Source: Verrucomicrobiota bacterium
GTDB lineage: Bacteria > Verrucomicrobiota > Verrucomicrobiia > Limisphaerales > SXTU01
DNA: 34,329 nucleotides
Direction of reading: 5' to 3'
NCBI GenBank assembly: GCA_016235545.1
Contig: JACRKB010000236.1
Span: 1-34,329, forward strand
The notes below the pieces were generated by a model. The model made no database searches, was not told the origin of the DNA, and was given only the letters and a program-made list of their open reading frames with translations. Of the stretch, positions 1-34,329 are shown piece after piece. How positions within the stretch are numbered: position 1 is the first letter of the stretch; each line of letters starts with the position of its first letter. The position numbers and the translations under genes were made by a program.

Positions 1-373
1 GCCCAGCGGTGATTGGTGCTGCGAAAGGATCGCCGCTCCACCCGTCATCGCCAAATCTGCAGCCAGCAGAGAGGCGCGCAGGACCGCGAGCGAAGAAGTG
101 TGCCCGGTGGATGCGAGTGGTTCACGCGGCTGGGCGACAAGCGCACTCATTCCGGCGCTCAAGCGCGGCACGGCAGCGGTGTGAGTTTCCGTCGCCGAGC
201 GCGGGCCGGTCGCGCCGTCGCCGTTGAGCAATTCGCCCAGTCCCCTTCCCAAAGCAGGTTTTGCCACGCGCGGAGGCTGTGGTCGGATTGGGGACGGGAC
301 AACGCAAAGTTGTTCACAGCAGAAGGGCCGCTTGACCTTTTGCCGGACGGCGAGCAGTTTCTGCCCACTGCCT
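1..373. other. No supportable gene upstream of the first pseudopilin
   Basis: Open frames cross this stretch on both strands, but none shows a recognisable motif, a plausible codon pattern or a good start. It may be a leader region or the degraded end of a gene lying outside the window. I see no clear promoter, RNA gene or repeat in it. Confidence 0.4.
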
Positions 374-1252
374 ATGAATGCCATGCCTCCGCGTGCCACG
401 TCCGGCCGCACCGGATTTACCCTCATCGAACTGCTCGTCGTCATCGCCATCATTGCCATCCTGGCCGGGATGCTTTTGCCCGCACTCTCGAAGGCCAAGG
501 AGAAGGCGCACCAGACCAAGTGCCTCAACAACAATCGTCAGTTGGCCTTGGGCACCGCAATTTACACAGGCGACAACGACGAGAAATATTTTTGGGGCCG
601 GGACATCAACGGCGCCACGGGTGCGGGCGGAGTGGCCACTGCAAACCAGCCAGACGCCTGGCCTGTGGTGCTGGCACCTTACATGGGGGTCAAGGTCGTG
701 AATGTCCAGACGGTGATCGCGACCTATCTCTGTCCGAAGGATACGACCCAGGAGCCGGCAGCAGTCTGGGTAGGCTCCAGTTACCGCGCCAACGAACACA
801 TCTACCGCTACTACGCGCCCACCGGGACCGACGCCACTGCGGCGGCCACGGTGAACCGCTACCCCGGCCCCTTGCGCACCACTGGCATCAGGCAGCCCTC
901 CTCGATCCTCATGATGATCGAGAAGTCCAAATCGAACATGGCGTATCAGTGGCAGCAGAACAATCTGGAGGCCCAGCGGCAGGGCTGGAACACACCAAAT
1001 GCGAACGGCAAGTTCAACTACTCCGGCACAATCCGCCACAAGAACGGCTCCACGTCCTTTGCCGCAGACGGACATGGCGAGACCCTCCGCCTTCCCCCCT
1101 ACTTCCCCGGCGGCCCTGTTCCAGCCGACATGGAGGACATGGGCGACGTTCGGGGCAACGTGACGGGCGGGGGAACGGGCGTCGTCAACAACTTCGTCTC
1201 CACGCGCGCCAAGCTCTTCATGCGCGAAGTCCCCTCCTGGCCGGGCTTCTGA
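374..1252 (+). CDS. Pseudopilin-like protein with prepilin N-terminal domain and H-X9-DG motif
   Basis: This 292-residue protein starts at ATG 374, about 15 residues before the type IV prepilin signature. The signature is a glycine cleavage site followed by [16 protein letters not shown], which is also the single N-terminal membrane helix. A prepilin peptidase would cut after the Gly and methylate the Phe. Near the C-terminus a His is followed nine residues later by Asp-Gly ([12 protein letters not shown]), the H-X9-DG motif of a large paralogous family in Verrucomicrobiota, Planctomycetota and Lentisphaerota. Members may form type II secretion-like pseudopili, but their roles are largely unknown. 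A longer frame reaches 224, but the extra residues resemble no signal sequence, so I chose 374. The gene is isolated and converges with the next one across a hairpin repeat. Confidence 0.9.
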
Positions 1253-1263
1253 CCCAGGAATTA

Positions 1264-1339
1264 ATAAGGAGCGCAGGAAGGCAGGAGGAACAAAGGCCCT
1301 CCGACCGCAACTCTTCTCCTGCCCTCCTGCTCTCCTTAT
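1264..1339. repeat. Hairpin element of short-period repeats between convergent genes
   Basis: Arms 1264-1289 and 1314-1339 are reverse complements at 23 of 26 positions, with a 24-nt spacer. Each arm is built from an 8-nt unit of the type GCAGGAAG/GCAGGAGG. It lies between two convergent genes, so it may act as a bidirectional transcription end, although there is no T-tract. It belongs to the architectural family described in the findings. Confidence 0.75.
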
Positions 1340-1368
1340 AAATCCGCCTCCTCCCTTCCTCCTCGGGA

Positions 1369-2322
1369 TCAACGCAGATTCCCCCAGCCCGACCCCTCGT
1401 GGCCGAAGCGGAACTTCTCCGGGTGCAATATCTCCGCCAGGATTTCCAACGACTCGACCAGGCGCGGCCCGGGGCGGTTGAAGTGGGCGCTGCCATCGCA
1501 GACAAACACGCGCTGATTCCGCACCGCCTTGAGGTCTGCCCAGCCGGGCTTGTGCAGCAGCGAGGTCATTTCGCCTCGCGTTCGGTCGAGGCTGAAGCCG
1601 CACGGCAGCGCGACGATCACGTCCGGGTTCGCGGTGCGCATCTCCTCCCAGCGCAGAGCGCCGGTGTGCCTGCCAGCCTCGCCGAAGAGATTTCTTCCAC
1701 CGGCCAGTTCCACAAGCTCCGGCACCCAGTTGCCTGAGCCCATCAGCGGGTCGAGCCATTCGAGGCAGGCGACGGTGGGGCGCGGCAGGATGCACGACTT
1801 CTCAATCACGTCCACGCAGCGGTTCTTGAGCGGGCGGAGCACGTCCCGGCCCCGCTCAGAAACTCCCAGCACGGCGGCGACTCGCCGGAAATCCTCCCAC
1901 ACATCCGCGAGGCGGTGTGGTGTGAGCGAGAGGAGTTGCGGCATCGAGCCGGGCCAGTGGCCCAGAGCCTTCGCCACGTCGGCCTCGCTCACGGCGCAGA
2001 CATCGCACTGCGCCTGCGTGAGGATGAGGTCTGGCTTGAGCTCCTGAATCAGCCGCGTGTTGATGCGGAAGATCGAAAGTGATGCCCCGATGAGGTTGTG
2101 AATCTGCTCGTCAATCTGCCGGCTGGTGGAGTTGGGCAGCAGCTTGGACTCGGTGCAGACGGGCAGCCCCGCCACCTCGGCGGGAAAGTCACACTCGTGC
2201 GACCGGCCGACCAACTGCGCGCCGCAGCCCAGCGCGCAGACCATCTCGGTCGCGCTGGGCAGCAGAGAAACAATGCGTCGGTGGCTCACGGTGCGAAACA
2301 GCAGCCAGCCTACAAACGCCAT
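1369..2322 (-). CDS. Cobalamin-type ABC transporter substrate-binding protein (BtuF-like)
   Basis: This is a periplasmic-binding-protein-fold protein (Peripla_BP_2, PF01497) of about 317 residues. After the start at 2322 comes HRRIVSLLPSATEMVCALG, the typical opening of the cobalamin/iron-siderophore binding group. This is followed by GRSHECDFP, a 'KPDLILTQAQCDVCAV' segment and a C-terminal lobe containing NPDVIVALPCGF. A weakly hydrophobic start (MAFVGWLLFRTV) is too short for a clear signal peptide, so export is uncertain; many close relatives also lack one. The frame stays open to 2541 but would overlap the divergent deacetylase gene. No permease or ATPase gene is adjacent, and no cobalamin riboswitch is visible in the 55-nt divergent gap, so the ligand is inferred from family resemblance only. 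Confidence 0.82.
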   Translation of the reverse strand: MAFVGWLLFRTVSHRRIVSLLPSATEMVCALGCGAQLVGRSHECDFPAEVAGLPVCTESKLLPNSTSRQIDEQIHNLIGASLSIFRINTRLIQELKPDLILTQAQCDVCAVSEADVAKALGHWPGSMPQLLSLTPHRLADVWEDFRRVAAVLGVSERGRDVLRPLKNRCVDVIEKSCILPRPTVACLEWLDPLMGSGNWVPELVELAGGRNLFGEAGRHTGALRWEEMRTANPDVIVALPCGFSLDRTRGEMTSLLHKPGWADLKAVRNQRVFVCDGSAHFNRPGPRLVESLEILAEILHPEKFRFGHEGSGWGNLR

Positions 2323-2377
2323 CGCAGGCTTCCCAGCGGTTTTTGCGCAGCTACACTTGGCTGTGGAACCACCACGC

Positions 2378-3388
2378 ATGAGCAGCATGAAGACCTTCGG
2401 CGCAGACGGCGGACTGCCGCGCCGGCAATTCCTCCGGCAAAGCGCGCTCGCAACGGCGGCGGTCGTCGGTGTGGCCACCCACGCTGCCGAGCCACGGAAG
2501 GCCCGCGTCGCCGTCTCGCTCGACCTCGAGATGTCGCGCAATTTTCCGGCGTGGGAGCAGACGCATTGGGATTACGAGAAGGGAAACCTCGACGCGGCGA
2601 CGAAGCGCTATGCGGTCGAGGTCGCGCGGCGCGTGAAGGCGCGAGGGGGCGTGGTGCATTTCTTCCTCGTGGGCCGCGCGCTGGAGCAGGAAAACGTGGG
2701 CTGGCTCAAGCAGTTGATTGCCGACGGTCATCGCGTGGGCAACCACACCTACGACCACGTCAACGTGAAGGCGGCGAAGGCGGATCAAATCCAGTTCCGC
2801 TTCCAGCGCGCGCCGTGGCTCATCGCGGGGAAGGAGCCGGCTGCTGTCATACGCGAAAACATTGAGCAATGCACGGCGGCGATGAAGTCGCGGCTGGGTG
2901 TCGCGCCGAATGGCTTCCGCACGCCCGGCGGTTTTGGCAACGGGCTGGCGGACGCGCCGCAGGTTCAGAAGATATTACGCGAACTCGGCTTCACCTGGTG
3001 CAGCAGCAAGTATCCCGCGCACGCACCTCCGAAGCCCGGCGAGGAGCCGGACGCGTCGGTGGTGGCGGACATCGTGCGCGCGCAGGCGGAGGCGCAGCCC
3101 TTCCGCTATCCCAGCGGGCTGGTGGAAGTCCCGATGAGTCCCATCAGCGACATCGGCGCGTTCCGCACGGGGCGCTGGAAGCTGGAGTGGTTCCTGCGCG
3201 TGACGCGCGCAGCGGTGGAGCACTGCATCGAGCGCGGGCTGGTCTTTGATTTTCTCGCGCACCCGAGCTGCCTCGGCGTGGTGGACCCGGAGTGCCGCAC
3301 GGTGGAGATGATTTGCGATCTGCTGGCGAAGAACCGCGAGCGCGCGGAGCTGACGGACTTGGAAGCGGTGGCGAAGGCGTTGAGCTGA
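2378..3388 (+). CDS. Polysaccharide deacetylase (NodB domain), Tat-type signal
   Basis: This protein of about 336 residues begins with a twin-arginine export signal (LPRRQFLRQSALATAAVVGV) ending near an Ala-rich site, so it should be exported folded. The NodB-fold motifs visible are SLDLEM, where the catalytic Asp motif normally lies, the metal-ligand motif HTYDH, the RTPGGF motif and a late LAHPS motif. Family members remove N- or O-acetyl groups from cell-wall or extracellular polysaccharides using a divalent metal. The usual TFDD motif is changed to SLDLE, so the first motif is atypical. A second ATG at 2387 would shorten the protein by three residues. The gene is divergent from the BtuF-like gene and converges with the hydrolase gene downstream. 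Confidence 0.87.
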   Translation: MSSMKTFGADGGLPRRQFLRQSALATAAVVGVATHAAEPRKARVAVSLDLEMSRNFPAWEQTHWDYEKGNLDAATKRYAVEVARRVKARGGVVHFFLVGRALEQENVGWLKQLIADGHRVGNHTYDHVNVKAAKADQIQFRFQRAPWLIAGKEPAAVIRENIEQCTAAMKSRLGVAPNGFRTPGGFGNGLADAPQVQKILRELGFTWCSSKYPAHAPPKPGEEPDASVVADIVRAQAEAQPFRYPSGLVEVPMSPISDIGAFRTGRWKLEWFLRVTRAAVEHCIERGLVFDFLAHPSCLGVVDPECRTVEMICDLLAKNRERAELTDLEAVAKALS

Positions 3389-3391
3389 ACA

Positions 3392-3443
3392 TAGTCGCAA
3401 CCTTCAGGTTGCGAATGCACGCACAGGCTGAAGACTGCGACTA
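3392..3443. repeat. Nested inverted repeat between convergent genes, possible terminator
   Basis: A perfect 7-bp stem, CGCAACC (3396-3402) and GGTTGCG (3407-3413), has a TTCA loop. An outer pair, TAGTCGCA at 3392-3399 and TGCGACTA at 3436-3443, also matches and shares bases with the inner stem. It fills the gap between two convergent genes and overlaps the stop codon of the minus-strand hydrolase. This suits a bidirectional terminator or a REP-like element; there is no U-tract. Confidence 0.55.
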
Positions 3444-4694
3444 CGCGCGGAACCTCGGAAACAAATCTCCCTTCGGCCAATCCGTCACCGCGTCCGCAGC
3501 GCGATGCAGCGCGGGGTCAATTTCACCGTCCAGCTTGCGGTCCTTGCTTCGCTGGTTGAAGAGCGCGGCCCAGCTCAGGCCGTCAGAGCGGCGCACGAGC
3601 ATCGTGTAGGTGCCAGGCAGGCTGCCGGAATGCCAGTAGTTCGCCTTGCCCGGCTGCCCGAGGTTGGGGCGCGTCAGCCAGCCGCAGCAGTAGTAAGTCC
3701 CTTTCAGCGGACCGTCCTCGGTGCGCGCGACGGTTGCCGGCGGCGCGGCGTGCAGCTCGCGCCAGGTTGCCGGTTTCAGCAGCGGACACTTCTCCGCGTC
3801 GTGCAGCGCGGCGGCGAAGCGCGCGAGGTCCACGGCGCTGGCCAGCCACGCGCCGTGTGCGTCCATCGCCTCAAGGTTGAAGCCGCCGTAGGGCCACGGG
3901 ACTTTGGGTGGCAGGCCGGGGAAGACGCTTTCCGCAGTCTCGGCCTCCGGCATGTGGTAGCGGACTTCGCCCGGAGCGCGGCCCGCTTCGAGCGAGCGAC
4001 CGAGGCGCATGGACTTGATGCCGGCGGGCGCGAGGACAACTTCCTTCACGTAGTCCTCGTAGGATTTTCCCGCGAGCTGCTCGATGACTCTGCCCAGCAC
4101 GCAGTAGCCGAAGTTCGAGTAGGCGTAGCGCGTGCCGGGGTCGAAATCGAGCGGCTGGCCCATCATGTAGCGGATGACCGCGTTCGGCCCGGCGGGCGCT
4201 CCCTCGCCGACTGCGGTGGCGATGAGCTTGGGGCGGAACATCGGGTCGAAGCTCATGTCGCGGTCCCAGCCGCCAGTGTGCTGGAGGCATTGGCGGATGG
4301 TGACGGTGCGCAGACGCGGGTCGGGCTTAGTGTCAGGCAATGGCTTGTGCGGGATGAGGTCAAACGCGCGGTCGTCGAGCTTGAGCTTGCGCTGCTCGAC
4401 GAGCCTGAGCACGGCAACGGCGGTGATGGGCTTGGAGATGCTGGCGATGCGGAAGAGCGAGGCCGGCTCGACACGTTGCTGGCGCTCCTTGTCGGCCCAG
4501 CCGTGGCCGCGCGCGTGGACGAGCCGGCCCTCCTTAACCACTGCGAGCGCGCCGCCGGGCATTCCGCGCGCGACGATGAAGTCCTCCATCGCACGGTCGA
4601 AGCCGGCGAGTGAAGGCGGTTCGGCAGAGCGGGTGATGAACGGACTTGTGAAGACAGCCACGGAGGATGTGGTGAGAAAGCGGCGGCGGCGCAT
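3441..4694 (-). CDS. Serine hydrolase of the beta-lactamase (class C/esterase) family
   Basis: This 417-residue protein has a twin-arginine-like start (MRRRRFLTTSS) followed by a hydrophobic stretch. It carries all three active-site elements of the class C beta-lactamase/DD-peptidase/esterase fold (PF00144): SISK at residues 85-88 with the nucleophilic serine, YSN at 192-194, and a late HSG in WHSGSLPGT replacing the KTG triad. HTGG near residue 139 is also typical. Family members include D-aminopeptidases, esterases and penicillin-binding proteins; the sequence does not show the substrate. Large families of such enzymes occur in Verrucomicrobiota and Planctomycetota, so antibiotic resistance should not be assumed. 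It is transcribed alone, starting next to the hairpin element at 4721. Confidence 0.9.
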   Translation of the reverse strand: MRRRRFLTTSSVAVFTSPFITRSAEPPSLAGFDRAMEDFIVARGMPGGALAVVKEGRLVHARGHGWADKERQQRVEPASLFRIASISKPITAVAVLRLVEQRKLKLDDRAFDLIPHKPLPDTKPDPRLRTVTIRQCLQHTGGWDRDMSFDPMFRPKLIATAVGEGAPAGPNAVIRYMMGQPLDFDPGTRYAYSNFGYCVLGRVIEQLAGKSYEDYVKEVVLAPAGIKSMRLGRSLEAGRAPGEVRYHMPEAETAESVFPGLPPKVPWPYGGFNLEAMDAHGAWLASAVDLARFAAALHDAEKCPLLKPATWRELHAAPPATVARTEDGPLKGTYYCCGWLTRPNLGQPGKANYWHSGSLPGTYTMLVRRSDGLSWAALFNQRSKDRKLDGEIDPALHRAADAVTDWPKGDLFPRFRA

Positions 4695-4720
4695 GGCGGA
4701 GGTTTCGGCGAACGGGGCGG

Positions 4721-4806
4721 GGAAAGTATTCAGTGTTCAGTGTTCAGTAGAGCACGCTGTTCATTTCATCGACTGACAACTGAACACTGAACGCTGAATA
4801 CTTTCC
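4721..4806. repeat. Hairpin element with 28-nt arms of CAGTGTT repeats
   Basis: Arms 4721-4748 and 4779-4806 are reverse complements at 27 of 28 positions, with a 30-nt spacer; the single difference still allows a G-U pair. Each arm contains a 7-nt tandem unit (CAGTGTT/GTTCAGT). It lies between the divergent starts of the hydrolase and the GYF_2-RDD gene, so it would be in the 5' leader of the long operon if transcription starts upstream. It is the most regular member of the hairpin family in this window. Confidence 0.85.
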
Positions 4807-4893
4807 GTGTGCGCCCGCCTTCCTCCCTCAAAAGGCTTGGCTTCCCCCGCTCCCTCTGGCAGACGAAGCGAACATTTCAGCCACCACACTCCC

Positions 4894-5634
4894 ATGAACT
4901 GGTATTACGCCGTAGGATCACAGCAGCAAGGGCCGGTCACCGAGGACCAGTTGCGCGCCCTCGCCAAGGATGGCGTCGTCACCGCTGACACCATGGTCTG
5001 GCGCGATGGCATGGCGGACTGGCAGCCGTATGGCGCGGTGAGCGGTGCCGCACCGGCGGCCGCGAACGCGGCGGGCAGCGTGCTTTGCGCCGAGTGCGGG
5101 AAGTCCTTCGCGGCGGATGACGTAGTGCGCTTCGGCGACCGCTCCGTCTGCGCCGCGTGCAAGCCGACCTTCCTCCAGCGAATGCAGGAAGGCGCGCTCA
5201 CGACCGGCGCACTGGACTACGCGACCTTCGGCACGCGCTTCGGCGCGAAGATTCTCGACAGCCTGATCCTGTGGGTGGTCAACACGGGCATGACCATCGC
5301 GCTGGGCATGGCGGTGGGCGTGGCGCAGGGGGATCCCAAGGCCTCGATGGTTTTTCTGGGCGTCACGATAGTCATTCAAACCCTCGTCAACGTCGCTTAC
5401 GGCACGTTCTTCCTCGGCAAGTTTGGCGCAACACCCGGCAAGATGGCCTGCAAGATCAAGGTCGTCCGACCCGACGGCTCGCCCCTGACCTACGGGCGCG
5501 CCTGCGGCCGCGTCTTCGCCGAGATTCTCAGCGGCATGACCTGCTCCATCGGCTACCTCATGGCCGCTTTCGACGAGGAGAAGCGCTCGCTCCACGACCG
5601 CATCTGCGACACGCGCGTGATCAGGAAGGGCTAG
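4894..5634 (+). CDS. GYF_2 (DUF4339), zinc-ribbon and RDD membrane protein
   Basis: This 246-residue protein has three parts. Residues 1-48 form a GYF_2 domain (MNWYYAVGSQQQGPV ... VWRDGMADWQPY), a presumed cytoplasmic peptide-binding module. Residues 65-89 carry two Cys-x-x-Cys pairs (CAEC and CAAC), a likely zinc ribbon. From about residue 100 there is an RDD domain with several membrane spans and the conserved GATPGKM and RSLHDRICDTRV motifs. RDD proteins are membrane proteins linked in some species to transport or membrane stress. I chose ATG 4894 because the GYF_2 domain starts exactly there. It is the first gene of a long same-strand cluster, and its GYF_2 domain closely resembles that of the last gene (16856-17851). 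Confidence 0.88.
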   Translation: MNWYYAVGSQQQGPVTEDQLRALAKDGVVTADTMVWRDGMADWQPYGAVSGAAPAAANAAGSVLCAECGKSFAADDVVRFGDRSVCAACKPTFLQRMQEGALTTGALDYATFGTRFGAKILDSLILWVVNTGMTIALGMAVGVAQGDPKASMVFLGVTIVIQTLVNVAYGTFFLGKFGATPGKMACKIKVVRPDGSPLTYGRACGRVFAEILSGMTCSIGYLMAAFDEEKRSLHDRICDTRVIRKG

Positions 5635-5646
5635 TCCATCCCCGCA

Positions 5647-6219
5647 ATGAGCGCCCAGCCGGTAACGTGCGCAAAGTGCCGCTCGCCGCTGGGCGATCTC
5701 TTCAACGCCGCCGAGCTGCGGCCTTGTCCCGGCTGCGCGGTGCCGACTCTCGTCGAGGTTTTCCCCGCCCTCTTCCGCGACCGCGTGGTGGGGGCCATGG
5801 CGGAGACGATTCTCACCGTGGGTGACGCCGGCTGTTTCTTTCACCCGCAGAAGAAAGCGGTCGTGCCGTGTGAAGGCTGCGGTCGCTTCCTCTGCGCGCT
5901 GTGCGACGTGGAACTCAACAGCCAGCATCTGTGCCCGTCGTGCCTGGAAATCGGGCGCAAGCAGGGCCGCCTCAAAAGCCTGGAGAACCATCGGGACCTC
6001 CATGACCGCGCCGCGCTCCTGCTGGCCACTCTCCCGCTCCTGCTGATCTGGCCGTCCGTCGTCTGCTCGCCGCTCGCGTTGTTCCTTGTCTTCCGGCACT
6101 GGAAGGAACCGGGCGACTACGTCCGTCCGGGCAAGAGCCGCTTCATCCTCGCGGGCATCCTCGCGGGACTTCAGGTTATCGCCTGGATTGGATTCTTCCT
6201 CTATCTCGCGATTCGCTGA
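5647..6219 (+). CDS. Zinc-binding membrane protein with B-box-like Cys/His cluster
   Basis: The 190-residue product has an N-terminal zinc-ribbon-like pair (C8/C11 and C27/C30). A second cluster follows: C63-x2-H66, C75-x2-C78, C83-x2-C86 and C96-x2-C99, spaced like a B-box zinc finger. The C-terminal third has two strongly hydrophobic segments (about 121-145 and 165-188), so the zinc domains probably face the cytoplasm from a membrane anchor. I recognise no named family. The gene starts 12 nt after the GYF_2-RDD gene and 8 nt before the next, so it is almost certainly co-transcribed. The role is unknown; a protein-interaction module for the MoxR/DUF58 system is my inference. Confidence 0.8.
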   Translation: MSAQPVTCAKCRSPLGDLFNAAELRPCPGCAVPTLVEVFPALFRDRVVGAMAETILTVGDAGCFFHPQKKAVVPCEGCGRFLCALCDVELNSQHLCPSCLEIGRKQGRLKSLENHRDLHDRAALLLATLPLLLIWPSVVCSPLALFLVFRHWKEPGDYVRPGKSRFILAGILAGLQVIAWIGFFLYLAIR

Positions 6220-6227
6220 ACCCTGCC

Positions 6228-7385
6228 ATGAGCCAGCCACCCCTCTACCGCAAGCTCCCCGGCCGTGGCACGCGCCGCGAAGGCACGTTCATCGTCACAG
6301 TGGCGGCCCGCCAGTCCGCGCTCTGGCTCGGTGTGGACCACCTGTTGCTCGTGGATTCCACGCTGGCCTCGCAGGACCTCAAGCGGTTTTTCTTTCGCGA
6401 CATCCAGGCCGTCATCGTCCGCAAAACCCATTCCGGACGGACCGTCAACATCGTCATGGCCAGCTTCGCTGCGGTCGTCTGCGGACTTACGCTGACTGTG
6501 AATGACCCCGCCGGACGGATTGCGCTCTTCGTGATTGCAGCATTTTTTGGCGTCGTTCTGCTGGTGAACTCCCTCTTTGGCCCCACTTGCGAGACCCACC
6601 TGCAAACCGCCGTGCAGCGCGAGCAACTGCCCTCGCTGCACCGCCTCCGCACCGCGCGGAAAGTTCTGCGCACTCTGCGTCCGCTCATCGAATCTGCCCA
6701 GGGCCAGCTCACAGCCGAGGAGGCCCGCGCGCGCGCCGCGACGCTGGCTGCGGCCCACATCGCTCCCGCGCCCGTGAAGGCCGCGCCCGAGCTGCGCCCC
6801 TGTCGCGGGTCGTTCCACACGGTGCTCTTCCCGTTGCTGCTGGTGGATGGCCTGCTCAACGGCGCGGCGATTTTCCTGAACTCGATGCCGCTGGCGCTCG
6901 TGCAGCTCGCCGTCCTCTTTGGCATCATCCTCACCCTCGTCGGCGCGCTCATCCGCCAGCAGGACACCGACCTCCCGGCGGGTCTCCGACGACTGGCCCA
7001 CGTCATCATTGGCTACGTCTGCGTGCTTCTGGGCGTCGGCTTCGTCATCAACTCCGTCCATGCGATGCAGAACCCGTCCATGCAGAATGACCTGGGCGCA
7101 ATGAAACATTTCGCCTCGCTTGATCCCTTCGAGCATCCGTGGCTGCTGGTGTCGTTCGCAGTGCTGTGCGTTTGCTCCTCCGTGCTCGGCATCACCGGCT
7201 CGGTCCTGCTCGCGCGCTACAACCGCGCGCGCCAGCCCGTCGTCTTGATTCCGCCAGCCCCGCTGCCACCGGCCCCACCTTCCGCACCGCAGCCCTTGCC
7301 GGTCGCAGCTGCCGAACTCCCACCGCCTCTGCTCGTGCCACCCGTCGTGCCACCACCACCGCCAGCCCCGCCCGCAAATGGCTGA
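6228..7385 (+). CDS. Multi-span membrane protein with proline-rich tail, function unknown
   Basis: This 385-residue protein has a soluble N-terminal region of about 70 residues, rich in beta-type segments. Two membrane spans follow at about 70-90 and 93-116, then a charged loop. Four more hydrophobic segments lie at about 200-222, 225-246, 263-290 and 315-340. Residues 345-385 are mostly Pro, Ala and Val. No catalytic motif is visible. Its 3' end overlaps the next start by 8 nt (7378-7385), which suggests translational coupling. I do not recognise a family; only its conserved-looking position inside the MoxR cluster hints at a membrane role. Confidence 0.75.
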   Translation: MSQPPLYRKLPGRGTRREGTFIVTVAARQSALWLGVDHLLLVDSTLASQDLKRFFFRDIQAVIVRKTHSGRTVNIVMASFAAVVCGLTLTVNDPAGRIALFVIAAFFGVVLLVNSLFGPTCETHLQTAVQREQLPSLHRLRTARKVLRTLRPLIESAQGQLTAEEARARAATLAAAHIAPAPVKAAPELRPCRGSFHTVLFPLLLVDGLLNGAAIFLNSMPLALVQLAVLFGIILTLVGALIRQQDTDLPAGLRRLAHVIIGYVCVLLGVGFVINSVHAMQNPSMQNDLGAMKHFASLDPFEHPWLLVSFAVLCVCSSVLGITGSVLLARYNRARQPVVLIPPAPLPPAPPSAPQPLPVAAAELPPPLLVPPVVPPPPPAPPANG

Positions 7386-7701
7386 ACTCGCGCAGCAACG
7401 CTGTCTGAATCACACGGAGCGCGAGGCCGCGGCACGCTGCCCGGCGTGCGCGCAGTTCTTCTGCCGCGAGTGCATCACCGAGCATGAGGGCATCGTCATC
7501 TGCGCGGCCTGCCTTCGCCGGCAATCAGCACCCGCCACCGCGCGCCGCACGGGTTGGAACCGGCTGGGACTACTCGGACTCGCGGCGGCGGGCGTGCTCG
7601 CCGCGTGGTTGTGGTTTTATTCCGCCGGCCAAATCCTCCTCTCCCTCCCGTCCGAGTTCCACGAGGGAACGCTTTGGAAAATGGAGCTGACAGAGCCATG
7701 A
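7378..7701 (+). CDS. Small B-box-type zinc-finger membrane protein
   Basis: This 107-residue protein opens with a B-box-like zinc cluster: C9-x2-H12, C21-x2-C24, C29-x2-C32 and C42-x2-C45. One membrane helix follows (about 61-82) and a short tail. Similar small B-box plus transmembrane proteins occur in several environmental phyla without assigned function. It resembles the C-terminal half of the 5647-6219 product, so the two may be paralogues. The start overlaps the preceding gene by 8 nt. A 190-nt gap with a repeat element separates it from the DUF4129-like gene. Confidence 0.8.
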   Translation: MAELAQQRCLNHTEREAAARCPACAQFFCRECITEHEGIVICAACLRRQSAPATARRTGWNRLGLLGLAAAGVLAAWLWFYSAGQILLSLPSEFHEGTLWKMELTEP

Positions 7702-7718
7702 ACTTGGGAAGCGCAGTC

Positions 7719-7868
7719 AACGCAAAGACGCAAAGACGCAAGGACGCCGGGAGGCGGGAATTGTGCTGGCCCGCAAATCAGAATCGCGTTCACCCGCGCG
7801 GCGCGCGCGCTGGCGAAACAAGCCAGCTCCGTTCCCTTTGCAGCTCTGCGCCCTTGCGCCCTTGCGTT
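7719..7868. repeat. Hairpin element with ACGCAAAG octamer arms
   Basis: The left arm at 7719-7740 is a tandem ACGCAAAG series continuing to about 7748. The right arm at 7847-7868 contains TGCGCCCT twice. The 22-nt arms are complementary at 18 positions, with a 106-nt spacer. Tandem CGCAAAGA repeats of this kind recall the short tandemly repeated repetitive (STRR) heptamers described in cyanobacteria. It fills the 190-nt gap before the DUF4129-like gene. Confidence 0.65.
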
Positions 7869-7891
7869 AAATTCCAACTGGTGAAACTCGC

Positions 7892-9571
7892 ATGAGCGCA
7901 CGCCCCGCCAAGCGCCTCGCCGGGCTGCCGGCCTTCGAGCTTGTCGAGGAAGCCGTGCAACTGCTCCGCCTCGCCCCGCCACGCATCCTCGTCACTTACT
8001 ACGCCGGGGCTGTGCCCTTCGTCCTCGCGCTGCTCTATTTCTGGGCGGACATGAGCCGGGGCGCGCAGGCGGACGGCCGTTGCGCCAGCGGCGCGCTTCT
8101 GCTCGCGCTTCTGTTCATCTGGATGAAGACCTGCCAAAGCCGCTACGCCCTGCGGCTCCGCTCCCGGCTCACCGGAGCCGAAACGCCTCGGTGGGGCGCG
8201 GGCGAACTCATGCGCGTCGCCGCCGAGCACGCGGCCCTGCACGCGCCGCTGCTCTTCTTCGCGCCGCTCCTCCCAGTCGCGCTCGTCGCGCCCGAGGCAT
8301 TCGGCTTCCTGCAAACACTCACCGTCCTCGCGGACGGCCAGCCGCGCGGCCTGCGCGCTGCCATCCGCCGCGCCGCGCACCAGACAAGCCTGTGGTCCAT
8401 GCAACAGCGCGTGTTGCAGATCGTGCTGGCGCTCTTCGGACTCATCGTGCTGGTGAACGTGATCTTCGCGATGCAGCTCGGGCCGTTGCTGCTGAAAATG
8501 TTCCTCGGCGTCGAGACCACGTTCACGCGCGGCGGGATGGCGATGATTTTGAACACGACTTACTTCGCCAGCGCCGTCGCGCTCGCGTGGTTGTGCGTGG
8601 ACCCGCTCCTCAAGGCGGTTTATGTCCTGCGGTGTTTTTACGGCGAGTCGCTCGCCACCGGCGAGGATCTCCGCGTGGAAATCCGCCGCGCCCGGCAAGC
8701 CCCCGGCTGGCTCGGAGCCGCCCTGGCCGTGGTGCTCGCCGTCATCGCCGCCGCCGCCGAGCCGCCAGCCGGTGGAGCGCGGACGCCCACGTCCGCAGCG
8801 GCCCCCGCCTCTGTCCCCGCAGCCGATCTCAGCGAGGCCATCGAGCGCACGCTGGCGCAGCGCGAGTTCGCCTGGCGCATGCCGCGCGAGCTTGGCGAAT
8901 CGGTGGCGAAGGGCTGGCTGCGGCAGTTCACCGAGGACACTGCGGAGGCGATCAAACGCACTGTCACCACCGTGGTGAAGTTCTTGAAGAAAGTTTACGA
9001 CAAGCTGCGCGAGTTCGCCGAACGCTGGTTCAAGGTCAAGGACAGCTCTGATGAATCCGGCTCTGTGGACTGGCAGAGCGGCGTGCGCCTCCTCGTCTTC
9101 ATTCTCCTCGCCGTCGTCGCCGCCGTGCTGGGCGTCCTGCTCTTCCGCCTCTGGCGGCAGCGCCAGAAACGCACCGTCGTCCTCGCCCAAGCCGTCGCCG
9201 CCACTCCCGATCTGACCGACGAAAACACCACGGCCGACCAGCTCCCCGAAGACGACTGGCTCAAGCTCGCCCGCGAACTTGCCGGACGCGGCGAGCTTCG
9301 CCTCGCCATCCGTGCGCTGTATCTCGCCAGCCTCGCGCACTTGGGCCGCCGTGAACTCGTCGTCATCGCGCGCTTCAAATCCAACCGCGACTACGAGCTT
9401 GAGCTGCGCCGCCGCGCCCGCGCGTGGCCGGTCCTGCAAGGCGCCTTCGCCGAGAACGTCGGCAGCTTCGACCGCGCCTGGTATGGCATGCACGAAGTCA
9501 GCTCCGACGCACTCCAGCAATTCGAAGCCAACCTCCAACGCATCCGCGCCACGGGAGGACCGACGCAATGA
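7892..9571 (+). CDS. Multi-span membrane protein with DUF4129-like C-terminal domain
   Basis: This 559-residue protein has an N-terminal membrane region with spans near 40-62, 75-92, 115-140, 175-200, 215-245 and 270-290. A soluble, partly periplasmic-looking segment follows, then another span at about 393-415. The C-terminal region, after a segment reading DDWLKLARELAGRGELRLA, continues as IRALYLASLAHLGRRELV, the helical signature of DUF4129. DUF4129 domains are commonly encoded beside MoxR, DUF58 and transglutaminase genes, which fits this position. The cytoplasmic C-terminal helices may bind an operon partner, but that is inference. I chose ATG 7892, which follows the repeat element closely. 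Confidence 0.8.
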   Translation: MSARPAKRLAGLPAFELVEEAVQLLRLAPPRILVTYYAGAVPFVLALLYFWADMSRGAQADGRCASGALLLALLFIWMKTCQSRYALRLRSRLTGAETPRWGAGELMRVAAEHAALHAPLLFFAPLLPVALVAPEAFGFLQTLTVLADGQPRGLRAAIRRAAHQTSLWSMQQRVLQIVLALFGLIVLVNVIFAMQLGPLLLKMFLGVETTFTRGGMAMILNTTYFASAVALAWLCVDPLLKAVYVLRCFYGESLATGEDLRVEIRRARQAPGWLGAALAVVLAVIAAAAEPPAGGARTPTSAAAPASVPAADLSEAIERTLAQREFAWRMPRELGESVAKGWLRQFTEDTAEAIKRTVTTVVKFLKKVYDKLREFAERWFKVKDSSDESGSVDWQSGVRLLVFILLAVVAAVLGVLLFRLWRQRQKRTVVLAQAVAATPDLTDENTTADQLPEDDWLKLARELAGRGELRLAIRALYLASLAHLGRRELVVIARFKSNRDYELELRRRARAWPVLQGAFAENVGSFDRAWYGMHEVSSDALQQFEANLQRIRATGGPTQ

Positions 9572-9600
9572 CGCGCCATTTCCAAATGCGCTGCGTAGCA

Positions 9601-9739
9601 CGCGCCTTCTCCCTTCATCGGAAGAGGGGAGAAGTTGGCCGCAGGCCGGATGAGGGGAGTGGCCACCAACGCCGACGCACGCAACCCCTCACCCCAGCCC
9701 TCTCCCCTCCTCCGAGGAAGGGAGAGGGAGCCAGCGCGC
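9601..9739. repeat. REP-like repeat, copy 1 of an inverted pair
   Basis: This block of about 139 nt has complementary ends (CCTTCTCCCTT near 9605 and AAGGGAGAGG near 9718). It contains GGCCGCAGGCCGGATGAGGG and CCCCTCACCCCAGCCCTC segments. The reverse complement of 11212-11343 matches it over nearly its whole length. The element lies between the DUF4129-like and DUF4350 genes. Confidence 0.75.
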
Positions 9740-9776
9740 ATCACGTCCGCCGCACCACCGCCAGTTCCTGCGATTT

Positions 9777-9804
9777 CGCATTCCGCATTCCGCATTCCGC
9801 ATTC
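9777..9804. repeat. Four tandem CGCATTC heptamers before the DUF4350 start
   Basis: CGCATTC is repeated four times without interruption and ends two bases before ATG 9807, where a ribosome binding site would normally lie. No complementary arm is visible nearby, so it is a single-arm member of the short-period repeat class. It leaves no purine-rich Shine-Dalgarno sequence for the DUF4350 gene. Confidence 0.8.
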
Positions 9805-9806
9805 CC

Positions 9807-11174
9807 ATGACCCGCCGCCTCAACATCACGTTGTGCCTCGGCCTCCCGCTGCTGGCGCTGCTCATCGGCGGCGTCTTCCATCTCTTCTCTCTCCGCTTCA
9901 CCACCGGCGACATCTACCCGCCCTACTCCTCCCTGCGCGCCGACCCGCTCGGCACCAAGGCGCTGCTCGACAGCCTCGCCTCGCTCCCCGGCGTCACTGC
10001 CCAAGGCCTGCTCGACCCGCTCCCGCGCCTGCCCGGCGGCGGACGTGACACGACGCTCCTCGTCCTCGGCACGCAGCCCCGCGCGCTGGAACTGATGCCC
10101 GCGCACGACTTCAAGGAGGTCGAGGACTTCATGCGCGCCGGCGGCCGCGTCCTCATCGCCTGCCCTCCCATGACCAAGGAACCTCGGCTTTCCGATGACG
10201 AGGAACGCGACACGCCCGGCGAAGTGAAACCGAAATCGCAACCCAAGAAGGACGCCAAGAAATCCGACGCAAAAAAGTCCGACGCGCAGAAAGCCAAGGA
10301 CAAGAAGAAGGAGGCTGAAGAGCGCCTGCCGGAGGAAATGCGCCGCGTGAAACTCTCCACCAAGTGGGCTGTGTCCCTCGCCTATCGCGAGCTGCCGCAC
10401 GACGAAACCGGCGCAACCCGTGGCATCGAGGCCGAACGCGTCGGCAGCGATGCAGCGATGCCGGCCACCCTCCAATTCCACACCGCGCTCCATTTCCGCG
10501 ACCTCGGCCCGCAGTGGCGGACGAACTACCAGCGCGTCGAGCAGTTGGCCATCCCATCACGCGAAGTCGGCGGCCCGTGGCGGACCAACACTGTCCGCAC
10601 TGGTTTGCCCGTCGTCATCGAGCGCAGCTTCGGCCTCGGCACGCTCATCCTCTGCGCGGATTCGTATCCCTTCAGCAACGAAGCCCTTCGCCGCAACCGC
10701 CAGCTCGACCTGATCACGTGGGCCATCGGCGCAAATCACCGTGTCGTCTTCGACGAGACGCACCTCGGCGTGAACAACGACCCCGGCGTCGCCGCGCTCG
10801 CGCGTCGCTACCGGCTGCACGGCTTCTTCGGCGCGCTGCTCGTGCTCGCGCTGCTCTTCGTCTGGAAGAGCACCTCACCCTTCATCCCGCCGCACTCCGA
10901 CGCCGACCTCGATGGCCGCGCCGACCTCGTCGAGGGCAAGGACTCCGCGTCTGGATTTGTAAATCTCCTGCGTCGCGGCATCCCCGCCAGCGAGGTGCTC
11001 GCCGTCTGTTTCGCCGAGTGGAAGAAGTCTTTCTCCCACGCCCAGTCCCACCTCCGCCCTCGCCGCGAACGCATGGAGCAAGTGCTGCAAAGCGAGACCG
11101 CCCGCCCCGCCCGCGAGCGCCAGCCAGTCGTTGCCTACCAGCAGATCAGCCGCATCTACAAGGAACGGAAATGA
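9807..11174 (+). CDS. DUF4350-type membrane protein
   Basis: The 455-residue protein has an N-terminal membrane helix (about 7-27), a long extracytoplasmic-type region and a second helix near 335-352. The first 60 residues after the helix (YPPYSSLRADPLGTKALLDS) match the DUF4350 pattern, in which a surface domain begins with a 'layout of available parts' motif followed by an alpha/beta sandwich (LLVLGTQ, RVLIACP). DUF4350 genes normally accompany MoxR, DUF58 and DUF4129 genes, as here. An unusual lysine-rich, low-complexity stretch lies at 141-173 and looks like an insertion. The gene is bracketed by two inverted copies of a REP-like repeat. No enzymatic function can be claimed. Confidence 0.83.
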   Translation: MTRRLNITLCLGLPLLALLIGGVFHLFSLRFTTGDIYPPYSSLRADPLGTKALLDSLASLPGVTAQGLLDPLPRLPGGGRDTTLLVLGTQPRALELMPAHDFKEVEDFMRAGGRVLIACPPMTKEPRLSDDEERDTPGEVKPKSQPKKDAKKSDAKKSDAQKAKDKKKEAEERLPEEMRRVKLSTKWAVSLAYRELPHDETGATRGIEAERVGSDAAMPATLQFHTALHFRDLGPQWRTNYQRVEQLAIPSREVGGPWRTNTVRTGLPVVIERSFGLGTLILCADSYPFSNEALRRNRQLDLITWAIGANHRVVFDETHLGVNNDPGVAALARRYRLHGFFGALLVLALLFVWKSTSPFIPPHSDADLDGRADLVEGKDSASGFVNLLRRGIPASEVLAVCFAEWKKSFSHAQSHLRPRRERMEQVLQSETARPARERQPVVAYQQISRIYKERK

Positions 11175-11211
11175 ACCGACCCAGCGCCAACCGCTCGGCT
11201 ACCCGCCGCCT

Positions 11212-11343
11212 CTTCCCCCTCTCCCTTCATCGGATGAGGGGAAAGGGTCGGGGTGAGGGGTTACGAGCATCGGCGTTGGCGACCCCACCCCTCATCCGGC
11301 CTGCGGCCACCTCCCCTCCCCCGAGGAAGGGAGAAGGCGCGCA
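11212..11343. repeat. REP-like repeat, copy 2, inverted relative to 9601-9739
   Basis: Read on the minus strand, this block repeats the order seen at 9601-9739: CCTTCTCCCTT, GGCCGCAGGCCGGATGAGGG, CAACGCCGA, CCCCTCACCCC and a closing GAAGGGAGAGG. The two copies flank the DUF4350 gene in opposite orientation. There is no ORF inside. Confidence 0.75.
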
Positions 11344-11400
11344 GTCGTCCCGCCCCATTCGCGCCGGTTCGCGTGACTTGCGGGCCAACATTCCCTTTCA

Positions 11401-11586
11401 GCCCGGAGGGCTGCCGGAACTTAGCCGGGGGCAACGCCCCCGGTTTGGTCCACGAATGATGTCGCGTCCCGGAGGGACGGTGGAACGCCACCTCGCCGCC
11501 GTCCATCACCCCTCCGGGGTGCGAGCGCGCATGGGGCAGTTTCCGGGGGCGTTGCCCCCGGCTAAGTTCAGCTGGCCCTCCGGGCC
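11401..11586. repeat. Composite palindromic repeat cluster
   Basis: Outer arms 11401-11443 and 11543-11586 are near-complementary. Each contains its own 19-nt palindrome (CCGGGGGCAACGCCCCCGG at 11425-11443, and the GTT variant at 11543-11561). Between them are smaller hairpins with three-base loops, such as GTCCCGGAGGGAC near 11465 and CACCCCTCCGGGGTG near 11507. This mosaic of hairpins looks like a REP/BIME cluster. It lies in the 515-nt gap before moxR. Confidence 0.8.
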
Positions 11587-11639
11587 GCAAGCTGGAGCGC
11601 AAGGCTTTCAAACCCACTTTTGCCCCCCGCGAACGCGCT

Positions 11640-11680
11640 GAAGCACCGAACTCAAAACCCATAACTCCAAACTCAGAACC
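11640..11680. repeat. Single arm of AACTCAAAAC-type repeats before moxR
   Basis: The stretch carries CGAACTCAAAACCC, AACTCC and AAACTCAGAACC units in tandem. These are the same as the right-hand arms of the elements at 13566, 14726 and 15792. No left arm is visible upstream. It ends about 10 nt before ATG 11690. Confidence 0.6.
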
Positions 11681-11689
11681 CCCTTCCTC

Positions 11690-12649
11690 ATGAACACCGA
11701 ACATCTCAAACACACCCTCATCCGCGCCCGCGCCGAAGTCGCCAAAGTCGTCATCGGCCAGGCCGAGGTCGTGGACCGCGCGCTCATCTGCATCTTCACC
11801 AACCAGCACGCGCTCATCGAGGGCGTGCCCGGCGTGGCGAAGACCCTGCTCGTCCGCACCCTCGCGCACGTGCTGGGCTGCGACTTCTCGCGCATCCAGT
11901 TCACGCCGGACCTCATGCCGTCGGACATCACCGGCACGAACGTCTTCAACCTTCAGCGCAACGAGTTCAACCTCATCCGCGGCCCGGTCTTCACTAGCTT
12001 CCTGCTTGCCGATGAAATCAACCGCGCGCCCGCCAAGACGCAGTCCGCGCTGCTGCAAGCCATGCAGGAGCGCGTGGTGACGATTGACCGCGACACGCAC
12101 GCGCTGCCGCCGAACTTCACCGTCTTCGCCACGCAGAACCCCATCGAATACGAGGGCACCTACCCGCTGCCGGAGGCGCAGAAAGACCGCTTCATGCTGA
12201 AGATCACGATGCGCCCGCCGGAGCGCGACGAGGAGCTCTCGCTCGCCCGCCGCACGCTCGGCACGGATTCGCCGGAAGCCACGCTCGCCAGCGGCGCGGT
12301 GCAGCGAGTCATCACCGCCGACGCGCTCGTCGCGCTGCGCGCGCAACTCGCCGCGCTCACGTTGCGCGAGGAGCTGTCCGCCTACGCCGTGGACATCGTC
12401 CGCGCCACGCGCGCCCACGAGAGCGTGCTGGTGGGCGCCGGCCCGCGCGCGTCGCAGGCGCTGCTGCTCGCCAGCCGCGCGCAAGCCGCCCTTGCCGGCC
12501 GCGACTTCGTCACGCCCGACGACATCAAGGCGATGGCCGTGCCCGTCCTCGATCACCGGCTCATCCTGCGCCCGGAGTTTGAGATTGAGGGCGTGACGGT
12601 GAGCGAGGTGATTCAGAAGGTGTTGCAGGAGATTGCCGTGCCGAGATGA
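11690..12649 (+). CDS. MoxR-family AAA+ ATPase
   Basis: This 319-residue AAA_3 ATPase has a Walker A GVPGVAKT at residues 45-52, a Walker B FLLADE at about 104-109 followed by INRAPAKTQSALLQAMQE, and a sensor-1 segment FATQNPIEYEGTYPLPEAQ near 146-164. The C-terminal lid domain is complete (ATPase lid, ending near ILRPEFEIEG). MoxR proteins are chaperone-like ATPases that act on vWA-domain partners to mature or activate protein complexes. The likely partner here is the DUF58 protein encoded 114 nt downstream. The start at ATG 11690 gives the normal family length. It is the catalytic core of the operon. Confidence 0.95.
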   Translation: MNTEHLKHTLIRARAEVAKVVIGQAEVVDRALICIFTNQHALIEGVPGVAKTLLVRTLAHVLGCDFSRIQFTPDLMPSDITGTNVFNLQRNEFNLIRGPVFTSFLLADEINRAPAKTQSALLQAMQERVVTIDRDTHALPPNFTVFATQNPIEYEGTYPLPEAQKDRFMLKITMRPPERDEELSLARRTLGTDSPEATLASGAVQRVITADALVALRAQLAALTLREELSAYAVDIVRATRAHESVLVGAGPRASQALLLASRAQAALAGRDFVTPDDIKAMAVPVLDHRLILRPEFEIEGVTVSEVIQKVLQEIAVPR

Positions 12650-12677
12650 ACGCCTCGTCCCCTCCTAATCTTAATCG

Positions 12678-12750
12678 TAATCTTACTCTTAATCCCATGA
12701 ACCCGGAGAAGCACACGACCGAAGCCAGATTATGATTAAGAGTAAGATTA
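12678..12750. repeat. Hairpin element with perfect 17-nt arms between moxR and DUF58
   Basis: 12678-12694 (TAATCTTACTCTTAATC) is an exact reverse complement of 12734-12750, with a 39-nt spacer. Both arms extend imperfectly as TTAATC/GATTAAG quasi-repeats. The element occupies most of the 114-nt gap between moxR and the DUF58 gene and ends 13 nt before its ATG. Confidence 0.85.
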
Positions 12751-12763
12751 AGAGTTTGAAGCG

Positions 12764-14161
12764 ATGATCGTCCCCCGCACACGCCTCCTGACCTGGTTCG
12801 CCCTGCTGGCGCTGCCCTTCGCCACGTTGGCAGTGGCGTTGCCGGAGTCGGCGGCGCTCACGGGCGGGCTGGCGGGGTTGTTTGTCCTCCTCGCGCTGCT
12901 CGATGGCGTGATGGGCGTCGGCGCGCTGGACGGCTTGAGCGTCGAGCTGCCCAAGGTTGTGCGTCTCTCGAAGAACCGCCCAGGCGAGCTGGAGTTGCAA
13001 GTGGTCAACCCCTCGAAACGTCAGCGCGAAGTCCGCCTCGGCTTGCCGTTCCCGCGCGAGCTGGCCTCGGCGCAGGAAGACCTCACCGCGTTGCTGCCCG
13101 CGAAAGCCGAGCGCGCCAAACTCACGTGGCCGTTCCAGCCGCTCAAGCGCGGCAGCTTCGTCCTCGACCAGTGCTACTTGGAGTGCGCGTCGCCGCTCGG
13201 CTTCTGGTCCGTGCGCGGCGCCACGCCGGCGCAGTGCGAGGTCCGCGTTTACCCAAACCTGCTCACGGAGCGGAAGAGCGTGGCGGCGCTGTTTCTCAAT
13301 CGCGGCCAGTTCGGCGTCCACGCGCTGCGGCAGGTCGGCAAGGGGCGCGACTTCGAGAAACTCCGCGAGTATGTGCCCGGTGACGACTACGGCGAGATTC
13401 ACTGGAAGGCCACTGCCAAGCGCGGCAAGCCGGTGACGAAAGTCTTCCAGATCGAGCGCACGCAGGAGGTTTATGTCATCATCGACGCGTCGCGACTGAG
13501 CGCGAGGGAAGCGGTTCTGAGTTCTGAGTTCCGAGTTCCGAGTTCGGCGTCCGAGGCCGAGTCCCGACTCGGAACTCAAAATCCAGAACTCAAAACTTCC
13601 GTGCTTGAGCGCTACCTCACCGCCGCCCTCGTCCTCGGCCTCGCAGCGGAGCAGCAAGGCGATTTGTTCGGACTGCTCACGTTCAGCGACCGCGTGCAGT
13701 CCTTCGTGCGCGCGAAGAACGGCAAGGCGCACTACGCTCATTGCCGCGACTCGATTTACACGCTCCAGCCGCAGCTCGTCTCGCCGGACTTCGAGGAGCT
13801 GGCGAGCTTCCTCCGCGTCCGGCTGCGCCGCCGCGCGCTGGTCATCGTGCTCACCGCGCTGGATGACCCGCTGCTGGCCGAGCAGTTCGAGCGCAGCATG
13901 GAGCTGCTCTGCCGCCAGCACCTGATCCTCGTCAACATGATGCAGCCGCCCGGCGCGCGTCCGCTCTTCTCCGCGCCGGATGTGGAGAAGGTGGACGACG
14001 TGTATCAACGCCTCGGCGGCCACCTGCTCTGGCACCGCCTCCGCGAAATGGGCAAATCACTCCAGCACCACGGCGTCACCTTCAACCTGCTGGACAACGA
14101 GCGCCTGAGCGCGCAGCTCGTGACGCAGTATCTCGCGGTGAAACGCCGCCAACTGATTTAG
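12764..14161 (+). CDS. DUF58 (vWA-like) protein with in-frame repeat insertion
   Basis: This 465-residue protein has two N-terminal membrane helices, a beta-rich domain, and the DUF58 signature REYVPGDDYGEIHWKATAK near residue 205. A vWA-like region follows, starting EVYVIIDASRLSAR, where the aspartate would be the first MIDAS-type residue. DUF58 proteins are the usual partners of MoxR ATPases and can act as membrane-bound scaffolds. Residues 250-279 are foreign: they are encoded by a palindromic repeat element (13514-13596) and read VLSSEFRVPSS ... LGTQNPELKTS. Normal family members go almost directly from the DASxS segment to the helix beginning here as LERYLTAALVLGLA. The insertion is a multiple of three, so the frame is kept. 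Confidence 0.92.
   Translation: MIVPRTRLLTWFALLALPFATLAVALPESAALTGGLAGLFVLLALLDGVMGVGALDGLSVELPKVVRLSKNRPGELELQVVNPSKRQREVRLGLPFPRELASAQEDLTALLPAKAERAKLTWPFQPLKRGSFVLDQCYLECASPLGFWSVRGATPAQCEVRVYPNLLTERKSVAALFLNRGQFGVHALRQVGKGRDFEKLREYVPGDDYGEIHWKATAKRGKPVTKVFQIERTQEVYVIIDASRLSAREAVLSSEFRVPSSASEAESRLGTQNPELKTSVLERYLTAALVLGLAAEQQGDLFGLLTFSDRVQSFVRAKNGKAHYAHCRDSIYTLQPQLVSPDFEELASFLRVRLRRRALVIVLTALDDPLLAEQFERSMELLCRQHLILVNMMQPPGARPLFSAPDVEKVDDVYQRLGGHLLWHRLREMGKSLQHHGVTFNLLDNERLSAQLVTQYLAVKRRQLI
13514..13596. repeat. Hairpin element inserted in frame in the DUF58 gene
   Basis: Arms 13514-13544 and 13566-13596 are complementary at 25 of 31 positions, with a 21-nt spacer. The left arm is built of GAGTTCT/GAGTTCC units and the right arm of GAACTCAAAA units. 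It lies wholly within the coding sequence and adds about 30 residues between the vWA-like first strand and the following helix. Confidence 0.88.
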
Positions 14162-14214
14162 TTCTGGGTTTTGAGTTCGGAGTTCTGAGTTGTTAGTTCG
14201 TGAGCCGACATAAA

Positions 14215-14277
14215 ATGAAACGCAACATGACAAAGTGTGAAACCCGTGAACTCCGAGACCCCAAGCTTAAAACCTGA
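14215..14277 (+). pseudogene. 3' remnant of a second four-helix-bundle gene
   Basis: The last 13 codons before TGA 14275 read ETRELRDPKLKT, against ETCELRGPKFKT at the C-terminus of the intact gene (14317-14709). The similarity continues about 35 nt past both stop codons, giving a direct repeat at 14241-14312 and 14671-14742. An ATG at 14215 is in frame but starts inside non-homologous sequence. The body of the protein is missing, so I read this as an internally deleted copy, not a functional small gene. Confidence 0.7.
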
Positions 14278-14316
14278 CGCTCCCGACATTTCCAACTCAG
14301 AACCCAAAACTCCCCC

Positions 14317-14709
14317 ATGGCGAAGATTACAAAGTTCGAGGACATCGAGGCCTGGCAGCACGCGCGCTTGCTGACCAAGGCGATTTACCAGATCACCAGC
14401 ACCGGCCTGTTCAGCCGGGACTTCGCGCTGCGCGATCAGATTCGGCGCGCGGGTGTGTCCAGCATGGCCAACATCGCCGAGGGGTTTGAGCGCGGTGGCA
14501 ACCGCGAGTTTATCCAGTTCCTCTCCACGGCAAAAGGCTCGGCGGGCGAAGTGAAGGCCCAACTCTACGTCGCGTTGGACGCGGGCTTCCTCGCCCAGCC
14601 GAAGTTCGATGAACTCTATCAACTGGCCGATGAGACCAGCCGACTCTGCGGCGGCTTCATGCGCTACTTGGAAACTTGCGAACTCCGCGGCCCCAAGTTC
14701 AAAACCTGA
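14317..14709 (+). CDS. Four-helix-bundle protein (S23 / 23S rRNA intervening-sequence protein family)
   Basis: The 130-residue protein matches the four-helix-bundle family (TIGR02436, S23/IVP). It has FEDIEAWQHARLLTKAIY at the N-terminus, LRDQIRRAGVSSMANIAEGF in the middle, then FIQFLSTAKGSAGEVKAQL. Family members are small basic helical bundles encoded in intervening sequences of 23S rRNA, or standing alone. The related Avd protein works with diversity-generating retroelement reverse transcriptases; there is no reverse transcriptase here. The stand-alone role is unknown, and nucleic-acid binding is plausible. It splits the otherwise standard DUF58-SpoIIM order and is flanked on both sides by arms of a hairpin repeat. 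It should be co-transcribed with the operon. Confidence 0.93.
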   Translation: MAKITKFEDIEAWQHARLLTKAIYQITSTGLFSRDFALRDQIRRAGVSSMANIAEGFERGGNREFIQFLSTAKGSAGEVKAQLYVALDAGFLAQPKFDELYQLADETSRLCGGFMRYLETCELRGPKFKT

Positions 14710-14763
14710 GGCGCCCGAACCAAACAACTCAGAACTCAAAACTCCGAACTCAGAACCATCCTC

Positions 14764-15828
14764 GTGGTCATTGACTTGGAAAAATTCGTCCTCGCCGAGC
14801 GGCCTTACTGGGCCGAGCTGGAGGCCATGCTCGTGAAGCTGGAGGCGGACGCGGCGCTGCGGCTGGAGCTGAAGCAGCTTCAACGGCTGCACTATCTTTA
14901 CGAGCGCACCTCGGCGGACCTCGGCAAGCTGGTGACGTTTGCGTCGGAGCCGGAGACACGGCGCTACTTGGAGAGTTTGGTCGCGCGGGCTTACGGCGAG
15001 ATCCACGAGACGCGCGAGAAGCCGCACCGGCTCGCGCCGCTGGACTGGTTCTTCCAGACGTTTCCGCAGACGTTTCGCCGGCACGCGGGCGCGTTCTGGC
15101 TGTCGGTGGCGATTACAATGGTCGGCGTCCTCTTCGGGCTCGGCGCGGTCGCGCTGGACACGGAGGCCAAGGGCATCCTGCTGCCGTTCGGCCACGGTGA
15201 GATGGACCCCGCCAAACGAGTGGCGCGTGAGGAGCGGGACGGCGGCAAACACCTCGAAGGCCACAAGGGCACCTTCTCAACCCACTTGATGACCCACAAC
15301 ACGAAGGTATCCATCACGGCGATGGCGCTGGGAATGACGTGGGGCATCGGCACCATCGTGCTGCTCTTTTACAACGGCATCATCCTCGGCGGCGTGGTCG
15401 TGGACTACGTGCTCGCTGGGCAGACGAAGTTTCTCATCGCATGGCTGCTGCCGCACGGCTCGATTGAAATCCCCGCCATCCTCATCGCCGGGCAGGCGGG
15501 TCTGCTGCTGGGCCGCGCGCTGATCGGGCGCGGCAGCCGGCAGGGCCTTCGTGCCCGGATGCGCTCGGCAGCCCCGGACCTCGTCACGTTGATCGGCGGC
15601 GTGGCTGTCATGCTGGTATGGGCGGGGTTCATCGAGGCGTTCCTCTCGCAGTATCACGGGCCGCAGCTCTACGCGGGGAAGATAGCGTTCGGCTTGGTTG
15701 AGGTCGTGTTGCTGGCCGTCTTCCTCGCGCGCTCGGGGAAGAGGGGTTCTGAGTTCCGGGTTCCGGGTTCGGAGTCGCCGCTCCAAACGTCAACTCCGAA
15801 CTCAGAACCCAAAACTCAAAACAGTTGA
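14764..15828 (+). CDS. SpoIIM-like (stage II sporulation protein M family) membrane protein
   Basis: This 354-residue protein starts at GTG 14764 with VIDLEKFVLAERPYWAELE, the usual opening of the long SpoIIM-like proteins found beside MoxR/DUF58. A soluble helical region of about 100 residues leads into the membrane domain. That domain has the family motifs HNTKVSITAMALGMTWGIG, YNGIILGG and PHGSIEIPAILIAGQAG. The name comes from a Bacillus sporulation protein, but nothing here suggests spore formation. Residues 328-354 (beginning GSEFRVPGSES and ending PKTQNS) are encoded by a repeat element that also supplies the stop codon. The natural C-terminus has therefore probably been replaced or extended. 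The stop overlaps the next start by 4 nt. Confidence 0.9.
   Translation: MVIDLEKFVLAERPYWAELEAMLVKLEADAALRLELKQLQRLHYLYERTSADLGKLVTFASEPETRRYLESLVARAYGEIHETREKPHRLAPLDWFFQTFPQTFRRHAGAFWLSVAITMVGVLFGLGAVALDTEAKGILLPFGHGEMDPAKRVAREERDGGKHLEGHKGTFSTHLMTHNTKVSITAMALGMTWGIGTIVLLFYNGIILGGVVVDYVLAGQTKFLIAWLLPHGSIEIPAILIAGQAGLLLGRALIGRGSRQGLRARMRSAAPDLVTLIGGVAVMLVWAGFIEAFLSQYHGPQLYAGKIAFGLVEVVLLAVFLARSGKRGSEFRVPGSESPLQTSTPNSEPKTQNS
15746..15822. repeat. Hairpin element forming the 3' end of the SpoIIM-like gene
   Basis: The left arm begins at 15746 (GTTCTGAGTTCC) and the right arm spans 15792-15822 (AACTCCGAACTCAGAACC and onward). They pair at about 25 of 30 positions with a spacer of about 17 nt. 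The element is coding for 27 residues and ends just before the overlapping stop/start TTGA. It is the same sequence subfamily as those at 13514 and 14161. Confidence 0.85.
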
Positions 15829-16637
15829 AAACGAACACGCTCATCATCCGCACGCCGGAGGGCATCGTCTTTGCGCTGTCGCTGGCCGGGCCGGTGACGC
15901 GCTTCTTCGCGTGGCTGGTGGATGTCGCCTGCCTGCTGGTTGTGGCGCAGTTGTTGAACAGCGTGATCCGCTTCCTCGGCCTGGTCAGTGAGGACTTCGC
16001 CACTGCGCTGGGCATCCTGATTTTCTTCCTCGCGCAAGTCGGCTATGGCATCGGCTGCGAGTGGTGGTGGCGCGGGCAAACTCTTGGCAAGCGCCTGCTG
16101 CGTCTGCGCGTGATGGACGCGCAGGGCTTGCAGCTCCAGTTCAGCCAGGTCGTCATCCGCAACCTGCTGCGGTTCGTGGACGGGCTGCCCGGGCCCTATC
16201 TTGTCGGCGGCATCGCGTGCCTCGTGAGCCAGCGCGCGCAACGGCTCGGCGACCTTGCGGCAAACACCATCGTCGTGCGCCAGCCGCAGCCGCGTCAGCC
16301 GGATCTGGAGCAATTGCTCGCCGGAAAATTCAACTCCCTGCGAGCCCACCCGCACCTCGCCGCCCGGCTCCGTCAACGCGTGTCGCCGGCGGAGGCGTCC
16401 GCCGCGTTGCAAGCCATCGTGAGGCGCGATGAGCTGGAACCCAGCGCACGGGTGCAGCTCTTCGCGGAACTGGCGGCGCACTTCAAATCACTCGTGGAGT
16501 TTCCGCCGGACACGACCGAGGGCATCACGGACGAGCAGTATGTCCGCAACGTGGCGGATGTGCTCTTCCGCCCGCGCGGCAAGGCAGCATCCGCTTCCGT
16601 CCTGCAACCGCCGGATACGGCAGTGCACACCGTCTGA
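15825..16637 (+). CDS. RDD-family membrane protein
   Basis: The 270-residue protein starts at TTG 15825, overlapping the SpoIIM-like stop (TTGA), so translation is probably coupled. The RDD domain spans about residues 20-150: an Arg near FFAWLVDVACLLVVAQ, then GRTLGKR-like RGQTLGKRLLRLRV, and QRLGDLAANTIVVR in place of the second Asp motif. At least three hydrophobic spans are present. The remaining 110 residues form a soluble helical tail. RDD genes regularly follow SpoIIM and DUF58 genes in MoxR operons. The start codon and ribosome-binding context are set by the repeat element, which makes this start unusual. Confidence 0.85.
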   Translation: MKTNTLIIRTPEGIVFALSLAGPVTRFFAWLVDVACLLVVAQLLNSVIRFLGLVSEDFATALGILIFFLAQVGYGIGCEWWWRGQTLGKRLLRLRVMDAQGLQLQFSQVVIRNLLRFVDGLPGPYLVGGIACLVSQRAQRLGDLAANTIVVRQPQPRQPDLEQLLAGKFNSLRAHPHLAARLRQRVSPAEASAALQAIVRRDELEPSARVQLFAELAAHFKSLVEFPPDTTEGITDEQYVRNVADVLFRPRGKAASASVLQPPDTAVHTV

Positions 16638-16689
16638 TACCATCTCGGAAAGAGATTCGTTGGAATGGCAAGGAACCACGACGTGCGCT

Positions 16690-16730
16690 GGCTCCCTCTC
16701 CCCTCCTCCTAGAAAGGGAGAAGGCGCGCG
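16690..16730. repeat. Partial copy of the 9601/11212 REP-like repeat
   Basis: GCTCCCTCTCCCCTCCTCC followed by AGAAAGGGAGAAGGCGCGCG matches the terminal hairpin of the repeats at 9601-9739 and 11212-11343. The internal part is absent. It lies in the 218-nt gap before the second GYF_2 gene. Confidence 0.6.
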
Positions 16731-16855
16731 TTGTGGCATCCTGTTTGCATTCGACCGACTGGGGTTGGGAAATCGTATGATTTCCGGGAAGCCGGCCGCG
16801 AGGGGGCCGTTGTTGAAACCTTGTTTTTCCGCGCCGGCCTCGGTATCGCATCGGC

Positions 16856-17851
16856 ATGACTTGGTTTTACGCCATCGGACAACAGCAGCAGGGGCCGGTC
16901 ACCGAGGACCAGTTGCAGGCGCTCGTCAAGGACGGCGTCGTCACGGCCGACACACTGGTCTGGCGGGAGGGCATGGCCAACTGGCAGCCCTGCCGCAATG
17001 TTGCGCCGGCGACAGTCGCGCTGCCGCCCGCAGTGCCCGGCGCAGCCACGGCGGCGGCGTTCGCAGTTGGAGCAGGCGGAGGACTGAGCGAACAGGAAAT
17101 ACTCGGGCGCGAATACCGCGTGGACATCGGGGAGGCGCTGAGCCATTCGTGGAAAATCTTCACGGCAAACGCGGGAATCATCATCGGCGCGTGCGTCGTT
17201 CTCTTCCTTGTGACTGCGGGCGTGACAATGCTCGGCGGGCTGCTGGGCCTGCTGCTGCCATTCGCCAACATCTTCATCAGCCTGTTCATCAACGGGGTGG
17301 TGGCTGGCGGCGCCATGTGGTTTTTCCTGCGGATGATTCGCGGGGAGGCCGGGCAGTTCGGGGATTTGTTCGCCGGGTTTGGGCCGCGCTTCTGGCAGTT
17401 GGGGCTGGCGTCGCTCGTGCAAGGCGTCATCAACATCGCGCTCATCGCGCCGGGCGCGGTGACGGCCATCGTGCTGGGCGTGTTCTCCATTGCGAATCTG
17501 AAGGCGGGGAAGTTCCCCGAATTGTCCGTGGGGGCCATCGGGCTGCTGGCGCTCATCGCGGCCATCACGTTCCTCGTTGTGGTCTACGTAAGCTTGCTGT
17601 GGACGTTCTCGCTCCTGCTGGTGATGGACAAGGGCTACGACTTTTGGCCCGCCATGCAACTGAGCCGCCGGATGGTGAGCCGCCGATGGTGGATGACGCT
17701 TCTCTTCGTGGTCGTGGGCGGGCTTGTTTCCATGCTGGGGGCGCTCGCGTGCCTCGTCGGCCTGGTGGTCACGGTGCCGCTCTTCTACGGGATGTATGCG
17801 CACCTCTACGACGCGAACTTCCGCGATCTCGCCCCTGCGCGGAGGGAATAG
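16856..17851 (+). CDS. GYF_2 (DUF4339) multi-span membrane protein
   Basis: This 331-residue protein begins with a GYF_2 domain (MTWFYAIGQQQQGPVTEDQL ... VWREGMANWQPC, residues 1-46). An Ala/Pro-rich linker follows, then a hydrophobic region with about five to six membrane spans from residue 100 onward, including LGGLLGLLLPFANIFISLFI and ALIAAITFLVVVYVSLLW. The membrane part resembles the polytopic domains found in uncharacterised membrane proteins of this phylum; I recognise no named family. Its GYF_2 domain is nearly the same as that of 4894-5634 at the DNA level, although the rest differs. It ends the same-strand cluster, and its stop abuts the mutY stop with no gap. Confidence 0.85.
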   Translation: MTWFYAIGQQQQGPVTEDQLQALVKDGVVTADTLVWREGMANWQPCRNVAPATVALPPAVPGAATAAAFAVGAGGGLSEQEILGREYRVDIGEALSHSWKIFTANAGIIIGACVVLFLVTAGVTMLGGLLGLLLPFANIFISLFINGVVAGGAMWFFLRMIRGEAGQFGDLFAGFGPRFWQLGLASLVQGVINIALIAPGAVTAIVLGVFSIANLKAGKFPELSVGAIGLLALIAAITFLVVVYVSLLWTFSLLLVMDKGYDFWPAMQLSRRMVSRRWWMTLLFVVVGGLVSMLGALACLVGLVVTVPLFYGMYAHLYDANFRDLAPARRE

Positions 17852-18982
17852 TCAGATGCCCGCCGCGACCCGGCACAGGATGCGCCGGTGCGCGCTGGTG
17901 AACGGGAGGGCGTGCAGCTCCGGCATGCACAGCCAGCGAGTGTGCGCCGGAACGCTCGCCTCCGCCGATGGCCAGCGAACGCGAAACACGCGCTGCGTGA
18001 TGCGGTAGCGGGTGATGGTGTGTTTGACCTCGCAGAGCGGCTCACAGCGGATGGTGACCTGCAATAGCTGTTTCGCCGAGGTCTCCGGAGCGAGGCGCAG
18101 GCCCGTGACTTCGAGGTTGGGGAATTCCCACAGGCGCGCGTTGACGCCGCCAGCAGGCCGTTGCGTCACGAGGAATTTTCCGCCCCGCTCCATGACGAAG
18201 GTGTGAAACTCCCGGCTGGTGGCGCTGGCGCGTGGGCTGAGGTTCGGCAGTTCTCCCACGCGTCCCTCTCGGTGCGCCGCGCAGAGCGACTGCACGGGGC
18301 ACTGCGGGCACTGCGCGTTCTGCGGCGTGCAGAGTGTCGCGCCGAGTTCCATGAGCGACTGGTTCAACGCGGAGCATGGAGCGGGGAGTTGGGGGTTGAG
18401 AGTTGAGGGTTGAGAGTCGGCGGCGGCCTGGACGAGGCGAGTGGCGAGCAGCCAGAGTTGGGCGTTCGTTGTCTTTTCGCGGGGATTTCCGCGGATGCCG
18501 AAGAGGCGGGTGAGGACGCGGATGACGTTGCCGTCGAGGATCGGGTTCGGGGCGTTGAAGGCGATGCTGGTGATCGCGCCCGCCGTGTAGCGGCCCACGC
18601 CGGGAAGCGCGAGCACGGCATCGAAGCCGCGCGGGAAGTGGCCGGCGTGCTGGGCGACGATTTGCTGCGCGGCCTTTTGCAGGTTGCGGACGCGCGTGTA
18701 GTAGCCGAGTCCTTCCCAAAGTTTCAGCACGCGCTGCTCCGGCGCGGCGACGAGCGCTGCGACATCGGGCAGCTCGCGCATCCAGCGTTCCCAATACGGG
18801 ATGACGGTCTTGACCTGCGTTTGCTGGAGCATGATCTCCGAGACCCAAATCGCGTAGGGATCGAGCGTGCGCCGCCACGGGAGATTTCGGGCGGCAATGG
18901 CAAACCAGTCGAGCAGAGAGGGAACGAGCGAATGGGGAGCGGGAGAACGACGCAACTTTGAACTGGATGTCTGTGGCGGCAC
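17852..18982 (-). CDS. mutY: A/G-specific adenine DNA glycosylase MutY
   Basis: MutY removes adenine mispaired with 8-oxoguanine in base-excision repair. Visible features, in order, are the LPWRRTLDPYAIWVSEIMLQ segment with the catalytic Glu, the helix-hairpin-helix LPGVGRYTAGAI, the catalytic Asp in LDGNVIRVLTRLFG, and an iron-sulphur cluster ligand set C-x6-C-x2-C-x5-C (CTPQNAQCPQC ... C). A C-terminal NUDIX-like MutY_C domain senses 8-oxoG. The start is uncertain: GTG 18982 and TTG 18955 are candidates, and an ATG at 19120 would overlap the divergent rnhC gene. Between LATRLVQAA and NQSLMELGATLC there is an in-frame stretch (SQPSTLNPQLP) encoded by short-period repeats at 18382-18420. Confidence 0.9.
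   Translation of the reverse strand: MPPQTSSSKLRRSPAPHSLVPSLLDWFAIAARNLPWRRTLDPYAIWVSEIMLQQTQVKTVIPYWERWMRELPDVAALVAAPEQRVLKLWEGLGYYTRVRNLQKAAQQIVAQHAGHFPRGFDAVLALPGVGRYTAGAITSIAFNAPNPILDGNVIRVLTRLFGIRGNPREKTTNAQLWLLATRLVQAAADSQPSTLNPQLPAPCSALNQSLMELGATLCTPQNAQCPQCPVQSLCAAHREGRVGELPNLSPRASATSREFHTFVMERGGKFLVTQRPAGGVNARLWEFPNLEVTGLRLAPETSAKQLLQVTIRCEPLCEVKHTITRYRITQRVFRVRWPSAEASVPAHTRWLCMPELHALPFTSAHRRILCRVAAGI
18382..18420. repeat. Short-period repeat arm inside mutY
   Basis: On the plus strand the sequence runs CGGGGAGTTGGGGGTTGAG, then AGTTGAGGGTTGAGAGTCGG, a quasi-repeat of GTTGAGG/GTTGAGA. It is read in frame on the minus strand within mutY, just before the conserved NQSLMELG helix. A complementary arm is not evident. 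Confidence 0.6.
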
Positions 18983-19000
18983 GCGCGCGCAGTTTGCACT

Positions 19001-19033
19001 CGATACTGGAAACTCAAAACTCGAAACTCGCCG
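19001..19033. repeat. Single repeat arm between mutY and rnhC
   Basis: Tandem GGAAACTCAAAACTCGAAACTC units lie in the short divergent gap before rnhC. They resemble the right-hand arms in the MoxR operon. They end about 17 nt before the rnhC ATG. Confidence 0.5.
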
Positions 19034-19049
19034 CGTGAAACCGCTGACG

Positions 19050-19997
19050 ATGCACACTTGCAAGCTGACGGACGAGCAGGCCGCCGCGCTGGATGGACAT
19101 CTGCGCGAGCATGGGTTCAAGCCGCGCGCGGTGCCTTACGCGCGGTTCGCGGGGGAGAAGGACAAGCTCAACGTCGTCTTTTACGAGAGCGGCAAGCTGG
19201 TCGTGCAGGGCAAGGGCACGCAGGAGTTCGTCGAGTTCGTGCTGGAGCCGGAGATTTTGAAGCGAGCGGAAGTGGGCTACGAGGAGGTGTTGCACCCGGA
19301 GATGTTCGTGGCGCGCATCGGCGTGGATGAATCGGGCAAAGGCGATTTCTTCGGGCCGCTGTGCGTGGCGGCGGTGTATGTGAACGAGTCTGTGGTGCGC
19401 GCGTGGCAGGATGCGGGAATTCAGGACTCGAAGAACATCGGCAGCGACCGGCGCATCGCAGACCTCGCCAAAGTGATCCGCGAGACGCCAGGCTGCCACA
19501 ACGAGGTGCTCACACTCGGCGGCGTGAATTACAACCAGCGCTACCGCGACATCGGCAGCCTGAATCCGCTGCTGGCGAAGGGCCACGTGAACTCCATCCT
19601 CGCGGTGCTCGCTCCCGCGCATCACCTGAACCCGCCGCCGGAGCACGCGATTATTGACCAGTTCGCAGCGACGGAGACGACGGTGGCGCGCGAGGCGAAG
19701 GCGCGGGGCTTGAAGCTGAAGATCGTTCAGCGGCACAAGGCGGAGGCGGATCTCGCGGTGGCGGCGGCTTCCATTCTGGCAAGGCATGCGTTCGTCACCG
19801 GGCTGGCAGCGCTGGGCCGGGAGATCGGCTTGGAGCTGCCGAAGGGCGCGTCCGCAGCCGTGGACAAGGTGGCCAGGCAAATTGTCGAGCAGCACGGCGT
19901 CGGGACTCTTGCGCGGGTGGGGAAGATGCATTTCCGCACGGCGCTGCGCGCGCAAGGGTTGCCGGAGCCGCCGAAGGTGGAGTGGCGACGAAAGTAA
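19050..19997 (+). CDS. rnhC: Ribonuclease HIII
   Basis: This 315-residue protein has an N-terminal TBP-like substrate-binding domain (about 1-80, with GEKDKLNVVFYESGKLVVQG) and a C-terminal RNase H-type catalytic domain. The catalytic signature is GVDESGKGDFFGP, with D93 and E94; further acidic residues are seen in IIDQF (D203) and in KAEADLAVAAASILAR near 230-245. RNase HIII cuts the RNA strand of RNA-DNA hybrids and can act at primers. GxGxGK-like features and the N-terminal domain separate it from RNase HII. ATG 19050 gives the normal length; a GTG at 19035 is also possible. It is divergent from mutY. Confidence 0.92.
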   Translation: MHTCKLTDEQAAALDGHLREHGFKPRAVPYARFAGEKDKLNVVFYESGKLVVQGKGTQEFVEFVLEPEILKRAEVGYEEVLHPEMFVARIGVDESGKGDFFGPLCVAAVYVNESVVRAWQDAGIQDSKNIGSDRRIADLAKVIRETPGCHNEVLTLGGVNYNQRYRDIGSLNPLLAKGHVNSILAVLAPAHHLNPPPEHAIIDQFAATETTVAREAKARGLKLKIVQRHKAEADLAVAAASILARHAFVTGLAALGREIGLELPKGASAAVDKVARQIVEQHGVGTLARVGKMHFRTALRAQGLPEPPKVEWRRK

Positions 19998-20046
19998 TTT
20001 GCGTGCGGGGCGAGTTTCCGATTTACAGCGGAAGGTTCGCGGCTAG

Positions 20047-20406
<360 letters not shown>

Positions 20407-20786
20407 TGTTGAAAACTTTTCTGCCGGCGGCGAGGGGTTGCCCTGTGATTCCGGCTCAAAAAATACGGAAAACCCTGGTTTTATTGGCGAAACCCCGACT
20501 GTGAATAACTTGAGAACAAGAGCCGATAAATTGTCCTTCCCAGCACCGGGGGGCTGCCTTACAAGCTGACGCAGTCAATGCACTTCCAGTCGCCAAAACA
20601 CTGAGGGACGTTTTTCCTCTAAAACTGGGATAATTTAATTCTAAGTAATTGTAACTGAACTTGTTAAGCCGATTTTGAACCGCCAACCACGCCGCCATGA
20701 AACGCTCTTCCCAACCAACCAGTCTCAACCAAAAGGACGCGAAAACTCGCGCCTTTATCGGTGTTACGGGACGGTGACAGAGCGGC
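20407..20786. other. dnaA upstream region with a DnaA-box match and AT-rich patch; possible oriC
   Basis: This 380-nt gap between glnB and dnaA is AT-richer than its surroundings, especially 20616-20672 (GGATAATTTAATTCTAAG and following). One exact match to the TTATNCACA DnaA-box pattern is present in reverse at 20500-20508 (TGTGAATAA). A strong hairpin lies at 20732-20756. A replication origin or a dnaA autoregulatory region is possible; a single clear box makes origin function only a weak hypothesis. Confidence 0.3.
20732..20756 (+). promoter_or_regulatory. Hairpin in the dnaA leader
   Basis: AAAGG-A-CGCGA (20732-20742) pairs with TCGCG-CCTTT (20747-20756) around an AAAC loop: ten base pairs with one bulged A. 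It lies about 30 nt upstream of the proposed dnaA start and is not followed by a T-run, so leader control is more likely than termination. Confidence 0.4.
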
Positions 20787-22202
20787 GTGAATAAGCAGGA
20801 CGAAACCGAGCTTTTGCGAAAACCAACGCAAATGCAGCCCAACGCCGAAAAAATCTGGTCGACAGCCCAGGAAAACCTCCGCTCGCTCCTCAACCCCGAG
20901 GTTTTCAAACTCTGGTTTGCGCCTCTGCGGGCGGTCGAGACAGACGCGGAATCCTTCACGCTCGAAGTCGCAGACGACTTCTGCGAGATGTGGCTCAAGG
21001 ACAACTATTATGGCTTGCTGCGCGACGTGATCGCCAGCGCGACGGGGAAGCAACTGGACGTGCGATTCCGCGTAGCCATGCATGCTCCGAAAGCGAACCA
21101 TTCTCCGGCGAAGGCCAAAGCCGCCGAACCTGCCGCGCCCGCCGCGCCATCACGGAGCCAGAACCACGCGTCGGCTGAAGCCGAACTTGGATTCAACCCG
21201 CGCAACACCTTCGACACCTTTGTGGTCGGCAACAACCAGTTCGCGCACTCGGCGGCGCGCGCGGTCGCGGAGAACCCGGGCAAATCCTACAACCCGCTCT
21301 TCCTCTACGGCGGTGTCGGCCTGGGCAAGACACACCTGCTCCATGCCATCGGCCACCATGTCGCCGCGCACAAGAAGGGCGCCCGCATCGCCTACGTCAC
21401 CACGGAGAAGTTCACCAACGAGTTCATCACCGGCCTCCAGGAAAATTCTCTCGCACGCTTCCGCAAGAAGTATCGCCAGACCGACCTGCTGTTGATTGAC
21501 GACGTGCAGTTCCTCTCCGGCAAGGAGCGCATCCAGGAGGAATTTTTCCACACGTTCAACACCTTGCACGAGGGGCATAAACAGATCGTCCTCACCTGCG
21601 ACCGGCCTGCGAGCGAGATTCAAGGGCTGGAGCAGCGGCTCGTCTCGCGCTTCGAGTGGGGGCTGGTCACAGACTTGCAGCCGCCCGATATCGAGACCCG
21701 CACCGCCATCCTGCGCAAACGCGCCGCAGCGATGGGCTGCACGCTGCCCGACGACCTCGCCGACTTCCTCGCCCACCGCATCCGCACCAACATCCGCCGC
21801 CTCGAGGGCGCTCTCATCCGCGTGGTCTCCTATGCCTCGCTCACCGGCAAGCCCATGAGCATCGAGACGGCGGAGAATCTCCTGCGCGACGTGCTGCATG
21901 AGGAAGGCCGTTTCACCCTCACCATCCCAGTCATCCAGAAGCGCGTGGCCGAGCACTTCGACCTCCGCCTCGCGGACATGACCAGCAAGCGCCGGCCCGA
22001 GAACATCGCCTTCCCGCGCCAGATCGCCATGTTCCTCTCGCGCCAGATGACCGAGAACAGCCTCAACACCATCGGCGAGGCCTTCGGCGGGCGCGATCAC
22101 GGCACCGTGCTGCACGCCTACCGCGTCGTGAAGGACCGCATGGAAGTGGACTCCGGCGTGCGCCAAACGGTGATGCTGCTGGAGAAGAAGCTCCAACGCT
22201 GA
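20787..22202 (+). CDS. dnaA: Chromosomal replication initiator protein DnaA
   Basis: This 471-residue protein is complete. Domain I opens with AEKIWSTAQENLRSLLNP; a short Ala/Pro linker follows near 105-125; the AAA+ domain begins NPRNTFDTFVVGNNQFAHSA. Walker A is YGGVGLGKTHLLHAIG and Walker B LLLIDDVQFLSGKE. Domain IV carries GGRDHGTVLHAYR, the DNA-binding helix-turn-helix signature, with Gly where many proteobacterial DnaA proteins have Thr (GRDHTTV). DnaA binds DnaA boxes and opens the origin. The start is GTG 20787 or ATG 20832; neither has a strong ribosome binding site. No dnaN follows, so the classical dnaA-dnaN order is broken. Confidence 0.95.
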   Translation: MNKQDETELLRKPTQMQPNAEKIWSTAQENLRSLLNPEVFKLWFAPLRAVETDAESFTLEVADDFCEMWLKDNYYGLLRDVIASATGKQLDVRFRVAMHAPKANHSPAKAKAAEPAAPAAPSRSQNHASAEAELGFNPRNTFDTFVVGNNQFAHSAARAVAENPGKSYNPLFLYGGVGLGKTHLLHAIGHHVAAHKKGARIAYVTTEKFTNEFITGLQENSLARFRKKYRQTDLLLIDDVQFLSGKERIQEEFFHTFNTLHEGHKQIVLTCDRPASEIQGLEQRLVSRFEWGLVTDLQPPDIETRTAILRKRAAAMGCTLPDDLADFLAHRIRTNIRRLEGALIRVVSYASLTGKPMSIETAENLLRDVLHEEGRFTLTIPVIQKRVAEHFDLRLADMTSKRRPENIAFPRQIAMFLSRQMTENSLNTIGEAFGGRDHGTVLHAYRVVKDRMEVDSGVRQTVMLLEKKLQR

Positions 22203-22282
22203 GGCGCGGCCTGCGGATGGCTGGCGAAGCACTCGGGCCGCTCCTCCTGCTCATAATCGCAAGCCTGCTCCGCTGCGGAGAA

Positions 22283-22351
22283 CGAGGTGGGTGGACATAG
22301 TCTTGGCTCCAGTCATCCCCGACCCGGCTCCTTTGTGTTCTCTGCGCCCTT
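22283..22351. repeat. 69-nt repeat shared with 31180-31248 (opposite strand)
   Basis: This block matches the reverse complement of 31180-31248 at 59 of 69 positions by my count, including a 17-nt identical core (CTCCAGTCATCCCCGAC). The sequence continues to about 22377 with TGCGCCCTTGCGCGGC and TTCGGAGTTCGGG, segments that recur at 31280-31318. A nearby pair, GAATTGGCGG (22384 onward) and CCGCCAAATTC, forms another hairpin. Confidence 0.75.
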
Positions 22352-22489
22352 GCGCGGCTGAGCTTCGGAGTTCGGGTTACGAAGAATTGGCGGGGAATTC
22401 CTTGCCGCCAAATTCGCTTCGGGTTACGAACTTTCGCGTCACCGGGCGCCATCTTTCGGCCAGTTGCGGCGGCCTTGTGTGCGCCGACC

Positions 22490-23866
22490 ATGATTGACAC
22501 CAAAATCGCCTGCCAGTGCGGCAACCGCTTCAAGTTCGGCATGGACTTGGTGAAGGGCCGCGCGCCCGAGGGCCTCGCCTGCCCCACTTGCGGCACTCCC
22601 GTCACGCCCGCCTGCAACGCGCTCGTGGAATTTCTCTCCGGCACCGAGCCCGCTCCGCCCTCCACCAGCACCCGCCCGGTGAAGGAAATCAAAGTCACCT
22701 GCGCGTGTGGCGCTCGCTACAAATTCGACCTCGAACTCGCCGAGCGGGAAATGCCCTCCCCCGTCATGTGCCCCGGCTGTCAGGCCGACCTCACGCCGAT
22801 CGCCAACGAGGAAATCCGCGGCTACATCGCCAAGCACGCCCCCGGCCTCGCCGCACCTCTCGCCGCGACAACTCCCGTCGCCGCTGCTGCGCCACCCGCC
22901 GCTGAACCCACTCCTGCCCCTCCCGCCCCCGCCCCCGCTCCCGCTCCGCCATCGCCTGCGGCCCCGGACATCACACCCGCAGCCGCCCCGCCCGCAGCAC
23001 CCTCACCTGTTGCCGCACCCATTGCCGCTGCGGCAGCCGACTCTTCCAGCCCGGCTCCCACCGGCAAGACATCCGGCCCAAACTTGAAGCCGTTGGAAGC
23101 CCCGAAACAGAACCGGCCTGCGCCCGGCACCAAGCCCGCGGACCTGCCTGCCAAGCCCAGCGCGCCCGTTGCCGCCACCACCAATCCAGCGAAACCCACC
23201 ACAGCCAAGCCAGTGGCCGTGCCCGCCTCACCACCCGCCAAGGCGAGTGGCCAGCCCAGCCTCGGGATGGGCATCGCCGGTGCCGCCGCCGGCGCGCTGC
23301 TTGGTTCTGCGCTGTGGTTCGCACTGTTGAAATTCACCTCCATGAGCGCTGGTTGGATGGCACCCGTGGTTGGCGCACTCGCTGGATTTGGGGCGCGTTT
23401 GCTCGGACGCACCACAGCTCCGGCATTGGGCGGCGCGGCCTGTGTTTGCGCCACATTGGCCATCGGCCTCATGTCGTGGCTGGTGATGCTTCGGCACATT
23501 GACCGGCAGCTCGCCCCGCAGATGAAGACGCAATACGCCACCGAACTTGCCACCGCGCAGGCGGCAGCCAAGGCCACCGACGCGGAACTCAAGCTCATCA
23601 TCGCCCGGGCCAGCAACACCGCCGACATGCAGATCACAGCCAACGTGAGCGACGAGGAAGTCAAAGCCTACCGCGCCACCAAGCTCCCGGCCCTGCGGGA
23701 CTTCGCCTCCGGCAAACCCAGTCGCGAAACATGGGAGGCCAACAAGCGCGCCAGTCTGCGCGCCTATTACCCGCTCGAAGACGCATGGCAGGAATCCATC
23801 GGCATCTTCGGCCTGCTCTCCCTGCTGGCCGGAATCATGGCGGCGGCGAAAATCCCGATGAAGTAG
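22490..23866 (+). CDS. Double zinc-ribbon membrane protein with Ala/Pro linker, function unknown
   Basis: This 458-residue protein starts at ATG 22490. Two similar Cys-rich modules are at the N-terminus, each with CxC, about 20 residues, then CxxC (IACQCGNRFKF ... CPTC, and VTCACGARYKF ... CPGC). They are followed by a long Ala/Pro-rich disordered linker (about 125-250) and three hydrophobic spans (about 255-275, 283-300, 310-330). An acidic helical segment and a final span (about 430-452) end the protein. The duplicated module suggests internal duplication of a zinc ribbon. Family and function are not recognised. It starts 288 nt after dnaA and ends 20 nt before deoA, so it may be co-transcribed with that gene. 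Confidence 0.78.
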   Translation: MIDTKIACQCGNRFKFGMDLVKGRAPEGLACPTCGTPVTPACNALVEFLSGTEPAPPSTSTRPVKEIKVTCACGARYKFDLELAEREMPSPVMCPGCQADLTPIANEEIRGYIAKHAPGLAAPLAATTPVAAAAPPAAEPTPAPPAPAPAPAPPSPAAPDITPAAAPPAAPSPVAAPIAAAAADSSSPAPTGKTSGPNLKPLEAPKQNRPAPGTKPADLPAKPSAPVAATTNPAKPTTAKPVAVPASPPAKASGQPSLGMGIAGAAAGALLGSALWFALLKFTSMSAGWMAPVVGALAGFGARLLGRTTAPALGGAACVCATLAIGLMSWLVMLRHIDRQLAPQMKTQYATELATAQAAAKATDAELKLIIARASNTADMQITANVSDEEVKAYRATKLPALRDFASGKPSRETWEANKRASLRAYYPLEDAWQESIGIFGLLSLLAGIMAAAKIPMK

Positions 23867-23886
23867 TCCGCCGCGCCCCGCCCGGC

Positions 23887-25194
23887 ATGAACTTCCTTCC
23901 GCTCATCGAGGCCAAACGCGACGGTCGCGCTCTCACGCCAGCCCAGCTTCAGGAAGTCATCACCGCCTACGTCGCCGGAAAAATCCCCGACTACCAAATC
24001 TCCGCCTTTCTCATGGCGGTCTTCTTCCGGGGACTCGACAGCGCCGAAACCCGCGCCCTCACACTGGCGATGCGCGACTCTGGCGAGGTGTTGAAATTTC
24101 CCAGGAACGACCCGCGACCCGTCGTGGACAAGCACTCCACCGGCGGAGTGGGCGACAAAGTCTCGCTCCCGCTCGCGCCCCTTCTGGCGTGCCTGGGCTT
24201 CCGAGTGCCGATGATTTCCGGGCGCGGCCTGGGCATCACCGGCGGCACGCTGGACAAGCTCGAATCCATCCCCGGCCTCACCACGCAGCTCGGTCCCGAT
24301 CGCCTCGTCGGGCAGACGCAGAGCATCGGCGTCGCGATGGGCGGCCAGACGGCGAACATGATTCCTGCCGACAAACTGCTCTACGCCCTGCGCGACGTGA
24401 CCGCCACTGTGCCCAGCATCCCGCTCATCACCGCGAGCATTCTCTCCAAAAAACTAGCCGAGGGACTCGACGCGCTCATCATGGACGTGAAGTTTGGACC
24501 GGCTGCCTTCATGCCCACGCGCGACCAGGCCCGCAACCTCGCCTGGTCCATCGTCAGCCTCGCCATCGAGTGCGGCGTGATGACCCGCGCGCTGCTCGTG
24601 GACATGAGCGCCCCGCACGGCCGCGCCGCAGGCAACTGGCTCGAAGTGAAGGAGTCCGTGCAATGCCTCGAAGGCCACGGCCCCGCCGACCTGCAAACCC
24701 TCGTCATCGAATGCGCCGCCTCCCTCCTCGTGCAGACGGACAAGTCCCCCGGCATGATCGAGGCCCGGCAGACGGCGCTGGATTGCCTCGCCTCCGGCGC
24801 GCCCCGCCGCAAATGGGATCAGCTCCTCGTTGCCCAAGGCGCGGACCTCGACGCATTCCGCGCGAAAATCCAGCAGGACCACACTGCGCCAGTGGTGCTG
24901 GAATGTGTCAGCGGTGAGGACGGCTTCATCCACCAGTGCGACGCGCGCATCATCGGCGAGATCGTCCGCGACCTCGGCGGCGGGCGCATGACGAAGACCT
25001 CCGTGATCCAGCCCGACGTGGGCGTGGATGCGCTGGCCAAGCCCGGCGAAGAAGTCCGTCGCGGCGCGGTGCTGGGCAGGATTCACGCCGTCACGATGGA
25101 GCAGGCGGAAACTGCGGGCGCGCGGCTCAAAACCGCCTTCGCCTTTGCCCCCCGCCCGCTGCCAGCCCGGCCGCTGATTGTGGATGAGCTGTGA
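23887..25194 (+). CDS. deoA: Pyrimidine-nucleoside (thymidine) phosphorylase
   Basis: The 435-residue protein matches the thymidine/pyrimidine-nucleoside phosphorylase family over its full length. It has a helical N-terminus (LTPAQLQEVITAYVAGKIPD), the phosphate-binding motif KHSTGGVGDKVSLPLAPL, the signature SGRGLGITGGTLDKLESIPG, and a C-terminal domain ending in ARLKTAFAFAPRPL. It reversibly splits pyrimidine (deoxy)nucleosides with phosphate to give the base and (deoxy)ribose 1-phosphate in nucleoside salvage. Whether it accepts uridine as well as thymidine cannot be told by eye, so deoA and pdp are both possible names. ATG 23887 is chosen; a longer open frame to 23731 overlaps the previous gene. 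Confidence 0.93.
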   Translation: MNFLPLIEAKRDGRALTPAQLQEVITAYVAGKIPDYQISAFLMAVFFRGLDSAETRALTLAMRDSGEVLKFPRNDPRPVVDKHSTGGVGDKVSLPLAPLLACLGFRVPMISGRGLGITGGTLDKLESIPGLTTQLGPDRLVGQTQSIGVAMGGQTANMIPADKLLYALRDVTATVPSIPLITASILSKKLAEGLDALIMDVKFGPAAFMPTRDQARNLAWSIVSLAIECGVMTRALLVDMSAPHGRAAGNWLEVKESVQCLEGHGPADLQTLVIECAASLLVQTDKSPGMIEARQTALDCLASGAPRRKWDQLLVAQGADLDAFRAKIQQDHTAPVVLECVSGEDGFIHQCDARIIGEIVRDLGGGRMTKTSVIQPDVGVDALAKPGEEVRRGAVLGRIHAVTMEQAETAGARLKTAFAFAPRPLPARPLIVDEL

Positions 25195-25261
25195 TCCCGG
25201 GGCGCGGACGCCCACGCTTTTTTCATTTCCACCAGCCGCCGTCCGCAGCACAACTAGCCAC

Positions 25262-26278
25262 ATGATCATCGTCCTCCGTCCCAAGTCTTCGAAGAAGGAA
25301 GAGTCCGCCGTGCTCGCCGAGATCCGCCGGCTCGGCTACCGCCCGCACGTCATGCGTGGCGTTGCGCGCACCGTCATCGGCGCCATCGGCGACGAGCGCA
25401 CGCACCACACGCTGGAGACGCTCACCGTGCTGCCGCAGGTCGAGAGCGTCATGCCCATCCAGAAGCGCTTCAAGCTCGTCAGCCGCGAGGCGCACCCGAC
25501 GAGCTCCACCATCACTCTCCCCAACGGCTGCGTCATCGGCGGTCGGGAGCTTGTGGTGATGGCCGGACCCTGCTCCGTGGAGAGCGAGAAGCAGTTGCTC
25601 ACCACCGCCGAGGCCGTGGCGAAGGCCGGCGCGAAGGTGCTGCGCGGCGGCGCGTTCAAGCCGCGCACATCGCCCTACGAGTTCCAGGGTTTGGGCGTGA
25701 AAGGTCTGAAGATGCTGGCCAAGGCGCGCAAGGAAACCGGACTCGCCGTCATCACCGAGCTGCTTTCCGAGGACCACGCCGAGCTGGTCGCGGAATACGC
25801 GGACGTGCTGCAAATCGGCACCCGCAACGCGCAGAACTTCCAGCTCCTCATCGCCGCCGCCAAGACCGGCAAGCCCGTGCTGCTCAAGCGCGGCCTCGCG
25901 ATGAAGATCGAGGAGTGGCTGCTGGCCGGCGAATACATCCTCTCGAACAACAACCCCGGCCTGATGTTCTGCGAGCGCGGCATCCGCACCTTTGAGACTT
26001 ACACGCGCAACACGCTGGACCTCTCGACCATTCCCATCATCAAGAAGGAGTCGCACAGCCCCATCGTGATAGACCCCAGCCAGGGCGCGGGCCGGGCGGA
26101 CCTCGTGGTGGCGATGTCCAAAGGCGCGGCGGCGATGGGCGCGGACGCGCTGCTCATCGAGGTGCATCCCAACCCCTCGGAGGCGTGGAGCGACGGCGCG
26201 CAGCAGCTCAACCTCGAAGGCTTCGCGAGGCTGATGCAGGAGCTGAAGCCGTTCGTGGCGGCGGCGGCGAGGGGGTGA
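25262..26278 (+). CDS. aroF: 3-deoxy-7-phosphoheptulonate (DAHP) synthase, type I-beta with regulatory N-terminus
   Basis: This 338-residue enzyme condenses phosphoenolpyruvate and erythrose 4-phosphate in the first step of the shikimate pathway. Residues 1-70 form a ferredoxin-like, ACT-type regulatory domain (MIIVLRPKSSKKEESAVLAE), as in Thermotoga-type enzymes. The catalytic barrel shows AGPCSVESEKQ, RGGAFKPRTSPYEFQG, IGTRNAQNFQLL, KRGLAMKIEEWLLAGEYI and the metal-binding DPSQGAGR and EVHPNP motifs. Feedback inhibition through the N-terminal domain is known for relatives; the effector here is not evident. It begins 67 nt after deoA and converges with the 26533 gene. Confidence 0.94.
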   Translation: MIIVLRPKSSKKEESAVLAEIRRLGYRPHVMRGVARTVIGAIGDERTHHTLETLTVLPQVESVMPIQKRFKLVSREAHPTSSTITLPNGCVIGGRELVVMAGPCSVESEKQLLTTAEAVAKAGAKVLRGGAFKPRTSPYEFQGLGVKGLKMLAKARKETGLAVITELLSEDHAELVAEYADVLQIGTRNAQNFQLLIAAAKTGKPVLLKRGLAMKIEEWLLAGEYILSNNNPGLMFCERGIRTFETYTRNTLDLSTIPIIKKESHSPIVIDPSQGAGRADLVVAMSKGAAAMGADALLIEVHPNPSEAWSDGAQQLNLEGFARLMQELKPFVAAAARG

Positions 26279-26325
26279 GGCGGAAGCGGAGCGCCACGGC
26301 AGAGATGGCGTTTGTTTATGGTGGT

Positions 26326-26430
26326 GGGCCAAGCTTTCTGCCGCCCCTCCGGGGCTTGCGTCGCTCTGCCGCTGGACCCACGGCTTTTGCGCCGCGGGCT
26401 ACTTTCTGTCGCAACTCCGTTGCTGCAACC
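26326..26430. repeat. Cluster of hairpins with TCC loops between convergent genes
   Basis: Three hairpins follow one another: GCCCC-TCC-GGGGC near 26343, ACCCACGGC pairing with GCCGCGGGCT around 26377-26402, and GCAAC-TCC-GTTGC near 26411. The three-base TCC loop is shared with hairpins inside 11401-11586. It lies in the 254-nt gap between convergent aroF and the 26533 gene. Confidence 0.65.
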
Positions 26431-26532
26431 ACCGCTTCCTGTGCAGTGGCGGATTTCCACACTTCCTCTGAACGGCAACGATGCGGTTGAAGCGTTCCGT
26501 CGCTTCCCCATCACTTCATCACTCCCGTCCCC

Positions 26533-27009
26533 TCACTTGCTCACGAGGCGCATCTGGATCGGCGAGAGGTCCAGGACGTAGCGCTTGCCCGGCGGGGCGG
26601 GCGGGACGCCGACGAGGTATTTCTGAGCGATGAGTTCGTCCGCGTCGTTCGGGAGCCGAAGGTTGTCTTTGTGGAAGCGTCCCACGGCCACCTCGAGCTG
26701 GCGCGAGGACATGACGGGAAGTTTCTCCGGGTCGGTGACGCCTGCGGCGATGGCGTCGGCAATTTCATCGGAAGCCGCCGCTGCCACCGTGCCGGGCGCT
26801 TCATTGGCCGCTGGGGCCGCGCCGTCGGCTGCGAGCGGCTTGAACTCGATGGGCGCTTCGCGGTGGACCACCTTGCCAGCCTCGGCGTGACGGCCCTTCC
26901 ACCACAGCAGGGCCACGAGGAGGGCGATGGCCGCCCATGTGGCTGGCTTCTTGAGTGCCTGAAGGCCGTAGCCGATGCCGACGAAGATGGAGAAGAGAAT
27001 TTTTTGCAT
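26533..27009 (-). CDS. Small membrane-anchored protein downstream of two pseudopilins, function unknown
   Basis: This 158-residue protein starts at ATG 27009, 17 nt after the upstream pseudopilin gene. The N-terminus has two hydrophobic segments (about 1-16 and 24-38, the second ending LLVALLWWKGRH). An acidic, Ala-rich middle is followed by a C-terminal region (SSRQLEVAVGRFHKDN and LPNDADELIAQKYLVG). The latter wording resembles the C-terminal 'pilin-like' segment of secretion-associated proteins in this phylum, where a short periplasmic domain sits next to pseudopilins. I do not recognise a named family. Co-transcription with the two pseudopilin genes suggests a related secretion or surface role. 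Confidence 0.75.
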   Translation of the reverse strand: MQKILFSIFVGIGYGLQALKKPATWAAIALLVALLWWKGRHAEAGKVVHREAPIEFKPLAADGAAPAANEAPGTVAAAASDEIADAIAAGVTDPEKLPVMSSRQLEVAVGRFHKDNLRLPNDADELIAQKYLVGVPPAPPGKRYVLDLSPIQMRLVSK

Positions 27010-27026
27010 GGCTCGATGCGGTGCGG

Positions 27027-27824
27027 CTACTTCGGATACGTGGTCAGCTCGCGAATGGCAAGCACGTCGGTGTTGGTCATGCCGAAGCGGTGGTCGGGCA
27101 GCCAGTCCACCTGGTAGGTGCGCAGGGTGTCCTTGTCGCGAATCCCGTAGGCATCCACATGACCGTCGGCGAAGGCCATCGCCGCGCGACCGCCGTGCAG
27201 GAAGGAGGGCATGTGGAAGTAGCCGTCGGCCTGGTTCGTGTCCATCGGCACGCGGGCCATGCTGGTGCAGATGGTGTGAGGGTTGAGTTCGAGGAAGGTG
27301 AAAATCTGCGAGGGGTTGGCCACGTCCTGCAGGCGTGTGAAGGTCTGGTAGTCCGGCTCGGTCTCGCTGCGGGTGCCCGCGCCCATGTATTGGTTCAGGC
27401 CGAAGCTGCGGATGAGCGGCACGCCCTGCACGTCGTGCCGCACGGCGGGGCAGCGATAGACGCGCGGGTTGGGAATCGTTCCTGCAAAGGCCGCGAGTTG
27501 CGGGTTTGTGAGGAAGTCGGCGTTGGTGACGCTGTCGTAGGTGTAGTGGTAATCGCCCTGCACCCACGGGAGCGGTGGCGCGTTGTTGGTGGCGCTGTGG
27601 GGGCGGTAGTTGAGCACCAGCCGGTCGTCGTTCTCCGTCGGGTGCTTCTGCCACGCAAGCGTGATCTGGCGCAGGTTGCTGATGCACTCGGTGCGGTGCG
27701 CGCGGGACTTCACCTTGCTGACGCCGCCGATGAAGAGGGAGATGAGCACGGCGATGATGGCGATGACGACCATGAGTTCAATGAGCGCGAAGGCCCGCTG
27801 ACCCGGGTGTGGACGAGGTATCAT
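27027..27824 (-). CDS. Pseudopilin-like protein with H-X9-DG motif
   Basis: The 265-residue protein starts at ATG 27824, overlapping the upstream stop by 4 nt (ATGA), so translation is probably coupled. The prepilin region reads QRAFALIELMVVIAIIAVL; the residue before the Phe is Ala, not the usual Gly, and Thr is replaced by Ala. Prepilin peptidases tolerate Ala at this position, but processing may be weaker. The H-X9-DG motif is HGGRAAMAFADG. The C-terminal half shows the usual YRCPAV and TFLELNP segments. It resembles the neighbouring 27821-28642 product throughout, so the two are tandem paralogues. Confidence 0.88.
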   Translation of the reverse strand: MIPRPHPGQRAFALIELMVVIAIIAVLISLFIGGVSKVKSRAHRTECISNLRQITLAWQKHPTENDDRLVLNYRPHSATNNAPPLPWVQGDYHYTYDSVTNADFLTNPQLAAFAGTIPNPRVYRCPAVRHDVQGVPLIRSFGLNQYMGAGTRSETEPDYQTFTRLQDVANPSQIFTFLELNPHTICTSMARVPMDTNQADGYFHMPSFLHGGRAAMAFADGHVDAYGIRDKDTLRTYQVDWLPDHRFGMTNTDVLAIRELTTYPK

Positions 27825-28642
27825 CTCGCGCGGGTCATCCGATTGGCGAACCAGAGGAAATCCGCGTTGTCCGAGGCGTGCAGGCCCTGATGGTCCGCGA
27901 TCCACGGGACGGGCCAGACGCGGTCCATCGCGGAGGTGAGCATCTTCTGCGACTCCACATGGCCGTCGGCGTAGCTGACGATCGTGGACTTGCCGTGGGG
28001 GAAACCCGGCAGCGTGGCAAAGTCGCCACTGTCGATGAGACCAGTCGCGTCCGCCGTCATGGCGTTGATGCGGATGGCTGTGGTGCAGATGATGTAGGGG
28101 TTCATCTCGGCGAACACGAGCCGTTCGGACGGCTGCGAGATGTCGTGCATCCGCTGGTATGACTCGAAGCCCCCTGGCGCGCCGAACGATCTGCCCTGCC
28201 GCAGTCCCATGAAGGGGTTCATGCTGTAGTGCCGGATCATGGACACGCCTTGGATGTTGTGCTTGACGGCGGGACACCGGTAGAGCCGGGGGTTTATCCT
28301 CGCGTAGGCGAACGCGGAGTAGCCCGGGTCCGTGAGAAAAACCTCGTTGGTGACGGTGGCGTAGAACTGGTGGACGCCGCCGGAAGCCCAGGGCGTGTTG
28401 GTGGTCGGAGGGCTGATGTTGCCCAGCGGATTGGAGTTCACCACGAGCCGGTCATCGTTGTCGCCCGCGTATTGCGTCCAGACTGATTGAATCTGGATTT
28501 GACCGTTTGTGCAGGCGACCCGGTGGGCCTGCATTTTCGCCCGATGGACGCCAGCCAGGATGAGCGAGGTCAGGATGCCAATGATGGCGATGACCACCAG
28601 CAGTTCTATCAGCGTGAAGGCGCGGGAGTGAAGTTGTCGCAT
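27821..28642 (-). CDS. Pseudopilin-like protein with H-X9-DG motif
   Basis: This 273-residue protein starts at ATG 28642. The signature [20 protein letters not shown] has Ala before the Phe, as in its neighbour. The helix is followed by the typical ACTNGQIQIQSVWTQYAGDN segment. Near the C-terminus HGKSTIVSYADG gives the H-X9-DG motif. It is the first gene of a three-gene minus-strand set and is divergent from the FG-GAP gene, with 146 nt between the starts. Substrate or surface partner is unknown; a connection to the adjacent secreted FG-GAP protein is only positional. Confidence 0.9.
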   Translation of the reverse strand: MRQLHSRAFTLIELLVVIAIIGILTSLILAGVHRAKMQAHRVACTNGQIQIQSVWTQYAGDNDDRLVVNSNPLGNISPPTTNTPWASGGVHQFYATVTNEVFLTDPGYSAFAYARINPRLYRCPAVKHNIQGVSMIRHYSMNPFMGLRQGRSFGAPGGFESYQRMHDISQPSERLVFAEMNPYIICTTAIRINAMTADATGLIDSGDFATLPGFPHGKSTIVSYADGHVESQKMLTSAMDRVWPVPWIADHQGLHASDNADFLWFANRMTRAR

Positions 28643-28727
28643 GGTGGCTAAATTGGAACGCTCGGAGCGTAAGGCCCACATCCGACGAGTCAAGCAGCCG
28701 GCCCGGATGATGGCGATCTGGAATTTT

Positions 28728-28759
28728 GGGGACTGCCGGCAAAATGGCTGGCCGTCCCC
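28728..28759. promoter_or_regulatory. Hairpin 30 nt upstream of the FG-GAP gene
   Basis: GGGGACTGCCGGC (28728-28740) pairs with GCTGGCCGTCCCC (28747-28759) over most positions around a short AAAATG loop. It lies in the divergent region, close to the start codon at 28789. It could be a leader hairpin or an operator; no clear -35/-10 pair was recognised. Confidence 0.35.
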
Positions 28760-28788
28760 ACCTGTCCCGATAAGCTGCCGCCGCCCTC

Positions 28789-31089
28789 ATGAAACCACTC
28801 ATTCGACTGCTCCCGCTCCTGCTGCTCTCCGCGCTGGCAGTGCCAGGCGCGACGCCCGACAGCCGCTTCGGGTTCGCCGGCCCGGAGGTTTTTCCGGTGG
28901 ACCAACTCATCGCCCACCTGCACGCGGCGGACTTCGATGGCGACGGTTTGCGCGACCTGCTCGTGGTCAACAACGCGCGCTCGAAAATCACCCTGCTTTA
29001 CAACCGCACCGGCAAGCCGCCCGAACCCAAGGCCGCCGTGCCCGTGAAGCGCGACCTCAACGAGCTGCCGCCCGACGCCCGCTTCCGCATTGACTCCATC
29101 GCCTCCGAGAAGCGCATCAGCAGCCTCGTCGTCGCCGACCTCAACGGCGACGGCCGCCCCGACCTCGCCTACTACGGCGAGCCGAAGGAACTCATCGTGC
29201 AGCTCAACGCCGGCAAGGGCACATGGGCCGCGCCGCGCCGCCTCGCGATTGACGACGCCCAGCTCACGCAGAACGCTCTCGTCACCGGCGACCTCAACGG
29301 CGACAAGCTCACCGACCTCATCGTCCTCGCCGAGACGCACGTCTGGGTGCTGTTTCAAAAGTCCGACCACACACTCGCCGAACCGGAGAAGGCCCCGTTC
29401 ACCGGCAGCGTGAAGGCCGTGCAGGTGCTCGACGTGGATGGCGACGGGCGCGACGACCTGCTGCTCGTCAACTGGGAGGACAAGAACCCGTTCCGCTTCC
29501 GACTGCAAAACTCCGCTGGCCAGCTCGGCCCGGAAGTTCACTTCGCGTTCCCGCAAGTCCGCTCCTTCTGGGCCGAGGATCTCGACGGCGACCGCAGGAT
29601 GGAGCTGCTCACCATCGCGATGCAGTCGGGCCGCGCGCAGGTTTCCAACTTCATCCAGAAGCCAGCCGAGCCATTCGTCGGCGCGCTCAAGCAGGGACAG
29701 CTTCAAGTCCTCCCGCTCAACCGCACCGACAAGACCCGGCGCGGCAGCGTGTGGGCCGACGTGAACAAGGACGGCCTCGACGACCTCCTCGTGGCCGAGC
29801 CGGACAGCGGGCAGCTCAGCGTCCATCTCCAGCAGAAGGACGGCGCTCTCGGCCCGGCGAAGAAATTCCCCACGCTCACCGGCGTCACCGAACTCGCCGT
29901 CGCGGACTGGGATGGCGACGGGCAGCCGGAAGTCTTCGTGTTGAGCGCGGACGAGCGGCAACTGGGCGTGAGCAGGATTGAGCCGGGCGGCCGCATCACG
30001 TTTCCCAAGGCCATCGCGCTCGAAGGCCGCCCGCTCGCGATGGCAGTCGGCCCGCTCGCCTCCGGCGCGAAGCCCTCGCTCGCCGTCATCGTGGATGCGG
30101 AGGGCAAGCGCTTCCTCGTCACCCAGTTCGCCGGCCAAAACCCGCGCGTGCAAAGGCTCGCCGAATCCTTCAAGTCCAACCCCAGCTCGCTCTTCATCCA
30201 CGACGCCGACCAGGACAGCAACCCCGACCTCGTCGTGCTCACGCCCTACGAGAAAATCAAGGTGCTGCTCAATGCTTTCGGCAAGGAGGCCTTCACTGAG
30301 ATTGACGTGACCCCGCCCGGCGGCGCGATGGAGCAGCCGTGGTTCAGCCTTGCCGATGTGGACGGCGACGGGAAAACCGAGCTCCTCCTGCCGCAGAAGA
30401 ATTTCCTCCGCGCCGTCGTGCTGCAGCGCGACGGCAAGCCCGGCGATGCGAAACCGACGGCGTCCTTCGTGGTGAAGGACCAGATCAGCGGCGCCGCAGC
30501 CAACTCGCGCCTTGTCGGCGCGGTGCCATTTTCCAACGGCGGCAAGTCCCCGCTGCTCTTCCTCCTGGACGCCGAGCGCAAGCAGCTCTCCGTGGCCGAG
30601 CGCGACAGCGCGGGCGTGTGGCAAATCGCGCGCAGCCTCCCGCTGCCCGTCGCGGACTTCACCGGCCTGCGCGCCGTGGGCCTGGGCACGCGGGAGCCGA
30701 ACGCGCTGGCATTCCTCGGCCTGAACTCCGCCGCGTGGCTGCCTTTCAGCGGCCAGGTCTGGGACGTGCGCGAGCTGGACGGCTACGAGTCGCCCATCAA
30801 GGACGGACGGCTCACCGATGTCGTCACCGGCGATCTGAACCAGGACGGGCGCAAGGATTTGGTCTTCCTCGAAACCGCGAAGAACCATCTCGACATCGTG
30901 ACGTTCGACAAAGGAGCCAAGCTCGTGCCCGCGAACCGCTGGCAGGTCTTCGAGGAGCGCACCTTTCGCAACCGCCGCAGCGATTCGCCCGAGCCGCGCG
31001 AGGCGCTCATCGCCGACGTGACCGGCGACGGGAAGAACGACCTCATCATCCTCGTCCACGACCGCGTGCTGGTCTATCCGCAGGAGTGA
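28789..31089 (+). CDS. Secreted FG-GAP/VCBS repeat protein
   Basis: The 766-residue protein has a clear Sec signal peptide (MKPLIRLLPLLLLSALAVPG). About eleven repeats follow, each with a calcium-binding-type loop DxDxDG, such as ADFDGDGLRDLL, ADLNGDGRPDLA, LDVDGDGRDDLL, ADWDGDGQPEVF and ADVTGDGKNDLI. Such FG-GAP/VCBS repeats fold as beta-propellers; the number suggests one or two seven-bladed propellers. The protein is probably extracellular or on the outer surface. No catalytic or anchoring domain is visible after the repeats. Family members are abundant in Verrucomicrobiota and Planctomycetota and may bind polysaccharide or protein; the ligand is unknown here. Confidence 0.92.
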   Translation: MKPLIRLLPLLLLSALAVPGATPDSRFGFAGPEVFPVDQLIAHLHAADFDGDGLRDLLVVNNARSKITLLYNRTGKPPEPKAAVPVKRDLNELPPDARFRIDSIASEKRISSLVVADLNGDGRPDLAYYGEPKELIVQLNAGKGTWAAPRRLAIDDAQLTQNALVTGDLNGDKLTDLIVLAETHVWVLFQKSDHTLAEPEKAPFTGSVKAVQVLDVDGDGRDDLLLVNWEDKNPFRFRLQNSAGQLGPEVHFAFPQVRSFWAEDLDGDRRMELLTIAMQSGRAQVSNFIQKPAEPFVGALKQGQLQVLPLNRTDKTRRGSVWADVNKDGLDDLLVAEPDSGQLSVHLQQKDGALGPAKKFPTLTGVTELAVADWDGDGQPEVFVLSADERQLGVSRIEPGGRITFPKAIALEGRPLAMAVGPLASGAKPSLAVIVDAEGKRFLVTQFAGQNPRVQRLAESFKSNPSSLFIHDADQDSNPDLVVLTPYEKIKVLLNAFGKEAFTEIDVTPPGGAMEQPWFSLADVDGDGKTELLLPQKNFLRAVVLQRDGKPGDAKPTASFVVKDQISGAAANSRLVGAVPFSNGGKSPLLFLLDAERKQLSVAERDSAGVWQIARSLPLPVADFTGLRAVGLGTREPNALAFLGLNSAAWLPFSGQVWDVRELDGYESPIKDGRLTDVVTGDLNQDGRKDLVFLETAKNHLDIVTFDKGAKLVPANRWQVFEERTFRNRRSDSPEPREALIADVTGDGKNDLIILVHDRVLVYPQE

Positions 31090-31179
31090 TCGAACTCCGA
31101 AGCCAGCGCTTCGACGGAGCACAACAAACCAGCCCGGGCAGCGCCCTGGGACATGCGACCACGAGTGGCAAAGCCCTGA

Positions 31180-31248
31180 AAGGGAGCGAAGAACACAAAC
31201 GAGCCGAGTCGGGGATGACTGGAGACGGCACTATTTCCACCCACCTCG
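31180..31248. repeat. 69-nt repeat, inverted copy of 22283-22351
   Basis: The reverse complement matches 22283-22351 at 59 of 69 positions. It lies in the convergent gap after the FG-GAP gene, with hairpin-like sequences on both sides (CCCGGGC-AGC-GCCCTGGG near 31131). Confidence 0.75.
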
Positions 31249-31300
31249 ATCTCCCATCAGGAACTGGGCTATGCGCTCGTTGCGCCCTTTCGCGGCCATT

Positions 31301-31338
31301 CCATTTCGGAGTTCGGGCTGAATCTCATTCCGAAATGG
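31301..31338 (-). terminator. Possible phoR terminator hairpin
   Basis: CCATTTCGGA (31301-31310) and TCCGAAATGG (31329-31338) form a perfect 10-bp stem with an 18-nt loop, directly after the phoR stop at 31341. There is no T-run. It may end the pst-pho transcript or be part of the adjacent repeat cluster. Confidence 0.4.
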
Positions 31339-31340
31339 TA

Positions 31341-32534
31341 TCAGCCTGAGCACGCAGCGCGGCGCAGGGTGAAAGCGAACTTCGCCCCCCGGCCCAGCCC
31401 GCCCTCCACGCGAACCTCGCCGCCGTGCGCGAGCACGAGGTGCTTCACAATCGCCAGCCCCAGCCCGGTCCCTCCGCCCTCGCGCGAACGGGCCTTGTCC
31501 GCCCTGTAAAAGCGCTCGAAGACCCGCGCGCAGGCCTCGGGTGGGATGCCTGCGCCATCGTCCTGCACCCAAATCTCAACAGCGTGCTCGGTCAGCGGCT
31601 GCGCGCCGATGCGCACCGTGCCGCCCACGCGCCCATGAATGATCGCGTTGTCCACGAGGTTGGCGAGGACCTGATGCAACCGCTCCGGATCAGCGCTGGC
31701 ATGGAGCATTTCAGGGACCTCGTTGGCGAGGGTGGCCTGCCGCGCCGCCGCGCGTGTGGACAAGTCATCGAGCACGCGCGCGACGGCTGGCCGGAGTTCG
31801 ATGGTGCCGAGGTTGATGACCATCTGCCCCGATTCGAGCCGCGAAATCGTGAGCAGGTCCTCGATGAGAAACGTGAGCCGGTCCGCGTGGCGCTCGATGG
31901 TGTGGAGAAACTTGAGCGCGACCTCGGGGTTGTCCTTCGCCCCGTCAATGAGCGTCTCGACGTAGCCTTTGATGAGTGAGAGCGGCGTGCGCAGCTCGTG
32001 GCTCACGTTCGCCACGAACTCACGCCGCGTGTTCTCCAGTTGCTTCAGCCGTGTCAGGTCATGGAAGACCAAGATCATTCCCTGCCGCTGCCCGTCGATA
32101 TCCACCACCGCAGCGCCATTCACCGCGAAGTGGCGATCTCCTTCAACCCCAGGCAGCGCCAGCTCACCGTCCTGCATCTTCCCCTCGATCAAGGTGCGAT
32201 TCACCAACTCCTGCACCTGATGCAGCCGAAGCGCCTCCATGATCGTGCGCCCGCGGACATCGCCCGTGACGGCAAAAAGCTGGGAGAAAGCCTCGTTCAC
32301 CAACTGCACACGGCCATCGGCGTCGAGCAGCAAGACGCCCTCGGTCATGCTGTTGAACAAGGCCTGCTGCTGCGCGAGTGCGCGCGCATCCGCCCGCGCG
32401 TGCTCCTCACGGAGGGCATCCGCCTGCTTCTCTTTCAAGGCGAGCTGGGCGGCAAACTCGCTGCGCTGTCTCAGCCACGCTCGGAAGAACCCGCCAGCGA
32501 GGACGAGCAGAACGAGGCTGACGAAGGTCCACAT
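31341..32534 (-). CDS. phoR: Phosphate-responsive sensor histidine kinase PhoR
   Basis: This 397-residue kinase has one N-terminal membrane helix (about 3-19), a coiled-coil-like stretch (25-60) and a PAS domain (about 60-165, FNSMTEGVLLLDADGRV). The HisKA helix carries FVANVSHELRTPLSLIKGY with His179 as phosphate acceptor. The ATPase domain shows the N box LANLVDNAIIHG (Asn296), G1 DDGAGI and G2 GGTGLGLAIVKH. PhoR phosphorylates PhoB under phosphate limitation and responds to the PstSCAB-PhoU complex. The single helix and PAS domain match PhoR proteins without a periplasmic sensor. It starts 27 nt after phoB and is the last gene of the set. Confidence 0.92.
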   Translation of the reverse strand: MWTFVSLVLLVLAGGFFRAWLRQRSEFAAQLALKEKQADALREEHARADARALAQQQALFNSMTEGVLLLDADGRVQLVNEAFSQLFAVTGDVRGRTIMEALRLHQVQELVNRTLIEGKMQDGELALPGVEGDRHFAVNGAAVVDIDGQRQGMILVFHDLTRLKQLENTRREFVANVSHELRTPLSLIKGYVETLIDGAKDNPEVALKFLHTIERHADRLTFLIEDLLTISRLESGQMVINLGTIELRPAVARVLDDLSTRAAARQATLANEVPEMLHASADPERLHQVLANLVDNAIIHGRVGGTVRIGAQPLTEHAVEIWVQDDGAGIPPEACARVFERFYRADKARSREGGGTGLGLAIVKHLVLAHGGEVRVEGGLGRGAKFAFTLRRAACSG

Positions 32535-32561
32535 GACAAGGGGTGCGAGTCGCTTGAACTG

Positions 32562-33266
32562 CTACTCGGCGATAAACCGATAACCGACGCCCCGGACGGT
32601 GTCGAGATAGTCTGCGGCGCGGCCAAGCTTCTCGCGCAGGCGCCTCATGTGCGTGTCCACGGTGCGGGTGTCAATCGCGGCATCGTATTCCCACACGTCG
32701 CGCAGCAACTGATCGCGCGACTGCACCCGGCCCCGGCGCTGCGCGAGCGTGGCCAGCAGCTTGAACTCGGTGGCGGTGAGCTCCACGGCCTTGCCCGCGA
32801 CCGTGACTGAGTGCGCGGCCACATCGATCAACAGCGGGCCGATCTTCAACCGCTCGGCCGTCGGCGCATCCGGCTCACGGCGGCGGAGCAGGCCCCTGAT
32901 TCGCAGCACCAGCTCGCGCGGGCTGAACGGCTTGGTGACGTAGTCATCCGCGCCCAGCTCCAGCCCAAGCACGCGGTCAATCTCCGCAGCCCTCGCGGTC
33001 AGCATAAGGATCGGCACGCGGGCCGTCGCCGGATCACGCCGCAGCAGCTTGCACACTTCGAGGCCGTCCAGCTCGGGAAGCATCACATCCAGCACGATCA
33101 GGTCAGGCGGCTGCCCGCGTGCGCTGCGCAGGGCCGCCGCACCATCGGCTGCGGTGACCACGGCGAAGCCGGCGGCGGCGAGATTGAACTCAACCAGCTC
33201 GACGGCGTCCGGCTCGTCGTCCACGACGAGAATCCGCGGTGCGGATTTCGGCTTTGAAGATTTCAT
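32562..33266 (-). CDS. phoB: Response regulator PhoB (OmpR/PhoB family)
   Basis: The 234-residue protein has a receiver domain with acidic pocket D16/D17, phospho-acceptor D60 (DLIVLDVMLPELDG), T90 and K112 (ADDYVTKPFSPREL). A winged-helix DNA-binding domain follows, with ELTATEFKLLATLAQRRGRV and the recognition region RTVDTHMRRLREKLG. The order pstB-phoU-phoB-phoR and the kinase neighbour support phosphate control. The start at ATG 33266 overlaps the phoU stop by 4 nt (ATGA), so the two are probably translationally coupled. No Pho box can be judged because the operon promoter lies outside the window. Confidence 0.93.
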   Translation of the reverse strand: MKSSKPKSAPRILVVDDEPDAVELVEFNLAAAGFAVVTAADGAAALRSARGQPPDLIVLDVMLPELDGLEVCKLLRRDPATARVPILMLTARAAEIDRVLGLELGADDYVTKPFSPRELVLRIRGLLRRREPDAPTAERLKIGPLLIDVAAHSVTVAGKAVELTATEFKLLATLAQRRGRVQSRDQLLRDVWEYDAAIDTRTVDTHMRRLREKLGRAADYLDTVRGVGYRFIAE

Positions 33267-33925
33267 GCAGCCGAGTTTTTGCCCGTGTGGCGGATGTCGC
33301 GGCCCTCGTAGAGGAAGACGACTTCCTCGGCGATGTTTGTTGCGTGGTCGGCGATGCGTTCGAGCCGCTTGGAGATTTGCATCAAGTGCAAGCAGCGCGT
33401 GATGGTCGTCGGGCTTTCGAGCATGAAGGTGACAAGTTCGCGCTGAAGCTGCTTGTGCAGCGCGTCAACGTCCTTGTCACGCGGCAGCACGGCCCGGGCG
33501 CTGGCGGTGTCGCGGCTCACGAAGGCTTCGAGGCCGTCGTTCAACATCTCCAATGCCATTGTGGCCATGCGCGGGATGTCCACGTAGGGCTTGAGTTGCG
33601 ATTCCTTGTTCAGGTCGATGGCACGGCGGGCGATGGTCGTGGCCTCATCTCCCACGCGTTCGAGGTCGTGGGTGATCTTCATCGCCACAGTGATCATCCG
33701 CAGGTCGGTGGCGATGGGACCGCGCGACAGGAGAACGATGCACAGCTCGTCGAGCTCGATCTCGAGCTGGTCGAGCTTGTCATCGTCGGACTCGACCTGG
33801 CGGGCGAGGTCGTCGTTGCGCTCGACGAGAGCCTTGACGGCCTTCCGCACCGAGCTGGCAGCGAGGCTCGACATGGTGAGGAGCTTTTCCTTGAGGGCGG
33901 CGAATTCGTGGTCGTGGGGGAGCAT
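33263..33925 (-). CDS. phoU: Phosphate signalling protein PhoU
   Basis: This 220-residue protein has the two tandem three-helix bundles of PhoU. Each has the acidic metal-binding motif expected: DDKLDQLEIELDELC with DLRMITVAMKITHDLERVGD in the first, and DALHKQLQRELVTFM with LMQISKRLERIADHATNIAE in the second. PhoU links the PstSCAB transporter to PhoR and keeps the Pho response off when phosphate is plentiful. The length is normal. The gap to the upstream pstB gene (33926-34021) contains a hairpin repeat. Confidence 0.95.
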   Translation of the reverse strand: MLPHDHEFAALKEKLLTMSSLAASSVRKAVKALVERNDDLARQVESDDDKLDQLEIELDELCIVLLSRGPIATDLRMITVAMKITHDLERVGDEATTIARRAIDLNKESQLKPYVDIPRMATMALEMLNDGLEAFVSRDTASARAVLPRDKDVDALHKQLQRELVTFMLESPTTITRCLHLMQISKRLERIADHATNIAEEVVFLYEGRDIRHTGKNSAA

Positions 33926-33933
33926 GGGAGGGG

Positions 33934-34010
33934 AGAGTGATTAGTAATTAGTGTTTAGTAAAAAGTGAGTGTGGGTGGTGACGGACTAAGCACTAATTAC
34001 CAATCACTTT
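33934..34010. repeat. Hairpin element of TTAGTAA-type repeats between pstB and phoU
   Basis: Arms 33934-33959 and 33985-34010 are reverse complements at 23 of 26 positions, with a 25-nt spacer. Each arm has 7-8 nt quasi-repeats (TTAGTAA, TTAGTGT). It nearly fills the 96-nt gap between pstB and phoU and would form a hairpin in the shared transcript. Confidence 0.85.
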
Positions 34011-34021
34011 CTTCAAATGGT

Positions 34022-34329
34022 TCATCCGAACCTCCCGGTCACATAATCCTCCGTCTGCTTCTTCGAGGGATTGGTGAAAATCTTCGCCGTCGTGTCGAAC
34101 TCGATCAGTTCGCCGAGGTAGAAGAACGCGGTGTGGTCGGAGATGCGCGCGGCCTGCTGCATGTTGTGCGTGACGATGACGATGGTGAAGTCGCGCTTCA
34201 ATTCGAGAATCAGCTCCTCGATCTTCGCCGTGGCAATCGGGTCCAGCGCGCTGGCCGGCTCGTCCATGAGGAGAATTTCCGGCCGGATGGCGATGGCGCG
34301 GGCGATGCAGAGGCGCTGCTGCTGGCCGC
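34022..34329 (-). CDS. pstB: Phosphate ABC transporter ATP-binding protein PstB, 5' end cut by window
   Basis: Only the C-terminal 102 residues are inside the window; the frame runs off the right edge without a start. Visible are the end of the ABC signature ([16 protein letters not shown]), Walker [12 protein letters not shown], and the H-loop [19 protein letters not shown]. The end is [14 protein letters not shown], a typical PstB C-terminus. PstB powers high-affinity phosphate uptake. The internal ATG at 34267 lies within Walker B and is not the real start. The gene order pstB-phoU-phoB-phoR supports the assignment. Confidence 0.94.

Follow-up and report, generated by a model that had tools for sequence, protein, structure and literature searches.

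Why should an S23 gene, of the kind carried in the loop of 23S rRNA intervening sequences (IVS), lie between complementary arms in a protein operon? The question is raised by a locus in the window analyzed here, the whole stretch of 34,329 nucleotides that makes up positions 1-34,329 of JACRKB010000236.1 (GCA_016235545.1, Verrucomicrobiota bacterium; genome labeled G000, 95% complete). The IVS ORF was described in 1993 (cited in PMC3936711), and 18 IVP genes in cas loci were noted in 2013 (PMC3936711). Among the matches listed for open PMC full text, no earlier report connected free-standing S23 genes to heptad arms. In the best reading of the data presented below, the locus belongs to an element class found in many bacterial phyla, which has the plan of the 23S rRNA IVS and occupies gene junctions inside protein operons. 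The locus comprises the following features.

12764-14161, plus strand: DUF58 gene, the upstream host gene of the operon
14161-14194, plus strand: left (5′) arm of tandem GAGTTCN-type heptads, complementary to 14723-14756 at 29/34 positions
14239-14277, plus strand: S23 relic from an older copy, comprising its terminal 12 codons and stop, translation ETRELRDPKLKT*
14293-14312, plus strand: second right-arm copy before the S23 start, part of both an inverted and a direct repeat
14317-14709, plus strand: S23 / 23S_rRNA_IVP gene, 130 aa, four-helix bundle (PF05635, E 4e-32; AlphaFold2 model)
14723-14757, plus strand: right (3′) arm of AACTCNN-type heptads, complementary to the left arm
14764-15828, plus strand: SpoIIM-family gene, the downstream host gene

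The initial annotation had described 31-nucleotide arms, complementary at 26 positions, around a complete S23/IVP four-helix-bundle gene inserted between the DUF58 stop and the SpoIIM start. All of this was confirmed. Segments 14161-14191 and 14726-14756 are complementary at 26/31 positions (the wider span listed above gives 29/34), the enclosed ORF matches the S23 family, and the element sits between the TAG of DUF58 at 14159-14161 and the GTG of SpoIIM at 14764. Long complementary termini forming a stem are present: in the minimum free energy fold of 14150-14770 the outermost stem is formed by the arms (20 shuffles, z −5.2), and the best score between left and right flank is 47, against a peak of 27 in 100 shuffles. 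Two properties had been overlooked, the first being that the arms are tandem heptads. Period-7 tracts extend over 14158-14202 on the left and 14721-14758 on the right, 7 is the best period, and the right unit is the complement of the left GAGTTCN. The second is that the element holds duplicated material: 14239-14313 is 79% identical to 14671-14745 and contains the 3′ end of an earlier S23 copy (12 codons with the stop), and the second copy of the right arm lies directly 5′ of the intact gene. The window locus is a small hairpin element of about 600 bp, with an S23 gene in the loop and arms of tandem heptads.

The initial annotation had likened this plan to that of the 23S rRNA IVS, in which a long terminal stem likewise encloses an S23 ORF, and the likeness proved to go deeper. 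In the rRNA IVS of Coxiella, up to three tandem GACAGAT heptamers precede the S23 start codon; their copy number differs among strains, and the RNase III site lies at the first repeat (PMC4990558). The Coxiella IVS thus shares the anatomy of the S23 elements described here, and it hints at how an element may be tolerated in transcripts: once transcribed, the heptad stem would fold away and be cut by RNase III, as in the rRNA IVS. To the authors of the Coxiella study the protein mattered less than the RNA; its ORF is variable or partly deleted among strains (PMC4990558). The window element differs from an rRNA IVS in lying within a protein operon rather than a 23S rRNA gene, and no rRNA match at gathering threshold was found in the window or in 20 arm-poor S23 loci. 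It differs further in that its arms are heptad arrays whose unit varies by locus and in that gene-less relatives occur elsewhere in the genome.

The initial annotation had also proposed that free-standing S23 genes represent a family of hairpin elements outside rRNA, and both checks that it named, enrichment of arms around S23 genes and empty sites in relatives, gave supporting results. For the first, a scan of GTDB representatives was used, with labels that include Verrucomicrobia, Planctomycetota, Bacteroidetes, Acidobacteria, Nitrospirae, Chloroflexi, Proteobacteria and Patescibacteria. The best 80 of at least 553 confirmed S23 relatives were taken, three of which were left out for short flanks. 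Arms were present in 61 of these 77 testable loci and at 8/552 displaced positions drawn from the same loci; with a score of ≥28 and a best period of 7, the corresponding counts were 40/77 and 0/552. Some of the loci have units of 8 or 9 nucleotides. Same-order relatives were added to this set in a pooled test, which 177 of 189 S23 hits entered after removal of window duplicates, exact duplicates and genes with a flank under 200 nucleotides. Complementary flanks were observed at 142/177 S23 genes versus 26/1163 displaced positions, and the stricter requirement of score ≥28 with best period 7 left 97/177 versus 2/1163. The 35 genes outside the 142 lack arms at threshold. Other small genes, called mechanically as ORFs, had complementary flanks in 8/278 and 5/115 cases, and since one of the eight is itself an S23 gene, the control value is 12/392.

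A separate draw from Gammaproteobacteria gave 20/25 testable S23 loci (of 30) versus 6/128. A set of 12 genomes gave 20/29 testable loci (of 30) versus 5/149, and is not independent of the GTDB set, with which it shares 11 loci. On plasmids, 6/8 S23 loci pass by score and the other two show arms by eye only. The pairing is also specific to the locus: when right flanks are ranked by their pairing with a given left flank, that of the same gene comes first in 86/177 cases and within the top three in 135/177, and only 2.7% of cross-locus flank pairs reach threshold. In direct orientation, 23/177 flank pairs do so. Chance arms are rejected by the displaced positions, the small-gene controls and the cross-locus pairs; the association of S23 with arms is real and general in the loci sampled. 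The 5′ arms tend to be G-rich (G exceeds C in 123 of 142, equals it in 6 and falls below it in 13), and a strict polarity rule was dropped given the 13 that run the other way. A conserved outer terminus common to all S23 elements was likewise dropped, the base profile being only mildly skewed.

Three individual loci from these sets are recorded separately. Near one S23 locus, a small ORF (L134 3648-4058) has strong complementary flanks that are not heptads (score 63). At L148, around position 3001, the arms around S23 are long and consist of a larger repeat of another kind (GGGCTTCGCCGTT..TGCTTCGCAC, score 105). Loci L101 and L109, from MAGs labeled Chloroflexi and Bacteroidetes, encode S23 proteins that are 90% identical and have similar GAGTACC-type arms, which reflects either transfer or a binning error.

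Seven S23 genes were found in G000, and all seven lie between inverted heptad arms with flank scores of 31 to 58. Each has its own unit, matched between both arms when read by eye; at one of them (L006) the score passed through a non-heptad alignment, and the heptad arms are those read by eye. The window itself contains four further heptad palindromes without a gene.

4721-4806, plus strand: gene-less palindrome, AGTGTTC-family unit (RNA fold z −8.0)
13514-13596, plus strand: gene-less heptad palindrome, in frame within the DUF58 ORF (RNA fold z −4.8)
15746-15822, plus strand: gene-less heptad palindrome at the junction of the SpoIIM 3′ end and RDD (RNA fold z −3.3, 1/200 shuffles as good)
33933-34011, plus strand: gene-less palindrome, AGTAATT-type units (RNA fold z −7.7)

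Two of these were compared with a congener, G006. The palindrome within DUF58 consists of GAGTTCC-type units in G000 and of AAGTTCA-type units at the same place in G006, and its arms score 36 and 33 within genomes and 18 and 20 across them, a concerted change. The family at the end of SpoIIM is also present in G006, without such concerted change (35 and 34 within, 40 and 30 across). The window holds several additional repeats. A tandem GCATTCC array at 9767-9814, with no pairing arm called, ends just 5′ of an ATG at 9807, and a lone AACTC-type arm at 11646-11681, also with no partner called, directly precedes the MoxR start codon at 11690. Further period-7 tracts at 18370-18423 (GAGTTGA-type) and 18997-19037 (GAAACTC-type) lie near the long minus-strand ORF 17852-19120, which we take to be mutY. 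The Rfam RNA Acido-Lenti-1 was matched at 26377-26424 (39.9 bits).

In 323 kb of G000 sequence, 13 heptad palindromes with loops of up to 60 nucleotides were counted, and the sole long-loop heptad palindrome, besides one cross-match, was the S23 element of the window. When 20 AGTGTTC sites were taken from this genome, an inverted repeat was obtained at 13, one of which has a different and nested unit, and at seven there was none. The loops of 12 short AGTGTTC palindromes, 11 sampled and that of the window, are no more alike than shuffled loops. The initial annotation had likened the repeats at 13514 and 15746 to empty or deleted versions of the element; they are indeed gene-less palindromes of a related kind, but an origin as simple deletion copies of one element does not hold for the 12 same-unit palindromes because their loops are unrelated, and the idea that gene-less palindromes are copies of one fixed palindrome was dropped on the same ground.

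Such palindromes could also arise from polymerase slippage followed by template-switch (quasi-palindrome) correction, in which case they would be insertion hotspots and S23 a chance passenger. Their frequency in G000, their unrelated loops and the different units that relatives hold at the same junction would suit this origin, and slippage is a published account of abundant heptanucleotide repeats (cited in PMC4679880). The content of long loops argues otherwise. In 1.10 Mb of unselected sequence, four long-loop period-7/8 pairs were found (score ≥34, loop 200-2000 nucleotides), of which two contain S23, one is a cross-match of separate arms and one has neither S23 nor a recognized gene; other genes would be expected among passengers, though four long-loop cases are few. 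The distribution of gene-less palindromes points the same way. Seven S23-bearing genomes gave 15 in 686 kb (10 in G000, four in G006 and one in G035), versus none in 381 kb of six S23-lacking relatives. Two genomes supply 14 of these 15, the samples from four of the seven S23-bearing genomes (58-80 kb) contain none, and one palindrome (L066 13301) is not heptad-like by eye. Given also that the arm unit tracks S23 relatedness, as described below, an origin by slippage with S23 as passenger is considered unlikely.

Sites free of the gene were found at several junctions, so that the second check, for empty sites, was also answered. In congener G006, whose SpoIIM is 90% identical, the DUF58-SpoIIM junction is about 100 bp long and S23-free, with a small palindrome built from a different unit. 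Flanks of up to 1.5 kb at the 14 other SpoIIM loci gave no S23 hits (E ≤1e-4). A second junction was compared within one genus: the spacer before a DUF1501-like gene is 14 nucleotides in G001, and the element is present there in G003. In G003, as also in G010, the downstream gene's reading frame passes through the right arm. The names SGNH and DUF1501 for genes in these neighborhoods are presumed assignments. Cyanobacterial cas6-cas4 junctions provide the third case. In the type I-D cas operon of an Anabaena sp. 90 plasmid, the element lies between cas6 and cas4, and the annotated Cas4 reading frame extends through the right arm. The same junction holds a different, non-heptad insert in Dolichospermum UHCC 0315A (Cas4 98.5% identical over 90% of its length) and a gap of 23 nucleotides in Nostoc UHCC 0302. 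Pseudanabaena galeata carries S23 at a cas junction at which strain ABRG5-3 has a 36-nucleotide gap with a short heptad array. Insertion, loss and turnover are indistinguishable at some of these gene-free junctions because another heptad array or insert is present. In P. galeata (L400 1780-2600), arrays of (AAAAGCT)n and (AAAAGCC)n lie on the two sides of S23 and share one orientation, and an inverted array follows at a greater distance. Direct copies of this kind, like the second right-arm copy of the window, could recombine and delete the S23 gene.

The absence of the gene in close relatives bears on the proposal that the arms are regulatory only: as RNA they would form a hairpin controlling or insulating expression of the operon and its S23, which would be a host gene and not part of an element. 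The gene does sit tightly between its arms, the right arm beginning a median of 6 nucleotides after the stop; it is under purifying selection (see below); and both neighbors are co-directional with it in 24 of 34 low-GC loci where both were callable, all of which a regulatory hairpin would accommodate. Such a role sits poorly with host neighbors that are unrelated to one another (cas and type IV secretion genes on plasmids, DUF58 and SpoIIM in the window), with the gene-free sites and with a gene-less palindrome in frame within the DUF58 ORF, and a regulatory hairpin would need neither tandem heptads nor one unit at many sites. A purely regulatory function is accordingly rated as improbable, and the IVS-like element remains the preferred reading.

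Under that reading, gene and arms should be related together, and this was examined by comparing loci in non-homologous contexts (no blastp hit at 1e-8 within 1.2 kb). Arm similarity grows with S23 identity over 9789 such pairs (r 0.25; 0/1000 permutations as high), and among pairs above 70% S23 identity, near-identical arms were found in 3/11. In G005 and G010, the same S23 (84%) and the same arms precede different genes, and the nucleotide sequences cease to match at the outer ends of the arms. The two sites share a larger neighborhood, and local movement is therefore possible in this case; L015 and L020, which belong to different families, show the same similarity boundaries. Transmission of gene and arms as one unit is well supported. 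Transposition was not seen, and no target-site duplication was apparent at the few aligned sites compared.

The arm units are dispersed in some of these genomes. Exact dimers were counted as overlapping matches in 12 genomes, with a reversed-pattern control that gave 0 throughout. GGGAATC dimers number 29 in G436 and 0 in the 11 other genomes; GTGAATA dimers 186 in G318, 82 in G316 and 0 in the 10 others; and AGTGTTC dimers 17 in G126, 27 in G263, 39 in G000, 14 in G006, one in G145 and 0 in the seven others. In four genomes the arm unit of the S23 gene is also present at other sites (17-186 dimer matches). A strict link in cis is contradicted by AGTGTTC, which has 39 dimers in G000 and is carried by none of the seven G000 S23 genes.

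Dispersed palindromes tied within a genome to a dedicated gene family are known from REP/REPIN sequences, whose partners are the RAYT (Y1) transposases. The S23 elements share this arrangement of palindromes and dedicated gene family; by contrast, the enclosed gene here is S23 rather than Y1, the units are tandem heptads, and G436 has S23 and a dispersed unit with no Y1_Tnp match. Y1_Tnp (PF01797) was matched somewhere in 17 of 18 S23-bearing genomes, G436 being the exception, and dependence of the element on a Y1 transposase was dropped on that account. The G436 S23 is 59% identical to the Xanthomonas protein XCC0516, whose structure is solved, over query residues 1-64, and a class draw for XCC0516 relatives gave nothing above 59% identity among the matches listed. 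The gene in G436 is split into two frames, and the dispersed unit of this genome, GGGAATC, is the published Xanthomonas heptanucleotide unit (PMC4692102).

The AlphaFold2 model of the window S23 is a four-helix bundle with a pLDDT of 94.6, whose best PDB matches are 2gsc (E 3.0e-6) and 2rld. XCC0516 is a toroidal homopentamer (Lin et al. 2006, cited in PMC4990558), and the function of S23 proteins is described as still not known in PMC4990558. Substitution rates indicate that S23 is under purifying selection: among 33 close pairs, the 27 whose dS is finite have a median dN/dS of 0.08, with 0.78 in one pair that is very close. The fold is shared with Avd of diversity-generating retroelements (DGRs). 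Avd 4dwl ranks 12th among the matches of the model (TM 0.72/0.86, with a Foldseek E of only 0.022), and Avd chains of the DGR ribonucleoprotein (8ube, 8ub7) are matched as well. This resemblance, which extends to an Avd within its ribonucleoprotein, is what would recommend a retroelement whose reverse transcriptase is supplied in trans to an Avd-like S23. RVT_1 (PF00078) gave no match in 9/18 S23-bearing genomes, which include G000, unlike a DGR in this respect, Berkelbacteria G067 (titled a complete genome) and G436. Dependence on a reverse transcriptase was dropped in view of these nine genomes, and a retroelement of this type is considered highly improbable.

Taken together, the data are best explained by widespread IVS-like hairpin elements in protein operons, with S23 in the loop and element-specific heptad arms, a reading to which we assign a probability of about two-thirds. 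How the element moves and what its protein does are matters of inference, as are stem cleavage, arm recognition and the dependence of the gene-less palindromes. Cleavage of the stem, as outlined above, would let the operon tolerate the element. S23 probably recognizes its own arms; as an Avd-like pentameric four-helix bundle it would bind the heptad stem as RNA or DNA, and it may help to copy or maintain the arms. Same-unit gene-less palindromes would be its dependants or relics.

A broader proposal is that free-standing S23 genes and rRNA IVS form one pan-bacterial mobile hairpin class, that the heptanucleotide excess of genomes is largely its footprint, and that arms are written onto DNA. 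Here, arms would not be transposed as a fixed palindrome; S23-specific heptads might, for example, be added to both 3′ ends of a break in a telomere-like manner. Such writing would explain the matched arms, the G-rich 5′ arms (123/142) and the unrelated loops. We regard this extension as doubtful in its entirety. Heptanucleotide simple sequence repeats are likewise intergenic tandem heptads, with the period found in the window arms. The published examples are GGGAATC in Xanthomonas, GGGGA(C/T)T in Nostoc and TAACTGA in Beggiatoaceae, and Xanthomonas heptads occur also as convergent inverted pairs (PMC4692102, PMC4679880). The string "s23" is absent from the main texts of these two papers, which thus draw no S23 link under that name. 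One survey reported heptanucleotide repeats to rank first in abundance among long simple repeats in most of its genomes (cited in PMC4679880).

The link between S23 and hairpins would explain why S23 genes are found inside cas loci. As for the abundance of heptanucleotide repeats, we know of no accepted cause. The apparent joint travel of gene and hairpin may account for a gene family and a repeat type that have each been puzzling, and the link between S23 and heptads makes a single testable system of these two orphans.
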